Shown in pieces: positions 1-64,000 of a DNA stretch of 64,000 nt. The notes beneath the pieces were generated by a model. It ran no database searches. It had not been told where the DNA came from and saw only the letters and a program-made list of their open reading frames with translations. Source of the stretch: Flagellimonas marinaquae. Its GTDB lineage: Bacteria; Bacteroidota; Bacteroidia; Flavobacteriales; Flavobacteriaceae. Position 1 is the stretch's first letter, and each line of letters opens with the position of its first letter. The position numbers and the translations under genes are program-made. The stretch lies in contig NZ_RZMZ01000007.1 in NCBI RefSeq assembly GCF_003992675.1, forward strand, positions 1-64,000. The letters run 5' to 3'.

Positions 1-944
1 AGCTGTTCGCCCATTTGCCAGGTAATCCGCACCGTTCGCGCGTTCTGCGCTTCCGACAGCACAAAGCGGGGCGGGTGGCAGTCGGCACGGTAGGTAAAAT
101 GGTACACCTCGCTCATCCCGCTGTTACGGAACAGGGAGGTCTCCGTAAAGCCGTCGCTCACAAAGGCGCGTACCTGCCAGCCGTAGGTCCTGCCCTCCAA
201 AAGGGGCGTCTGTGCGGGACCGTAGTGCAGCGTGTTGGCAAAGGTGGTGGTCTGGTACAGTGGCGGTGCGGCAAAAAAACTGGCCTGCGGGTCCATGCCC
301 GTGTCCCACAGTTCCTTTAGGGTGAACTCGTACTGTACCCCAGCGGCGTTGATGTGCCTTGGGGTCCAGTTGAAAATGAGGTTCTGCGGCTGCTGTGCCG
401 TCACCACATCGCCGCGAAAGGGAACGTTGAGCAGGGGCGGGTCGTTGAGCTGTAGATAAATATTGGCGCAGCTATTATTGGAGATGCGCTGGCCCGAAAA
501 CTGGTCGTACACCTCAAAGCAGAAACGGTACTGCCCTTCGGGCAACTGCTGCCCGTACTGCTGCGGACTGATGCCGATCAAATTGTTCAGCTCAAAGTAG
601 GGCCTAAGGTCGAAGTTGGACAACCGCAGGTTGACCCCACCATTGAGCACAATGGGCGCGGCGCCCGCCACAAAGTCCACCGTCCGAAAACTGATTCCGG
701 GGCCTTCCACGTTCATCCGTAAGCGCACACGTCTACCGGATTCCATAGCATCGGTGAGCAATAGGTTCACAAAAAGCTTTTCACGGGTGCTGGTAGCGTA
801 GTCGGACAACCGAAAACTGTAGGGCGGCAAAATTTGTGGGGTGACCTGTACGGGGAAGATCTGGGCCATTATTGTTGCAGTAAACAGAAAGTAGTAGGCA
901 GTAAGCAATACTTTTCTTATCCTTTTCGGGAGGTGTAGGTTCAT
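1..944 (-). CDS. Large secreted beta-rich surface protein, TANFOR/Fn3-like (N-terminal part only)
   Basis: An open reading frame runs from an ATG at 942-944 leftwards to base 1 without a stop, so only about the first 314 residues are seen. It begins with a basic N-end and a hydrophobic segment ending ATIMAQ, a likely Sec signal peptide. The remainder is rich in aromatic and polar residues, with stretches such as PYSFRLSDYAT, RPYFELNNLIGISPQQY and FTLKELWDTGMDPQ, and Fn3-like strands (FNWTPRH, TYGWQVRAF). From memory these resemble very large flavobacterial proteins annotated with TANFOR or fibronectin type III domains; their role is unknown, probably surface or secreted. Two 60-base stretches counted by hand (61-120, 241-300) are 37/60 GC, above the neighbouring atpD (30/60 at 2041-2100). 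The family name is tentative; the reading frame itself is secure. Confidence 0.75.
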   Translation of the reverse strand, partial: MNLHLPKRIRKVLLTAYYFLFTATIMAQIFPVQVTPQILPPYSFRLSDYATSTREKLFVNLLLTDAMESGRRVRLRMNVEGPGISFRTVDFVAGAAPIVLNGGVNLRLSNFDLRPYFELNNLIGISPQQYGQQLPEGQYRFCFEVYDQFSGQRISNNSCANIYLQLNDPPLLNVPFRGDVVTAQQPQNLIFNWTPRHINAAGVQYEFTLKELWDTGMDPQASFFAAPPLYQTTTFANTLHYGPAQTPLLEGRTYGWQVRAFVSDGFTETSLFRNSGMSEVYHFTYRADCHPPRFVLSEAQNARTVRITWQMGEQ

Positions 945-1027
945 AAGCAGGTTTTTGGGTAGGCCATGGGGAAACCTATCTAGATATGAAGCTCAATATA
1001 AAGTATTGGACGGGATAAAACCCTTAT

Positions 1028-1090
1028 GAATTGACGGATGCCCTGTTTCAGTCAACGAATGCCCCTTTTGAATTGACGGATGAATAGTGA
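1028..1090. promoter_or_regulatory. Three tandem 21-bp repeats, LytTR-like operator candidate
   Basis: Three copies lie head to tail at 1028-1048, 1049-1069 and 1070-1090, exactly 21 bp apart. Read on the minus strand each has the core GCATCCGTCAATTC, GCATTCGTTGACTG and TCATCCGTCAATTC. Direct repeats spaced two helical turns are the known layout for LytTR-type response regulators. The array ends 84 bp upstream of the start codon of the minus-strand surface protein, the only gene reading away from it. The regulator class is inferred from geometry only. Confidence 0.5.
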
Positions 1091-1135
1091 ACAACATATA
1101 TTCAACCAAAAAACTTTAAATAGACGTATCCATAA

Positions 1136-1167
1136 AACAAAAAAGCCGCTCCATGGGAGCGGCTTTT
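1136..1167 (-). terminator. Rho-independent terminator after atpC
   Basis: A 12-bp perfect stem, AAAAGCCGCTCC at 1141-1152 and GGAGCGGCTTTT at 1156-1167, with a three-base loop. On the minus strand it is followed by a T-run, 22 bp beyond the atpC stop. Confidence 0.85.
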
Positions 1168-1188
1168 AGATGAATGAATTCATTTATT

Positions 1189-1467
1189 TTAATCGGCTAG
1201 GACGATGACTTTATTGTCCTTCATCTCCACGGTTCCACTACTGATGGCCAAAATAGTCTCTCCATTATTTCCTTTGGAAAATTTATTGGCAAATGCTTCA
1301 TCAATGGTGATGTTACCTTTCAATTTAACCTTTCCAGCTTGCAATAGAGATACCACAGGAGCGTGATTCTCCAACATCTGGAACTCACCGTTTACTCCCG
1401 GAACGGTAACTGAAGTTACGTCCCCTGAGAATAAAGTAGCTTCGGGTGATACGATTTCTAGATACAT
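1189..1467 (-). CDS. atpC: ATP synthase F1 subunit epsilon
   Basis: Epsilon subunit of the F1 ATP synthase central stalk, which couples rotor movement to catalysis and can inhibit ATP hydrolysis. The protein is about 93 residues and consists mainly of the N-terminal beta-sandwich (MYLEIVSPEATLFSG, VTVPGVNGEFQMLENHAP); the long C-terminal helical pair of the E. coli protein is absent, as is usual in Bacteroidota. In-frame ATGs also exist at 1486-1488 and 1480-1482, but a palindrome (1481-1500) covers them, and the internal ATG at 1465-1467 gives the usual family N-terminus, so I prefer it. The gene follows atpD by about 90 bp in the same direction and is closed by a strong terminator. The remaining atp genes are not in the window, consistent with the split atp operons of this phylum. 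Confidence 0.93.
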   Translation of the reverse strand: MYLEIVSPEATLFSGDVTSVTVPGVNGEFQMLENHAPVVSLLQAGKVKLKGNITIDEAFANKFSKGNNGETILAISSGTVEMKDNKVIVLAD

Positions 1468-1480
1468 ATTTTCTTTTGTC

Positions 1481-1500
1481 ATTCCCATGCAAAAGGGAAT
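1481..1500. repeat. Short palindrome at the atpC 5' end
   Basis: ATTCCC at 1481-1486 pairs with GGGAAT at 1495-1500 around an eight-base loop. It resembles the short GGGAAT/ATTCCC palindromes at 1530-1549 and 39548-39567 in this window and overlaps the longer candidate atpC starts. Confidence 0.45.
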
Positions 1501-1529
1501 CTTTTAACTTTGACTAAATTTCCTATGAA

Positions 1530-1549
1530 ATTCCTGCTTTCGCAGGAAT
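1530..1549. repeat. Dispersed-type palindrome between atpD and atpC
   Basis: ATTCCTGC (1530-1537) and GCAGGAAT (1542-1549) form a perfect 8-bp stem with a TTTC loop, 4 bp beyond the atpD stop. From memory this ATTCCTGC...GCAGGAAT unit recurs in flavobacterial intergenic regions. With no T-run it is not a normal terminator; it may protect or process the atpDC transcript. Confidence 0.55.
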
Positions 1550-1553
1550 GAAA

Positions 1554-3155
<1,602 letters not shown>

Positions 3156-3172
3156 TCAGCTTTTTTTTAAAT

Positions 3173-3205
3173 AAAAAGGGCGTTGGAAAACCCAACGCCC
3201 TTTTT
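3173..3205 (-). terminator. Rho-independent terminator after the TonB receptor at 3225-5987
   Basis: The stem GGGCGTTGG (3178-3186) / CCAACGCCC (3192-3200) is flanked by A5 and T5. It lies 20 bp past the receptor stop codon and well before the atpD promoter region on the same strand. Confidence 0.88.
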
Positions 3206-3224
3206 CAATCTTTTCAACTGTATT

Positions 3225-5987
3225 TTAGGGATTTATGGTCCATGACAAATAGTAAATGGAACCGATAAAACCAGTACCTACAGCGGTAAAATATTCGTCT
3301 CCCAAAATATTGGATCCACCTAGCTTAAAGATAGACTTGATGCTGGGCACTGCATAGTTGATCTGTGCATCCAATACGGTAAACGCTGGCACAGTGCCAT
3401 CTGCAAATGAGGCTTCCCAGAAATAGGTGTCACTCCAACGATAGTTTACGTTAAAGCCAAAATTCTTGAATAATGCTGTGTTTCCGAAAGAGGCCTTAAC
3501 CTTATGTCTCGGAGTGTTGAAGTTGGTTCTCAAATCTGGGAACCGTCCTTCATCAATGTCCAATTCGGCAAAGGTATAGTTAACGCCTAAGTCAAAATTG
3601 CCAAGTTTGGTATCTACGCCAACCGTTGCTCCATAGGAATTAACATCGGCTGCAGAGTTGGTATAGGTTTGGTAAACCTGAAAATCTCCATTTTGGAGAG
3701 CCAAGAGCGACAGACCTCCATCGCCAGCCTCACCGTAGAAAGGAACTGCTGTTGTGGTATTGGCCAAGAAATTACTGTAGCTGTTGTAATAACCGCTCAT
3801 ATCAATGGTAAACTTACCTACTTGGGCTCTATATCCTAACTCATAGGCAGTGATTTCCTCTGGTTGTACCAAAGGTGTATTTACTGCTTGAGGCGCTCCA
3901 GCTTGCAAAGAGCTGGTGGAGTATGCATTCTCGTATGCTTCACGTCCTACAATTTCCACTGTGGATTGCCCAATTAGTGCCTGTCCGCTTTCACTAACGT
4001 CGAAAGTACGCACATCCCTATCCAAGTTATCCGGTGCAGATCCCACCAAAATGGCACGTCCAGCATTCAAACCTATGAACAAGTCCTGTGTGGTCGGGTT
4101 ACGGAAACCTTGTTGCACAGACACCCTTATGTTATGATTGCGCTCCTCTCCCAAGGTATAGGCCAACGATACTCTTGGAGATAGAAATCCATCAAAAAAC
4201 TCATTTTTGTCGTAACGGGCGGAACCAGTAAACTTCAAACGATCATCCAAAAATTTCTTTTGTACTTGGAGGTATGCTCCATATTCATTGTAAGAAATAG
4301 GTCCATCAATATCGGTAAAGATAGTACCATTGGAATTCAATACATACTCTCTAAACGACCCCCCAATTTGAACATCTGCCCAATCATCGATAAGGTGTGC
4401 CAAATTGTAATTACCGTTTACGTGACGGAATTTGGTCCTATCAATAAATTTGGCTCCCGTAGTCAAGTCACCATCATTGATTACTCTATTGAAAGTGCTC
4501 TCAAACGCTGGCGTACCTGGAATCAATCTGCCTTGGTCAGCTGCCTGTCTCCCTGCAACATGTGCTTGTGCAGAAGCCTCCTCTGGGCTAAGTCCAGCTC
4601 CCTGAATACCTCCTAGATACGTTGGGATATAAGCTCGTGCGTAATCGGTAAACCATTGGGTATCCGACTTCCACGCCCTATTGACGTTAATGGCAGCGAA
4701 ACGGGTATCGTAGGCATCACCAGAGTTTTCAGAAACGATATACCCTCGGATAAAGAAATTGTCGTTTTTGATTTCCAGTTTATGTTGCTGCATGGTAAAC
4801 CCTGCTACTGCGTAACGGTTGGCCCCTTGATAGATAGTGGTACCACGACCAATTCGACTGTTCAATATAATCTCCAAATCATTGGCGAAAGGACGGTAGT
4901 GTAACGCAAAATCCGTCTTTACACTTTCCGCATTATAGTTCGCCAAATCTGCTTCATCATATCCTGTTCTGGAAATCAAGGCAGATCCAACGGTTCCGGA
5001 AGGAAATCCTGCGGCAGCGTCAAAATTCAAAACTGTGGATACCTCATCACCATATACGTTCAATCCATCATAGGCTGGATTGGAACGATCGGCGCCTGGG
5101 TTATTCAAATCCACACGGCTGTTGGCATGCCAATCCTCACCGGTCAATACAGAAAGGTTGGCCTTAACCGCCAATTTATCGCTAAAAGCATGGGCTGCTC
5201 GAATACCAAAATCCTTGTAAAAATTGCTTCCTGCAGCGTCTTGGGTGGTTACCCCACCCTTCGCATAGGCGCTGATTCCTTGAAAATCAAAAGGACTTTT
5301 ACTGGTCATGAACAAAATACCGTTAAAGGCACCTGCTCCATACAATGCGGAAGAGGCTCCAGGAAGGATTTCCACACTTTGCACATCCAATTCGGACATC
5401 CCCACCAAGTTACCCAACACGAAGTTCAGACCGGGGGCGGTGTTGTCCATTCCATCTACCAACTGCAAAAATCGGTTGTTTGCAAAAGTTGCAAAACCTC
5501 TAGTGTTGATGGATTGAAAGGTTAAACTGTTGGTGTTGATATCAACCCCTTTTAAGTTTTGAAGTCCACCATAAAACGATTCCGCCGTGGTATTCTTGAT
5601 TTCCTTGAGTCCGAATCTTTCTACGGATACCGGTGATTCAAAAATACGTTCAGGCGTTCTCGAAGCTGATATCACGATTTCGTCTAGCATGGTGTTTGCT
5701 TCGGAAAGTGTGATATTGAGTGTTTGGTTGTTTGAAGTGACATTGGCTGTGAAATCCGAGAAACCAATACTGGAAAATTGAAGCTTAAATGGGGGCACTT
5801 CACTTGTATTAAAGGTGAAATTCCCGTCAAAGTCCGTAGTGGTTCCTTCCGCTTTTCCAACCAAGACCACGTTGGCCCCTGGAATGGGGGCATTGTTTTC
5901 ATCAACTACCGTTCCCCTTACAGTGGTTTGGCCATAGGTCGTTGCCAAACCCAGTAGCATTAGGGAAACAAACATAAGTCTTTTCAT
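3225..5987 (-). CDS. TonB-dependent outer membrane receptor, CarboxypepD-regulatory type
   Basis: An outer membrane beta-barrel that would import a ligand using TonB energy; the substrate is unknown. A signal peptide (MKRLMFVSLMLLGLATTYGQ) is followed by a carboxypeptidase-D regulatory-like domain (about 20-105: VRGTVVDENNAPIPGANVVL), a plug domain (about 110-240, with SVEILPGASSALYGAGAFNG) and a C-terminal barrel ending in LSWTINP. There is no SusD partner and the gene stands alone between glmS and atpD, each separated by its own terminator, so glycan uptake is less likely than uptake of a small ligand. The length of 920 residues is normal for the class. Confidence 0.93.
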   Translation of the reverse strand: MKRLMFVSLMLLGLATTYGQTTVRGTVVDENNAPIPGANVVLVGKAEGTTTDFDGNFTFNTSEVPPFKLQFSSIGFSDFTANVTSNNQTLNITLSEANTMLDEIVISASRTPERIFESPVSVERFGLKEIKNTTAESFYGGLQNLKGVDINTNSLTFQSINTRGFATFANNRFLQLVDGMDNTAPGLNFVLGNLVGMSELDVQSVEILPGASSALYGAGAFNGILFMTSKSPFDFQGISAYAKGGVTTQDAAGSNFYKDFGIRAAHAFSDKLAVKANLSVLTGEDWHANSRVDLNNPGADRSNPAYDGLNVYGDEVSTVLNFDAAAGFPSGTVGSALISRTGYDEADLANYNAESVKTDFALHYRPFANDLEIILNSRIGRGTTIYQGANRYAVAGFTMQQHKLEIKNDNFFIRGYIVSENSGDAYDTRFAAINVNRAWKSDTQWFTDYARAYIPTYLGGIQGAGLSPEEASAQAHVAGRQAADQGRLIPGTPAFESTFNRVINDGDLTTGAKFIDRTKFRHVNGNYNLAHLIDDWADVQIGGSFREYVLNSNGTIFTDIDGPISYNEYGAYLQVQKKFLDDRLKFTGSARYDKNEFFDGFLSPRVSLAYTLGEERNHNIRVSVQQGFRNPTTQDLFIGLNAGRAILVGSAPDNLDRDVRTFDVSESGQALIGQSTVEIVGREAYENAYSTSSLQAGAPQAVNTPLVQPEEITAYELGYRAQVGKFTIDMSGYYNSYSNFLANTTTAVPFYGEAGDGGLSLLALQNGDFQVYQTYTNSAADVNSYGATVGVDTKLGNFDLGVNYTFAELDIDEGRFPDLRTNFNTPRHKVKASFGNTALFKNFGFNVNYRWSDTYFWEASFADGTVPAFTVLDAQINYAVPSIKSIFKLGGSNILGDEYFTAVGTGFIGSIYYLSWTINP

Positions 5988-6039
5988 TTGCTATGGATTA
6001 GAGTTAAATTAGTTTTTTGTGCATGTTAAGTATCAATCG

Positions 6040-6074
6040 GGAAGATACATTTTTTTTTATTTCAATAATACAAA
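6040..6074 (-). promoter_or_regulatory. Candidate promoter of the receptor gene at 3225-5987
   Basis: On the minus strand a TTTG (6071-6074) is followed after 23 bp by TATCTTCC (6040-6047), close to the Bacteroidota -33/-7 pair. It lies about 53 bp upstream of the start codon in an AT-rich leader. Confidence 0.4.
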
Positions 6075-6142
6075 TTTGAAAAAAATTATGCATGCATAAT
6101 ACTTTATTGTCAAAAATTCTTCTACAAATCTAAGCAATCAAT

Positions 6143-6169
6143 AAAAAAGGCGCTTTAAAAGCGCCTTTT
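6143..6169 (-). terminator. Rho-independent terminator after glmS
   Basis: The stem AAAAGGCGCT / AGCGCCTTTT with a TTAA loop lies 25 bp beyond the glmS stop; the minus strand continues into a T-run. Confidence 0.85.
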
Positions 6170-6194
6170 GATTTTATCTTAAGTTGATATTGAA

Positions 6195-8042
6195 CTATTC
6201 GACCGTCACGGATTTTGCCAAATTCCTTGGCTGGTCCACATTGCAACCTCTCATTACCGCTATGTGGTAGGACAATAGCTGTAAGGGTATGGTCGTCAAC
6301 AATGGCGACAAGCTTTCTGAGGTATCGGGCACTTCTATAACGTGGTCGGCGAGTTGCTTTACCGTTTCGTCGCCTTCAGTGACGATGGCAATGATGCGCC
6401 CCTTTCGGGATTTTATTTCCTGAATGTTGCTCACCACCTTTTCATAATGTCCTTTTCGAGTGGCGATTACTACAACAGGCATTTGCTCGTCAATCAAAGC
6501 GATCGGCCCATGTTTCATTTCGGCCGCTGGATATCCTTCGGCATGGATATAGCTGATTTCCTTCAATTTCAAGGCTCCTTCCAATGCCACTGGAAAATTA
6601 TAACCCCTTCCCAAGTACAAACAGTTGGTGGAGTCCTTATAGGTCTCCGATATTTCTTCGACCAGTGGGTTGGACAAGAGTGCTTTCTCCACTTTGGAGG
6701 GTACTGCTTCCAGTTCCGCCAAATATTCGTGGAACTTGCTTTGGGAGAGTGTACCCTTCTCTTGTGCCAATTTGAGGGCAATCAAAGTGAGTACTGTTAT
6801 TTGTGTCGTAAATGCCTTGGTGGATGCGACCCCAATTTCTGGACCTGCATGGGTATACGCTCCGGCATGGGTTTCCCTTGCAATAGAGGAACCCACCACA
6901 TTGCACACCCCAAACACGAAAGCTCCTTTTTCTTTAGCCAGTTTTATAGCAGCCAAGGTATCGGCGGTTTCACCAGATTGGGAGATGGCAATCAAAACAT
7001 CCTTCTCTGTGATTACGGGATTTCTGTACCTAAACTCAGAGGCATATTCCACTTCCACAGGTATTCTGGCCAAGTCCTCAAAAATATATTCCGCTACCAA
7101 ACCTGCATGCCATGAAGTTCCACAGGCCACAATAATAATTCTGTTGGCGTTTAAAAACTTTTCAAGATTTTGGTCGATTCCCGACATTTTTATGATTCCC
7201 TTATCTGCTAACAAACGGCCTCGGTAGGTATCCAAGATAGCTTTGGGCTGCTCATAAATTTCTTTTAACATAAAGTGGTCATAACCCCCTTTTTCTATCT
7301 CCTCCAGATTCAGCTGTAATTCCAAAATGTTGGGATAGGCGATGGCATCGTCCTTGATTTTACGTAGCTTAATTTCCTTCCCTATCCTCACAATGGCCAT
7401 TTCCTCATCTTCCAAATACACGGCATTGTTGGTGAACTCTATGAAAGGGGATGCATCCGAGGCGATAAAATATTCGTTTTCTCCAATTCCGATAGCAAGT
7501 GGACTACCCAATTTGGCCACTACGATTTCATCGGGCTTGCTCTTATCAAAAACAGCAATGGCATAAGCACCAACCACTTGGTTCAGCGCAATCTGCACTG
7601 CCTTTCCGAGCTTAACCCCTTCCTTTTTCTTGACTTCCTCAATGAGATTGATAAGTACTTCGGTATCGGTATCCGACTCAAAAGTGTAACCTCGCTTGGT
7701 CAAAGCTTGCTTAATGGACTCATAATTTTCGATGATTCCATTGTGGATAATGACCAAATCACCTGAATTGGAATAATGTGGATGGGAATTGACATCGTTG
7801 GGAACCCCGTGGGTTGCCCATCGGGTATGGCCCAACCCCAATTTACCTTCAGTAGGAATGGTTGCTTCGGCCTTATTTTTTAAATCCTCCACTTTTCCCT
7901 TAGTTTTGGCCAAGTGGATGTTGTTTCCATCAAAAAGAGAAATCCCGGCACTGTCGTAGCCTCTGTATTCCAGCCTTTGCAGTCCTTTCATGATTATCGG
8001 GTAGGCTTCCCTATGACCGATATACCCTACTATTCCACACAT
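6195..8042 (-). CDS. glmS: Glutamine-fructose-6-phosphate aminotransferase (isomerizing)
   Basis: Makes glucosamine-6-phosphate from fructose-6-phosphate and glutamine, the first step towards UDP-GlcNAc for peptidoglycan and lipid A. The N-terminal glutaminase domain begins MCGIVGYIG with Cys2 as nucleophile and contains HTRWATHG and the HNGIIENY loop. Two SIS sugar-phosphate isomerase domains follow (about 285-425 and 455-600, with AISQSGETADTLAA and the C-terminal PRNLAKSVTVE). At 615 residues it is complete. It is a single-gene unit with a likely promoter (8084-8091) and terminator. There is no sign of a glmS ribozyme in the short leader. Confidence 0.98.
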   Translation of the reverse strand: MCGIVGYIGHREAYPIIMKGLQRLEYRGYDSAGISLFDGNNIHLAKTKGKVEDLKNKAEATIPTEGKLGLGHTRWATHGVPNDVNSHPHYSNSGDLVIIHNGIIENYESIKQALTKRGYTFESDTDTEVLINLIEEVKKKEGVKLGKAVQIALNQVVGAYAIAVFDKSKPDEIVVAKLGSPLAIGIGENEYFIASDASPFIEFTNNAVYLEDEEMAIVRIGKEIKLRKIKDDAIAYPNILELQLNLEEIEKGGYDHFMLKEIYEQPKAILDTYRGRLLADKGIIKMSGIDQNLEKFLNANRIIIVACGTSWHAGLVAEYIFEDLARIPVEVEYASEFRYRNPVITEKDVLIAISQSGETADTLAAIKLAKEKGAFVFGVCNVVGSSIARETHAGAYTHAGPEIGVASTKAFTTQITVLTLIALKLAQEKGTLSQSKFHEYLAELEAVPSKVEKALLSNPLVEEISETYKDSTNCLYLGRGYNFPVALEGALKLKEISYIHAEGYPAAEMKHGPIALIDEQMPVVVIATRKGHYEKVVSNIQEIKSRKGRIIAIVTEGDETVKQLADHVIEVPDTSESLSPLLTTIPLQLLSYHIAVMRGCNVDQPRNLAKSVTVE

Positions 8043-8083
8043 AAGATTGTTTTTTATTGTTAACCATTTGGGGAGTTGGTCAC

Positions 8084-8091
8084 CAAAATTA
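8084..8091 (-). promoter_or_regulatory. -7 box of the glmS promoter
   Basis: The minus strand reads TAATTTTG, matching TAnnTTTG, about 42 bp upstream of the glmS start. No clear -33 element is seen at the usual distance. Confidence 0.45.
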
Positions 8092-8167
8092 AAAGGTATA
8101 CGTCAAAATAGGTGGTTCTGGTTCGTTAAAACGACGAAAACCCGAAAAACTACGATAAATTTACCCT

Positions 8168-9967
8168 CTAATTTGCTTCGGTGTAATAGATTTCCAATTT
8201 CAACTTCATGTCCTCCTCACCTTGAGCGACATTACTGCCGTATAGGATAGTGCCTAGAGGGCTCATGGTTGCGGCAATGGGGTAATCCACTTCTTGCATA
8301 TCGCTACCGATTGCTTCTCGAAGTCCCACTAAGTTGATGTTGGGTGTAGCAGTCAACCCCAATCTGGCGTTGGCAGAATCCCGAACAATAATGTTATTGA
8401 TGTGCTCGGTGATTCGAACGGTATATTTTAAGCCCCTATCGTTTTCCTTTTCCAACAAACCGCCATGGTTAAGAAAGTATCGCAAGGGATTGGGACCTGT
8501 ATTGAGCCCAGGATTCTCATTGGCTGCATCAAAAATCGGGCGATTGGTTTCCGCATTGAACAAATATATTCTTGGCGGCTCTACCACATCTGAACCTACG
8601 GACTCACGGTCCACATAAAAGACCAAATTGGCCTCGTTGATGACCCAGTTGTTTTCCTTGATTTGATTGATGATCGCAGATCCGCCATTTTCCAATTCGT
8701 CAAACAGGCGTATCTCCGCAAGGGTGGCTCCTCCTTTTACATAAATCCTCGAAGCATTTTCTTCATTGTTGAGCGCACCAGCCACATTGGGAGGTAGCAT
8801 CTCATCCTCGAATATGTTCACTGCGTTTCCATTGATCCCGACTTGGGTACCCACCAAAAAATTGAGAATGTAATTCCTTTCAGAAGTAACAGCTTGCTCT
8901 GTCTCTGGATCAAAATCATCATAGGTATAACTAATGGTGATATTCGCCTGGGTAAGATCTAGAAGGAACATAAGTTCTTCCATATCTGTTCCCGTTAAGT
9001 GGATACCTCGCAAAAAGTTCCTGAAATTGGATTGGGTCAACAGCTCAGGTTGCCCTTCCTTGTCCAAAATGTTCTGCTGAAAAAATTCAGGATTCAGCGA
9101 AACTCGGATACCAGGATTTAACCTATTGGTTATTTCTTGGGATTCATCGATATCCGGAGTGTCAGGATCATCCTCATTGTCTCTAAACAGTAATTCTTCA
9201 TCGCTTATGGTCACCTCACCATTGAACAATTCTTCTCCTATGAATCCAGAAAAATCTTGGTTGGAATAATACTCTTGGGCTTCTTGGAAATTTGAATTGG
9301 GATCTAGGTCCCTCAAAAAATAGTTAGATCTTGAAACCACTAGGTTAAAAGACTGCTCACGATTTCCATAAATACTGTCTAAATCAAACTTCTTAGCAAA
9401 GGAGTTGGCCACAAAGCCTTCACCAGTACCGTCCTCGTCTGGATCAAACGGGTTTGACCCGATGGCTCTTTCCTGGTTATCGGTTACGCCATCTCCATCC
9501 AAGTCAGAATTGGGGTCGTTGGCATCATCCCCACTTTCAAATTCGTCAGGTACGCCATCACCGTCTCTATCACCTGATGGGGATTGTTGAAAGGGAATAT
9601 ATAGATAAACCTCGCTGACGGTTTCGTTTTCTTGGTCGTTGTCCGGGCCATCTTCACTGGATTGTGAAATATCACCAAAGTTTGGCGATACGGTGGGCAA
9701 GGTAAGTTGCGAAATAATGCTTGCCCTGCGCTTGCCATAGATGGGATCGTTGTAGGTTCCCAATTGGTACAGTGGCAATTGGTTGGTCTGTACGGCCGTG
9801 ACTCCCTTATTGAAGGCAAACACATCGTACTCCACTTTGCCCGTGCTAAAAGGTTCTCCTGCAACAACGCCTTCTCCTATGGTATCCAACTCCTCTTCGC
9901 AAGAGACAATTAGTAAAAACAAAGTTCCAACCAGCGCTGAAACCTTGAAAATATTGGAAAATCTCAT
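8168..9967 (-). CDS. DUF4270 family lipoprotein with calcium-type acidic repeats
   Basis: A 599-residue outer membrane lipoprotein. A signal peptide ends in the lipobox LIVSC with Cys23 as the lipidated residue, followed by acidic residues. The N-terminal part ([35 protein letters not shown]) matches my recollection of DUF4270, a Bacteroidota family of unknown function usually next to the short glycogen synthase and panC, as here. Residues about 128-180 hold an Asp-rich stretch ([33 protein letters not shown]) resembling thrombospondin type 3 calcium-binding repeats. It starts 5 bp after the stop of the glycogen-synthase gene, so the two are probably cotranscribed from the divergent promoter at 10.8 kb. 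The function is unknown; surface display is an inference. Confidence 0.88.
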
Positions 9968-9972
9968 TCAAT

Positions 9973-10782
9973 CTATTTTAAAACCTCTGTATTATAGAAA
10001 TTGGTGTACGCCTCCTCTGCCTCTTGAAGCGAAACATAGGGAAGTACCGGTACGGAAAGATTATCGATATGACTTTTAAGGTCGTCGGACAAATCCTCCG
10101 CGGCTAAAATAACGGCATCGGAATGATCTACGGCAACCTTTAACAAATTATTATATTCGGGCTTGGACAGGGCAGCAATCTCTTCTTTGGGTATGCCGTC
10201 AAAGGCGATTTTATCAATCATTTGACTGTCCAGTTCACCTTCAAAATCTTTTCCATAAACAGATGTCACTATCCTACTTTCGGAGAACAAGGGTTCATCT
10301 GCATAATACTTTCTTAAATAAAGGGGCACCATGGAAGCCATCCAACCATGTACGTGGATGATGTCGGGTGACCAATTCAGTTTTTTTACGGTTTCCACCA
10401 CTCCCTTGGCAAAGAAAATGGCCCTCTCATCATTATCTGGAAATAATTTTCCGCTAGAGTCCGCAAATGTTGCTTTCCTTTTAAAGTATTCGTCGTTGTC
10501 TATAAAATAAACCTGGATTCGTTCTTTTGGAATGGAGGCCACTTTGATGATCAGGGGCATATCCATGTCATTGATCACCAGATTCATCCCCGATAAGCGG
10601 ATAACCTCATGTAATTGATGCCTTCTTTCGTTAATGTTTCCATACCTTGGCATAAATATGCGTATTTGGCCACCATTACTGTTCACCATTCTTGGCGCTT
10701 CGTACGACATTAAGGAAACAGGATTCTCTGGGAGGTAGGGAACTAATTCAGAAGATACAAACAATACCTTTTTACCATTCAT
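9973..10782 (-). CDS. Half-length glycogen/starch synthase-like protein (GT5 N-terminal domain)
   Basis: A 269-residue protein resembling the N-terminal Rossmann domain of glycogen synthases: KKVLFVSSELVPYLPE at the start, then PRYGNINERRHQLHEVI, ERAIFFAKGVVETVKKL and PDIIHVHGWMASMVP. The C-terminal domain of GlgA, which supplies much of the ADP-glucose site, is absent, and the N-terminal KxGGL motif is not conserved (the loop carries NSNGGQIRIF). Such half-length proteins are, as I recall, general in Flavobacteriia, usually beside panC and DUF4270. I chose the ATG at 10780-10782; upstream codons would need a TTG and would fall on the -7 box at 10819-10826. Synthase activity is doubtful without the second domain. 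Confidence 0.85.
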   Translation of the reverse strand: MNGKKVLFVSSELVPYLPENPVSLMSYEAPRMVNSNGGQIRIFMPRYGNINERRHQLHEVIRLSGMNLVINDMDMPLIIKVASIPKERIQVYFIDNDEYFKRKATFADSSGKLFPDNDERAIFFAKGVVETVKKLNWSPDIIHVHGWMASMVPLYLRKYYADEPLFSESRIVTSVYGKDFEGELDSQMIDKIAFDGIPKEEIAALSKPEYNNLLKVAVDHSDAVILAAEDLSDDLKSHIDNLSVPVLPYVSLQEAEEAYTNFYNTEVLK

Positions 10783-10818
10783 AAACACTTTCTTTTGTTT
10801 ATCCGAAAAACATAGCTG

Positions 10819-10826
10819 CAAAAGTA
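10819..10826 (-). promoter_or_regulatory. -7 box, promoter of the glycogen synthase-like/DUF4270 unit
   Basis: The minus strand reads TACTTTTG, a perfect TAnnTTTG, 37 bp upstream of the ATG at 10782. It is back to back with the panC promoter, so both units share a 100-bp divergent control region. Confidence 0.55.
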
Positions 10827-10857
10827 CAAAAATTATGCTGATTCATAGTATTTATAG

Positions 10858-10865
10858 TATTTTTG
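10858..10865 (+). promoter_or_regulatory. -7 box of the panC promoter
   Basis: TATTTTTG matches TAnnTTTG and ends 19 bp before the panC ATG at 10885, predicting a leader of only about a dozen bases. Confidence 0.55.
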
Positions 10866-10884
10866 CACCCTTTTGTACCTGTAT

Positions 10885-11733
10885 ATGAAGATATTCGACC
10901 GTAAAAAAGACCTCAACACCTTTACGCTGCAACAGCGGCAAAAAGACTGTACCATTGGTCTTGTGCCCACCATGGGAGCGTTGCACAGCGGTCATATCTC
11001 TTTGGTAAAAAAAGCCCTTTCCGAAAATGACCTAGTGGTTGTTAGCATTTTTGTGAATCCCACACAATTTGATAAAAAAGACGACCTAGAAAAATATCCC
11101 CGCACTTTTGAAAAGGACATCGATTTGTTGCGACAAGTATCCGATAAGATTGTGGTTTTCGCACCTACCGTGGATGAAATCTATGAAGGCAAGGTAGTGT
11201 CCGAATCCTATGATTTTGAGGGCTTGGACAAGGTAATGGAAGGAGAATTCCGGTCGGGACATTTTGATGGCGTAGGCACTATTGTGGAACTTTTGCTGAG
11301 GACCGTTGCCCCAGACAGGGCCTACTTTGGCGAAAAGGATTTTCAGCAATTGCAGATTATTCGAAAAATGGCCGAAATCAAGCATTTGCCGTACACCATC
11401 ATAGGATGCCCCATTGAAAGGGAACCCCATGGCCTGGCCATGAGCTCACGTAATGAAAGACTGTCAAAAACGACTAGGGAACAGGCAGGCTTTATCCATG
11501 ATACGTTGCAAACTGTCAAAACAAAATTTGGCACGGAAAGTGCACTACATATAAAGGATTGGGTATCCTCCGAATTTAAAGGAAACCCATTGTTTGAGCT
11601 TGAATATTTTGAGATTGCTGATGAGCACACACTTACACCGGCACTAAAAATTCAAGACAACCAAAAATATAGAGCGTTTATCGCCGTTTATGCGGACGGT
11701 GTTCGCTTAATTGATAATCTAAGATTGAATTGA
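10885..11733 (+). CDS. panC: Pantothenate synthetase (pantoate-beta-alanine ligase)
   Basis: Condenses pantoate and beta-alanine using ATP to make pantothenate, the coenzyme A precursor. The ATP-binding signature TMGALHSGH lies near residues 29-37, followed by FVNPTQF, and the KMSKS-like loop AMSSRNERLS at about 177-186. With the ATG at 10885 it is 282 residues, the usual length; an upstream TTG at 10873 would only add four residues and lies too close to the -7 box. It is followed after 12 bp by panD, which supplies the beta-alanine, so the pair forms the pantothenate operon. Confidence 0.97.
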   Translation: MKIFDRKKDLNTFTLQQRQKDCTIGLVPTMGALHSGHISLVKKALSENDLVVVSIFVNPTQFDKKDDLEKYPRTFEKDIDLLRQVSDKIVVFAPTVDEIYEGKVVSESYDFEGLDKVMEGEFRSGHFDGVGTIVELLLRTVAPDRAYFGEKDFQQLQIIRKMAEIKHLPYTIIGCPIEREPHGLAMSSRNERLSKTTREQAGFIHDTLQTVKTKFGTESALHIKDWVSSEFKGNPLFELEYFEIADEHTLTPALKIQDNQKYRAFIAVYADGVRLIDNLRLN

Positions 11734-11745
11734 TAATTTTGCACC

Positions 11746-12096
11746 ATGCAAGTAGAAGTCGTAAAATCCAAAATTCACCGAGTAAAAGTAACCGGAGCCG
11801 ACCTTAATTATATCGGTAGCATAACCATAGACGAAAATCTTATGGATGCCGCCAATATCATTAGGGGAGAAAAAGTGCAAATCGTGAACAACAACAATGG
11901 TGAACGATTGGAAACATACGCCATACCAGGCCCAAGAGGTTCTGGCGAACTCACCCTGAACGGTGCTGCAGCCCGAAAGGTGGCCGTTGGCGACGTTTTG
12001 ATCTTAATTACCTATGCCTGGATGGATATCGAGGAAGCAAAAACATTTAATCCAGCATTGGTATTCCCTAACGAGGAAACCAATCTACTCCAATAA
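11746..12096 (+). CDS. panD: Aspartate 1-decarboxylase precursor
   Basis: A pyruvoyl enzyme that decarboxylates L-aspartate to beta-alanine, the panC substrate. The self-cleavage site Gly24-Ser25 is seen in NYIGSITID; cleavage would make Ser25 the pyruvoyl group. [18 protein letters not shown] is the conserved substrate and subunit region. The 116-residue length is normal. It lies between panC and the TTG-started flippase gene, which begins 3 bp after its stop. Confidence 0.97.
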
Positions 12097-12099
12097 ATT

Positions 12100-13065
12100 T
12101 TGGGCAAATCCCTGAAAAAATTCCTTAAGATTTTCGTGCCCATTGCCTTTGGGCTGTTCTTGGTTTGGTATTCCTACAACTCCACCACACCAGAAGAACG
12201 AAAACAAATCCTACATTACATCTCCAATGCCAGCCCATTTTGGGTGGGGGTATCAGTAGCTATTGGAATTTTAAGCCATATTTCTCGGGCAATTCGCTGG
12301 AAATACCTGTTGGAACCGATGGGATACCGCCCCAAAACCATCAACACCATTTTTATTGTATTGATTTCCTATTTTGCCAACTTGGGCATACCCCGTTCGG
12401 GCGAAATATTAAGGGCAACCGCATTGACCACCTACGAAAAGGTCCCGTTTGAAAAAGGCTTCGGAACCATTGTTACCGAAAGGGTCATAGACCTTTTGAT
12501 GCTTTTGATGATCATTTTGGTCACCCTAGTTCTTCAAACGGATTTTATTTTAGGCTTTCTTGAACAAAGGGGGGTCAACCTTATCGGCGCCGTTGGCATT
12601 CTCGTGGTGGGCATCGTTGGGCTGTTTTTAGGTTCCTACATCATCCGGAAATCCAAATCACCTTTGGCATTAAAACTAAAAGGATTTTTAGGCGGACTTC
12701 AAGACGGGGTCCTGAGTGTCTTCAAAATGAAAAATAAATGGGCATTCATACTTCATACCCTATTTATCTGGACCGCCTATTTTGCCATGTTCTGGGTCAT
12801 AAAATATACCGTGGAAGAAACCGTTCCGCTATCCATGGGCCAACTATTGGTAGCCTTTGTAGCCGGGGCCTTCGCCATGTCCACCACCAACGGCGGCATT
12901 GGCCTGTACCCCATTGCCGTAAGCGCCGCCTTGGGTATTTATGGCATCAGCTCAGTTTCTGGTGATGCCTTTGGATGGATCATGTGGATCGCCCAAACCA
13001 TGATGGTCGTCCTTTTCGGTACAATATCCTTCATTGTATTGCCGTTATTGAATAGAAATCGGTAA
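12100..13065 (+). CDS. Lysylphosphatidylglycerol synthase TM region/UPF0104 family flippase-like membrane protein
   Basis: A polytopic inner membrane protein of 321 residues with about seven or eight hydrophobic segments. It carries the family hallmarks SRAIRWKYLLEPMGYRP near residue 65, the loop GIPRSGEILRA near residue 97, and TTNGGIGLYPIAVSAALG near the C-terminus. The family includes the flippase part of MprF, and some members act with glycosyltransferases on lipid-linked substrates, but the substrate here is unknown. The start must be TTG (12100-12102) or ATT, because a stop (the panD TAA) lies two codons upstream and there is no ATG nearby; TTG gives a sensible basic N-end. It probably belongs to the panCD operon by translational coupling. 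Confidence 0.85.
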   Translation: MGKSLKKFLKIFVPIAFGLFLVWYSYNSTTPEERKQILHYISNASPFWVGVSVAIGILSHISRAIRWKYLLEPMGYRPKTINTIFIVLISYFANLGIPRSGEILRATALTTYEKVPFEKGFGTIVTERVIDLLMLLMIILVTLVLQTDFILGFLEQRGVNLIGAVGILVVGIVGLFLGSYIIRKSKSPLALKLKGFLGGLQDGVLSVFKMKNKWAFILHTLFIWTAYFAMFWVIKYTVEETVPLSMGQLLVAFVAGAFAMSTTNGGIGLYPIAVSAALGIYGISSVSGDAFGWIMWIAQTMMVVLFGTISFIVLPLLNRNR

Positions 13066-13090
13066 GCCCCAACCGCCCAAAACTTAACCA

Positions 13091-14233
13091 ATGAAAAAAT
13101 GTCTATTGCTACTGATAGGCTTCACTTGCTTGAACCTAGGCGCCCAAGTAAAAAAGGAAATATTCGAATCCTTTAAATTGCAGGAACGCCGCGACGTTTC
13201 CTACTACTTTCCAGAAGATTACGACGAAGAAAAATCATATCCATTGATTGTAGTGCTGGATGCCGAACATTTATTCGACCTTGTCGTGGCCAATGTGAAA
13301 TTCCAGAGCAGATTTGATCGTATGCCCGAAGCTATAGTAGTCGGGGTGGACCAATTGGAGAATGACATTCGCTGGGAAGATTGCGCCTTCGAAGAGGTTT
13401 CGGGCCTTCCGTCTGAAAAAGGAAAGCTGTTCTTTGAATTTTTGGGAACCGAACTCATTCCCTATTTGGAGACCAGCTATAACGTAGCCCCATTTAAAAT
13501 GTTCGTTGGGTACGACATTACCGCCAATTTTGGCAATTATTACCTGTTCAAAGAACGTTCACTATTCAATTCCTATATCAGCATTTCGCCTGTTTTGGCA
13601 ACCGAAATGGAAAGCAGGGTACCCGCCCGCCTTTCGGAGATCGACCAGACCATTTTTTACAATCTGATTGTGGAAAAAGCCCCGACAGATGATCGCCAGC
13701 GCGTCCTTCAAATGAATGCCAGCATCAAATCCATCACCAAAGAATCCCTGCATTACTTTTTTGATGAATATGAAAATGCCGATCACACCTCCATTGCCGC
13801 CTATGGCATAAGCAAAGCTTTTGATAATGTTTTCCGGATATACCGACCCATTACACCAGCGGAATACAAATCCGATATTTTGACCTCTGAAGAGCCTGTT
13901 TTCAACTATCTGGAAACACGATATGGCACTATTAAGGACCTCTTTGGTTTTGAAAAACCGGTGGAACTCAATGATATTATGGCCATTTATGCGGCCTGCC
14001 TTAAAAAGGAGGATTACGAATCCTTAAAACCACTGGCAGAACTTTGCAAAAAGGAATTCCCCGAAACCATGATGGGCTTTTATTTTGAAGCAGAACACTA
14101 CGAGTTTATCGGAGAGCCAAAAAAGGCATTCAAGACCTTCGAAAAAGCCTTCCAAATGGAAGAAATCGACTTTTTGACCAAGGATTTGGCCCTTCAAAAA
14201 ATCGATGCGCTCAAGGAAGACTTTGGATACTAG
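13091..14233 (+). CDS. Secreted alpha/beta-hydrolase-fold protein (esterase D-like), nucleophile missing
   Basis: A 380-residue exported protein: the signal peptide MKKCLLLLIGFTCLNLGAQ is followed by an esterase D/enterochelin esterase-like domain (about 25-270, with SYPLIVVLDAEHLFD and VVGVDQLENDIRWED) and a C-terminal helical part that looks TPR-like (EAEHYEFIGEPKKAFKTFEKAF). At the nucleophile elbow, where active enzymes have GxSxG, this one has GYDIT at residues 140-144, so Asp142 replaces the serine and Thr144 the second glycine. It should not be a classical esterase; a binding or scaffold role is possible. It lies 25 bp after the flippase gene and may be cotranscribed. Confidence 0.8.
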   Translation: MKKCLLLLIGFTCLNLGAQVKKEIFESFKLQERRDVSYYFPEDYDEEKSYPLIVVLDAEHLFDLVVANVKFQSRFDRMPEAIVVGVDQLENDIRWEDCAFEEVSGLPSEKGKLFFEFLGTELIPYLETSYNVAPFKMFVGYDITANFGNYYLFKERSLFNSYISISPVLATEMESRVPARLSEIDQTIFYNLIVEKAPTDDRQRVLQMNASIKSITKESLHYFFDEYENADHTSIAAYGISKAFDNVFRIYRPITPAEYKSDILTSEEPVFNYLETRYGTIKDLFGFEKPVELNDIMAIYAACLKKEDYESLKPLAELCKKEFPETMMGFYFEAEHYEFIGEPKKAFKTFEKAFQMEEIDFLTKDLALQKIDALKEDFGY

Positions 14234-14251
14234 CCAGCTAGATTTCTTGAT

Positions 14252-14324
14252 GATTTGATTGTTGGTGGTTTGCTTCAGAAAAAATCAAACCATTTATTAA
14301 GACAACAATCCAACAATCAAAATC
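14252..14324. repeat. Long imperfect inverted repeat between the esterase-like gene and radA
   Basis: GATTTGATTGTTGG (14252-14265) pairs with CCAACAATCAAAATC (14310-14324) with one bulged base, and inside it GGTTTG (14267-14272) pairs with CAAACC (14286-14291). There is no T-run immediately after, so it is a weak terminator at best and may be a regulatory hairpin in front of radA. Confidence 0.45.
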
Positions 14325-14354
14325 CATATCTTTAGGCCCCTCATTAAATTTTGA

Positions 14355-15713
14355 ATGGCCAAGATCAAAACAACTTTCTTTTGTCAGAATTGTGGCGCCC
14401 AATTTCCTAAATGGATAGGGCAATGTTCCTCCTGCAAAGAATGGAACACCATTGTGGAAGAAGTCATCCAAAAAGAGGATAAAAAAAGTTGGAAGGCCGA
14501 TACCGTGGCCAAACAAGCCAACAAACCACTACGCGTTTCCGAGATTACCCAAGAAAAAGAGCTACGCTTGGATACATTGGACCAAGAATTCAACCGCGTA
14601 TTGGGCGGTGGACTGGTTCCAGGCTCATTGACCTTGTTGGGCGGGGAACCAGGTATCGGAAAAAGTACGCTGTTGCTCCAAATTGCGCTAAAACTGCCCT
14701 ACAAAATCCTATATGTGTCGGGTGAGGAAAGTCAGCGACAGATAAAAATGCGCGCGGACCGTATTCAACCCAATAGCGAAAACTGCTACATCCTAACCGA
14801 GACCAAAACACAAAATATTTTTCAGCAGATTTCTACCATTGAGCCCGATTTGGTGGTCATCGATTCGATTCAAACGCTGCACACCGATTATATCGAATCC
14901 GCTGCTGGGAGCATCTCCCAAATTCGTGAATGCACCGCGGAGCTCATCAAATTTGCCAAGGAAAGCCATACACCCGTTATTTTGGTGGGACACATCACCA
15001 AGGATGGCACCATTGCGGGACCCAAGATTTTGGAACACATGGTAGATACCGTACTTCAATTTGAAGGGGACAGAAACTATGTGTACCGTATTCTCCGTTC
15101 CCTTAAAAACCGCTTCGGTTCCACTGCCGAACTGGGCATTTACGAAATGCAGGGAAGTGGCCTACGCGAAGTGAACAATCCTTCGGAAGTATTGATTTCC
15201 AAAAATGACGAAGACCTCAGCGGTACTGCCATCGCAGCCACCGTGGAAGGTATGCGGCCTTTGTTGATAGAGATTCAGGCATTGGTCAGCACAGCCGTCT
15301 ACGGCACACCGCAACGCTCCGCCACAGGTTTCAATGCCAAGCGACTGAACATGCTCTTAGCGGTTTTGGAAAAACGGGCAGGTTTTAAATTGGCCGCAAA
15401 AGACGTTTTTTTGAACATTACCGGCGGCATATCCGTGGATGATCCCGCTATCGATTTGGCCGTAATGGCCGCCATCCTATCCAGCAATTCCGATATCGCC
15501 ATAGAAAAAGGCATTTGTTTTGCTGCAGAAGTAGGTCTTGCAGGAGAAATTCGACCTGTGCAACGAGTGGACCAACGGATCCTTGAAGCCGAAAAACTGG
15601 GCTTCTCCAAAATATTTGTCTCGAAAAACAATAAGATCGGCTTAAAACAATCTGGCATACAGATTCAAAAAGTATCCAAGATCGAGGATGTAGTTGCCCA
15701 TCTGTTCGGGTAA
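14355..15713 (+). CDS. radA: DNA repair protein RadA (Sms)
   Basis: A RecA-like ATPase that promotes branch migration during recombinational repair. It has the N-terminal C4 zinc finger with Cys10, Cys13, Cys24 and Cys27, the Walker A motif GGEPGIGKST at about 96-105, the RadA signature KNRFG after LRSL, and a C-terminal Lon-protease-like domain (from about residue 300). The 452-residue length is usual. A likely -7 box (TATCTTTA, 14327-14334) lies just upstream, so it may have its own promoter. Confidence 0.97.
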   Translation: MAKIKTTFFCQNCGAQFPKWIGQCSSCKEWNTIVEEVIQKEDKKSWKADTVAKQANKPLRVSEITQEKELRLDTLDQEFNRVLGGGLVPGSLTLLGGEPGIGKSTLLLQIALKLPYKILYVSGEESQRQIKMRADRIQPNSENCYILTETKTQNIFQQISTIEPDLVVIDSIQTLHTDYIESAAGSISQIRECTAELIKFAKESHTPVILVGHITKDGTIAGPKILEHMVDTVLQFEGDRNYVYRILRSLKNRFGSTAELGIYEMQGSGLREVNNPSEVLISKNDEDLSGTAIAATVEGMRPLLIEIQALVSTAVYGTPQRSATGFNAKRLNMLLAVLEKRAGFKLAAKDVFLNITGGISVDDPAIDLAVMAAILSSNSDIAIEKGICFAAEVGLAGEIRPVQRVDQRILEAEKLGFSKIFVSKNNKIGLKQSGIQIQKVSKIEDVVAHLFG

Positions 15714-15763
15714 AACCGTAATTGCAGGTTTCTTTATATATTTAGGAAACTTTCAAACTGCAC

Positions 15764-17920
15764 ATGAAAAGATATTTTCCCCTAGCCTTATTGACCCTAT
15801 TGGCCTCTTGCTCGAACCTTGACAAAAACAAAGCGGACAAGCCCTATTTTACCACCTGGGAGCACTATTTGGGAGACCCCGAACGCACGCATTACTCCAA
15901 CTTAAATCAAATTGACACGGCGAATGTTTCCCAATTAAAACTGGCATGGAGCTATAAAAGTGGTGGACTTCAAGAGGGCAGAACAACGCAGATTCAAACC
16001 AGTCCATTAATGGTTGATGGGGTCCTTTATGGGGTAAATGCCGCCATAGAACTGTTCGCTTTGGACGCAACAACTGGCGAAGAAATCTGGAAATTCTCAC
16101 CAAAAGCCAAAGATGAATCAGGTTTGGGCCTTAATCGAGGCCTGAATTATTGGAAATCGGACGGTGAACATCCGGGTCGTATCTTTTTCTCATCGGGACC
16201 AAAACTTTACGCTGTAGACATAATCACTGGCACACCCATTTCTTCATTTGGCAACAACGGCAGTATTGATTTAAGGGAGGGTCTGGGCAGGGACCCCAGC
16301 AAATTATCCGTGGTTTCTAACACCCCGGGCGCAGTTTTTCAAAATATATTGATTCAAGGTACCCGAGTGGGCGAAGGTCCCGGTTCTTCACCTGGACATA
16401 TCCGAGCCTACGATGTACTCACAGGTGAAATTTTATGGACCTTCCATACCATTCCACAGCCCGGAGAATTTGGCTATGATACGTGGCCTGCAGAAGCTTA
16501 CAAAAAAGTTGGAGGCGCCAACAGTTGGCCAGGTATGGCAATGGACACCGAACAAGGCATTGTTTACATTCCTACGGGTTCTGCCGCTTTTGATTGGTAC
16601 GGGGGCGACAGAGAAGGTGCCAATCTTTTTGCCAATTCCCTCTTGGCCCTCAATGCAAACACAGGCGAACGGATTTGGCATTTTCAAATGGTGCACCACG
16701 ATATTTGGGACCGCGATTTGCCCGCTCCGCCCAACCTAGTCGATATTGAACGAGATGGACAAACCATTCCTGCCGTGGCACAGGTAACCAAAAGTGGCCA
16801 TGTGTTTGTGTTCAACCGCATTACGGGAGAACCTTTGTTTCCCATCGAGGAAAAAGCTTATCCAAGTTCCGATTTACTAGGTGAAAAGGCATTTGAAACC
16901 CAGCCCCTACCTTTAAAACCAGCTCCTTTTGCACGTCAGATATTGACAGAAGACGATTTGTATGCACCCGACCGCACCGCATTTGTGGATGATTTGGTCT
17001 CAGGAAATAAAACCGAAGAAGCTCCTACCGTGCTTGAAAAATTCAGATCCATCACATCAAAAGGTCAATTTATACCGATGGATACCACGGGCGTAATCCT
17101 ATTCCCTGGTGCCGATGGAGGAGCCGAATGGGGTGGAGCCGCACTTGACCCTCGCGATGGCGTGATGTACGTGAATGCCAATGAAATGGCCTGGATCATT
17201 AAAATGAAAGAGGTTAATGGCAGTGCAGAAGGTTCCAGTGTTGGGCAAAGTTTGGCACAAATCCACTGCGCCCGATGCCATGGCGGAGAACTGCAGGGCT
17301 TGAACGGTATTCCAACACTTCAAAATATCAAGTTGCGTTTAGAAGCCGATTCCATAAAGACCATTATCCAAAAAGGGCGTGGCGCGATGCCGGGCATGCC
17401 CAATCTTTCGGCCAATGAAACTGATGCTATCACGGAGTATTTGATGGATATGGAAAAAGCAAAAGACCATCGGGTGGAAAAAATAAAAGTGGATGTGCCC
17501 TATTCGGTCGCTAGTTTCGCACGATTCAAGGACGATAGGGGCTATCCCGTAGTAAAACCGCCATGGGGAACCTTGAATGCCATTGACCTGAACTCGGGCG
17601 AATATCTATGGACCGTGCCTTTGGGCCACGAGGAAAGTTTACAGGACCCCAACGTACCCGTTTCTGGGCTCGAAAATTACGGCGGGCCTGTCATCACCAA
17701 AGGTGGGGTGCTATTTATTGCTGCCACCAAGGATGAAAAAATCCGTGCATTCCATATGAAAACGGGGAAGCAACTCTGGGAAGACCGACTTCCTGCAGGC
17801 GGTTATGCCACACCAATTACCTATCAGGTGGAAGGCAAGCAGTACCTCGTTATTTCTTGCGGGGGCGGGAAAATGGGAACTGCCTCGGGCGATGAATATC
17901 GTGCATATGCCCTAGAATAG
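15764..17920 (+). CDS. PQQ-dependent quinoprotein dehydrogenase lipoprotein with inserted cytochrome c domain
   Basis: A periplasmic or outer-membrane-anchored dehydrogenase. The signal ends in the lipobox LLASC. The mature part begins WEHYLGDPERTHYSNLNQI, typical of quinoprotein alcohol/glucose dehydrogenases, with propeller motifs such as GRIFFSSGPKLYAVD and WHFQMVHHDIWDRDLPAPP. A cytochrome c domain sits inside the propeller: the heme motif CARCH is at residues 502-506 and MPGMPNLS supplies an axial Met near 545. The propeller then resumes (PPWGTLNAIDLNSGEYLW). Electrons would pass from PQQ to heme and then to the respiratory chain. No pqq biosynthesis genes are in the window, so PQQ may be made elsewhere or scavenged. 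The substrate is unknown. It converges on the aldo/keto reductase with only 5 bp between stops. Confidence 0.93.
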   Translation: MKRYFPLALLTLLASCSNLDKNKADKPYFTTWEHYLGDPERTHYSNLNQIDTANVSQLKLAWSYKSGGLQEGRTTQIQTSPLMVDGVLYGVNAAIELFALDATTGEEIWKFSPKAKDESGLGLNRGLNYWKSDGEHPGRIFFSSGPKLYAVDIITGTPISSFGNNGSIDLREGLGRDPSKLSVVSNTPGAVFQNILIQGTRVGEGPGSSPGHIRAYDVLTGEILWTFHTIPQPGEFGYDTWPAEAYKKVGGANSWPGMAMDTEQGIVYIPTGSAAFDWYGGDREGANLFANSLLALNANTGERIWHFQMVHHDIWDRDLPAPPNLVDIERDGQTIPAVAQVTKSGHVFVFNRITGEPLFPIEEKAYPSSDLLGEKAFETQPLPLKPAPFARQILTEDDLYAPDRTAFVDDLVSGNKTEEAPTVLEKFRSITSKGQFIPMDTTGVILFPGADGGAEWGGAALDPRDGVMYVNANEMAWIIKMKEVNGSAEGSSVGQSLAQIHCARCHGGELQGLNGIPTLQNIKLRLEADSIKTIIQKGRGAMPGMPNLSANETDAITEYLMDMEKAKDHRVEKIKVDVPYSVASFARFKDDRGYPVVKPPWGTLNAIDLNSGEYLWTVPLGHEESLQDPNVPVSGLENYGGPVITKGGVLFIAATKDEKIRAFHMKTGKQLWEDRLPAGGYATPITYQVEGKQYLVISCGGGKMGTASGDEYRAYALE

Positions 17921-17925
17921 TAGTC

Positions 17926-18966
17926 TTACGGCGCAGGATTAGGGATGGTGTTGTGGATTTCCTCAATACCCTCGAGTACCTCATCGGAAAGGTCCACATC
18001 GATACTGGCGATGTTTTCCTTGAGTTGTTCCATACTGGTTGCACCAATGATATTACTCGTCAAAAATGGCCGTGTATTTACAAAAGCCAATGCCATTTGT
18101 GCGAGGCTAAGGTCATGTGCCTTGGCCAGTGCCGCATAGGCTTCCGTGGCTTGGGTCGAGGTCTCCCCACTATATCGGTTGTAATTTGGGAACAAGGTTA
18201 CCCTGGCCTTTCTTGGAGGGACATCAGTAAGGTATTTTCCGCTCAACACCCCGAAACCTAATGGTGAATACGCCAAAAGTCCGATTTGTTCGCGCATGGA
18301 AATTTCGGAAAGTCCCACCTCGAACAGGCGGTTCAACAAACTGTAGGGGTTTTGAATGGTCTTCATTCTCGGCAAGGATTGATGCACCTTGCTCTCTTCC
18401 AAATACCGCATCGTACCCCATGGGGTCTCATTGGAAATCCCAACATGGCGGATTTTGCCTTCCGCAATTAGGTCACGTAGTGTTTCCAAAACTTGATGGA
18501 TATTATCGTCCCAAACATCAACGGCATGGGCATTATAGCCACGTTGTCCAAAATAATTGGTTTTGCGTTCCGGCCAGTGTAATTGGTATAGGTCGACGTA
18601 GTCGGTTTGAAGACGCTTTAAACTGCCTTCCACCGCACTGATGATGGATTCCTTACTGAATCCCGTGTCACGGATATGTCGTGCTGCGTGCCCAGGCCCA
18701 GCAATTTTGGAAGCGAGCACCACTTTATCCCTATTCCCTGTTTTTTTGAACCAGTTTCCAATTAATTCTTCGGTAACGGCATAGAGCTCCTTTTTAGAAG
18801 GTATTGGGTATAATTCCGCGGTATCGAAAAAGTTCACTCCTTGATCCAGGGCATAGTCCATTTGCTCATGGGCATCATCTTCATTATTCTGGCGACCCCA
18901 GGTCATGGTGCCCAAGCAAATTTTACTGATTCGGATATCGGTATGTGGGATTCTGGTATATTTCAT
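17926..18966 (-). CDS. Aldo/keto reductase, Tas-like
   Basis: An NADP(H)-dependent oxidoreductase with a TIM barrel. The catalytic tetrad is visible: Asp and Tyr in FFDTAELYP near residue 50, Lys in VVLASKIAG near 86, and His in LYQLHWPER near 130. The sequence KICLGTMTWGRQNNEDDAHEQ and the pattern of the remainder are close to E. coli Tas. The 346-residue length fits. The physiological substrate cannot be read from the sequence. A possible -7 box TACCTTTA lies at 18987-18994 on the minus strand. Confidence 0.93.
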   Translation of the reverse strand: MKYTRIPHTDIRISKICLGTMTWGRQNNEDDAHEQMDYALDQGVNFFDTAELYPIPSKKELYAVTEELIGNWFKKTGNRDKVVLASKIAGPGHAARHIRDTGFSKESIISAVEGSLKRLQTDYVDLYQLHWPERKTNYFGQRGYNAHAVDVWDDNIHQVLETLRDLIAEGKIRHVGISNETPWGTMRYLEESKVHQSLPRMKTIQNPYSLLNRLFEVGLSEISMREQIGLLAYSPLGFGVLSGKYLTDVPPRKARVTLFPNYNRYSGETSTQATEAYAALAKAHDLSLAQMALAFVNTRPFLTSNIIGATSMEQLKENIASIDVDLSDEVLEGIEEIHNTIPNPAP

Positions 18967-19026
18967 CGTTTATTCTTTAGGACAATTAAAGGTAAGGAAT
19001 CAAAAATATCGGCCTTTACGGCAACG

Positions 19027-19791
19027 TTATTTTTCAACCTCCAACAAAATGGGACAATGGTCACTATGCTTGGCTTCTGATAAAATGACGGACCGCTTCA
19101 AACGGTCTTGCAAAGGCTCGGCCACCATACCGTAATCCAAACGCCATCCTTTATTGTTGGCCCTGGCATTGGCGCGGTAACTCCACCAGGTATAATTGTC
19201 GGGTTCCTTGTTGAAATGTCGGAAGCTATCAATAAAGCCACTTTTCATAAAATTGCCGATCCACTCACGTTCTACGGGCAAAAAACCGGAAACATTCTTG
19301 TTTCGTACAGGGTCATGGATATCGATGGCTTCGTGACAAATATTGTAATCCCCACATACAATGAGATTGTGACGTTCCTTTCGAAGCTCCTCGGAGTATT
19401 TTTGAAAATCGGCCATGTAGGTCAATTTAAAATCCAAGCGGTCCATATTGGTCCCCGAAGGAAGGTACATGCTCATAATGGACAGGTCTCCATAGTCGGC
19501 TCGGATATTCCGCCCTTCATGGTCCATATAGTCGATACCTGTTCCAAATTCCACATGATCCGGCTCCTCTTTACATAGTAAAGCCACACCGCTATATCCT
19601 TTTTTCTGGGCACTGAACCAGTAGTGATGGGGATACCCAGCCTCTTCAAAAAGTTGGGTGTCGACTTGGTCTTCCATAGCCTTGGTTTCTTGAAGACAAA
19701 TAATGTCCGGGGAAACCGTTTGCAACCAATCCACAAATCCCTTGTTCATTGCGGCACGAATCCCATTCACATTGTATGATGCAATTTTCAT
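19027..19791 (-). CDS. xth: Exodeoxyribonuclease III
   Basis: AP endonuclease and 3'-5' exonuclease of base excision repair. The endonuclease/exonuclease/phosphatase motifs are in order: MKIASYNVNGIRAA at the N-terminus, CLQETK, LIVCGDYNICHEAIDI, RLDYGMV and the C-terminal KHSDHCPILLEV. I use the ATG at 19789-19791 (254 residues, the family length); a longer frame begins six codons upstream but overlaps no known domain. A TATTTTTG -7 box lies 15 bp upstream. The gene precedes the aldo/keto reductase with a 60-bp gap. Confidence 0.96.
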   Translation of the reverse strand: MKIASYNVNGIRAAMNKGFVDWLQTVSPDIICLQETKAMEDQVDTQLFEEAGYPHHYWFSAQKKGYSGVALLCKEEPDHVEFGTGIDYMDHEGRNIRADYGDLSIMSMYLPSGTNMDRLDFKLTYMADFQKYSEELRKERHNLIVCGDYNICHEAIDIHDPVRNKNVSGFLPVEREWIGNFMKSGFIDSFRHFNKEPDNYTWWSYRANARANNKGWRLDYGMVAEPLQDRLKRSVILSEAKHSDHCPILLEVEK

Positions 19792-19806
19792 GTAATCAAA
19801 TTTCCT

Positions 19807-19814
19807 CAAAAATA
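19807..19814 (-). promoter_or_regulatory. -7 box of the xth promoter
   Basis: The minus strand reads TATTTTTG, a TAnnTTTG match, 15 bp before the chosen xth start. This also supports the shorter start. Confidence 0.5.
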
Positions 19815-19916
19815 GCCATTGTGGTCGGCTCTCTAAAATTGATTTTAACGATCATAGCATCAAATAATAAAATCCCGTCCCCAACTCTTGATGTTTTCCC
19901 TTAATTTTAGGGCAAA

Positions 19917-20489
19917 ATGGCAAGCATGACCTCACTTGTTTTAATAGACGTCCAGCTCGGTCTACAGGAAACTTCCTTTTATGGAACAGAACGCAACCAT
20001 CCAAATGCCGAAGAAAATTGTGGTAAACTACTACACTTTTTTAGGTCCAAGCAATTGCCAGTGTTCCACGTAAAGCACAATTCCCCTAATCTGGGCTCGC
20101 CTTTGCACCCCAGTAAAATCAGCAACAACTTTCATCCTGCCGTAGAGCCATTGGTGAGTGAGCCGGTATTGGAAAAAACAGTAAATAGCGCTTTTATCGG
20201 GACCGATTTGGAATCTCGTCTAAAAGCCCTTAACATTACGGATATCGTCGTGGCGGGGCTCACCATTGAGCATTGTATTTCCACCTCGGTGCGAATGGCC
20301 TCGAACTTAGGCTTTAACGTAATCTTGGTTTCCGATGCCACCGCAGCTTTCGATAAGCTGGGGTTTGATGGTAATAGATATCCATCCGAAGTAATTTTTC
20401 ATACCGAATTGGCCAACTTAAAAGATGAATTTGCCACCATCAAGGATACAGCGACCTTGTTGGAAGAACTCGATAAATCAGTTTCATGA
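19917..20489 (+). CDS. Isochorismatase-family cysteine hydrolase
   Basis: A 190-residue alpha/beta hydrolase of the isochorismatase/nicotinamidase group. The catalytic Asp is in LVLIDVQLG near residue 11, the Lys in FHVKHNS, and the nucleophilic Cys in LTIEHCISTSVRMASNLG near residue 119. Substrate specificity cannot be read from these motifs; the family ranges from isochorismatase to ureidoacrylate hydrolase. Its last four bases (ATGA) overlap the start of a FecA-like receptor, so the two are translationally coupled. Starts at 19917 or 19926 are both possible. Confidence 0.9.
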   Translation: MASMTSLVLIDVQLGLQETSFYGTERNHPNAEENCGKLLHFFRSKQLPVFHVKHNSPNLGSPLHPSKISNNFHPAVEPLVSEPVLEKTVNSAFIGTDLESRLKALNITDIVVAGLTIEHCISTSVRMASNLGFNVILVSDATAAFDKLGFDGNRYPSEVIFHTELANLKDEFATIKDTATLLEELDKSVS

Positions 20490-22558
20490 AATTGAAATCA
20501 AAGGGACTTCCCTTATTAACATTCTTATTTGTACTCCAAAGTTTTTCACAACAGCTTAAGCCCAAGGATTCCATTACCGCCTTGGAGGAAGTGATTCTGA
20601 CCCAAGATGCCATACCTAAAAAGGCGACGGGAATCACTTCTTCATCAAAAATCTCCGCCCAAACCTTTGAGCGGTTCAACCCCACGGACATTCCCTCGGC
20701 CATAAACCAGATTTCGGGCGTGTATATTCTATCCGGCGCCATAAACACCAACCGAATTACCATCCGCGGCATTGGGGCCAGAACTCCCTTTGGCACCAAT
20801 AAACTACGCATGTATTTCAATGGCATTCCAGTGACCAACGGCACTGGGGTTTCTACCATTGAAGCCTACGACGTGGAGGATTTGGGAGCCGTGGAGGTCA
20901 TCAAAGGACCAAAAGCCACCGCATTTGGTTCCAATTTGGGGGGTGCTATTTTATTGGACACCAAAGCTTCTGTTGAGGACAAAACCCAGCTTATCAATTC
21001 GTTTACGGTTGGATCCTATCAAATGTTCAAGGACAACTTGACCTTTTCACATTCCGAAAGTGGACTGAATGTATCCCTTAGCTATAATCATTTGGAAACC
21101 GATGGTTTTAGACAGAACAATCGATTTGAGCGTGATGGCCTGTTACTGAACACCCAATTTCGGACGGGACAAAAGAGTAGTATGGCCCTTTTGATCAATT
21201 ATATCGATTATACGGCCCAGATTCCGAGCTCCCTCAACCAAACCGATTTTGAAGAAGATCCTACCAGAGCACCCAATAACTGGCTGGAATCACAAGGTTT
21301 TGAGGCGAATAATTATATTTTGACAGGTTTGTCCCATACCTATCAGTTCTCCGAAACGTTTCAGAATACCACCAGCATTTTTTATACCTATCTGGACCAT
21401 TACGAACCCAGACCGTTCAATATATTGGATGAGTTTACCAATGGTTTTGGCTTTCGCAGCCGTTTTGCAGGAAAATGGGGAAGGGCCGATTTCTCCTTCG
21501 GAGGGGAACTGTACAAGGATGAATACCATTGGGGCACTTTTGAAAATTTGTACGAAGAAAATAATGGCAATGGCAGCTTGAAAGGGAACCAACTGAGCGA
21601 CAACACCGAGTTTAGAAGGCAGTTCAATATTTTTGGAACGGTTACCTATCCCATCACCACACAACTTACCGTGCAATTTGGGCTCAATGTAAACAAGACC
21701 CATTACGATTTTCGCGATGTGTTCAATGAAGGGGATACCAATGCATCCGCCGAGCGCGATTTCGATGCCATCATGCTTCCCAATCTGGGTATCCGCTATC
21801 AACTAAAAAATGGAGAACTCTACGCCAATGTGAGCAGAGGGTTTTCCAATCCAAGTTTGGAGGAGACTTTGACGCCTGATGGCGTCATCAATCCAAATAT
21901 CGCCCAAGAAACGGGAACCAATTATGAACTGGGCAGTACCTGGCGACTATGGGGAAATAAACTCTCGGCCAACGTGGCCCTCTATCGAATGAACATAAAA
22001 AACCTATTGGTGGCCCAACGGGTAGGTGAAGATGAATTTATTGGCAGAAATGCTGGAGAAACTCGCCATCAAGGCTTCGAGATGGATTTGCAATACCGGG
22101 AAAGAATTTCCCCCTCCATCACCTTTTCGCCCTACCTCAGTTATACGTTAAACGACCATAGCTTTGTGGATTTTGTAGATGGCGACAATGATTATTCCGG
22201 AAATCCGCTGACGGGGGTTCCAAAAAACCGGTTGAGCTCCGGTATCGATTTTAGGCATACTAGTGGGCTGCAACTGAACCTCATCCATCAATTTGTGGAT
22301 GACATTCCGTTGACAGATGCCAATACCCTCAGCAGCGACTCCTTTAATGTATTCCATGCCAAGATGAGCTTTGCCACTTCAATCACTTCCCATTTAAACT
22401 TGGGGTTGAATGCTGGCATCAACAACCTATTTGATACCAACTACGCCCAATCGGTACTGATCAATGCCGTTGGATTTGGTGGTTCACAACCCAGATATTA
22501 TTATCCGGGCAATGGTCGGAATTATTTTGGAGGGTTGCGATTGAACTACGTATTTTAA
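20486..22558 (+). CDS. TonB-dependent siderophore-type receptor (FecA-like)
   Basis: A 690-residue outer membrane receptor. It has a signal peptide (LLTFLFVLQSFSQQ) and goes directly into a plug domain (ALEEVILTQDAIPKKATG, RITIRGIGARTPFGTNK, VEVIKGPKATAFGSNLGG) without the carboxypeptidase-regulatory domain seen in the other receptors here. The barrel ends with GLRLNYVF. The plug architecture resembles FecA and other ferric-siderophore receptors. It begins inside the stop of the isochorismatase-family gene. Ligand unknown; iron chelates are the best guess. Confidence 0.92.
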   Translation: MKLKSKGLPLLTFLFVLQSFSQQLKPKDSITALEEVILTQDAIPKKATGITSSSKISAQTFERFNPTDIPSAINQISGVYILSGAINTNRITIRGIGARTPFGTNKLRMYFNGIPVTNGTGVSTIEAYDVEDLGAVEVIKGPKATAFGSNLGGAILLDTKASVEDKTQLINSFTVGSYQMFKDNLTFSHSESGLNVSLSYNHLETDGFRQNNRFERDGLLLNTQFRTGQKSSMALLINYIDYTAQIPSSLNQTDFEEDPTRAPNNWLESQGFEANNYILTGLSHTYQFSETFQNTTSIFYTYLDHYEPRPFNILDEFTNGFGFRSRFAGKWGRADFSFGGELYKDEYHWGTFENLYEENNGNGSLKGNQLSDNTEFRRQFNIFGTVTYPITTQLTVQFGLNVNKTHYDFRDVFNEGDTNASAERDFDAIMLPNLGIRYQLKNGELYANVSRGFSNPSLEETLTPDGVINPNIAQETGTNYELGSTWRLWGNKLSANVALYRMNIKNLLVAQRVGEDEFIGRNAGETRHQGFEMDLQYRERISPSITFSPYLSYTLNDHSFVDFVDGDNDYSGNPLTGVPKNRLSSGIDFRHTSGLQLNLIHQFVDDIPLTDANTLSSDSFNVFHAKMSFATSITSHLNLGLNAGINNLFDTNYAQSVLINAVGFGGSQPRYYYPGNGRNYFGGLRLNYVF

Positions 22559-22786
22559 TTGGATGATGTGCGAAAGACCACAAAACTCTCGATAAGACTC
22601 TTAATCGGACAACAATTGGAAACACTTGAATTCAAAAGAATCCTGTTGCGTACCTGTTGTGCAGAGGTAATTGAGTTTTGAAAAAATACCAATAGTACCC
22701 AGTAGCTCTGTTTACCGAAATAATTCTATCGTATTTCCTCGCATTTATCTGTAATCCGTATCTTAGATGAGCTTTTGAAACCTATC

Positions 22787-23299
22787 ATGAAAAGACTTGT
22801 CTTCCTTATTTTTCCCATTTTGATTTTTTCCTGTGTTGAGGACACAAAGCAAGAGGTAAGTTCCATCGACCCTGTGAATTGGAACAACCGAATTGCTTCG
22901 ATTTCGGTTCAGGATTCATTGCAGCAAGGGGTTTCATATTTGTCGGTGTATTCAGAAATCTATAGCGAGACCGAACATCGAACGCACCATTTGACGAGTA
23001 CCATCAGCATGCGAAATACCAATCTGAAGGATACCATCTACATCAATAAAGCTGAATATTTTAATACCGAGGGCAGTCCCATCCGCAGCTATTTTGAGAA
23101 GCCTATCTTTATCAGGCCCATGGAAACCGTCGAAATCGTAATCGATGAAAAAGACCGCTTAGGAGGAACTGGTGCCAACTTTCTATTTCACTGGTCCATA
23201 AAACCCAATTCAAACGAGCCTTATTTTGAAGGGGTCATGATTTCCACATCTGGCCAGCAAGGGCTTTCCTTTACCACCCAAGGACGAAGGGTAGAATAA
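22787..23299 (+). CDS. DUF3124 lipoprotein
   Basis: A small exported lipoprotein, about 170 residues. The signal MKRLVFLIFPILIFSC ends in Cys16, followed by an acidic VEDT. The mature domain (QGVSYLSVYSEIYSETEHRT, TSTISMRNTNLKDTIYI, GGTGANFLFHWSIK) matches my recollection of DUF3124, which has no known function. I take the ATG at 22787-22789; a TTG four codons earlier is less likely. The 228 bp upstream contain no other feature I can identify. Confidence 0.82.
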   Translation: MKRLVFLIFPILIFSCVEDTKQEVSSIDPVNWNNRIASISVQDSLQQGVSYLSVYSEIYSETEHRTHHLTSTISMRNTNLKDTIYINKAEYFNTEGSPIRSYFEKPIFIRPMETVEIVIDEKDRLGGTGANFLFHWSIKPNSNEPYFEGVMISTSGQQGLSFTTQGRRVE

Positions 23300-23399
23300 G
23301 CTTTCTCCGTACAAATATCATAGTTTTACTCCACCAATTATAGTATCTTGTCTGTTGAATCTTGGGGGAAATCCATCCCATTTGCCAAAAATCAAGACT

Positions 23400-25067
23400 A
23401 TGACCGATTTACAGATTGTCAAAGGTGTTTCGTTAAAACATATCTCTTCCATTGCCCAAAAATTCGGCATTGACCCGGAACAAATCGAAATGTTCGGAAA
23501 ACACAAAGCAAAGCTTCCGTTAAAGGCCATCGACCGCGAAAAAGCCAAAGAAAGCAACCTTATTTTGGTCTCTGCCATTTCCCCAACCCCGGCTGGTGAG
23601 GGAAAAACTACCATGTCCATCGGTCTTTCCGAAGGGTTGAACCGTTTAGGGAAAAAATCAACCGTTGTATTACGTGAGCCATCGTTAGGGCCCGTTTTTG
23701 GGATAAAAGGTGGTGCCACTGGTGGTGGTTATTCCCAAGTACTGCCCATGGAGGACATCAATCTGCATTTTACGGGAGATTTTTCAGCTATCGAAAAGGC
23801 GCACAACCTCTTATCGGCCATTATAGATAATAACATTCAGAGCAAGACCAATTCGCTATTGATCGACCCACGCACTATCGGATGGAAACGGGTGATGGAC
23901 ATGAACGATCGTTCCTTACGTCATGTTATCGTTGGCTTGGGTGGAACCACCTCCGGTGTTCCCCGGGAAACAGGCTTTGATATTACTGCCGCATCGGAAA
24001 TTATGGCCATCTTATGCTTAGCCGAGAGTCTGAGCGACCTCAAAACACGATTGGGAAATATATTCGTGGGTTACACTTATGATAAAAAACCCATCTACGC
24101 CAAGGATTTAAAAGCGGAAGGGGCCATGGCAGCACTTTTGAAGGATGCCATTAAACCCAACTTGGTACAGACCATTGAAGGGAATCCCGCCATTATCCAC
24201 GGAGGCCCTTTTGCCAATATTGCACAGGGCACCAACTCGGTAATCGCTACCTTAATGGGGATGTCCCATTCGGAATACACCGTTACAGAGGCAGGATTTG
24301 GATTTGATTTGGGAGCTGAAAAATTCTTTGATATCAAGTGCCAAAGTGCTGGATTGACACCAAAGGCCGTGGTACTCACCACAACCATCAGAGCTTTAAA
24401 ATATCATGGCGGCGCTGATTTAAAATCGTTGACCGAACCCAATGTGGAAGCCTTGAAAAAAGGATTGCCCAATTTGGAAAAACACTTGGAGAACATCGGA
24501 AAGTTTAAGGTGGTACCCGTCATAGCCATCAACAAGTTTGTCACCGACACGCATGAAGAGATTGAAGTCATCAAGGAGCTCGCAGCATCCAAAGGTGTTC
24601 GCGTAGCGGTGGCCAATGTTTGGGCCAAAGGTGGTGAAGGCGCAGAAGACTTGGCAAAGGCTGTCATCGATATTGTGGATTCAGGTGCTTCGGCATTCCA
24701 ACCCCTTTACGATTGGAAGTCGGCCGTGAAGGACAAAATCTCCACCATCGCCACCGAGATTTACGGCGCAGAATACGTGGATTATACGGCCAAAGCCAAG
24801 GCAGACCTGCGTAAAATTGCGGATTTGGGGCTGGAACAATTGCCCGTTTGTATTGCCAAGACGCAGAAATCGCTATCGGACAACCCAAAGCTTTTGGGCC
24901 GACCCAAGGATTTTATCATCACGGTACGCGAAATAGAAATAGCTGTGGGAGCAGGGTTTTTAATTCCGATTACGGGGGACATTATGCGCATGCCCGGATT
25001 GCCGGCTCATCCGTCATCCGAAAACATCGACATCAATGATGATGGCGAAATTACAGGTTTATTTTAA
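23400..25067 (+). CDS. fhs: Formate-tetrahydrofolate ligase
   Basis: ATP-dependent synthesis of 10-formyl-tetrahydrofolate from formate and THF, feeding purine and one-carbon metabolism. The P-loop-like ATP site TPAGEGKTT and the FTHFS motif REPSLGPVFGIKGGA lie near residues 60-100, with EAGFGFDLGAEKF further on and the C-terminal PGLPAHPSSENIDI. The ATG at 23400 gives 555 residues, the family length; a TTG 15 codons upstream is in frame but is preceded by nothing supportive. The gene converges on glyS with a 3-bp gap; both enzymes touch glycine and C1 units, though convergent genes are not coregulated as an operon. Confidence 0.97.
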   Translation: MTDLQIVKGVSLKHISSIAQKFGIDPEQIEMFGKHKAKLPLKAIDREKAKESNLILVSAISPTPAGEGKTTMSIGLSEGLNRLGKKSTVVLREPSLGPVFGIKGGATGGGYSQVLPMEDINLHFTGDFSAIEKAHNLLSAIIDNNIQSKTNSLLIDPRTIGWKRVMDMNDRSLRHVIVGLGGTTSGVPRETGFDITAASEIMAILCLAESLSDLKTRLGNIFVGYTYDKKPIYAKDLKAEGAMAALLKDAIKPNLVQTIEGNPAIIHGGPFANIAQGTNSVIATLMGMSHSEYTVTEAGFGFDLGAEKFFDIKCQSAGLTPKAVVLTTTIRALKYHGGADLKSLTEPNVEALKKGLPNLEKHLENIGKFKVVPVIAINKFVTDTHEEIEVIKELAASKGVRVAVANVWAKGGEGAEDLAKAVIDIVDSGASAFQPLYDWKSAVKDKISTIATEIYGAEYVDYTAKAKADLRKIADLGLEQLPVCIAKTQKSLSDNPKLLGRPKDFIITVREIEIAVGAGFLIPITGDIMRMPGLPAHPSSENIDINDDGEITGLF

Positions 25068-25070
25068 ATC

Positions 25071-26612
25071 TTAGATTTTCTGTAGCCAATAACGCATATC
25101 CACTTCCTTGGAGATGATATCTTTCACCTCTGAAAGTTTTACGCGTTTTTGGTCCATGGTATCCCTGTGGCGGATGGTCACCGTATCGTCTTCCAAGGTT
25201 TGATGGTCTACTGTAACACAGAAAGGTGTTCCCGCTGCGTCTTGACGACGGTAGCGACGCCCCACTGCATCCTTTTCATCATACTCTACATTAAAATCCC
25301 ATTTAAGCTCGTCCACCAACTTTTGTGCGACTTCTGGTAATCCATCTCGTTTTAGCAATGGTAGAACAGCCACTTTGTTTGGTGCGAGCACTGCTGGAAT
25401 CTTGAGTACGGTACGTGTGGTGCCATTTTCAAGCTCCTCTTCTTGCAAAGCGTTGGAGAAAACAGCCAAGAACATACGATCCAATCCTATGGAAGTTTCC
25501 AATACATATGGGGTGTAGCTCTTGTTTTCCTCATGGTCAAAATACTGGAGTTTTTTGCCAGAGTATTCTTCATGCTTGCCCAAATCGAAATCGGTGCGGG
25601 AATGGATTCCCTCCAATTCCTTGAATCCAAAGGGGAATTTGAATTCGATATCGGCGGCAGCATCGGCATAGTGGGCCAATTTTTCATGGTCGTGGAAACG
25701 ATAGTTCTCCTCGCCCATCCCCAAAGAAAGATGCCACTTCATCCGCTTTTCCTTCCATGCTTCGTACCATTCCATTTGTGTACCCGGCTTGATGAAGAAT
25801 TGCATCTCCATCTGCTCAAACTCCCGCATACGGAAGATAAACTGACGGGCTACTATCTCGTTACGGAAAGCCTTTCCTGTTTGTGCAATCCCAAACGGAA
25901 TTTTCATCCTTCCCGTTTTCTGTACGTTCAAAAAGTTGACAAATATGCCTTGTGCGGTCTCTGGTCGGAGGTACAGGTCCATGGCATTATCGGCAGAAGC
26001 GCCCAACTTGGTGCCGAACATTAGGTTGAACTGTTTTACATCGGTCCAATTTTTTGATCCTGATAGTGGACAGGCAATCTCCAATTCCTCTATCAGGGCC
26101 TTTACATCGGCCAAATCCTCTTTGGCTAGGGATTGTCCCATTCGCTTAAGGATACTGTCAGCCTTTTCCTGATAATCCATCACCCGCTGATTGGTGGACA
26201 TGAACTGTTCTTTGTCGAAACTGTCCCCAAATCGCTTGGCGGCCTTGGTGACCTCTTTATCGATTTTGGCCTCAATTTTGGCCACATAATCTTCGATAAG
26301 GACATCGGCACGGTATCTTTTTTTGGAATCCTTGTTATCAATCAATGGATCGTTGAAGGCATCCACGTGCCCAGAGGCCTTCCAAGTGGTGGGATGCATA
26401 AATATGGCGGCATCGATGCCCACGATGTTCTCATTGAGCTGCACCATGGCCTTCCACCAATATTCGCGAATGTTTTTCTTTAGCTCTGCACCGTTCTGAC
26501 CGTAGTCGTAAACAGCGCTGAGTCCATCATAAATCTCACTGGATTGAAATACGTATCCGTACTCCTTTGCGTGGGAGATAACCTTCTTAAAAATGTCTTC
26601 CTGATTTGCCAT
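25071..26612 (-). CDS. glyS: Glycine-tRNA ligase, homodimeric type
   Basis: Class II aminoacyl-tRNA synthetase that charges tRNA-Gly. It is the single-chain alpha2 type: N-terminal region (YGYVFQSSEIYDGLSAVYDYG), the class II motif 2 (FRNEIVARQFIFRMREFEQ) and motif 3 (LETSIGLDRMFLAVF), then an anticodon-binding domain near the C-terminus (APNKVAVLPLLKRDGL). 513 residues is usual. A TATTTTTG -7 box ends only about 4 bp before the start codon, which suggests a leaderless or nearly leaderless mRNA. Confidence 0.97.
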   Translation of the reverse strand: MANQEDIFKKVISHAKEYGYVFQSSEIYDGLSAVYDYGQNGAELKKNIREYWWKAMVQLNENIVGIDAAIFMHPTTWKASGHVDAFNDPLIDNKDSKKRYRADVLIEDYVAKIEAKIDKEVTKAAKRFGDSFDKEQFMSTNQRVMDYQEKADSILKRMGQSLAKEDLADVKALIEELEIACPLSGSKNWTDVKQFNLMFGTKLGASADNAMDLYLRPETAQGIFVNFLNVQKTGRMKIPFGIAQTGKAFRNEIVARQFIFRMREFEQMEMQFFIKPGTQMEWYEAWKEKRMKWHLSLGMGEENYRFHDHEKLAHYADAAADIEFKFPFGFKELEGIHSRTDFDLGKHEEYSGKKLQYFDHEENKSYTPYVLETSIGLDRMFLAVFSNALQEEELENGTTRTVLKIPAVLAPNKVAVLPLLKRDGLPEVAQKLVDELKWDFNVEYDEKDAVGRRYRRQDAAGTPFCVTVDHQTLEDDTVTIRHRDTMDQKRVKLSEVKDIISKEVDMRYWLQKI

Positions 26613-26616
26613 TGGG

Positions 26617-26624
26617 CAAAAATA
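26617..26624 (-). promoter_or_regulatory. -7 box immediately upstream of glyS
   Basis: The minus strand reads TATTTTTG. It lies 4 bp from the ATG at 26610-26612, so transcription would start at or next to the start codon. Confidence 0.4.
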
Positions 26625-26648
26625 GAATTTTACCCAAAAAGTAGTATG

Positions 26649-27545
26649 TTATTTCAGCTGAAATTCGGTAGAAGCCAACAATCTCTCGTCCTCGAATACA
26701 TTTAGCGTGTAGATTCCCTCCGCTAGAGACCCTTCAGGTACGGTAATGGCGTCACAGATACTGATTTCCTTGCCCGTGTATACGATTTCCACCTTTTTGC
26801 TGTAGGTATTGCCACTTACAGAAATGGTAGAGGCATTATCCTCGATAATGGCCATGTTGGGATCCAAAAATTGGAGGTAGAGCACTTTTATGTCCCCTTT
26901 GGAATTGGGGTCGCTCAAGATGGTGACACATCCACGTAACTTTTCTATCACTGATGCCTTGTTGGTTTTGATGGGTCGGCCAGCCCGTAATCTAAATCCA
27001 CTTCCCTCGGCATCTTGGAGTTTAAGGTAACTTTTGATGCGGAGCTCCCGGGTCAGTTCCTTGTTGGTCTCCCGTAAAAGTGATTCTGTCTGCTGCATAC
27101 TACTTGCTCTACCCCTGAGCTCTTCCAACTGCTTGATGGTCTCGTTGTACTTGCTTGCCAGGAGACTATTGTTGTACCTAAGAAAGTTGTTTTTTAGCTT
27201 AAGGCTGTCAAATCTTAATTCCAACTTTCTAAGTTCCTTTCGGGTCTCCTTCAATTTGGTGATACTAAAATTGAGTCTGCCTACGGAATCCAGTAATTGC
27301 TGCACCCTAAACCTTGAGGTCTGCAGTTCAATCTCGTTTACCTCGTTCAAGCCCGATAAACGGTCCACCTCGGCGCGCATCAATGTCAAATCCTTGACCA
27401 AAAGTGATTTCTCTTCCTCCAGATAGATCATCTGGTTCTTGGATTGTGCATAGCTGTAGTAAAATGCAATAAGTATCCCCACAATGACCGCAACCATAGC
27501 GGCAAAGATAATTTTGTAGTTAAAAGTGTTATCTTGGGAGTTCAT
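26649..27545 (-). CDS. Single-pass membrane protein with long coiled coil, unknown function
   Basis: Not a family I can name. A short N-terminal tail is followed by one transmembrane helix (about 11-33, IIFAAMVAVIVGILIAFYYS), then a heptad-rich coiled coil from about 38 to 170 (LEEEKSLLVKDLTLMRAEV, LKETRKELRKLELRFDSL) and a C-terminal beta-like domain (about 185-298: FRLRAGRPIKTNKAS, VEIVYTGKEISIC, GIYTLNVFEDERLLAS). It is probably anchored in the inner membrane with the coiled coil in the periplasm. It lies 36 bp downstream of glyS on the opposite side and divergent from the ComF gene. Flavobacterial homologues are usually left as hypothetical proteins. Confidence 0.75.
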   Translation of the reverse strand: MNSQDNTFNYKIIFAAMVAVIVGILIAFYYSYAQSKNQMIYLEEEKSLLVKDLTLMRAEVDRLSGLNEVNEIELQTSRFRVQQLLDSVGRLNFSITKLKETRKELRKLELRFDSLKLKNNFLRYNNSLLASKYNETIKQLEELRGRASSMQQTESLLRETNKELTRELRIKSYLKLQDAEGSGFRLRAGRPIKTNKASVIEKLRGCVTILSDPNSKGDIKVLYLQFLDPNMAIIEDNASTISVSGNTYSKKVEIVYTGKEISICDAITVPEGSLAEGIYTLNVFEDERLLASTEFQLK

Positions 27546-27578
27546 GGGGTTGACAGACTACGCTAAAATGTATAAGAT

Positions 27579-28292
27579 TTGACACCAAAAAGGTTGGCTA
27601 AGATAATAAACGAGATTAACAACATCCTATTGCCAAGGGTATGTTTTGGATGTAATGCCCAATTATTTAGGGGAGAACACGTTTTGTGTGCCGTTTGTCG
27701 ACATGATGTGCCACTCACCGATCATAACTATCTGGAAGAAAACGCTGTGGACCGTATATTTTATGGTAGAACTCCTATAAAAAAAGCAGCCTCTTTCGTT
27801 TTTTTCTCCAAAAATGGACTCGTAAAAAATTTATTGCATTGGTTGAAGTACAGAAATCAAGAACAGATTGGCGGGTTTCTCGGCGATTGGTGCGGCGACC
27901 TTTTAAAGGAATCTGGCCAACTTAAAGATATTGATGTTGTAGTGCCCGTTCCACTTCATCCGAAAAAATTCAAAAAGCGTGGCTACAACCAAGTGGCATT
28001 GTTTGCCCGCCATGTTGCGGGACATATCGGAGCGGATTATTGTGAGGATTGGCTTATAAAAACAAAGAACACCAAAACACAGACCAAAAAGAACAGACAA
28101 ACGCGATGGGAGAGTTCCAAAGATGCATTTGCTCTAGAGACCTCACAACAACATCTAAACTATAAGCACGTCCTTTTGGTGGACGATGTAATCACTACGG
28201 GTGCAACTATTGAATCCTGCGCACAAATCCTACTTCAAGTAGAAGGTCTGGAAGTCTCTGTTTTGAGTATGGCCTTGGTGTCGGAGGGTTAA
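27579..28292 (+). CDS. comF: ComF family phosphoribosyltransferase-like protein
   Basis: A 237-residue ComF/GntX-type protein linked to DNA uptake in competent bacteria. The N-terminal zinc finger has Cys22, Cys25, Cys37 and Cys40 (VCFGCNAQLF, HVLCAVC). The C-terminal phosphoribosyltransferase domain contains DVVVPVPLHPKKFKKRGYNQ and the PRPP loop VLLVDDVITTGAT. No ATG is in frame near the start; TTG at 27579 or at 27594 must be used. It is divergent from the coiled-coil gene with only 33 bp between them. Confidence 0.93.
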   Translation: MTPKRLAKIINEINNILLPRVCFGCNAQLFRGEHVLCAVCRHDVPLTDHNYLEENAVDRIFYGRTPIKKAASFVFFSKNGLVKNLLHWLKYRNQEQIGGFLGDWCGDLLKESGQLKDIDVVVPVPLHPKKFKKRGYNQVALFARHVAGHIGADYCEDWLIKTKNTKTQTKKNRQTRWESSKDAFALETSQQHLNYKHVLLVDDVITTGATIESCAQILLQVEGLEVSVLSMALVSEG

Positions 28293-28356
28293 AATTTGCC
28301 AATGCGGTATCGGATTTTTTAAATTAGTTGTTTCTTTGTCCCACAATGTTTTCGGC

Positions 28357-29976
28357 ATGGTTTATTTAAAAAAATCGTTGGGACTTCTATTTTTTGCCTT
28401 TATGGTGCTAGCGCTTTGGCAATGTGCCAAAAGAGGCTCTCCCAGTGGCGGCCCAAAGGACACCACCCCACCAAAATTGGTGCGGGCCGAACCGGAAAAC
28501 TATACCATCAACTTTAAGGCAAAAAAAATACGCCTCTATTTTGATGAACTCATTAAATTGGAAGATGTCCAGAACCAATTGGTCGTCTCCCCTCCCTTTA
28601 AAAATCCTGCTACCATAACGCCCATGGGCGCTCCAAGCAAGTACATTGAAGTGGAAATAAAGGATACATTACGGGAAAATACTACTTACACGATTAATTT
28701 TGGACAAAGCATCGTGGACAACAACGAAAAAAATCCAAACAGTTTTTTGACCTATGTGTTTTCCACGGGAGATTATTTGGATTCCCTCACCTTAACCGGT
28801 GCCGTTTCGGATGCGGTAAATCTTAAGGCGGACGAGTTTATCAGTGTGATGCTTTACGAAATGGACAGTACCTACACAGATTCCACCGTTTTTAAACAGC
28901 CCCCTTTGTACATCACCAACACAGGCGACAGTCTACCTTTTTTTGAATTAAAAAACCTAAAAGGCGGGAAATATGCCCTTTTTGGGCTAAAGGATGTGAA
29001 CAAAAACAACATGTTCGATCAGTCCCAAGACAAAATCGGGTTCATTAACGACACCATCACCATCCCAACAGATAGCATATACGTTTTGAACCTGTTTCGG
29101 GAACAGCTGAATTATAAACCTTCGGTGCCCAGCCTAGCGGCCAAGAACAAAATTATATTTGGATACCAAGGAGATTACAGGGACATGAAGATTGAAACCT
29201 TGACCTTGTTGCCAGATTCTGTCAGCACCACCTTATTAAAGGAAAGGGACAAGGACACCTTAAACTATTGGCTCACCCCAACGGAATTGGATTCCATTAT
29301 TTTCACCGTTAGAAACGACAAAGTCGAGGCTATCGATACGTTCACGGTAAAAATGCGAGATCTTCCCATGGATTCGTTAAAACTGTCCACCTCGGTAAGC
29401 GGGAAATTCAATTTTGAGGACACGTTCAGTATTTTGGCCAACACCCCTATTGTTGCTTTGGATACCAGCCAAGTCGCCCTGAACGTAAGCGATTCCATTC
29501 CCATGTCCTACAGCTACGTTTTGGACACCTTAAAAAATAAGATAGATTTTGATTTTGAGGCAGAACCGAATCAAAAGTATTCGTTCTCCCTGATGCCCGG
29601 GGCCATCACTGATTTTTTCGGGATGCAAAACGATACCTTGGCCTACAACCTATCCACAGGTAGTTTTGCCGATTACGGGAACCTTAGGATGATTTTGGGT
29701 GGCGACGTTACCTACCCCATCGTTGTCCAGTTGACCAATGAAAATGGTGTGGTACAACGCGAAATAATAGCTTCGGAGGAGCAGACCTTCGAATTCAACC
29801 ATTTAAATCCGGGGAATTATGTGGCCCGTGTTATTTTTGATTCGAATGGAAATGGAAAATGGGACACAGGAAATTACTTGAAAAAACAGCAGCCCGAAAA
29901 AATCAGTTACTATCCTGGCACTATCGAAATCAGGGCGAATTGGGAAAAGGAGGAAACCTTTATCCTATCAAATTAA
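28357..29976 (+). CDS. Outer membrane lipoprotein with Ig-like (Big_5 type) domain
   Basis: An exported lipoprotein of about 540 residues. The signal peptide ends in ALWQC, then KRGSPSGGPKDTTPPKLVRA, a stretch I associate with Bacteroidota Ig-like lipoproteins. An N-terminal bacterial Ig-like domain (about 35-130: IRLYFDELIKLEDVQNQ, TYTINFGQSIVDNNE) is followed by repeated beta-rich units, one with a SDANGNGKWD-like turn (FDSNGNGKWDTGNYLKK) near the C-terminus. The ATG at 28357 is chosen because it gives a normal signal peptide; a TTG seven codons upstream is also in frame. Its end overlaps the convergent nitrilase gene by 17 bp. Function unknown. Confidence 0.83.
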   Translation: MVYLKKSLGLLFFAFMVLALWQCAKRGSPSGGPKDTTPPKLVRAEPENYTINFKAKKIRLYFDELIKLEDVQNQLVVSPPFKNPATITPMGAPSKYIEVEIKDTLRENTTYTINFGQSIVDNNEKNPNSFLTYVFSTGDYLDSLTLTGAVSDAVNLKADEFISVMLYEMDSTYTDSTVFKQPPLYITNTGDSLPFFELKNLKGGKYALFGLKDVNKNNMFDQSQDKIGFINDTITIPTDSIYVLNLFREQLNYKPSVPSLAAKNKIIFGYQGDYRDMKIETLTLLPDSVSTTLLKERDKDTLNYWLTPTELDSIIFTVRNDKVEAIDTFTVKMRDLPMDSLKLSTSVSGKFNFEDTFSILANTPIVALDTSQVALNVSDSIPMSYSYVLDTLKNKIDFDFEAEPNQKYSFSLMPGAITDFFGMQNDTLAYNLSTGSFADYGNLRMILGGDVTYPIVVQLTNENGVVQREIIASEEQTFEFNHLNPGNYVARVIFDSNGNGKWDTGNYLKKQQPEKISYYPGTIEIRANWEKEETFILSN

Positions 29977-30736
29977 AGCTGTCTCTATCTTCCAAAAATC
30001 GTAATTGCTTTCTGGTATCTTGAATATGGGCCTTGTCCAAAGTGGCATAAAGTATCTCTTCTTTTTCAGAATAAGCCAATTGCTCTCCTAACACATCATA
30101 TACCGCCGAGTGCCCCGTGTACTCAAAATCAGCCCCATCCAAACCCACGCGATTGACCCCGATGCAATAGGCCATGTTTTCAATCGCCCTTGCTTTCAAC
30201 AGGGTATCCCAAGCGGCAATTCTTTTCTTGGGCCAGTTGGCTACATAAATCAGCACATCGTAATCCTCCACATTTCTGGACCAAACTGGAAACCTCAAGT
30301 CATAACAGATTAATGGATAAAAACTAAACCCTCTAAAGTATTCAATAATTTTTTTCTCCCCTCTTGAATAAACTTTGTCTTCACCAGCTAAAGTAAATGT
30401 ATGCCTCTTATCGTATGTGGACATACCTCCGTCTGGCTGAGCAAACCATAGCCTATTGTAAAAGTTGTTTTCTTCTTGGGAAATAATACTTCCTATGATA
30501 GCAGCATCCTTTTCTTTAGCCTTCTTTAGCATCCATTCTACAGTTTTATGTCCTTCTGTGGAATTAATGCTTTCAGGTTTCATTGTAAATCCTGTTGTGA
30601 ACATTTCGGGCAGTACAATCACATCCACATCATCCGGTATACTTTCGATTTTCTCATCGAACATCTTCCGGTTGCGTGCCGGATCTTCCCAATGCAAATG
30701 GGTTTGAATCAAAGCAATGTTCAAGCTTTTAGGCAT
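29960..30736 (-). CDS. Nitrilase-superfamily amidohydrolase, omega-amidase/YafV-like
   Basis: A 258-residue C-N hydrolase. The catalytic triad is visible as Glu in VIVLPEMFTTGF, Lys in STYDKRHTF and Cys in YPLICYDLRFPVWSR. The EMF TTGF and CYDLRFP contexts match the omega-amidase (Nit2/YafV) branch, which hydrolyses 2-oxoglutaramate and 2-oxosuccinamate. The start overlaps the preceding ankyrin gene by 8 bp, so the two are likely cotranscribed. Assignment to omega-amidase rather than another nitrilase branch is moderately sure. Confidence 0.9.
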   Translation of the reverse strand: MPKSLNIALIQTHLHWEDPARNRKMFDEKIESIPDDVDVIVLPEMFTTGFTMKPESINSTEGHKTVEWMLKKAKEKDAAIIGSIISQEENNFYNRLWFAQPDGGMSTYDKRHTFTLAGEDKVYSRGEKKIIEYFRGFSFYPLICYDLRFPVWSRNVEDYDVLIYVANWPKKRIAAWDTLLKARAIENMAYCIGVNRVGLDGADFEYTGHSAVYDVLGEQLAYSEKEEILYATLDKAHIQDTRKQLRFLEDRDSFNLIG

Positions 30737-31214
30737 CTTGATATTGTTTTAGGAGTTCCACCAATTCCGCATTTCCTTGTTCCTTCACCAAATCCATGGC
30801 GGTATTGCCGCGTGCATCTTTTACCGATGCATCTGCACCGTGTTTTAAGAGTATTTCGGCAATATCCTTTCGGTTAAACGTAACCGCGTAGATGAGACAG
30901 GTAGCACCCATGGCGTTTTTTTGGCTCACATTGGCTCCCGCATCAATCAATTTTTGGGCAATTTCGGTATAGCCTTTAAAGCACACCCCCATAAGCGCAG
31001 TGTTCCCCGAACCGTCCAAGGCATCGACTTTAGCTCCTTTTTTTAGCAAAAAATCCACCATATCGGCATGACCATAATAGGACGCCAATAATAAAGGTGT
31101 GGAGCCCCTTTCATCTTTGGATTCCATTAATGAGGGGTCACCGTTCAGTAGCTTTTGTACGGTCGCCAAACTACCAGACCGTATCTGATTGAAGAGTTCC
31201 TGCTTGTTGTTCAT
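30729..31214 (-). CDS. Ankyrin repeat protein adjacent to katG
   Basis: A 161-residue protein made almost wholly of four to five ankyrin repeats (GSTPLLLASYYGHADMVDFL, GNTALMGVCFKGYTEIAQKL, GATCLIYAVTFNRKDIAEIL, GNTAMDLVKEQGNAELVELL). No signal peptide is seen, so it is probably cytoplasmic. It lies just downstream of katG on the same strand, but a terminator (31232-31266) stands between them. Ankyrin genes next to catalase genes are known, for example ankB with katA in Pseudomonas aeruginosa, where AnkB supports catalase activity; a similar role here is an inference from position. Confidence 0.9.
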   Translation of the reverse strand: MNNKQELFNQIRSGSLATVQKLLNGDPSLMESKDERGSTPLLLASYYGHADMVDFLLKKGAKVDALDGSGNTALMGVCFKGYTEIAQKLIDAGANVSQKNAMGATCLIYAVTFNRKDIAEILLKHGADASVKDARGNTAMDLVKEQGNAELVELLKQYQDA

Positions 31215-31231
31215 AGCTCTGGGAAAGTTAT

Positions 31232-31266
31232 AAAAAAACTGCCATAACCTTGTGGGGTCATGGCAG
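31232..31266 (-). terminator. Rho-independent terminator after katG
   Basis: CTGCCAT...ATGGCAG with further ACC/GGT pairing (31239-31266), followed on the minus strand by T7 at 31232-31238. It lies 45 bp beyond the katG stop and 18 bp before the ankyrin gene start. Confidence 0.85.
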
Positions 31267-31310
31267 CATTTAATTCAATTTTCTTTTTCTATTCACTCGC
31301 TCCGATAGGC

Positions 31311-33539
<2,229 letters not shown>

Positions 33540-33560
33540 TTATATTAATTTCCAGTTCAT

Positions 33561-33568
33561 TAAAGATA
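33561..33568 (-). promoter_or_regulatory. -7 box candidate for katG
   Basis: The minus strand reads TATCTTTA, one base from TAnnTTTG, 37 bp upstream of katG. A weak -33 would be expected if an activator such as OxyR is used. Confidence 0.4.
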
Positions 33569-33620
33569 CGAAATTGCATCCCTAGACCATAGGCATTTGA
33601 TATTAATATATTATCAAAAC

Positions 33621-33635
33621 ATAGTTTTTCTCTAT
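33621..33635. promoter_or_regulatory. OxyR-like half-operator upstream of katG
   Basis: ATAGTTTTTCTCTAT keeps ATAG, the T at the second middle position and CTAT of the OxyR motif ATAGnTnnnAnCTAT, differing at the A. No convincing second copy stands at the 7-bp spacing. It is 97 bp upstream of the katG start and just above the -7 candidate. Confidence 0.3.
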
Positions 33636-33729
33636 TTGATGAATGGTTTCTGATCGAGTTCCTTGATTTTCTTTATTTTCCTTAACACTAATTGGCAAAC
33701 CCTTTTCAAAAAAAAGCTTGTTGGTTGTT

Positions 33730-33737
33730 TACTTTTG
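33730..33737 (+). promoter_or_regulatory. -7 box of the SYLF gene promoter
   Basis: TACTTTTG matches TAnnTTTG and lies 22 bp upstream of the ATG at 33760. Confidence 0.55.
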
Positions 33738-33759
33738 ATTCAACCTTAATAATGACACT

Positions 33760-34290
33760 ATGAAACTGATAAGCATATGTGCACTGGCAACCCTGTTGTT
33801 GACAACAACCGTTGGCTTGGCCCAAAGTAGAAAGGACCAAAAAATAATGCAGGATGCCCAAAAGGCGAAAACGACCCTTTTGGAAACCAGTCCGGGCTTG
33901 GAACGCTTTTTTGAGGATTCCGCTGGCTACGTAATTTTCCCGAATGTGGGAAAGGGTGGTTTTATCATTGGCGGGGCATCCGGCAATGGAGTGGTCTACG
34001 AAGATGGTGAACCGGTGGGCATGGCCGATTTGAAAAAACTGAACATTGGACTGCAAGCGGGCGGTCAGGCCATTATCGAGGTCATCTTTTTTGAGACCGA
34101 TGTGGACCTAAAGCGTTTTAAAACCGAAAAATTCCAATTTGCGGCCGAAACTTCGGCGGTTGCCTTAAAATCCGGTATTGCCTTTAATGCCAAATATAAG
34201 GATGGTGTAGCCGTTTTTGCCCTGCCCAAGGCCGGCCTTATGGCCGACGCCTCGGTAGGTGGACAAAAATTCAGTTATAAAGCATTCTAG
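33760..34290 (+). CDS. SYLF/YSC84 domain lipid-binding protein, exported
   Basis: A 176-residue protein with a signal peptide (ALATLLLTTTVGLAQS). The mature part is a SYLF-type domain: LERFFEDSAGYVIFPNVGKG, FIIGGASGNGVVYEDG, LNIGLQAGGQAIIEVIFF and the C-terminal GLMADASVGGQKFSYKAF. The family binds phosphoinositides in eukaryotes; the bacterial role is unknown. Its 3' end is 4 bp from the stop of the convergent lamin-tail lipoprotein gene. Confidence 0.92.
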   Translation: MKLISICALATLLLTTTVGLAQSRKDQKIMQDAQKAKTTLLETSPGLERFFEDSAGYVIFPNVGKGGFIIGGASGNGVVYEDGEPVGMADLKKLNIGLQAGGQAIIEVIFFETDVDLKRFKTEKFQFAAETSAVALKSGIAFNAKYKDGVAVFALPKAGLMADASVGGQKFSYKAF

Positions 34291-34294
34291 AAAA

Positions 34295-35659
34295 TTAATC
34301 CCGAACCCCTGGGGTAAAATCCTCGGGGGCGTTCTGGGGCTGTTGTATGGTTCCCGCCTCTCCGGTATCGTTAAAGATAGTCCATTCCGAAAATGTATAC
34401 ACGTGGTTTGCGGTGGTAATTTCGATGTTCCGTACCGCACGGCCATCCTCAAATTCGTGATTGGTCCCAGAACCATCCTCTCCAATTATCCCAAACGCAT
34501 CGATGACCGTTCCAAAGGGGTCCACTAGCTCCAAATTGTCATCACCGTTAGAATCGGCCGGACTGTTGGTGGACACCCCTAAATCGGGAGCAAAACCGTA
34601 CACCAGTTCAAATTCCGTAGCGTTGGGAGATATCACTAATGTACTTTCGCCATTGATTATGAAGCCCGTTAAATCGATGGTAGAACTCACCTCCGTGTTG
34701 TCGTTGGTATACCGTCGGAGCGTCCACAGGTTTAAATCCAGCGGTTCTTCACTCGCATTGTACAGTTCCACGAAGCGTGCTCCGGAATTGTTGTCCGGGT
34801 CGGCCAGTTCCGAAATAAAAATACGATTGGAAGTAAACTCGGTGATGATTTCAGGACAGCGTTCATTGGTAAAGGATACATCTTCCAAACTACGGATAAT
34901 CAACTGTGGGGACTTCCCATCCCGAGTGAGTATGGCCGTGAGGGTTCCGTTCAACTGGGGCAAGGGCTCCGCTTGAAAGTCAGCATAACCACTGTTCAAC
35001 AACGTGATTTCATTTTCCGCACAATCGACCAAGGTACGTTCGGTTTCTTCCTCAGGAATGGCGTAGGGTTCTCCCAATGTATCCTCTGCAAATTCCAACG
35101 AATCCAACTGTACCAATATTTCTGAAGGAATACTGTCAATTTCCGCAATGGTAGTCTTGAACGGTTGAATAGTACCCACCCCTTCACAGGAGGTAAACAC
35201 ATGCTCCAATACCTTTCCCCTGGGCAATCGTCCCACCGAAAGGTTCCCAAAAGAGGAGAACACCCCTCCCAACTCAAGCGTGCTCCTCCTTCGGTCCAGA
35301 TAGAGTTCCTTTAGTTTGATATAGACCTTGCTCCCGACAGGATATAGTAAATGGGATTCACGCAAGTCCATCTCCAACCGAATTCCTCCCGAAGGATTGG
35401 CAGAGCTGTCCTGAAGATAAAGCACATTAAAAAAATTGCCCGCTTGGTCGGAAGATATTACATAACCCTCCAGTACCCAATCTTCCTGAATTTGGACAAC
35501 ATCATCCTGTACAAGTGAATCCAATGTAGCGAAACTAATGTTTGCTTTAATATCGGTAGTGCAGTTGGCTTCCAATGTTCCAAATTCACGACCCTCCACA
35601 CAACTCATTAGCATTGTGGCCAAAACAAATCCTATACTTTTTATCAATATATTTTTCAT
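34295..35659 (-). CDS. DUF5689 + lamin tail domain lipoprotein
   Basis: A 454-residue lipoprotein; the signal ends VLATMLMSC with Cys20. The first part (about 37-270: DWVLEGYVISSDQAGNFFN, NPSGGIRLEMDLRESHLLY) matches DUF5689 from memory, an OB-like Bacteroidota domain. The second part (about 285-450: RIFISELADPDNNSGARFVE, LYNASEEPLDLNLWTLRRY) is a lamin tail domain, often found on secreted nucleases. It starts 11 bp after the stop of the TonB receptor gene and belongs to the same unit; a secreted nuclease diverges from the receptor. This suggests surface capture of nucleic acid, not proven. Confidence 0.87.
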   Translation of the reverse strand: MKNILIKSIGFVLATMLMSCVEGREFGTLEANCTTDIKANISFATLDSLVQDDVVQIQEDWVLEGYVISSDQAGNFFNVLYLQDSSANPSGGIRLEMDLRESHLLYPVGSKVYIKLKELYLDRRRSTLELGGVFSSFGNLSVGRLPRGKVLEHVFTSCEGVGTIQPFKTTIAEIDSIPSEILVQLDSLEFAEDTLGEPYAIPEEETERTLVDCAENEITLLNSGYADFQAEPLPQLNGTLTAILTRDGKSPQLIIRSLEDVSFTNERCPEIITEFTSNRIFISELADPDNNSGARFVELYNASEEPLDLNLWTLRRYTNDNTEVSSTIDLTGFIINGESTLVISPNATEFELVYGFAPDLGVSTNSPADSNGDDNLELVDPFGTVIDAFGIIGEDGSGTNHEFEDGRAVRNIEITTANHVYTFSEWTIFNDTGEAGTIQQPQNAPEDFTPGVRD

Positions 35660-35670
35660 GGGATGCTTGA

Positions 35671-38406
35671 TTAAAAACTAATAGCCAAATTCAAAAAATA
35701 GGTGCGTCCGTAACTGTACCAATATTTTGGTGCGAAGGAAGGCGAACCGGTCTGATTGTCTTGACGCAACTGCCCAAAGTTGCCATTACGGCTTTGCTCG
35801 TAGCCTCCTGTACGGAAAACCGTATCGAACAGGTTGTTCACACTGGCAAAAAGGCTGATATATGTTCCGCCCACCAGCCACGATTTCCCTCCTACCAGAT
35901 TGAGCAGGTAGATATCGTCCAAACGTTCCTGCCGCAATAGATTGGCAACATTTTCCTCGGTGGCATCGGGGAAGGCTTCACCCGTTTCTGGGTCAATCAA
36001 AAAACTGGCGGTTCTGGTGATGGCGGAGAGGTTGATATAGTTATTGGTGAGGTAGTTGGTCGTTGCGCTGACCCACCAGTACTTGGGCGAACGATAGGAT
36101 ACACCGAGAGCAACGGCGGTTTGGGGGCCTTGTGCCAGTCTGAGGTCTTTGAGGTCGGCAACGCCTAAATCAATGGTGCCTTCGGGCGCAATGAGGTCCT
36201 CTTCGGGTCCGGCCGTGTCAAAATTGATTTGAATCAACGGGTCACTGGCATAGGTATACTCACCAAAATTCCCAGCCGCGGTCAATTTTACACTGGAGGA
36301 TGCCTCATACTCAAAGCCAAACTCAATGCCCTTGTGCAACCTATCCAATCCGGTGATGACCTCCTGTACAAAATCTGAACCCAATCCCGAATCCACAAAA
36401 AAGAAATTGATGTCCGTTGTATGCTGAAACCGCGTATAAAACGCACTTATTCGGCCCGTTAGATTCGGTAGTCGGACAAAATAGCCCAAATCCACACTGC
36501 TTATGGTTTCCTGCTGCAAATCCGGAACCGTTTCATTGTTCTCCCTTGGGTTGATAAATAAATTCTGTACAATGGGTGGCCGTTCCATCTGTGCTGCATT
36601 GGCTGTAAACCAATGACGGCCGTTCAAAAAGTAGGTCAATCCAGCTTTGTACGATAGATTGGAAAAGGAAATCTGATTGCCAGGCCCAAAAGAATTTTCC
36701 AAATAACGTTCATTGGTAAAGAAACCGTTGCGCTGTACCTGCTGATTGGAATATTCGGCCGAAACAAACCCATCCCATGTATTGGAGTTGAGTTGGAGCT
36801 GTGCGTAGGCTTCCATTTGGGAGGCGTCCAAATTATAGTGATAATTGAACTTTTCGCCTTCCGTTTTTTGCAATTCGCCTTGGGTATCGTTCAGGGTATT
36901 GGAAAAGGTATCCAAATCTTCATGGAAAGTGGCACCCAACAAATCTTGGATTTCAGCAAAGTTTTCGGAGGACGTACTCCTATAGTTTCCTCCTAAACCC
37001 AGTTGTATTAAATCACCAAGGTGAGCATTAAAACTTGTGGATACCGTAAATGTTCTATCTTCCACTACGTCATCGTAGAGGAGGTAGGCCGCTTTATCAT
37101 CATTATTGGCGTTGGCGGTGTATAGTTGTCCCCATTGAAGCTGTGGGTCTTCCAAAAAGGCTTCTTTGGCCAAGTTGGCATTCACGAAATCCGCTCCTAT
37201 GGAACTGTTGATGTAATAGCTCGGTAAATATCTGTAGTAAGTAGGATCGGGATTCGGAGCGTTATAATACCCTAGCCTACTACGGGAATTAATCCCTGTT
37301 TGATAAGCAAATCCAAGATTCCAATCCACTTTTTTGGTATCGAGGGTATAGTTGAGCAAAAATATCGGTTCAAAAATCTCCCGCTCCCTTGAGTTTCTGA
37401 TCTTCCCGTCTTGATTGCCCCAGTAGGGGTTGTACCTTGCGCCCATCAAATCAAAGACTTCTTCGGTCATGGCAGAAGAACGTCCTCTTCGATTACGCGC
37501 CAAGATAGAGGTAAAGGCAATGCTGTTTTTAGCATTGAACTGATATTCCACTGCACCAAAAAAGGAATACGCATCGTACAAGGTGCCTTCTACATAGCCT
37601 TCATTGGCCCATCTGCGCGAGGCTGATACCGAATACGAGAATCCGCTAGGTTGTTCCCCGGAATTGTAGGTGGCCATAAGTCTGCCATTGTAGGTCCGGT
37701 TGGAAAGCGAAGAAGACAAACGTAAGCCTGGCCGAAGGCCAGATGGCCGGGTATTGATATTGGTATTCCCCAAAATTCCGCCAAACAGATAAGGGTTGAT
37801 GGAAAGTCCATTGGTAAATTCCTGATTGCGTACCACATCGTTGAGTCCGCCCCAATTGTTCCATTGTGGCCTGCCATCAAAGAATTTGTTCATCGGAATT
37901 CCATTGATAAGCACTGTTCCATTTCGGGAATCGTAGCCTCGGACCTTAAAAAAGGCTTGTCCAAAATCAAAGGCGGCCCGATTTAGAAAAATGTCCCGGG
38001 TAGACTGTAAGAGTCCCATGGTACTTGAAACGGATTCAAAATCATCGGAAAGGTCTCCCTCCGTCAACGTAATCAGGTTATCCGTCTGCTCCCGAGCAAT
38101 GTCCCTTTCCAAATAAATAATGCCCAAATCGATTGGGCTTCCATCCAAATAAATGGAATACCGTTTAGTGATAAAATCCACCGCGGAAATCCGGAGCATC
38201 TGTTCACCCGTTTCCGATAGGTTCAGTTCAAATTCTCCATTGGCATTTACTGTAAATTGTTGGGAACTACTTTCCAAGGTGATGTTTGCGTTGGAAATAG
38301 GCTTGTCCAACCCCTTGTCCATTAATTGGCCTGTAACCCGTGTACGTTGTTGCCCGTACAGCACTTGGCAACAACAGACTACAGCCCAGAGTGCGGCTAG
38401 TCTCAT
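35671..38406 (-). CDS. TonB-dependent receptor of the DUF5689/nuclease locus
   Basis: A 911-residue outer membrane receptor. The signal peptide ends QVLYGQ; a carboxypeptidase-regulatory-like domain follows (about 22-100: RVTGQLMDKGLDKPISNANI), then the plug (FKVRGYDSRNGTVLINGIPM, NQEFTNGLSINPYLFGG) and a barrel ending YGRTYFLNLAISF. No SusD is encoded; instead the partner gene encodes the DUF5689/lamin-tail lipoprotein, which could act as a surface ligand-binding lid. The divergent gene is a secreted endonuclease. Ligand unknown; nucleotides or DNA fragments are an inference from the neighbours. Confidence 0.9.
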   Translation of the reverse strand: MRLAALWAVVCCCQVLYGQQRTRVTGQLMDKGLDKPISNANITLESSSQQFTVNANGEFELNLSETGEQMLRISAVDFITKRYSIYLDGSPIDLGIIYLERDIAREQTDNLITLTEGDLSDDFESVSSTMGLLQSTRDIFLNRAAFDFGQAFFKVRGYDSRNGTVLINGIPMNKFFDGRPQWNNWGGLNDVVRNQEFTNGLSINPYLFGGILGNTNINTRPSGLRPGLRLSSSLSNRTYNGRLMATYNSGEQPSGFSYSVSASRRWANEGYVEGTLYDAYSFFGAVEYQFNAKNSIAFTSILARNRRGRSSAMTEEVFDLMGARYNPYWGNQDGKIRNSREREIFEPIFLLNYTLDTKKVDWNLGFAYQTGINSRSRLGYYNAPNPDPTYYRYLPSYYINSSIGADFVNANLAKEAFLEDPQLQWGQLYTANANNDDKAAYLLYDDVVEDRTFTVSTSFNAHLGDLIQLGLGGNYRSTSSENFAEIQDLLGATFHEDLDTFSNTLNDTQGELQKTEGEKFNYHYNLDASQMEAYAQLQLNSNTWDGFVSAEYSNQQVQRNGFFTNERYLENSFGPGNQISFSNLSYKAGLTYFLNGRHWFTANAAQMERPPIVQNLFINPRENNETVPDLQQETISSVDLGYFVRLPNLTGRISAFYTRFQHTTDINFFFVDSGLGSDFVQEVITGLDRLHKGIEFGFEYEASSSVKLTAAGNFGEYTYASDPLIQINFDTAGPEEDLIAPEGTIDLGVADLKDLRLAQGPQTAVALGVSYRSPKYWWVSATTNYLTNNYINLSAITRTASFLIDPETGEAFPDATEENVANLLRQERLDDIYLLNLVGGKSWLVGGTYISLFASVNNLFDTVFRTGGYEQSRNGNFGQLRQDNQTGSPSFAPKYWYSYGRTYFLNLAISF

Positions 38407-38481
38407 AGCTTATTGTAGGTTAATGAATAAAAAAGGGGTTGTAATTGCTGTACAAATTGCAAGAAAGCGTACAATCTTACT

Positions 38482-38489
38482 TATTTTAG
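38482..38489 (+). promoter_or_regulatory. -7 box candidate for the secreted nuclease gene
   Basis: TATTTTAG resembles TAnnTTTG and lies 19 bp before the ATG at 38509. Weak on its own. Confidence 0.3.
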
Positions 38490-38508
38490 CTACAAAATCA
38501 AAATAGAA

Positions 38509-39546
38509 ATGCGATTATTAATATGCCTACTTGTATTAATATCGACCTCACTTTATGGACAAAAGTCCAAGACTTACATCATTAGGACCGTTGCTTTTTA
38601 CAACTGTGAAAACCTGTTCGACACGGTAAACGACTCCCTTACCTTTGATGACGACCGAACGCCCGAGGGTCGTTATCACTGGACCCAAGAGCGATATCTA
38701 CAAAAGTTGGACAATCTCTCCCATGTGATTTCCCAAATAGGGGCAGACACCTCCAAAACCTCTCCGGACGTTGTAGGGCTTTGTGAGGTAGAAAATTTGG
38801 ATGTGCTTGAAGATTTGGTCCAGCATCCGAATTTGCGGGACAAGGATTACGGTATCATCCATTTTGATTCCCCCGATGAGCGGGGCATCGATGTGGCATT
38901 GCTCTACAAAAAAGCTTCCTTTATTCCTTCATCCTTTAAAAGCCATAGGCTATTGTTATTTGATGATATGGGGGAACGTAAGTATACGAGAGATCAACTG
39001 GTGGTAGGCGGCACCATGGATGGGGAAAAACTCCATTTTGTGGTGAACCATTGGCCCTCGCGAAGAGGTGGTGCGGCCAGGAGCGAACCCTTTCGTGTAC
39101 GGGCGGCATTGCTGAACAAGCGGATTATCGATTCCATACAAACGCTAGACCCAGATGCTAAAGTTATCGCCATGGGCGACTTAAACGACGACCCCATTGA
39201 CAACAGTTTGAAAAACATCTTGAAAACCAAGGGGAAACCAAGGCAATTGGACAGCCTGGACCTGTACAACCCCATGGAAGCCCTTTATAAAAAAGGTATC
39301 GGCTCACTGGCTTATCAAGACAAATGGAATTTGTTCGACCAACTATTTTTTACGTCAAATTTGGTGACGGAAGACCGTAGCCATCTTTCGTTTTGGAAAG
39401 TAGGCATATTTGCACCCGCCTTTGTACGAACGGACCAAGGACGCTTTAAGGGCTATCCGCTACGCACCTATTCGGGAGGCTCGTACACAGCTGGGTACAG
39501 CGACCACTTTCCTGTGTATTTGTTTTTGTTGAAGATGGTGGAGTAA
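38509..39546 (+). CDS. Secreted endonuclease/exonuclease/phosphatase family protein
   Basis: A 345-residue exported nuclease or phosphodiesterase. After the signal peptide (LLICLLVLISTSLYGQ) come the family motifs in order: TVAFYNCENLFD, VVGLCEVENLDVLEDL, DERGIDVALLYK, HFVVNHWPSRRGG, VIAMGDLNDDP and the C-terminal YSDHFPVYLFL. The metal-binding Glu and the catalytic His/Asp pairs are intact, so it should be active. It diverges from the TonB receptor of the DUF5689 locus, from which it is separated by about 100 bp; together they may degrade and take up extracellular DNA or another phosphodiester. Confidence 0.9.
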   Translation: MRLLICLLVLISTSLYGQKSKTYIIRTVAFYNCENLFDTVNDSLTFDDDRTPEGRYHWTQERYLQKLDNLSHVISQIGADTSKTSPDVVGLCEVENLDVLEDLVQHPNLRDKDYGIIHFDSPDERGIDVALLYKKASFIPSSFKSHRLLLFDDMGERKYTRDQLVVGGTMDGEKLHFVVNHWPSRRGGAARSEPFRVRAALLNKRIIDSIQTLDPDAKVIAMGDLNDDPIDNSLKNILKTKGKPRQLDSLDLYNPMEALYKKGIGSLAYQDKWNLFDQLFFTSNLVTEDRSHLSFWKVGIFAPAFVRTDQGRFKGYPLRTYSGGSYTAGYSDHFPVYLFLLKMVE

Positions 39547-39547
39547 G

Positions 39548-39567
39548 ATTCCCTCCTCCGCGGGAAT
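39548..39567. repeat. Short dispersed-type palindrome after the nuclease gene
   Basis: ATTCCC (39548-39553) pairs with GGGAAT (39562-39567) around a TCCTCCGC loop, directly after the nuclease stop codon. It belongs to the same type as the palindrome at 1530-1549. Confidence 0.45.
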
Positions 39568-39580
39568 GACAGTATACATT

Positions 39581-40018
39581 TTAAGCGAACCACTGTGCCC
39601 AAGGGATACGGCTCAAAATAAGCAGTAAACCTAGACCGTAAAAAATGGAAATGGTCTTGAACTTACGCTGGCTTTCCATCAACTTTTTGTGTCTGGACCA
39701 TCCGATGGTGATCAATACCAAGGCAATGATGTTCGTAAATGGGTGTTCCACGGCCAATAGGCGTGCTGGAGCATTCAATCCACTCATTCCCAGGGTCTGT
39801 ATGGCCTTGAGGCCATTGCCTGATACAAAATATAGGATGAGCCCGATCAACAACTGAATATGGCTCAGAATTAAGGCGAACAAACTGATTCGGAAGTCCT
39901 TTTGCAAAGTAAAATCCTTTTTGCCCAACCAGCCTGCTATCGCATTCACTACGGCAAGTACTAAAACGGCCAGCACCACATAGGCCAAATAAGAGTGTAG
40001 GTTCTTGATGATTTCCAT
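39581..40018 (-). CDS. Small four-helix membrane protein, cytochrome b-like
   Basis: A 145-residue membrane protein with four hydrophobic helices. Histidines lie near residues 8, 53, 91 and 109 (NLHSYLAYVV, LSHIQLLIGL, AVEHPFTNIIAL, WSRHKKLME), a pattern suggesting heme ligands, and flavobacterial homologues are often annotated cytochrome B. Heme binding and redox partner are not proven. The gene stands alone between the nuclease gene and the Oar-like receptor. Confidence 0.75.
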   Translation of the reverse strand: MEIIKNLHSYLAYVVLAVLVLAVVNAIAGWLGKKDFTLQKDFRISLFALILSHIQLLIGLILYFVSGNGLKAIQTLGMSGLNAPARLLAVEHPFTNIIALVLITIGWSRHKKLMESQRKFKTISIFYGLGLLLILSRIPWAQWFA

Positions 40019-40061
40019 TAGGTAGAATTTAAGTGGTTTAAAAATACGGAATTTTGGAGAT

Positions 40062-40095
40062 AAAAAAAGCCCTTCGCGGTTGCGAAGGGCTTTTT
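40062..40095 (-). terminator. Rho-independent terminator after the Oar-like receptor
   Basis: AAAAAGCCCTTCGC and GCGAAGGGCTTTTT flank a short loop, followed by a T-run on the minus strand, 19 bp past the receptor stop. Confidence 0.88.
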
Positions 40096-40113
40096 CAACT
40101 AATTAAAAACTGA

Positions 40114-43100
40114 TTAGTTGAACAAATATCTGATACCCACTTGGAGTCTCCAAGTATCCGCCAAGCTTGTAGAAGGCCTAAAGCTTTCTCTTGGCAATTC
40201 TGAAGTACCTGAAATGGTGTTCAATCTATAGATAGGCTCATTGTTGCCGTTTCTTCCTCTATAGTTCAACAAGTTGTTCTGGAATGCAAATTGTGGCACA
40301 CCCCAATCCGAGTTGAACATGTTACCAATGTTCAAGAAGTCCATAGAAAGTTGGATCTTGTTTTTGGCATCCTTGGTCAAGTGGATGTCTTGGGTTATCC
40401 TCAAATCATATCGGTTTACCCATGGCAATTTGGCACCATTCCTTTCGGCCACTTGTCCTCGGTTCTCGCTCAAATACTCGTCTTGGGCGATGTAGTTGTT
40501 CAATGCATTGATCTGAGCTTGCTCAGTGATCAAGACTCCATCAGAAGTGTACTCCTCAAAGTTCAACTCCGAAGCATCATTTGGAATGTAGATCAATCTA
40601 TTGGAGTTATCACCAAAGTTACCGGAATAGGTGTAGCTGAATCTACCGTTTTCACCACCTTGCCAGAATAAACCAATGGTGGTCTTATCGGTCTGGTAGT
40701 TCAAATTAGCGATAAAACGGTTCGGTTGATCAAAGGAAGCGAAACCTAATCTTGGATTATTTCTATCTTCCTGAACAGTTGCTGTCCACAAAGAACCTGC
40801 TTGAGATCCTCCTGCCGCATCCAAATCCCTTGCTCTTGATGCCGTGTAGGCAATCATAGCGTAGAATCCGTTATCGAACTGCTTCTGCAACTGGGCAGTA
40901 AAGGAATAATAATCTGGTTTTTCTTCAGCATTCGTCAACAAGAATACGTTTCTGAAATCCTCATCATTAGAGTATCCTCCATCCCAGTAAGGTCTTTGGT
41001 CTGGTCCGGCCAAAGTACCATCAGGGTCTCTAAGCACAGGGTTGTACACGATTGGGGTGGATACATCTTTGGAGTAGATGAAATCCAAAGTTGCTGTAAC
41101 GCCCCATGGTAATTTCTGGTCTACACCAATGTTGGTTCTCCAAACTTGTGGAAGTTTAAAATCCCTATCGGTCAAGTTCAACTCATTGGAAAGTGTTTGA
41201 CTTGGATTAGCTGGATTACCAAAAGTTACATCTGGATTGAAAACGTAGTTAGGCCCTAGGAAATCAACAACTTCATCTCCTTCAAAACCAAGTCCACCAC
41301 GCACCACTCCAGATCCGTTCACCTGGTTGCTCAACCATACGAATGGAATACGGCCTGAGAAGATACCTGTACCACCACGTACTTGGGTTTTACCTTCTCC
41401 TTTAACGTCCCAGTTGAAACCAACCCTTGGTGACCACAGCGGTCTAACTTTAGGGAATTGGCTCACGTCAGGTGTAAACTGGTCTCCATTGCCGTCGGTA
41501 AAGGTTTTGTTCAAGTCATCCAAAAGGGTGTTTCTTGGAATATCTGTAGAATAGAAAGGGAAATCGATTCGCAATCCACCAGTAATCTTGAAGTTGTCGT
41601 TTACTTGGTACTCATCTTGGAAGTATACACCAAACTGACCGAAGTTAGTTTCATCTACTGGAGGAGTTGTAGATCCATCCAAAGCAAAACTCTTGGCAAA
41701 GGCATCAGGATAGGCTCCTGGTGTCTGGTTGATTACAGTTTCTACGAAACTGTCGTAGCTTGTAAATCTATAAAATCCGTTGAACACCGGGTTAAAGGCA
41801 TTCTTAAAGCTCATCAACTCCAAGTTGGCACCAATAGTATAGGTGTGCTTTCCTGAGTAGATAGAAAAGTTATCTGTTACGTTGAATACGTTGTTCTCCA
41901 ACAAGTTTCCTACAGTAAACAATTCGTTACCCAAAGCAGTGTAGTACAAAAGGTTTCCTGAGCTATCCGGCTCCAACACTTCTATGAACGGGAAGGCTTG
42001 ACCACCTGGAATACCCCTTTTTGGATCGCTAATCGCGGTATAACCAATGTTCAACTGGTTGGACATATTGTCCGCTACCTTGGCGTTCCATTCACCTACC
42101 AATGACTCTACCAATCGATCGTTGGTATAGTTGGCATTGGCAAAAGTCATGGCTTCGATACCTTGTCTGCTAGTGTTTCTATAACGTGTAGGCAAGAAAC
42201 GGTTAGAGTTACCGTTGATACGGACATCCTCAGAGGATTCGTACCTGTTGTATCGCAAAGAGAACTTGTTGTTCTGGTTCAAGTTGAAATCCAACCTGGC
42301 ATTGAACCTTGTTTGTTCTGAAGCAAAAGGATAGTTTTCGTAAGGCCCTGTTTGGTAACCATAAAGGTTTAACATGCTTTCGCGCACGAAATCCAAATCC
42401 GAAGCAGGAACTCGAGAAATGGTCAATCCATCAGGAGCCAAACCTGGTCTGGAAGCTTGTCTTGTAAAGCCAGGAACGGCCTCACTCTCTTCTTCATAAC
42501 TTACAAAGAAGAAAAGTTTGTCCTTAATAATCGGACCTCCAAGACTTACACCTTTAATGTCGTTTTGGGCATCACCTCTGTTCAATTCGATGTCACGCAA
42601 TTTGTTACCTTGCATTTGATCGTTTCTCAGATAGTAATAAGCGGTACCTTTAAACTCGTTGGTACCGGATTTTGTAACCGCATTTACGGAAGCTCCCGTA
42701 AAACCAGCCAAACGAACATCAAATGGAGCAAGGTTTACCTGTACTTCTTCAATCGCATCCAAAGAAATAGGGTTGGAACCAGCAAACTGACCTGAACCTA
42801 GTCCGAAGTTATTGTTATAAATGTTTCCGTCGATTGTGTAGTTGTTGAACCTACTGGAAGTACCAGCGAAAGAAGTTCCGTTGGACTGTGGTGTCAACCT
42901 TGTAAAATCGTTGATACTCCTGCTAATGGTTGGAAGTGCATCGATTTTCTCTCTGGAAAGGTTAATGGAAGCACCTGTTCTATCAGGATCGATAATCTCG
43001 CCTCTCTGAGAAGTCAAGACCACTTCCTCCAATTCCATACCTTCAGACAAAGTTGCCTTTAGGTTAAAGCTTTGTCCCAATCCAAGATTGATTCCTTCAA

Positions 43101-43368
43101 AGGTTCTCTCCTGAAAACCTACGTAAGATACAACAACCTTGTAAGGACCACCAACCCTAAGGTTGGGTAGGTAAAATCTTCCCTCTTCGTTGGAAATGGC
43201 TCCATAAACCGTCCCGGAAGGGGTGTGGGTCGCGACAATATTCGCACCAAAAAGGGGTTCCCCCGATTGATCCGAAACTGTACCCTGCATACTCGAGGTG
43301 GTAACACCTTGTGCAAACGCCATCGCGGAAACAAGAACAGCCGCAATAGCCAAGTAGATTCTTTTCAT
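40114..43368 (-). CDS. Oar-like TonB-dependent outer membrane protein
   Basis: A large (1084-residue) outer membrane protein: signal peptide (ending SAMAFAQ), carboxypeptidase-regulatory domain (about 26-110: MQGTVSDQSGEPLFGANIVA), plug (SRSINDFTRLTPQSNGTSF, IEEVQVNLAPFDVRLAGF) and a long barrel ending RLQVGIRYLFN. The plug sequence and the AVTKSGTNEFKGTAYYYLR region match the Oar family, first described in Myxococcus as a protein needed for outer-membrane adhesion and differentiation. Such proteins are abundant in flavobacterial membranes. It has its own promoter and a strong terminator. No ligand can be inferred. Confidence 0.92.
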   Translation of the reverse strand: MKRIYLAIAAVLVSAMAFAQGVTTSSMQGTVSDQSGEPLFGANIVATHTPSGTVYGAISNEEGRFYLPNLRVGGPYKVVVSYVGFQERTFEGINLGLGQSFNLKATLSEGMELEEVVLTSQRGEIIDPDRTGASINLSREKIDALPTISRSINDFTRLTPQSNGTSFAGTSSRFNNYTIDGNIYNNNFGLGSGQFAGSNPISLDAIEEVQVNLAPFDVRLAGFTGASVNAVTKSGTNEFKGTAYYYLRNDQMQGNKLRDIELNRGDAQNDIKGVSLGGPIIKDKLFFFVSYEEESEAVPGFTRQASRPGLAPDGLTISRVPASDLDFVRESMLNLYGYQTGPYENYPFASEQTRFNARLDFNLNQNNKFSLRYNRYESSEDVRINGNSNRFLPTRYRNTSRQGIEAMTFANANYTNDRLVESLVGEWNAKVADNMSNQLNIGYTAISDPKRGIPGGQAFPFIEVLEPDSSGNLLYYTALGNELFTVGNLLENNVFNVTDNFSIYSGKHTYTIGANLELMSFKNAFNPVFNGFYRFTSYDSFVETVINQTPGAYPDAFAKSFALDGSTTPPVDETNFGQFGVYFQDEYQVNDNFKITGGLRIDFPFYSTDIPRNTLLDDLNKTFTDGNGDQFTPDVSQFPKVRPLWSPRVGFNWDVKGEGKTQVRGGTGIFSGRIPFVWLSNQVNGSGVVRGGLGFEGDEVVDFLGPNYVFNPDVTFGNPANPSQTLSNELNLTDRDFKLPQVWRTNIGVDQKLPWGVTATLDFIYSKDVSTPIVYNPVLRDPDGTLAGPDQRPYWDGGYSNDEDFRNVFLLTNAEEKPDYYSFTAQLQKQFDNGFYAMIAYTASRARDLDAAGGSQAGSLWTATVQEDRNNPRLGFASFDQPNRFIANLNYQTDKTTIGLFWQGGENGRFSYTYSGNFGDNSNRLIYIPNDASELNFEEYTSDGVLITEQAQINALNNYIAQDEYLSENRGQVAERNGAKLPWVNRYDLRITQDIHLTKDAKNKIQLSMDFLNIGNMFNSDWGVPQFAFQNNLLNYRGRNGNNEPIYRLNTISGTSELPRESFRPSTSLADTWRLQVGIRYLFN

Positions 43369-43437
43369 TTAATTCAGTGTTTAAGTGTTTAATTAGCGCT
43401 GCAAATGTGATCCATTTTTGACACACTGCGATTAAGC

Positions 43438-43445
43438 CAAAGTTA
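43438..43445 (-). promoter_or_regulatory. -7 box of the Oar-like receptor gene
   Basis: The minus strand reads TAACTTTG, a TAnnTTTG match, 70 bp upstream of the start, in a 172-bp AT-rich intergenic space. Confidence 0.45.
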
Positions 43446-43540
43446 AAATCATGCAAAAATACTTAACACTAAATTAACAATCCGAGATGTCTGGCAGACA
43501 ATTGCTTAGATGTCCTGAAAGAATTTGAAAAAATGGCAAT

Positions 43541-45178
43541 TTACTTCTTAAAATGGTGCAAAAGGTGCATTGTTGAGCTATCGTGTTTGCCAATTTCTGA
43601 ATTCTCGATGTCCGATAAAATATTTTTGGCCAATTCCTTGCCCAATTCCACTCCCCATTGGTCGTAGCTAAAAATATTCCAGATTACCCCTTGAACGAAT
43701 ATTTTGTGTTCGTAAAGGGCAATCAAAGCACCTAGACTTTTCGGAGTCAATTTTTCAATCAAAATGGAGTTGGTTGGCTTGTTGCCTTCAAAAATTTTGA
43801 AGGGAAGCAATCTCTCCAAATCTTCACCTGATACCCCAGATGATTCCAGTTCTTTCCGTACCTCTTCGGCGGTTTTCCCGTTCATCAGCGCCTCAGTCTG
43901 GGCAAAATAGTTGGCCATCAACTTATTATGATGATCCACATCCCCGTGCAACGATTTTTTGTATCCAATAAAGTCCGTTGGGATCAATTTGGTCCCTTGG
44001 TGGATCAGTTGGAAAAATGCGTGCTGTGAATTGGTACCGGGTTCGCCCCAGATAATGGTGCCGGTTTCATAACCCACCCGATTTCCATTTCTGTCCATGC
44101 TCTTTCCATTGCTCTCCATAATCCCTTGCTGCAAGTAGGCTGAAAAACGGTGCAGGTATTGCGTATATGGAATAATGGCCTCAGTTTCGGCGCCATAAAA
44201 GTTATTGTACCAAACACTGATCAATCCCAGTAGCACAGGTATGTTATCTTGGAAAGGGGCCTCTTTAAAATGTACATCCATTTCGTGGGCTCCATCCAAA
44301 AGGGCTTCAAAGTTTTCATAACCTACAGATAAGGCAATTGAAAGTCCAACCGCACTCCACAGGGAAAATCTGCCTCCAACCCAATCCCACATGGGAAAGA
44401 CATTGTCATCGGCAATACCAAATTCCTTGATTTTTTCCAGATTGGTGGATACCGCCACAAAATGATCGGCCACATCTTTTTCCGAGGCATTTTTGAGAAA
44501 CCATTTTTTAATGGTCAAAGCATTGCTCAGTGTTTCCTGCGTCGTAAAGGATTTGGAAACAATGATAAAAAGGGTTGTTTCCGGATTGAGCTCTTTTAGC
44601 ACTTCGTGAACCAAATCTCCGTCCACATTGCTCACAAAATGGGTTTTTAAGTCATTTTGATAATACTTTAAGGCCTCGGTGACCATTACCGGACCTAGAT
44701 CTGACCCCCCAATGCCAATGTTCACAATATCGGTAAAGGCTTTTCCCGTATGTCCTTTGCGTTCTCCAGAAATGACCGCCTCGGAGAAGACCTTGATTTT
44801 TTCCTTTACCTCAAAAACCTCATCCACAATATTGGCGCCGTCCACAAGTACCTCCTCGCCTTTTTTGGCGCGTAGGGCTGTATGCAATACTGCCCTGCCT
44901 TCGGTCTGGTTGATAAGCTCCCCACCGAAATAACTATAAATGGCTCTTGGCAAACCTGCCACATTGGCAAGCTGTAGCAACAACTCCAAGGTTTCTTCGG
45001 TAATTCTATTCTTTGAATAGTCCACCAAGAAATCGTTCCATTGGATCGAAAACTTTTGTCCTCGACCTTCTCCTTTTGAAAAGAGTTCCCTTAAGTGTAC
45101 GTTTTTTGTTTCTTGATAATGTTGTTGAAGCTTTTTCCAGGCTTTGGTGGTAGTGGGGTCAATTGCAGGTAGTGCCAT
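43541..45178 (-). CDS. pgi: Glucose-6-phosphate isomerase
   Basis: Interconverts glucose-6-phosphate and fructose-6-phosphate in glycolysis and gluconeogenesis. Signature segments are [20 protein letters not shown] near residue 150, [16 protein letters not shown] near 265, and [18 protein letters not shown] near 385, with the catalytic Glu and His in place. 545 residues is complete. Its ATG (45176-45178) overlaps the M23 peptidase stop in a TAATG, showing translational coupling at the end of the DUF3108-TDO-M23-pgi unit. Confidence 0.97.
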
Positions 45179-46458
45179 TACTGGGTGTACGATATTAAGG
45201 TTTCTTCAGGTTCAGCTGGGCTTGGGTCCACAAATTCTATGCAGTCCAATTGTTCTTTTAACGGTGCAATATGCGCCATATAATCGGTTCGTAGGGAATC
45301 CGCAATGGGTTCGGCTTCTGGTAATTTTTCCCTTAAAGGGTCTACTTGCCTACCATTTTTCCAAAAACGATAACAAACATGGGGGCCACCGGTATTGCCC
45401 GTCATACCAACCCATCCGATTACATCGCCTTGGCGCACGAAATCACCTCTTTTAACTTTTTGGGCTTTCATGTGGAGATACTGTGTGCTGTAAATACTGT
45501 TATGCTTTATTTTCACATACTTCCCGTTTCCGCCCCTTCGGGTAGATTCTGTTACGGTTCCATCAGCGGTTGCTACAATGGGCGTACCTACAGGAGCGGC
45601 ATAATCTGTTCCTTTGTGAGGTCTTACCTTGTAACCATAGTACGCAATACGTCTCTTGAGATTGTAGCGTGAGGACAATCTATATCCAAATTTGATAGGG
45701 GCCCTTAAAAAGGTGCTCCTTAAATTATTGGCATCTTGATCAAAATAATCCAAAATGTTGTTCACGCTGTCGGCCACGTAGGGAAATGCATAGATCGTTC
45801 TTCCCTTGTGCTCAAATAGGGCTGCTTTTATGGGGCCTCGACCTGCATACACGGTGTCGTTGATGTAACGTTCATCAAAGACCACCTTGAACTTATCCCC
45901 TTTTTCCAGTCGGAAGAAGTCGATGGTCCAGGCATATATTTCGGATAACCCAATGGTCACGCCATAATCTACGCCCAAATTGTCCATGGCTTCGGATAAG
46001 CTACTATTGATGACTCCGCCTACCTCGCGCTCGCGCAACGTGACCTTTCTTTTGTTCTTGTAGGCGACCGCACTATCGCGTAGGTCCACTACGGTATAGT
46101 TTATCTTATCGTTTTGATAGATAAAAACCTCTGCCACTTCGGAAGTGTCTTTGGATTTTAGAATGAGATAGGGCTTGCCTACCATGATTTTTCGAACATC
46201 GAAAGTGTCCCTGTACTTTTCGGAAATAGCTGCGATTTTGGGGTAGTCCACTTTGTTTTTGAGCATGAGTTCGCCAAAACTGTCACCATTTCGCACAGTA
46301 TCGTGAACTACATTGAACTCATCCAGATTAAAACCGTAGTGCAGTTTTGGAAGCTTTTCAATCACTTCCACCTTTGCCACTTCTTCAACTGGCTCTCTAG
46401 TTTGTTTGCATGATGCCAACACAGTCAGCACCACAATTGCCCCAATAATTCTCCGCAT
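45178..46458 (-). CDS. M23-family peptidoglycan-type metallopeptidase lipoprotein, HxC variant
   Basis: A lipoprotein of about 426 residues; the signal [17 protein letters not shown] gives a lipidated Cys17, and the ATG at 46456-46458 is chosen over an in-frame upstream start for that reason. The M23 domain has [14 protein letters not shown] (zinc His and Asp) but the usual C-terminal HxH is HVC in [18 protein letters not shown], so the last zinc ligand is Cys. The family cuts peptidoglycan cross-bridges or acts as a non-enzymatic amidase activator. Whether the Cys variant is active is open. It lies between TDO and pgi. Confidence 0.92.
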
Positions 46459-46465
46459 TTCTCTT

Positions 46466-47440
46466 CTATTCCTTGTATTCTTTTTTTGCTGGGTTAAACA
46501 CATGGTCTACCCATTGTTTTCCCCAAGTATCCAACTCTTCTTTGGAATGCAAAGTTGGAAAAAAAATTATTTTCTGGAAACTGGGCGGCAAATAGTCCTT
46601 CCAATTGGTGCCCCCGGTTGCCTCTACATCCTTGCCTTCCCTTGCCAAATACCGATGCGCCGAACCCATGTGCATTAGTGGCCAATTCACGTTGGCATTC
46701 AGATCTAATTGTTTTAACGCTGAAATCAGCTCTTCATTGCATCGGGATGCATCGGGAAGTTGTAAATATTTATGGTATACTGTACTGTTCTTCACCTGAT
46801 TGGCTATTCGCAACAGTCGTGGGGTGTATCGCACCTCAAACTGTTTCAAGGTGAGGGTCTTTTCGCCTGTTTCCAAATCCGTAGCGCCCTTTTTCCAATA
46901 CACATGCTCAAAAAGTTCTTCGATGCTGTTTTCCGATGAAAATGAATCACGCTCAGAGGGGTGGACCATAAGCTCCAAGGGTGTGGCGTAGAATTCGATC
47001 ATTCGATATTGTGCTGACTGGAATCCGCTCGCCGGGAGCAATGCCATCCGGTAACGGAGGAACTGCTCGCGCTCCATTCCTTTGATCATGATGCTGAACG
47101 AAGAAATCAACGCCTTAAAATAACTATTGATTCTTCGGACCTTTTCTATAAAAAAAGCTACATCCTGAGATTTATCCTCTACAATCTGTTTTTCTTCGTG
47201 AAGGATGAGCTTAAAGTACAATTCGGTAATCTGGTGGTACATGATGAAGATTTCTTCATCGGGGAAATGCGTTCGTGGTACCTGAAGGCTGAGCAGGGTA
47301 TCCAGATGGATGTAATCCCAATACGTGAGGTATCTTTCGTACAACAACCCATCGAGATAGGAGCTCAGGTCCTGGCCCGAGTTCTTGTACTTTTCCTCTA
47401 ACTTATTGATTTGGGAAGCGATTTTTGCATCCTTGTCCAT
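46466..47440 (-). CDS. Tryptophan 2,3-dioxygenase family protein
   Basis: A heme dioxygenase of 324 residues that would open the indole ring of tryptophan to N-formylkynurenine. Family motifs are LTYWDYIHLDTLLSLQ and FIMYHQITELYFKLILHEE near residues 40-75; the proximal-heme region includes LMHMGSAHRYL, followed by TGGTNWKDYLPPSFQK. It is longer than Xanthomonas TDO (298), as are other Bacteroidota members. No other kynurenine-pathway gene is in the window; it sits in a unit with DUF3108, M23 and pgi. Confidence 0.9.
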   Translation of the reverse strand: MDKDAKIASQINKLEEKYKNSGQDLSSYLDGLLYERYLTYWDYIHLDTLLSLQVPRTHFPDEEIFIMYHQITELYFKLILHEEKQIVEDKSQDVAFFIEKVRRINSYFKALISSFSIMIKGMEREQFLRYRMALLPASGFQSAQYRMIEFYATPLELMVHPSERDSFSSENSIEELFEHVYWKKGATDLETGEKTLTLKQFEVRYTPRLLRIANQVKNSTVYHKYLQLPDASRCNEELISALKQLDLNANVNWPLMHMGSAHRYLAREGKDVEATGGTNWKDYLPPSFQKIIFFPTLHSKEELDTWGKQWVDHVFNPAKKEYKE

Positions 47441-47450
47441 GAATATCGAA

Positions 47451-48251
47451 CTAATCCATTATTATTTTAAACTGGTTCTTCAGTCCATTATAGCCATCCA
47501 AATCGGCCTTTAGGGACCCTACTGCCAAATCGGCCTTTATTCTAATGGGAATTTTGTTCCAATCGTTGGAAACCCAAAGCGTAAGACTCTCCTTTTCCTT
47601 AAAAACCCGACCGGATTGAACCAACGGCCTAAATTTAAGACATTCCACCTTGCCAAACTTGGTACGGATGATTTCTTTTCCCAAATATTTCAATTGGAAC
47701 CTGAATACGCCGTCATCATCAAAGAGCATATCCAAGTCAATGGCCTCTCCTTCTTCAAACTCTTCTAGGTTATAGTTGCTCCTTAAATAGTAAGAAGCGG
47801 AAATCAGATCTTGGATTTGATCATGTATTTTAAAATCCTGCCGCGTTCCGTTTTTGTTATCGATCAAAAGAGCTTTTCTCTTGTCATAATCAAATTCTAT
47901 TTCAATATCCTTGGTATATCCTCCTTCATCAATTTTTCTGATGAATTTGTAAGGCTTACCGTGTTCCTTGCCAAAATAACTTTCATAGGTGTCATCCACC
48001 TTAAAAAAGATACTGGCAAATCCAGTGGTTTTACCCCTGCCCACCACGTGGTACACCGGAACGCCGTTGAGCTCCTCAGAGGTGAGGTGCATGGTAGCAT
48101 AGCTTGCATTTAGAATACCATAGTGTATCCTAAATTTTAACCACTCCCCTGGTTTAAAAGCTGGCTGTGAACTCTGTCCCACTATGGGAAGGGCCATTAC
48201 AAGCAGGAGTAGGGCGATAATAGTCTTTTTCAAATGCAATTTCATGGTCAT
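47451..48251 (-). CDS. DUF3108 exported protein
   Basis: A 266-residue protein with a signal peptide (IIALLLLVMALPIVGQS). The mature domain (FKPGEWLKFRIHYGILNASYA, GVPVYHVVGRGKTTGFASIF, VECLKFRPLVQSGRVFKEKES) matches DUF3108, a periplasmic beta-barrel-like domain of unknown function. Start at 48251 or, two codons later, 48245; both give the same signal. It is the first gene of the four-gene unit ending with pgi; gaps to the next genes are 10 bp, 7 bp and an overlap. Confidence 0.88.
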   Translation of the reverse strand: MTMKLHLKKTIIALLLLVMALPIVGQSSQPAFKPGEWLKFRIHYGILNASYATMHLTSEELNGVPVYHVVGRGKTTGFASIFFKVDDTYESYFGKEHGKPYKFIRKIDEGGYTKDIEIEFDYDKRKALLIDNKNGTRQDFKIHDQIQDLISASYYLRSNYNLEEFEEGEAIDLDMLFDDDGVFRFQLKYLGKEIIRTKFGKVECLKFRPLVQSGRVFKEKESLTLWVSNDWNKIPIRIKADLAVGSLKADLDGYNGLKNQFKIIMD

Positions 48252-48328
48252 AAAATTAGTAAAATCACGTTAAGGGGCCACGCTGTTCACATATACTTAA
48301 ACAAAACTTATTCCAAAATAGTATAAAC

Positions 48329-48360
48329 AAAAAAAAGCCCAGTCTCGAGACTGGGCTTTT
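48329..48360 (-). terminator. Strong terminator at the 3' end of the candidate small RNA
   Basis: AAAAGCCCAGTCTC and GAGACTGGGCTTTT (48333-48360) form a perfect palindrome with TCGA at the tip, followed by T8 on the minus strand. It would also stop readthrough from the patatin gene. Confidence 0.85.
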
Positions 48361-48430
48361 CCTAAATAACCAACCAAACTTTAAATTATGAAAAACCAAT
48401 ACTTAAAGTTATAAGGGAACCACCCCTTAT
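48329..48430 (-). ncRNA. Candidate structured small RNA with its own promoter and terminator
   Basis: In the 320-bp space between the patatin gene and DUF3108, the minus strand has a perfect -7 box TATCTTTG (48437-48444). About 7 bp downstream begins a perfect hairpin ATAAGGG...CCCTTAT (48411-48430), then a second perfect stem AACTTTAA / TTAAAGTT (48377-48384 and 48403-48410), then a strong terminator. No real reading frame lies on that strand. On the plus strand there is an eight-codon ORF at 48388-48414, so a leader-peptide reading cannot be ruled out. I cannot identify the RNA with a known family. Confidence 0.5.
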
Positions 48431-48436
48431 GTGGGT

Positions 48437-48444
48437 CAAAGATA
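48437..48444 (-). promoter_or_regulatory. -7 box driving the candidate small RNA
   Basis: The minus strand reads TATCTTTG, identical to the atpD -7 box. A T-rich stretch with TTTCTG lies upstream, though at a shorter spacing than usual for a -33 element. Confidence 0.5.
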
Positions 48445-48571
48445 CGGCAAGCTTTTTCAGAAAAAAGTGATTTTAACGGACTTTAACTAAACCCCTAAGA
48501 TATTGATTGGTTTTGGTTGTTTTTTTGACAAATTATTAAGAAAACCGGGCTGTTCGATCACATGATTTTCA

Positions 48572-50842
48572 CTAAAACCAATACCCCACACTAAAGAAAA
48601 CATTGCTCGAATCAATTTCGGGAGACCATGAATAAAACACTTGTATGGGACCCAAAAAGGATTCAAACCCATATCCGATTCCATATCCGGAAAAACTAGG
48701 TTCTTCAAACCAGTCCCCCGTACGGAAAAGGTCGTCCGCTACATTTGCGTAATTGGCCGTGAACAAGGCATGGTGCTTGGGAGCAAAACGGTAATCCAAC
48801 CGGCCCAATCCCTTGATATAACTATTGCCGGGCAAACTCAGGAAATCATATCCAAAAAAGGGCATAAAATTGTTCACAAAATCGTTCCCGAAACCCCCTA
48901 ACACAAAATCAAAGGAAGCCACTTGAGATGTTCCCAGTTTGAAACCCGTATCGGCCTCCAAGGTAACGCTCAAATTATGCAAAGGGGAAAAAACCCCTCC
49001 AAACTCACCTTTCGCCACGGCAAATTCCGAGAAATTATCATTGTAATCGGAGGAAAATGCATAAAAATGGAAATCTCCATCAAACAGAAGTCCCTTGGTC
49101 GGAAAATATTTGTCGTCGTAGGTATCCAGCTTTATTTGGGAGTAAGCACTAAAGTAGTTGGAGTTTTCAAAATTGGTCCGCCGATTACCCGTGGAGTTCA
49201 TTCCCAACTCTGCGTTCTCCTCCAATTGTCCCAATGTCCTCGTGCTATAATTCAAAAACTTGTGTTCCGCACCAATGGTAAAGGCAAATTCTTCTTTTAT
49301 AAAAGTTTGAAGGTATACTTGGTTGGTAAGGTCGGTAACATCAATATTAATCCTTTGGATGCTGGGGTCGTTGGGCACATCAAAATTACCTTGGATCAAT
49401 GAAAAATCGGTTTCGGCATCAAAATCCGTTAAGGTGGAATTTATGCCAAAGCTCCAGTAGAATCCTTTGTCCAAATAATATTGCATGTTGTACCGAATGT
49501 GGTCCCCAAGAATGAAATCAAAAGAGGCCACATCATCCTTCATCAAGAAATTCTTTTTGGTAAGATTGATCAAAGCAGCACTTTTGTACAGATCATCGTA
49601 GTGTGCCGACATTTTGATAAACATTTTGGTCGGATCTTCCTTGAGTTTCAAAATGAGGTCCGTGCCCAGACCGTTAGAAATGAGGTCGTACCGAATGGCC
49701 ATAAAGTTTCCTGTGGCAGAAAGGTTATTGATTCCTTGTCGCAGGTCATCGAAGGAAATTTTTTCAGCAAGATTAAATCGCAATTTTCCTTTGATATAGC
49801 CTCGAGTATATTGCTCGTTACCTTCAATAATCATCCGGTTTATGGTTAAGCTATCCACCATTTTTATGGTTTTTCTAGGTGCTGGTGAACCCTTTTGGCT
49901 TTCCGCAATTTGTTTGAGCTCATCTAGCTTTTGTCTGGCAGCGGCCTCTCCGTTCTTCACGATTTGGTTGCCCTTTTCAAAATCGATTACCGAAAACTCA
50001 TCAATCTCTGGACGGATATAGACATCGGTTTGTTTCGATTTCTTTTTCATGTCATTCACGGTTCGGTAATTATTGATCTGCAACAAAATTTCGGTTGCAG
50101 AGGAAAGCGATTCCCTAGTGACCAAATCGTGTTGCACATCCACCCCAATGATTAAATCGGCACCCATCTCCCTCACCTGACCTATGGGATAATTGTTCAC
50201 CACCCCACCATCGATCAATATTTGACCGTCGATTTCTGCAGGTTCAAAAAGGGAAGGAAAGGTTCCGCTGGCCACAATGGCCTCAGGAAGATATCCGTTG
50301 TCCAATAAAACCTCCTCTCCGGTCTCTACGTTGGTGGCTATGCACACAAATGGGGTAGGCAACTTTTTGAAATCCTCCACATCCTTTACGTGGTAAAGCA
50401 ATTGGACCAATAAATTATAAATGTTCTGGCCACCAGAAATGGCCTGGGGAAAGGAAACCTTGAAGTTTTCGAAAGGCAAGGACAGTGCATATCGTTCGGA
50501 ATCTTCTTTCTCGTAAAAGGTCTTGGCGCTCCGTGGCACGTTATCTTGAATCAAATCCGTAAAATCCGTGCTTCTAAAAATGGAGTCCAGCTGTGCTGCG
50601 GAATATCCAGAAGCATAAAGAGCCCCGACAATGGCTCCCATACTGGTGCCGCCAATGTAATCCACCTTGATTCCTGCTTCCTCGATAACTTTTAACACTC
50701 CAATATGGGCAAGACCTTTAGCGCCTCCACCACTTAAAACAAGCCCCACCTTGGGTGGTTTGCTTTCTAAGGGTTCCTGTGCCCAAACCGCCCCGCAGAG
50801 GAAGGCAAAAAATATAGATAGATAAATGGCCTTGTTCCGCAT
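48572..50842 (-). CDS. Patatin-like phospholipase fused to an outer membrane barrel (type Vd-like)
   Basis: A 756-residue protein with a signal peptide (ending GAVWAQ). The patatin domain has the oxyanion loop SGGGAKGLAH, the nucleophile elbow GTSMG with Ser67, and the catalytic Asp in LIDGGVVNNYP. A POTRA-like segment (about 330-400: INRMIIEGNEQYTRGYI) precedes a C-terminal BamA-like barrel (from about 400, ending SSNVFFSVGYWF). This layout is that of PlpD-type Vd autotransporters, giving a lipase displayed at or released from the outer membrane. It starts 3 bp after uvrC and is probably cotranscribed with it. Confidence 0.92.
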   Translation of the reverse strand: MRNKAIYLSIFFAFLCGAVWAQEPLESKPPKVGLVLSGGGAKGLAHIGVLKVIEEAGIKVDYIGGTSMGAIVGALYASGYSAAQLDSIFRSTDFTDLIQDNVPRSAKTFYEKEDSERYALSLPFENFKVSFPQAISGGQNIYNLLVQLLYHVKDVEDFKKLPTPFVCIATNVETGEEVLLDNGYLPEAIVASGTFPSLFEPAEIDGQILIDGGVVNNYPIGQVREMGADLIIGVDVQHDLVTRESLSSATEILLQINNYRTVNDMKKKSKQTDVYIRPEIDEFSVIDFEKGNQIVKNGEAAARQKLDELKQIAESQKGSPAPRKTIKMVDSLTINRMIIEGNEQYTRGYIKGKLRFNLAEKISFDDLRQGINNLSATGNFMAIRYDLISNGLGTDLILKLKEDPTKMFIKMSAHYDDLYKSAALINLTKKNFLMKDDVASFDFILGDHIRYNMQYYLDKGFYWSFGINSTLTDFDAETDFSLIQGNFDVPNDPSIQRINIDVTDLTNQVYLQTFIKEEFAFTIGAEHKFLNYSTRTLGQLEENAELGMNSTGNRRTNFENSNYFSAYSQIKLDTYDDKYFPTKGLLFDGDFHFYAFSSDYNDNFSEFAVAKGEFGGVFSPLHNLSVTLEADTGFKLGTSQVASFDFVLGGFGNDFVNNFMPFFGYDFLSLPGNSYIKGLGRLDYRFAPKHHALFTANYANVADDLFRTGDWFEEPSFSGYGIGYGFESFLGPIQVFYSWSPEIDSSNVFFSVGYWF

Positions 50843-50845
50843 AAT

Positions 50846-52639
50846 TTATGGATGAAATGTTTTATAGATTTTTTTTGCCTTGGATGCGCCAACGCTCTCG
50901 GTCAATTTTTCAATTGAGGCCTCTTTAATCCGTTTGACCGATTTAAAGCTCTTAAGCAGTTGCTCCGCTGTTTTTTCGCCAACTCCCTCAATATTTACCA
51001 ATTCGGAACCGATCGCACCCTTGCTCCGTTTGTTTCGGTGATGGGTTATTCCGAATCGGTGCGCTTCGTTACGGAGCTGTTGGATTATTTTGAGGGATTC
51101 CGACCTCTTGTCCAAATATAAGGGAACAGGGTCGTCCGGAAAATAAATCTCCTCCAATCGCTTCGCAATTCCAATGATGGCAATCTTTCCCCTCAGCCCC
51201 AAAACCTCCAAACTCTTCAGCGCGGATGACAATTGCCCTTTGCCCCCATCGATTACTATAAGTTGCGGTAGAGGCTCTTCTTCGTTGAGCAATCGCTTGT
51301 ACCGTCGGAAAACCACTTCTTCCATACTGGCAAAATCGTCCGGACCTTCCACAGTTTTGATATTAAAATGGCGATAATCCTTTTTGGAGGGCTTGCCATC
51401 TTTAAAAACCACGCATGCCGCGACGGGATTGCTTCCTTGGATGTTGGAGTTGTCAAAGCATTCAATGTGTCGAGGTTCCTCGGACAATCGCAGATCTGCT
51501 TTCATCTGCTGCATGATCCGATTCGTATGCCTATCGGGATCCGTAATCTTAATCTGTTTCAATCTATCCTGCCGGTAATATCTGGCATTGCGCTCCGACA
51601 GATCGAGAATGCGGCGTTTATCGCCCAACTTTGGAAGTGTAATCTTAAGGTCTTCCTCGACAGTAACGGCAAACGGCAAATACACCTCTTTGGATTGGGA
51701 TTTGAATCGCTGGCGGATTTCCGTGATGGCCAACTGGAGTAATTCCTCATCCGTTTCTTCCAGTTTCTTTTTGATTTCAAGGGTATGTGAGCGAACTATG
51801 GCCCCATGGGAAATCTGCAAAAAGTTGATGTAGGCATGGGTCTTGTCAGAAATAATCGAAAACACATCCACGTTATTAATCTTCGGATTCACCACGGTAG
51901 ATTTGGCCTGATAGTTTTCCAGTACATCGATTTTGTCCTTGACCCGTTGTGCCTTCTCGAACTCCATCTCCTCTGCAAATGCCTTCATTTGCTGCTTGAA
52001 GGTTTGAATGGAGCTTTTAAAATTTCCTTTTATGATTTGCCGAATGGCCTCGATTTGATCGTGATAGTCTTTCTCACTCTGAAAACCTTCACATGGTCCT
52101 GCGCAATTCCCCAAATGATAATCCAGGCATACCTTATATTTCCCAGCTTCTATTTTTTCTTCTGACAGGTCGTAGTTACAGGTGCGCAGCGGGTAAAGGC
52201 TCTTCACCAAGTCCAAGAGGGTACGTACCGTTTTCATGCTCGTGTACGGGCCATAATATTCCGAGCCGTCCTTGATGAGCTTGCGTGTGGAAAAGACGCG
52301 GGGAAACCGTTCGTTTTTGATACATATCCAAGGGTAGGACTTATCGTCCTTGAGCAGCACGTTGTAGCGGGGCAACAGTTTTTTGATCAGGTTGTTCTCC
52401 AACAACAACGCATCCGACTCGGTGGGCACCACAATATGTTTTATGGAACGGATTTTTTTGACGAGCACCCGGGTTTTCCCATAGTCCTGTTTTTTGTTGA
52501 AGTAAGAGGATACCCTCTTCTTCAAATTTTTGGCCTTCCCCACATACAATATCTTTCCATCGGCATCATAAAACTGATACACGCCTGGATTATCGGGAAG
52601 GGCGCTTAATTGAACTTGTAAGGATGCCGATTTGGACAT
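50846..52639 (-). CDS. uvrC: UvrABC system protein C
   Basis: The dual-incision nuclease of nucleotide excision repair. The N-terminal GIY-YIG domain (GVYQFYDADGKILYVGKAKN) makes the 3' cut; a Cys-rich patch (LGNCAGPC) and a UVR motif (about residues 200-240) follow; the C-terminal RNase H-like domain has ECFDNSNIQGSNPVAACVVF; and HhH motifs end the protein (LVNIEGVGEKTAEQLLKSF). 597 residues is normal. A TAACTTTG box lies 38 bp upstream. Confidence 0.97.
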   Translation of the reverse strand: MSKSASLQVQLSALPDNPGVYQFYDADGKILYVGKAKNLKKRVSSYFNKKQDYGKTRVLVKKIRSIKHIVVPTESDALLLENNLIKKLLPRYNVLLKDDKSYPWICIKNERFPRVFSTRKLIKDGSEYYGPYTSMKTVRTLLDLVKSLYPLRTCNYDLSEEKIEAGKYKVCLDYHLGNCAGPCEGFQSEKDYHDQIEAIRQIIKGNFKSSIQTFKQQMKAFAEEMEFEKAQRVKDKIDVLENYQAKSTVVNPKINNVDVFSIISDKTHAYINFLQISHGAIVRSHTLEIKKKLEETDEELLQLAITEIRQRFKSQSKEVYLPFAVTVEEDLKITLPKLGDKRRILDLSERNARYYRQDRLKQIKITDPDRHTNRIMQQMKADLRLSEEPRHIECFDNSNIQGSNPVAACVVFKDGKPSKKDYRHFNIKTVEGPDDFASMEEVVFRRYKRLLNEEEPLPQLIVIDGGKGQLSSALKSLEVLGLRGKIAIIGIAKRLEEIYFPDDPVPLYLDKRSESLKIIQQLRNEAHRFGITHHRNKRSKGAIGSELVNIEGVGEKTAEQLLKSFKSVKRIKEASIEKLTESVGASKAKKIYKTFHP

Positions 52640-52676
52640 AGGAGTTCCGTAAAATGTGCTTTTTTTGACGTTTTAA

Positions 52677-52684
52677 CAAAGTTA
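52677..52684 (-). promoter_or_regulatory. -7 box of the uvrC promoter
   Basis: The minus strand reads TAACTTTG, matching TAnnTTTG, 38 bp upstream of uvrC. Confidence 0.5.
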
Positions 52685-52989
52685 TATTTTAATTGCAGTG
52701 ATAATTGTTAAACTTGATCAATTCCTGTTTTGAGTTCATATTTGCACATTCTGATCTGACGGATGGCCCAAAACTCCATAAAACCAATAGGTTAACCCAT
52801 ATATTCCCTCAAACAAAAAACTAGGGTTTTTCCCTAAAAAAACTATGGAAAACCTATAATTCCATGTTAAGCTAAGGGAACAATCTGTTAAACTGTTGCT
52901 AAAAAAAGTGCATTTCATCGATAAAAACTGCATTTCATGGTAAATTTTTCAATTGTTTTACTTACATTTAACCATATAAATACAATCCT
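52685..52989. other. AT-rich intergenic region between uvrC and the tiny membrane protein
   Basis: About 300 bp with no convincing protein-coding frame. A 65-codon frame on the minus strand (52736-52933) has no family resemblance or start signal. The only structure I can support is the 20-bp direct repeat at 52909-52948, facing the small gene at 52990. Confidence 0.5.
52909..52938. promoter_or_regulatory. Direct repeat TGCATTTCAT x2, operator candidate
   Basis: TGCATTTCAT occurs at 52909-52918 and again at 52929-52938, start to start 20 bp, with similar flanks. It lies 52 bp before the ATG of the 29-residue membrane protein. The spacing is about two helical turns, as in LytTR-type sites, and the core GCATTTCATC loosely resembles the minus-strand core of the 1028-1090 array. 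Confidence 0.45.
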
Positions 52990-53079
52990 ATGGAAAACTA
53001 TATCATCGTTTTGGGAATGTACTTGATTTTGATGCTTTTCTTCAAAATCTTCTTCTCCGTTGCTACCAAGGGAGAATAA
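52990..53079 (+). CDS. Tiny single-pass membrane protein, 29 residues
   Basis: The frame starts at ATG 52990 and stops at TAA 53077-53079. The peptide MENYIIVLGMYLILML and then FFKIFFSVATKGE is a single hydrophobic helix with a polar, charged C-end. It is flanked by a possible TACATTTA -7 box upstream and, further up, the 20-bp direct repeat, and followed 42 bp later by the 5-FCL gene. I do not recognise a family. Base composition and the clean start and stop support a real gene, but it is too short to be sure. Confidence 0.5.
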   Translation: MENYIIVLGMYLILMLFFKIFFSVATKGE

Positions 53080-53121
53080 TTATGCAGTACCCCCGAAAAC
53101 CCCAAATTCTTCAGCATTTTT

Positions 53122-53685
53122 ATGTTGAAAAGTGAGCTTAGAAAAAAATACATTCGTCTTAGAACAGAACTTACAGCGGAGCACTCTTACGATTTAAGTT
53201 TAGTTCTGGCTAACAATATACTTCAAATCCCTATCTGGGATTTTTTTTATTACCACATATTTCTCAGCATCGAAGAAAAGAAAGAGGTGGACACACTACC
53301 CTTGATTACCCTCTTACAAGGAAAAGACAAGAACGTTGTGGTCCCTAAAGTGATTGGCAAAACGGCCATGGCCAACTATTTACTTACCGATACCACCTCA
53401 TTGAAGAAAAGTGCTTGGGGCGTTCCCGAACCCGTGGAGGGCATTGAGGTCCCAGAAAATAAAATCGATGTGGTTTTTGTCCCATTAATGGCTTTTGACA
53501 CATTGGGTAACCGAGTGGGATACGGTAAAGGGTTTTATGACGGATTTTTGGGAAAATGTCGTAAAGAGACCATCAAAATTGGACTTTCCTTGTTCGATGC
53601 GGAACAGGAGCCCATTACGGACGTACATGAAAACGATGTGAAATTGGATTATTGTGTGACCCCTGAACGCACTTACACGTTTTGA
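53122..53685 (+). CDS. 5-formyltetrahydrofolate cyclo-ligase
   Basis: Converts 5-formyl-THF to methenyl-THF with ATP, returning a storage folate to the C1 pool. The 187-residue protein has KSELRKKYIRLRTEL at the N-end and the ATP/folate signature LGNRVGYGKGFYDGFL near residues 132-147. The start ATG at 53122 gives the usual N-terminus. Its last 13 bp overlap the end of the convergent lspA gene. It complements fhs elsewhere in the window in folate metabolism. Confidence 0.95.
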   Translation: MLKSELRKKYIRLRTELTAEHSYDLSLVLANNILQIPIWDFFYYHIFLSIEEKKEVDTLPLITLLQGKDKNVVVPKVIGKTAMANYLLTDTTSLKKSAWGVPEPVEGIEVPENKIDVVFVPLMAFDTLGNRVGYGKGFYDGFLGKCRKETIKIGLSLFDAEQEPITDVHENDVKLDYCVTPERTYTF

Positions 53686-54323
53686 TCACCAGAATCTTCC
53701 CTTTTTTCCTCCTGCTTAGGAAACGCCTTTTTATTAAAAACAATCAAAATACCGACCCCGGTACTTATGGCCGTATCAGCAATATTGAAAACAGGCTCAA
53801 AAAACCGGAAACGTCTCCCTCCTAGTGAGGGCACCCAGTCCGGCCAAGTTGTATCGACTAAAGGAAAGTAAAGCATATCGACTACTTTACCATGAAAAAG
53901 GCTTCCATAAGGCTTTTCAGCAAACAGGGTCGCTACCTGTCCGTTGCTGTGATCAAAAATAATCCCGTAGAAAACCGAATCAATAATGTTACCCACCGCA
54001 CCGGCAAAAATGAGGGAAACGGCCAAAATCAATGTTCGGGGCGATTGCTTTTTAATGATATCCCACAACCAATAGCCAATTCCAAAAACAGCAAAGATTC
54101 GGAAAATGGTCAGAACCAGTTTCCCTACCCGCTCGGAAATAGGCAATAGATCGCTCAATTTGGTGCCCCAGGCTGCCCCTTCATTTTCAATAAACAGTAT
54201 TTTGAACCAACTGAACACTTCATGGGCTTCGCCTAAAACAAAACTGGTCTTGATATAGATTTTGCTGATCTGGTCCACCAAAAGGATCAGAATAATAATG
54301 AGAAGGGACTTTTTCAGGTTCAT
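53673..54323 (-). CDS. lspA: Lipoprotein signal peptidase (signal peptidase II)
   Basis: An inner membrane aspartic protease that cleaves lipoprotein signal peptides after lipidation. Four hydrophobic helices are seen; the conserved VDQISK, ENEGAAWG, the catalytic Asp in GNIIDSVFYG and the second Asp in FNIADTAIS are present. At 216 residues it is longer than the E. coli protein (164) because of an extended loop, as is usual in Bacteroidota. The many lipoproteins of this window are its expected substrates. Confidence 0.95.
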   Translation of the reverse strand: MNLKKSLLIIILILLVDQISKIYIKTSFVLGEAHEVFSWFKILFIENEGAAWGTKLSDLLPISERVGKLVLTIFRIFAVFGIGYWLWDIIKKQSPRTLILAVSLIFAGAVGNIIDSVFYGIIFDHSNGQVATLFAEKPYGSLFHGKVVDMLYFPLVDTTWPDWVPSLGGRRFRFFEPVFNIADTAISTGVGILIVFNKKAFPKQEEKREDSGDQNV

Positions 54324-54357
54324 GCTTGTACTAAAAAGGATTGCAAAAATATGGATA

Positions 54358-54978
54358 TTATTTTGTTTTCTTGAGGATGATGTCCCCTTCTATCGTCTTC
54401 AGCACAAATTGATTATCGCCAGACGGTATCGACTCCTTGCTTACCTTGCCGTATACACTTTCCGCGAGAATATCCCCACTAGATGTGGACAGTAATATAT
54501 CCCCGTTTTGAGTGGTTACTTGAACAGATTCGGAGATATCTTCCAAAGTACATCGCCCATCGGAGAGTGTTACGTCCAATTTGCTGTATGCCCCCGAGGC
54601 GTACAAATTGGTATTGGTCCCGAACACATCAACGCTTTTATAGGCTGGGACCCATACCTCCAAAGCAATGGAAACCACTTTGTGTGCACTCAGCTTGTCA
54701 TTTGGGTTGATAAAAAGGGGTTGGAAATCAGCACTGATCATGGCCGTGGTGCCACTTTGTTCAATAGAAATAAGCAAATCTTTGGCATACTCCCCTTCCA
54801 TGCTTGCAGAGACTTGCACCTCATCGGAATCGATGGTCTTCAGATTAATACGATAGCAATACTGGGCATCAATTTGTATGGTTTCTGTTCTGGGACCGAT
54901 ATACGCTTTTCTCACCAACTTTTGCGCGTGAACGGTCACGAGCGCAAAAAAAACCATCAAAAACAACAACGCCCTCAT
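54358..54978 (-). CDS. Exported beta-rich protein, DUF4097-like
   Basis: A 206-residue protein with a signal peptide (LLFLMVFFALVTVHAQ). The mature part is a series of short beta strands (CTLEDISESVQVTTQNGDI, LLSTSSGDILAESVYG, KTIEGDIILKK) resembling the right-handed beta-helix type seen in DUF4097 proteins. No catalytic residues are apparent. It follows lspA upstream on the same strand with a 34-bp gap, and is separated from the DksA-like gene by a short terminator. Function unknown. Confidence 0.75.
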   Translation of the reverse strand: MRALLFLMVFFALVTVHAQKLVRKAYIGPRTETIQIDAQYCYRINLKTIDSDEVQVSASMEGEYAKDLLISIEQSGTTAMISADFQPLFINPNDKLSAHKVVSIALEVWVPAYKSVDVFGTNTNLYASGAYSKLDVTLSDGRCTLEDISESVQVTTQNGDILLSTSSGDILAESVYGKVSKESIPSGDNQFVLKTIEGDIILKKTK

Positions 54979-54982
54979 ATAG

Positions 54983-55002
54983 AAAAACGCCCGTAGGCGT
55001 TT
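54983..55002 (-). terminator. Small rho-independent terminator after the DksA-like gene
   Basis: AAACGCC (54985-54991) and GGCGTTT (54996-55002) with a CGTA loop, followed by T5 on the minus strand. Confidence 0.7.
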
Positions 55003-55005
55003 GGA

Positions 55006-55389
55006 TTATTTCTGCATATTCTTCGCCTCGATGCTCAATGTGGCATGTGGCACTAGCTTCAAGCGCTCCTTGTTGATGAGCTTTCCGGTAATCCTGCAGA
55101 TACCATAGGTCTTGTTCTCGATACGCAACAAGGCATTTTTAAGGTCTCGGATAAACTTTTCCTGGCGGATGGCCAATTGGGTATTCGCTTCCTTGCTCAT
55201 GGTTTCGGAACCCTCTTCAAATGCCTTAAAGGTAGGCGAGGTATCATCGGTACCATTATTGCCATCGTTCATGTAAGAACTTTTCAAGAGCTCCAAATGC
55301 TTTTTGGCCTTCTCCATTTTTTCCTCGATCAAGACCCTGAATTCGGCAAGGTCCTTGTCGGAGTATCTAACTTTTGCTTCTTCTGCCAT
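55006..55389 (-). CDS. TraR/DksA-family protein with degenerate zinc finger
   Basis: A 127-residue transcription factor-like protein that would act in the RNA polymerase secondary channel. The N-terminal coiled coil (DLAEFRVLIEEKMEKAKKHL) and a zinc-finger-like fold at the C-end (NKTYGICRITGKLINKERL) are present, but of the four DksA cysteines only Cys98 remains; the second pair is replaced by VPHATLS. This cysteine-poor form is common in Bacteroidota. It begins 4 bp after the ileS stop, so the two are cotranscribed, which links translation capacity and RNA polymerase control. Confidence 0.9.
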   Translation of the reverse strand: MAEEAKVRYSDKDLAEFRVLIEEKMEKAKKHLELLKSSYMNDGNNGTDDTSPTFKAFEEGSETMSKEANTQLAIRQEKFIRDLKNALLRIENKTYGICRITGKLINKERLKLVPHATLSIEAKNMQK

Positions 55390-55393
55390 TTTC

Positions 55394-58300
55394 TTAATGT
55401 TTTTGAATAAACAATTTTGTGTTCACCTCATCAAAGGCGATCGCTACACCTTCTTCAAGATTTTCCTCAAAGTTGAGCTCGGCGGTCAGGGTTTCCGTTT
55501 TGATGTAGTCCACATTACTGGAAACCGCGTTTTCCACTAGGCCGTCTTTCAATATCTTAATGTCAATTTTATCGGTTACCTCGAACCCTGATTCCTTTCT
55601 CAGGTTCTGGATTCGGTTGACCAATTCCCTGGCAATGCCCTCTTTTTTCAAGGTTTCGTCGATGGTTACGTCCAACGCTACGGTCAAAGGGCCTGAGCTG
55701 GCCACCAACCAACCTTCAATATCCTGGGAATTTATCTCTACATCGGTTAACTGTAAATTAACGGTTTTATTTTCCAATTGTAGCATTAATTCTCCCTCAC
55801 GCTCCATTTTTTGGATATCCTCTTGGCCCAAAGTTGATACTTGGGCAGCAATCGCTTTCATATCCTTACCAAATTTGGGGCCCAATACCTTAAAGTTGGG
55901 TTTTATCTGCTTCACCAGCACTCCCGAAGCATCGTCCAACATCTCAATCTCTTTCACGTTCACTTCCGATTTCACCAAATTGGAAACGGCTTCAATATCC
56001 CTTCGCTGCTCCTCATCAAGAACAGGAATCATGATTTTTTGAAGCGGTTGACGCACTTTTATCTTTTCCTTTTGACGGATGGAAAGCACCAAGGAAGAGA
56101 TTTTTTGAGCCAATTGCATCTTGCGTTCCAAATCCTTGTTCACCATACTGGCGTCAAACACAGGGAATTCTGCCAAATGCACGCTCTCATAACCTTCTTT
56201 TTGGGTGGTTGCATCCAAATCGCGGTACAATTGGTCCATGAAGAAAGGAGCAATGGGAGCAGACAGTTTCGCAACGGTCGTCAAACAGGTGTAAAGCGTT
56301 TGATAGGCCGAAATCTTATCTTTTTGATAATCGCCTTTCCAGAAACGTCTTCTGCTCAATCGAACATACCAGTTACTGAGGTTTTCCTGAACATAATCAG
56401 AAATCATTCTGGCGGCCCGAGTTGCCTCATAATCGCCATACGCCTCATCCACATTATTGATCAAGGTATGGAGCTCGGACAAGATCCATTGATCGATCTC
56501 TGGCCTCTCTTTTAGTGGAATATCGGCTTCGGAATAATCAAACTCGTCAATATTGGCATAAAGCGCCATAAACGAGTAGGTATTGTAAAGGGTTCCGAAG
56601 AACTTTCGCTTTACCTCCACTACGCCTTCTATATCAAACTTGAGGTTGTCCCAAGGATTGGCATTGGAAATCATGTACCAGCGTGTGGCATCTGGACCGT
56701 GTTCTGGTAATACCTCGAATGGGTCCACCGCGTTACCCAAACGTTTGGACATCTTTTTGCCCTCTTTATCCAGTACAAGCCCGTTGGAAACCACATTTTT
56801 GTATGCGATGCTATCAAAAACCATGGTCCCGATCGCATGCAATGTATAGAACCAACCACGGGTCTGGTCCACTCCTTCGGCGATAAAATTGGCCGGGAAT
56901 GCCACTCCATCATCAATAAGCTCCCTATTTTCGAAAGGATAGTGCCATTGAGCGTAGGGCATGGAACCACTATCGAACCAAACGTCGATAAGGTCGGCCT
57001 CACGCTTCATGGGTTGCCCCGATGGCGACACCAAAGTGATACCGTCCACAATATTCTTGTGAAGATCAATTTTATCGTAGTTTTCCTCGCTCATATCGCC
57101 TACCACAAAATCCTCGAACACATCCTTGTCCATCACTCCAGCTTCTACAGCTTTTGCCATTTCTGACTTCAACTCTTCCACGGAACCAACAATCAATTCC
57201 TCCTTGCCATCCTCTGTTCTCCAGATGGGTAGTGGAATACCCCAATATCTGGAACGGGAAAGGTTCCAATCGTTAGCATTGGCCAACCAATTGCCAAAAC
57301 GGCCTTCACCAGTGGATTTTGGCTTCCAGTTGATGGATTGGTTCAACTCAAACATACGGTCCTTAACATCGGTTACCTTAATGAACCATGAGTTCAAGGG
57401 ATAATACAATATAGGCTTGTCCGTACGCCAACAATTGGGATAGCTGTGTACGTATTTCTCGACCTTAAAGGCCTTGTTTTCGGTTTTTAGTTTGATGGCA
57501 ATCTCAACATCGATAGACTTTTCGGGCGCTTGGCCATCTTCGTAGTATTCGTTCTTTACATATTTGCCACCAAATTCCTTGAGTTCTGGTCTAAACTTCC
57601 CTTGAAGGTCTACCAAGGGAACGGGATTGCCGTTTTCGTCTAAGACCAACATGGGAGGGACCTCTGGGGTGGCCTGTTTTGCTACCAAGGCATCATCTGC
57701 ACCAAAAGTGGGCGCAGTATGCACGATTCCCGTACCGTCTTCCGTAGTTACAAAATCCCCAGAAATCACCCGAAATGCGTTTTCTGGGTTTTGGTAGGGC
57801 TGTACGTAGTCAATCAATTGTTCGTACTGAATGCCCACCAAGTCTTTGCCTGCAAACGTTTCTCCAACCAAATAGGGAATCTTTTTGTCTCCTTCTTGGA
57901 ACGATTTCAACTCCTCTTCTGTTTCCACTTGGGTAAACTTTCCGGAAAAGTTATAGTTCACCAGATTTTTGGCCAGCACTACATTGATCGGCTCAAACGT
58001 ATATTGGTTATACGATCGTACCAAAACATACTCAATCTTTGGCCCTACGGTCAATGCGGTATTTGATGGGATTGTCCACGGAGTGGTTGTCCAGGCCAAA
58101 AAGTAAATATCTCCATCAACTTTCTTCAAGAAATCGGGTAGCGAATCGGTTTTGGCCTTGAACTGTGCGGTCACCGTGGTATCCGTCACATCCTGATAGG
58201 TTCCAGGTTGATTCAGCTCATGCGAACTCAACCCAGTCCCCGCCTTGGGCGAATAGGGCTGAATAGTGTAGCCCTTATAAATAAGTCCTTTGTCGTAAAT

Positions 58301-58795
58301 CTGTTTGAGCAGCCACCAAACGGATTCCATGTACTTGGGCTTGTAGGTAATATAAGGATCATCCATATCCACCCAATAGCCCACTTTTTCGGTCATTTCG
58401 TTCCAAACATCTGTATACCGCATCACCGCCTTTTTACATGCAGCGTTATACTCCTCTACGGATATTTTGGTCCCGATATCTTCTTTGGTGATGCCAAGCT
58501 CTTTTTCCACACCGATTTCCACGGGAAGGCCATGGGTATCCCAACCAGCCTTTCGCTTTACCTGAAATCCTTTCATGGTTTTGTACCGTGGGAAGATATC
58601 CTTTATGGTACGTGCCATTACGTGGTGAATCCCTGGCATTCCGTTTGCGGATGGAGGGCCTTCGAAAAACACATAGCTTTCTTTGCCTTCCCTTGTGGAA
58701 ACGCTCTTTTCAAAAATCTTTTTGTCCTTCCAAAAGTCAAGAATGTTCTCCGATACCTTTGGTAAATCCAATCCCTTATATTCCGCAAACTTCAT
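55394..58795 (-). CDS. ileS: Isoleucine-tRNA ligase
   Basis: Class I synthetase charging tRNA-Ile. The HIGH-region is GIHH at residues 55-58, then the editing domain (CP1, about 200-400) and the KMSKR loop near 682-686 (KKMSKRLGN). AGWDTHGLPVE is the family signature. At 1133 residues it is of the long, eukaryote-like (type 2) form, which tends to be naturally less sensitive to mupirocin; that is family knowledge, not shown here. A TAATTTTG box lies 31 bp upstream of the start. Confidence 0.97.
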   Translation of the reverse strand: MKFAEYKGLDLPKVSENILDFWKDKKIFEKSVSTREGKESYVFFEGPPSANGMPGIHHVMARTIKDIFPRYKTMKGFQVKRKAGWDTHGLPVEIGVEKELGITKEDIGTKISVEEYNAACKKAVMRYTDVWNEMTEKVGYWVDMDDPYITYKPKYMESVWWLLKQIYDKGLIYKGYTIQPYSPKAGTGLSSHELNQPGTYQDVTDTTVTAQFKAKTDSLPDFLKKVDGDIYFLAWTTTPWTIPSNTALTVGPKIEYVLVRSYNQYTFEPINVVLAKNLVNYNFSGKFTQVETEEELKSFQEGDKKIPYLVGETFAGKDLVGIQYEQLIDYVQPYQNPENAFRVISGDFVTTEDGTGIVHTAPTFGADDALVAKQATPEVPPMLVLDENGNPVPLVDLQGKFRPELKEFGGKYVKNEYYEDGQAPEKSIDVEIAIKLKTENKAFKVEKYVHSYPNCWRTDKPILYYPLNSWFIKVTDVKDRMFELNQSINWKPKSTGEGRFGNWLANANDWNLSRSRYWGIPLPIWRTEDGKEELIVGSVEELKSEMAKAVEAGVMDKDVFEDFVVGDMSEENYDKIDLHKNIVDGITLVSPSGQPMKREADLIDVWFDSGSMPYAQWHYPFENRELIDDGVAFPANFIAEGVDQTRGWFYTLHAIGTMVFDSIAYKNVVSNGLVLDKEGKKMSKRLGNAVDPFEVLPEHGPDATRWYMISNANPWDNLKFDIEGVVEVKRKFFGTLYNTYSFMALYANIDEFDYSEADIPLKERPEIDQWILSELHTLINNVDEAYGDYEATRAARMISDYVQENLSNWYVRLSRRRFWKGDYQKDKISAYQTLYTCLTTVAKLSAPIAPFFMDQLYRDLDATTQKEGYESVHLAEFPVFDASMVNKDLERKMQLAQKISSLVLSIRQKEKIKVRQPLQKIMIPVLDEEQRRDIEAVSNLVKSEVNVKEIEMLDDASGVLVKQIKPNFKVLGPKFGKDMKAIAAQVSTLGQEDIQKMEREGELMLQLENKTVNLQLTDVEINSQDIEGWLVASSGPLTVALDVTIDETLKKEGIARELVNRIQNLRKESGFEVTDKIDIKILKDGLVENAVSSNVDYIKTETLTAELNFEENLEEGVAIAFDEVNTKLFIQKH

Positions 58796-58826
58796 ATACT
58801 GCTTCTTCTACTAGAATTCAAGTTTG

Positions 58827-58834
58827 CAAAATTA
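58827..58834 (-). promoter_or_regulatory. -7 box of the ileS-dksA-like promoter
   Basis: The minus strand reads TAATTTTG, a TAnnTTTG match, 31 bp upstream of the ileS ATG. Confidence 0.5.
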
Positions 58835-58975
58835 TAAATTTAAGTGGAATTAAGCCCTGCCTTTTGGCATTAGAATTCACATAATTCCCTTAACCTAAAT
58901 ATGATATGCACCAAATCACAGCTTTACATTAAATTGGCTATATTCCCTTTCTATTAACACGTAACCATTAGTAAC

Positions 58976-59290
58976 ATGAAAAAAGTATTGATTGCCGCCA
59001 TGGCATTAACCGTATCGATGTCAGTGATGACCTCTTGTAAGGATACCAAGGACAAGGCCGAAAAGGCTTCCGAGGAAGCTGCCAAGAGCTTGGAGGAGGC
59101 CGGCGATGACCTGGAAAAAGCTGCGGATGATGCGGCCGACGCTATGGAAAAAGCGGGCAAAGATGCCAAAGAAATGGGTGAAAAGGCCTTGGATAGCCTT
59201 AAAAAGGCAGGTGAAGAAACCATGGATGCCGCTGAAAAAGCCGGCGAAGAAATGAAAGAGGCCGCCAAAAAGGCCATTGATAGCATCTAA
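58976..59290 (+). CDS. Small helical Ala/Lys/Glu-rich lipoprotein
   Basis: A 104-residue lipoprotein; the signal ends SMSVMTSC. The mature protein is made of charged helical repeats (KAEKASEEAAKSLEEAGDDL, EKAADDAADAMEKAGKDAK, EKAGEEMKEAAKKAIDSI) with an approximate 11-residue periodicity, like LEA or apolipoprotein-type amphipathic helices. Possibly a stress-protective or envelope-associated protein; no known family name. It stands alone with about 180 bp upstream. Confidence 0.85.
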   Translation: MKKVLIAAMALTVSMSVMTSCKDTKDKAEKASEEAAKSLEEAGDDLEKAADDAADAMEKAGKDAKEMGEKALDSLKKAGEETMDAAEKAGEEMKEAAKKAIDSI

Positions 59291-59316
59291 GTTTTTTTGA
59301 AAAACTCCAAAAAGAA

Positions 59317-59466
59317 GAGGGTGTCTAAAAAGTGGTAATATTTGAACTTTGTCAGGTTGAGCGCCCGCCTGCGGCAGGCAGGCAGTCGAAATCCTTTCAT
59401 TATCAATGTGTCTTAAGTTCTCGACTGCGCTCGAACTGACAGGTAAACTGCTTTTTAGACAACCTC
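59317..59466. repeat. MITE-like palindromic dispersed element with nested insertion
   Basis: Outer arms GAGGGTGTCTAAAAAG (59317-59332) and CTTTTTAGACAACCTC (59451-59466) pair with one mismatch. Inside, GTCAGGTTGAGCGC (59351-59364) continued by AGTCGA (59384-59389) pairs with TCGACTGCGCTCGAACTGAC (59421-59440), but 19 bp (59365-59383, GC-rich and itself palindromic) interrupt the left inner arm. From memory, the GAGCGCAGTCGA palindrome recurs in flavobacterial genomes. No target duplication is evident. Confidence 0.65.
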
Positions 59467-59474
59467 TTTATTTT

Positions 59475-61895
59475 TTAGAAAATGTACCCCAACCCCAAGA
59501 TCAAGTTGGTCCCCGGGGCGGCAATACCCGAAGAATACATCCGATACCGCTGGTTCGTCATGTTTTCCAAACTTACCGAAGCCTTCAAGGCATTGGTAAT
59601 TTGGTATTGCAACCTGAAATTTAAGGTATACCAGGACGGGGAAAATGGATTTCCATTGACATCGCTTGCGTAAATGAATGTTTTGCTCTGTTCGGACAGG
59701 GCTAAATCATCATTGCTAATCTCTCCATTATAATTGACAAAAACATCTGCTTTCAACTTCTGGTTTTCCCAGATCAAATGGACATCCCCAAAGGTAGGGG
59801 CGGCATGTCGCGAGGGGCTATCGGTGCCGCTATCATCCTCTTCGACACCTTCGGTTAACGTAAGGTTTGAAACCAGCGATAAGTACTCGTTAAAATAGGC
59901 TTCCAGTCCGAATTCAAAACCATAAACATAGGCCTTGGCTGCGTTTTGGATGGCCTGCACATTGCTTGGCTCCCCGTTGTATTCGATTTCGGTTTGACCT
60001 CCAAAGGAAAAATCCCTTCGTACCAAGGCATCTACCAAATAAGTGTAATAGGCAGTTCCTTTAAGCACCAAGACATCATTGAAATTTTTTCGAACCCCTA
60101 GCTCGCCATTGTAGGCATATTCGGGTTCTAAATTGGGGTTGGGCACTACCACGGAACCAGGCTCGGAATCAAAAATTTTTCCAATATCATCAATGTTCGG
60201 GGCCCTAAAACCGGTGGATCCATTCAAAGTGACCTGTAAATCTTCACGCGGGAACCAACTCATGCCCAAACTTCCAGTTAAGGCACCTGTAACAATATCA
60301 GCCTTGTCAAAAGGGAATGGGTAAAATGTGGTATCGAAGGTGGCATCGACCCAAACCTGACTGTAACGTATCCCGGATAACAGGGAAAGATTGGGTTTTA
60401 AACGGTATTCTCCGTTCACGTAGCCGGCCAAGGTCTGCCAAGTGGACCCGTCTGGGTATCTAGATGCGGTTTCCTGTACCTCGTTGGTTTCTATATTGCG
60501 GACGTTTCCTTGGGAATTTACTTTATTGAAGACGTATTCAGCGCCATAATACAAATTGAGGGCTCCTATTTTTTTGTTCTCGAAATCCAAGTTTACGGAT
60601 AATGCATCCACTTTTTCCTTTGTTGAATAAAGTTCTGGATCTTGAAAACTCCTGTCATTTCGGCTTTCTTCAAAAAATTGATAGGCCGTCGTCAGTTTAA
60701 CGCCATCATAAAACTTGTTCTTTCCTTTTTGGGTAATCTGAAAATTTCCCATGAACCATTTTTGGGGGCCGTAATACCATTCCGCCGAGCGCAGGCCTTC
60801 CCCATCCCTACTTGGCCGTATCAATCTATCATATCTGTCATAATCCGAGGTTTCGGAATAATATAGTCCCAAATCATAGTTCCAGGCACTATTGGGCCTG
60901 TAGGTAAACTTTTGAAGGAAATTCACTTGGTCATAGCCCGAGCTGACCTGTTTCTTTGGGTTCTCATTGGCGACGAGGACATCCGTCCCATTCTGTCGAA
61001 CCACAAAATTGGGACGCAAATAGGATTCGGGACCATGTTCGCCCATTTTCAAATCATCAAAACTATTGTAGGTGAAACTCGTGTAGGAAGCCCATTTCTC
61101 CTTACCCAAATTGAAATCCACATGGGCCGTGTTTTCGTTATTGGCTGATGAATAACGATAATTTACATTTCCGGAGATCGCCAAACTATCTGTAAAAGAA
61201 AAACGGGGTTGTTGAGTGTAAAAATTCATAACGCCACCAATGGCATCGCTACCATAAATCACAGAGCCAGGGCCAAAGGTGACTTCTGTTTTTTTGACGG
61301 TAAATGGGTCGATGGATATGACATTTTGAAGATTTCCTCCCCTAAAAATGGCGTTATTCATCCGAACACCGTCCACAGAAAGCAAAATGCGGTTGGTAGC
61401 AAAACCCCTGATCATAGGGCTACCTCCGCCCAACTGACTTTTCTGAACAAAGATTTTTCCACTGTTTTGAAGTAAGTCAGCCGAGGTTTGCGGGGCCGTA
61501 AAAGCAATGCTTTTGGCATCAAAAGTTTCAATTTTCTGCGGAATATCCTTTTTCTGCTGTTCCCACTTGGATATGGACATGACCACCTCCTGAAGTTCTT
61601 CGGTTTTAAGATCTAAATACACACGGTAGCCCCGACGTTCTATTTGGGCCTTTGTGGCAATGTACGTCTGATAGCTGATATGCTTGAAGGTAATTTTTTC
61701 ATCTAAATCAAAAATGGCAAGGTTAGCTTTTCCATCCACATCGGTTATGGTCGATTTGCTCTGATCCTTATTGAAAATGGCAATATTGTCCACAGGAACA
61801 CCACTATCGGCGTCCAACACAGTAACGTCTTGGGCAAAAATTGTTAAGGATGCAAAAAACAGGATTAGGGTTAAGGTTGATTTTAGGTATTGCAT
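59475..61895 (-). CDS. TonB-dependent receptor, HmuR/heme-type
   Basis: An 806-residue outer membrane receptor. Signal peptide (ending LTIFAQ), a short carboxypeptidase-regulatory/peptidase-associated domain (about 20-100), a plug (SADLLQNSGKIFVQKSQLG, SPMIRGFATNRILLSVDGVR, VTFGPGSVIYGSDAIGGVM) and a barrel ending in APGTNLILGLGYIF. The plug resembles heme and hemoglobin receptors such as HmuR. It begins 2 bp after the recO stop on the same strand, so they may be cotranscribed. No hemophore or heme-lyase genes are visible nearby. Confidence 0.92.
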   Translation of the reverse strand: MQYLKSTLTLILFFASLTIFAQDVTVLDADSGVPVDNIAIFNKDQSKSTITDVDGKANLAIFDLDEKITFKHISYQTYIATKAQIERRGYRVYLDLKTEELQEVVMSISKWEQQKKDIPQKIETFDAKSIAFTAPQTSADLLQNSGKIFVQKSQLGGGSPMIRGFATNRILLSVDGVRMNNAIFRGGNLQNVISIDPFTVKKTEVTFGPGSVIYGSDAIGGVMNFYTQQPRFSFTDSLAISGNVNYRYSSANNENTAHVDFNLGKEKWASYTSFTYNSFDDLKMGEHGPESYLRPNFVVRQNGTDVLVANENPKKQVSSGYDQVNFLQKFTYRPNSAWNYDLGLYYSETSDYDRYDRLIRPSRDGEGLRSAEWYYGPQKWFMGNFQITQKGKNKFYDGVKLTTAYQFFEESRNDRSFQDPELYSTKEKVDALSVNLDFENKKIGALNLYYGAEYVFNKVNSQGNVRNIETNEVQETASRYPDGSTWQTLAGYVNGEYRLKPNLSLLSGIRYSQVWVDATFDTTFYPFPFDKADIVTGALTGSLGMSWFPREDLQVTLNGSTGFRAPNIDDIGKIFDSEPGSVVVPNPNLEPEYAYNGELGVRKNFNDVLVLKGTAYYTYLVDALVRRDFSFGGQTEIEYNGEPSNVQAIQNAAKAYVYGFEFGLEAYFNEYLSLVSNLTLTEGVEEDDSGTDSPSRHAAPTFGDVHLIWENQKLKADVFVNYNGEISNDDLALSEQSKTFIYASDVNGNPFSPSWYTLNFRLQYQITNALKASVSLENMTNQRYRMYSSGIAAPGTNLILGLGYIF

Positions 61896-61897
61896 TT

Positions 61898-62617
61898 TTA
61901 CGAAAAAACAGCATTTAATACGGCGAGGGACTTTGGTTCGCGGAATCCATGCACGTGCAAACGATAATATTGGATCATTGTTTTCAAGAGTTCCCGCCTG
62001 TTTGACTTAGTTAGTTGTATTGCTTGTAATGCATCAAAATTCGTGCCTAAAAACTTCTTGAAATTTTCCAAATTTTCATTCTGAATCAAGGGATTAAGCG
62101 ACGGGGTTTCGCAGAAGCTGCCCTCCAAAAGGTCGAAAAACGTCGAGTTCTGATTAGATGTATCTGGATAAAAGCCCAAATACTTGCTAAGATTCAGCAA
62201 AAAGAGAATATGAAAATTGGGCGATAGCTCGTGGGCGTCCATCCATTGCAGGGCATATTCCAAGTAGTTGAAAAGACCTTCGTCCTGTTCCTGCTCTTGG
62301 ATGCTGTTCCCCAACATTTCGGCCAAAAAAAGTACTATACTATTCTTGATGACATCGGTATGTAAGGTGCGGTACGGCACGGCCACCTTAACATCGCGTA
62401 AACTCTCCAAGCTTCCCTTGTTCCGGTGATTGGCCACAATTTCCAGTTGTGTTAAAGGCATAAAATAAGCCGCTCGAATCTTTGCTTTTTTGGAAGCCAG
62501 CACCCCTTTGAGCAAATATGACTTCACACCGTCCGATTGTGTGAATGCGCGAACAATGAGACTGGTGTCCCCATATTTTAGGGTAGATAGCACTATGGCT
62601 TTTGTTGTGATTTGCAT
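61898..62617 (-). CDS. recO: DNA repair protein RecO
   Basis: Recombination mediator that helps RecA load onto SSB-coated DNA. The N-terminal OB-fold is recognisable (TTKAIVLSTLKYGDTSLIVR, KSYLLKGVLASKKAKIRA), with the remainder matching RecO in length (239 residues). No zinc cysteines are needed for the family. The ATG at 62615-62617 lies only 8 bp from the T-run of the gdhA terminator. It precedes the heme-type receptor. Confidence 0.93.
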   Translation of the reverse strand: MQITTKAIVLSTLKYGDTSLIVRAFTQSDGVKSYLLKGVLASKKAKIRAAYFMPLTQLEIVANHRNKGSLESLRDVKVAVPYRTLHTDVIKNSIVLFLAEMLGNSIQEQEQDEGLFNYLEYALQWMDAHELSPNFHILFLLNLSKYLGFYPDTSNQNSTFFDLLEGSFCETPSLNPLIQNENLENFKKFLGTNFDALQAIQLTKSNRRELLKTMIQYYRLHVHGFREPKSLAVLNAVFS

Positions 62618-62623
62618 GGGCCA

Positions 62624-62678
62624 ATAAAAAAAGCAGTTACCAGAAGTGTAAATGTAACCACTCCTTCTGGTAACTGCT
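62624..62678 (-). terminator. Rho-independent terminator after gdhA
   Basis: AGCAGTTACCAGAAG (62632-62646) and CTTCTGGTAACTGCT (62664-62678) form a perfect 15-bp stem, followed by a T-run on the minus strand that runs to 8 bp before recO. Confidence 0.9.
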
Positions 62679-62707
62679 AACCAAAAACCATTCGCGATGG
62701 TCTATAT

Positions 62708-64000
<1,293 letters not shown>

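Follow-up and report, generated by a model that had tools for sequence, protein, structure and literature searches.

Members of the Flavobacteriaceae are major polysaccharide degraders of the sea, and to our knowledge little is known about regulation by small RNAs (sRNAs) in this family. The closest described systems come from Bacteroides and from Flavobacterium psychrophilum. The FopS family of Bacteroides thetaiotaomicron, described together with RbpB, comprises 14 paralogues with a single-stranded 5' seed (R1) and with the terminator as the sole structured part; according to the same report, its structure is deposited in Rfam (PMC11697453). GibS of Bacteroides is described as a trans-acting, largely unstructured RNA of ~145 nt that carries the 5' seeds R1 and R2, pairs over start codons and is conserved within Bacteroides (PMC7366714). 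Covering of the start region is the mode of action given for Bacteroides sRNAs in these two reports (PMC7366714, PMC11697453). In F. psychrophilum, Rfp18 is presented as a structured sRNA that is conserved beyond the species and a homologue of which is confirmed to be expressed in F. columnare; deletion of Rfp18 lowers two metalloprotease mRNAs, for whose normal levels it is needed, and its predicted pairing region is the third stem-loop (PMC9723704). The same report describes the sigma54 motif SM4 and Rfp36, a putative regulatory RNA behind such a promoter, and characterizes Flavobacteria as being without Shine-Dalgarno sequences (PMC9723704).

Judged from its sequence, the window analysed here, a 64,000-nt stretch of the genome of Flagellimonas marinaquae, contains a real and very strongly conserved sRNA gene on the minus strand. 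This gene, which we assign to class A, has its own promoter, of predicted sigmaA type, and its own predicted intrinsic terminator. The -7 box pointed out in the initial annotation, TATCTTTG, is present at 48444-48437 on the minus strand and is of the type TAnnTTTG; its consensus and its position at -12 to -5 were taken from F. psychrophilum (PMC9723704). Because the box is placed in this way, +1 would lie near 48432 and the RNA would be ~103 nt long (about 48432-48329). A -33 TTG was not apparent by eye upstream of the sRNA. About 40-55 bp before the predicted +1 lies the direct repeat GTTAAAGTCCGTTAAA (48472-48487, minus strand), which is likely an activator site and is the sole exact match to this sequence in the 3.42-Mb genome.

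The three proposed stems were all recovered on the minus strand. Hairpin 1 (48430-48411), claimed as a perfect stem of 7 bp, reads AUAAGGG(G)/(U)CCCUUAU, with seven Watson-Crick pairs, one G-U pair and the apical segment GUGGUU. The 8-bp second stem, AACUUUAA/UUAAAGUU, is formed by eight perfect pairs within the predicted hairpin 2 (48410-48377) and is lengthened by a G-U and a U-A pair. The intrinsic terminator (48360-48329) consists of a 14-bp palindromic stem (48360-48333) and a run of eight T (48336-48329). In the predicted fold of 48329-48430 (-38.4 kcal/mol; z -6.5; 0 of 200 shuffles as stable), the segment GGUUGGUUA (48367-48375) is unpaired, and we propose it as the seed. A scan of 1.6 kb for terminator-like sites found 2, one of them this terminator, where 2.1 are expected by chance, and is thus uninformative alone. 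Frames of at least 80 codons over the element are absent from both strands, which agrees with the earlier statement that the minus strand is non-coding here; a 45-codon stop-to-stop span that does cover the element on this strand is broken, by eye, by changes in terminator-loop length in relatives.

Every one of the 71 genus genomes searched contains the element. Across the family, a BLAST match with E <= 0.001 was obtained in 164 of 395 genomes, many of these matches being short and weak, and the covariance model R1 matched 195 of 395, with class B (described below) partly included. The window sRNA scores 126.5 bits against R1, its sequence being among those from which the model was built. 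When 60 stretches were fetched from R1 matches, GGTT[GA]GTT was found in the matched part of 51 and was absent from nine, three of which (L276, L360, L361) resemble divergent class A RNAs and four (L285, L365, L368, L369) terminator-only chance matches. Since some R1 matches look terminator-only, the figure of 195 somewhat overstates the true members. Beyond the family, eight order genomes gave R1 matches, and the motif is in neither of the two that were read (L368, L369); a spread of the sRNA beyond the family is not supported. In named genomes, an exact-pattern scan yielded at least 120 stretches, and the 80 listed from these include Allomuricauda, Maribacter, Arenibacter, Zobellia, Cellulophaga, Robiginitalea and Croceitalea. 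Tandem pairs of class A RNAs, ~280-320 bp apart, were observed at L262 (G367), L265 (G222) and G262:C122.

The alignment comprised 58 loci of 20 genera, with 31 loci contributed by the window's own genus; these loci are a subset of all matches in which the best genus and family matches were taken first. In all 58 loci a -7 box TAnnTTT[GA] stands at the matching place, the T-run is kept, and a GTTAAA-N3-5-GTTAAA repeat is present, starting 42-43 bp before the start of the -7 box. Over 41 distinct sequences, 47 of 48 consecutive positions of the core are invariant (a single variable base in positions 25-72 of alignment A1), and GGUUGGUUA does not vary in this alignment. In contrast, the DUF3108 protein encoded next to the RNA in 27 other-genus loci (L034-L060) is only 63-74% identical to that of the window. 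In the more divergent alignment A3, GGUUGGUUA is found in 60 of 68 rows, and the other eight, all from genus g112, read GGUUAGUUA; this genus has an orthologous RNA in which GGUUAGUUA replaces GGUUGGUUA in 8 of 9 rows, and, being the most sampled genus, it is probably Flavobacterium. The genome of F. marinaquae itself contains three further sites, L288 (C7:78274), L293 (C13:126765) and L294 (C14:69716), at which TTGGTTGGTT lies outside long frames and ~45 bp or less upstream of a terminator-like hairpin on the same strand. L288 has 17 nt (TTTGGTTGGTTATTTAG) in common with the sRNA and is located 40 nt after a 339-codon open frame. Possibly, these sites are paralogues or 3'-UTR RNAs.

A search of relatives for covarying stems, which had been suggested as a check, revealed compensatory double-sided changes in 29 of 34 base pairs among 63 distinct homologues. 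In alignment A3, both sides have changed in 7 of 8 pairs of hairpin 1, 9 of 12 pairs of helices 2-4 and 13 of 14 pairs of the terminator stem; here, divergent relatives supply the variation that close relatives lack. Pairing is possible in 96.6% of the cells, compared with 83.0% in shuffles and 37-66% when the partners are slid. As A3 was fitted to the model, its pair figures lean towards structure, but the slid controls are still far lower. The alignment has 68 rows, 63 of them distinct, from 66 sources chosen as class A, with L264, L276 and L279 of the DUF3108 locus left out; it replaced A2, which contained seven weak matches (E 0.002-0.009) and class B rows.

In the window, the sRNA gene is flanked by two genes on the same strand, a patatin-Omp85 gene upstream (48572-50842, minus strand; PF01734 and PF19143) and a DUF3108 protein gene downstream (47451-48251, minus strand; PF11306, E 5e-58). 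Ahead of the latter, at 48300-48315 on the minus strand, lies the sigma54-like element TGGAATAAGTTTTGTT, whose -24/-12 fit was made by eye and which is a probable separate promoter of the DUF3108 gene. Such an element (TTTGGAA[CT] or a longer form) is found downstream of the sRNA in 49 of the 58 aligned loci, and its conservation suggests that the DUF3108 gene belongs to a sigma54 regulon. The core motif is present in 166 of 187 loci examined, some of which are copies of one genome and hence not independent. Of these 166, 151 have the DUF3108 gene downstream in the same orientation and 137 a tryptophan dioxygenase gene downstream, while the patatin gene was seen upstream in 111, many loci being too short to reach there. 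Each of three g112 stretches tested has both the DUF3108 and the dioxygenase gene.

A second form of the RNA, class B, shares the plan of class A (a GUGGUU-loop hairpin, UUUGGUUGGUUA and a terminator) and has a different 5' sequence. Its promoters are of the -24/-12 type TTTGGCAC, and its neighbours are presumably an SPFH-type gene beside a hydrolase gene, or other genes. GGUUGGUUA is found in all 21 rows of the class B alignment A4. The corresponding covariance model, R2, was built from 21 rows of 19 loci and has matches, some of them to class A RNAs, in 233 of 395 family genomes; R1 and R2 together match 271 of 395. As each model also matches the other's class, neither 195 nor 233 can be read as the number of genomes with class A or class B, respectively. 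A sigma54-type motif TGGCA[CT]-N-TTG precedes 18 of the 19 loci used for R2, all 24 best R2 matches (five of which are places among the 19 model loci) and 17 of 20 weaker matches, 18 of these 20 containing GGTTGGTTA. Tandem arrays of class B, with at least three copies ~160-260 bp apart, occur at L268 (G235), G430:C40, G361:C1, G129:C1 and G310:C10.

Among the listed matches, we selected 106 of 395 genomes as class A and 98 as class B; the two sets do not overlap, where independence of the genomes, an assumption that does not apply, would predict ~26 in common. Exclusivity is nevertheless not strict: two genomes of one genus, G222 (L479) and G367 (L480), carry a class B-type RNA with a sigma54-type promoter and GGTTGGTTA alongside class A. 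Seven further class A genomes have two or more R2 matches (G194, G209, G215, G284, G289, G358, G365) and may add to these cases. Mutual exclusion is thus a tendency that mostly holds, not a strict rule, and mostly exclusive classes suggest related roles. At L358 (G398) we observed a hybrid RNA with a sigma54-type promoter and a class A-like TTTTCATAAATTAAGTTTGGTTAGTTAA segment. In addition, motifs of the GTTGGTTA type stand shortly before terminators in other contexts at L364 (G338) and L366 (G365), in genomes that also have class A.

Comparison with the Rfam 15 covariance models, another check that had been suggested, gave no match at the gathering threshold in the window and 16 related loci. 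Weak matches to BTnc231 (RF04180; 27.2 bits) and rteR (RF04181; 23.9 bits) rest largely on the terminator and are far below the respective gathering scores of 80.4 and 72. In the literature search, no described candidate besides Rfp18 was found. The initial annotation had called the RNA undescribed, and this holds for Rfam 15 and the literature searched, with the reservation that Rfp18, compared by description only, could be its Flavobacterium orthologue (PMC9723704). Rfp18 pairs by its third stem-loop according to that description, whereas the most conserved unpaired segment of the present RNA precedes the terminator. Moreover, Rfp18 is reported to be needed for its mRNAs and not to lower them, which would count against a repression model if the two RNAs were the same. 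By its promoter, class B can be likened to Rfp36. A strongly conserved sRNA family thus appears to be absent from Rfam, and that a second class of it should stand behind sigma54-type promoters is unexpected.

With FopS, as described in PMC11697453, the sRNA has in common its chromosomal location, a promoter of its own, an intrinsic terminator and a conserved seed. Pairing near the start codons of SusC-type genes is shown for FopS and is predicted for the present RNA. Unlike the 14 FopS paralogues, it mostly has one strong match per genome, and its class B stands behind sigma54-type promoters. Its architecture also departs from the one described for FopS, as two covarying hairpins precede the seed and the seed adjoins the terminator. 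GibS resembles the present RNA in the mode of action proposed for the latter, and differs from it in being largely unstructured with seeds at the 5' end (PMC7366714). If the target model presented below is right, the sRNA would work like FopS.

We put the probability at about 0.6 that the element constitutes a gene of its own, encoding a ~103-nt trans-acting sRNA whose seed pairs at the translation starts of SusC/TonB-receptor mRNAs and blocks ribosome loading. Control of these receptors is the most likely mechanism that can be predicted from the sequence. For transcription, activator, targets and repression we infer the following course. The sigmaA-type promoter would drive transcription of the sRNA, with an activator probably bound at the GTTAAA repeats, and the RNA's own intrinsic terminator would end it. 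The transcript would fold into hairpin 1, hairpin 2 and the terminator and would leave UUUGGUUGGUUAUUUAGG single-stranded. Together with UUUUUCAUAAUUUAAAG, the 3' arm of hairpin 2, this segment would offer a surface complementary to start regions of the form UAAYYAAYY...AUGAAA, and pairing at the starts, with many G-U pairs, would block ribosome loading on the mRNAs of SusC/TonB-dependent receptors, proteins of nutrient uptake in the outer membrane. The 3' arm is complementary to an A/U-rich start region with AUGAAAAA, and arm and single-stranded segment together could pair with one such as UAACCAACCAAACUUUAAAUUAUGAAAAA.

The motif AYYAAYY, which is the pairing complement of GGUUGGU, was enriched within the 60 nt before receptors of the own genome (11 of 28, compared with 93 of 677 background genes). 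With its end 6-23 nt upstream of the start, it precedes 22 of 45 SusC-type genes from six other genomes and 8 of 28 own TonB receptors, compared with 49 of 677 further genes of the own genome. Whereas the choice of the motif predates retrieval of the other genomes, the 6-23 nt limits were chosen with knowledge of their leaders; all background genes belong to the own genome, and first ATGs served as start codons. The 45 SusC leaders are not independent, as paralogues share leaders by descent; 42 of them pass the family cut-off (one of the 42 has in-frame stops), and the set combines 30 loci given and 15 fetched out of many more matches. The own receptors go back to 34 matches, 30 of which have a locus; dropping L329 and L324 left 28, and in the duplex test, where L329 was dropped, 29. 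Among 35 permutations, AYYAAYY has the highest count and the second-highest enrichment, with two overlapping registers close to it. When all 8-mers of the RNA were scanned, GGTTGGTT was the best in the own receptors (12 of 28 vs 5.5 expected, p 0.006 uncorrected), an enrichment that is lost on correction for all windows scanned. In the other genomes, it is the best 8-mer that does not match the start codon (29 of 45 vs 12.3 in shuffles).

Several related searches did not single out the receptors. Mean duplex energies are -20.0 kcal/mol for 29 TonB-receptor starts and -20.1 kcal/mol for 42 window genes, which may themselves include receptors. Neither the exact Watson-Crick complement AACCAA (1 of 28 receptors vs 41 of 677) nor UAAYYAAYY (1 of 28 vs 7 of 677) is enriched in the own receptors, and the 24-nt complement occurs nowhere else in the genome with up to three mismatches. 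With the exact complement not enriched and the 24-nt complement absent elsewhere, the proposed pairing has to rely on G-U pairs and short sites; a search of the genome for long antisense pairing to other genes found none. With at most one mismatch, AACCAACCAAA is not enriched (104 and 105 on the two strands vs 110 and 116 for a reversed control), and GTTAAAGTnnGTTAAA with one mismatch has 4 sites compared with 8 for the control; as there are fewer sites than in the control, a regulon cannot be read from GTTAAAGTnnGTTAAA. The motif AACTAA (9 of 28 vs 34 of 677) was picked with these leaders already in view, and we do not use it as evidence. The evidence that the seed GGUUGGUU pairs with receptor leaders is thus only suggestive.

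How firmly the element can be taken as an sRNA gene of its own depends on what else could produce such a pattern. A chance combination of signals, or a decayed gene start read on the wrong strand, would find some support in the plus strand, which resembles a start region (ATGAAAAACCAATAC) and has an 8-codon frame, MKNQYLKL, behind an A/C-rich leader. This frame, however, is not kept in divergent relatives (by eye), and the element is conserved across 20 genera, which excludes chance and bears out the initial view that the combination is unlikely to be fortuitous. The paired cells of A3 hold 314 G-U but only 7 A-C combinations, and since G-U cells so far outnumber A-C cells, and a T-run is present, the RNA is placed on the minus strand. 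Covariation and this asymmetry rule out the chance and plus-strand readings, to which we assign practically no probability, and the minus-strand interpretation is supported by the conserved and compensated stems as well as by the promoter box and T-run found in 58 of 58 loci. Since the DUF3108 gene follows it in the same orientation at 151 of 166 loci, the element might also be a cis-acting 5' leader or attenuator, in which the terminator would stop transcription into this gene unless a signal prevents it. The locus does not have the form of an alternative-pairing switch without a separate gene promoter: in 49 of 58 loci the conserved sigma54-like element stands between the terminator and the gene, and an anti-terminator partner is not evident because the variable arm of the terminator covaries with its stem partner, whereas the core upstream of it does not vary. 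Furthermore, the copies L250-L253 (three of them in one genome) have no DUF3108 match within 3.1 kb, tandem copies of the sRNA exist in some genomes, and class B adjoins other genes. We therefore regard a DUF3108 leader as very unlikely. Since the sigma54-like element separates the terminator from the DUF3108 gene in most loci, the sRNA is best seen as a free-standing unit, with a gene of its own, rather than as part of the DUF3108 transcript.

Two further alternatives accept a trans-acting sRNA and differ in what it acts on. It might act mainly on other mRNAs, for example those of secreted metalloproteases or adhesins as for Rfp18, whose deletion lowers two metalloprotease mRNAs (PMC9723704). 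An orthologous RNA does exist in g112, which is probably Flavobacterium, and AYYAAYY is commoner before secreted-like genes as defined by a crude rule (24 of 133 vs 49 of 544, p 0.003). Against this stands that Rfp18 is likened to the present RNA by description only, and that its pairing by the third stem-loop, as described, differs from the pre-terminator segment found here, so that we consider this account improbable. Rather unlikely, in our estimate, is the other alternative, according to which GGUUGGUUA and GUGGUU bind a protein, the RNA sequesters or recruits this RNA-binding protein, and the SusC leaders are not targets. Binding of a protein could account for the invariant core just as well: classes A and B have the seed motif in common but differ in much of the remainder, the three further TTGGTTGGTT sites in the own genome lie near terminator-like hairpins, and duplex energies do not set the receptors apart. 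The enrichment of AYYAAYY before SusC starts in other genomes, however, speaks for pairing with receptor mRNAs, which remains our preferred reading.

On a wider scale, an sRNA system of two forms might extend over the whole of the Flavobacteriaceae: class A, under sigmaA and an activator at the DUF3108 locus, and class B, under sigma54 at other loci and sometimes in tandem arrays. Most lineages would have one form and a few both, and both forms would repress SusC/TonB receptors via the common seed GGUUGGUUA, read with G-U pairs, as an independently evolved counterpart of FopS. The presence of both classes in G222 and G367 weakens this scheme, which we regard as a tentative and still doubtful possibility. 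A central regulator is suggested by the nearly letter-for-letter conservation of the RNA between genera and by the existence of a second form, under a different sigma factor, that is mostly found in other genomes. If SusC receptors are indeed controlled by it, two distant branches of the Bacteroidota would have reached the same RNA-based switch for glycan uptake.
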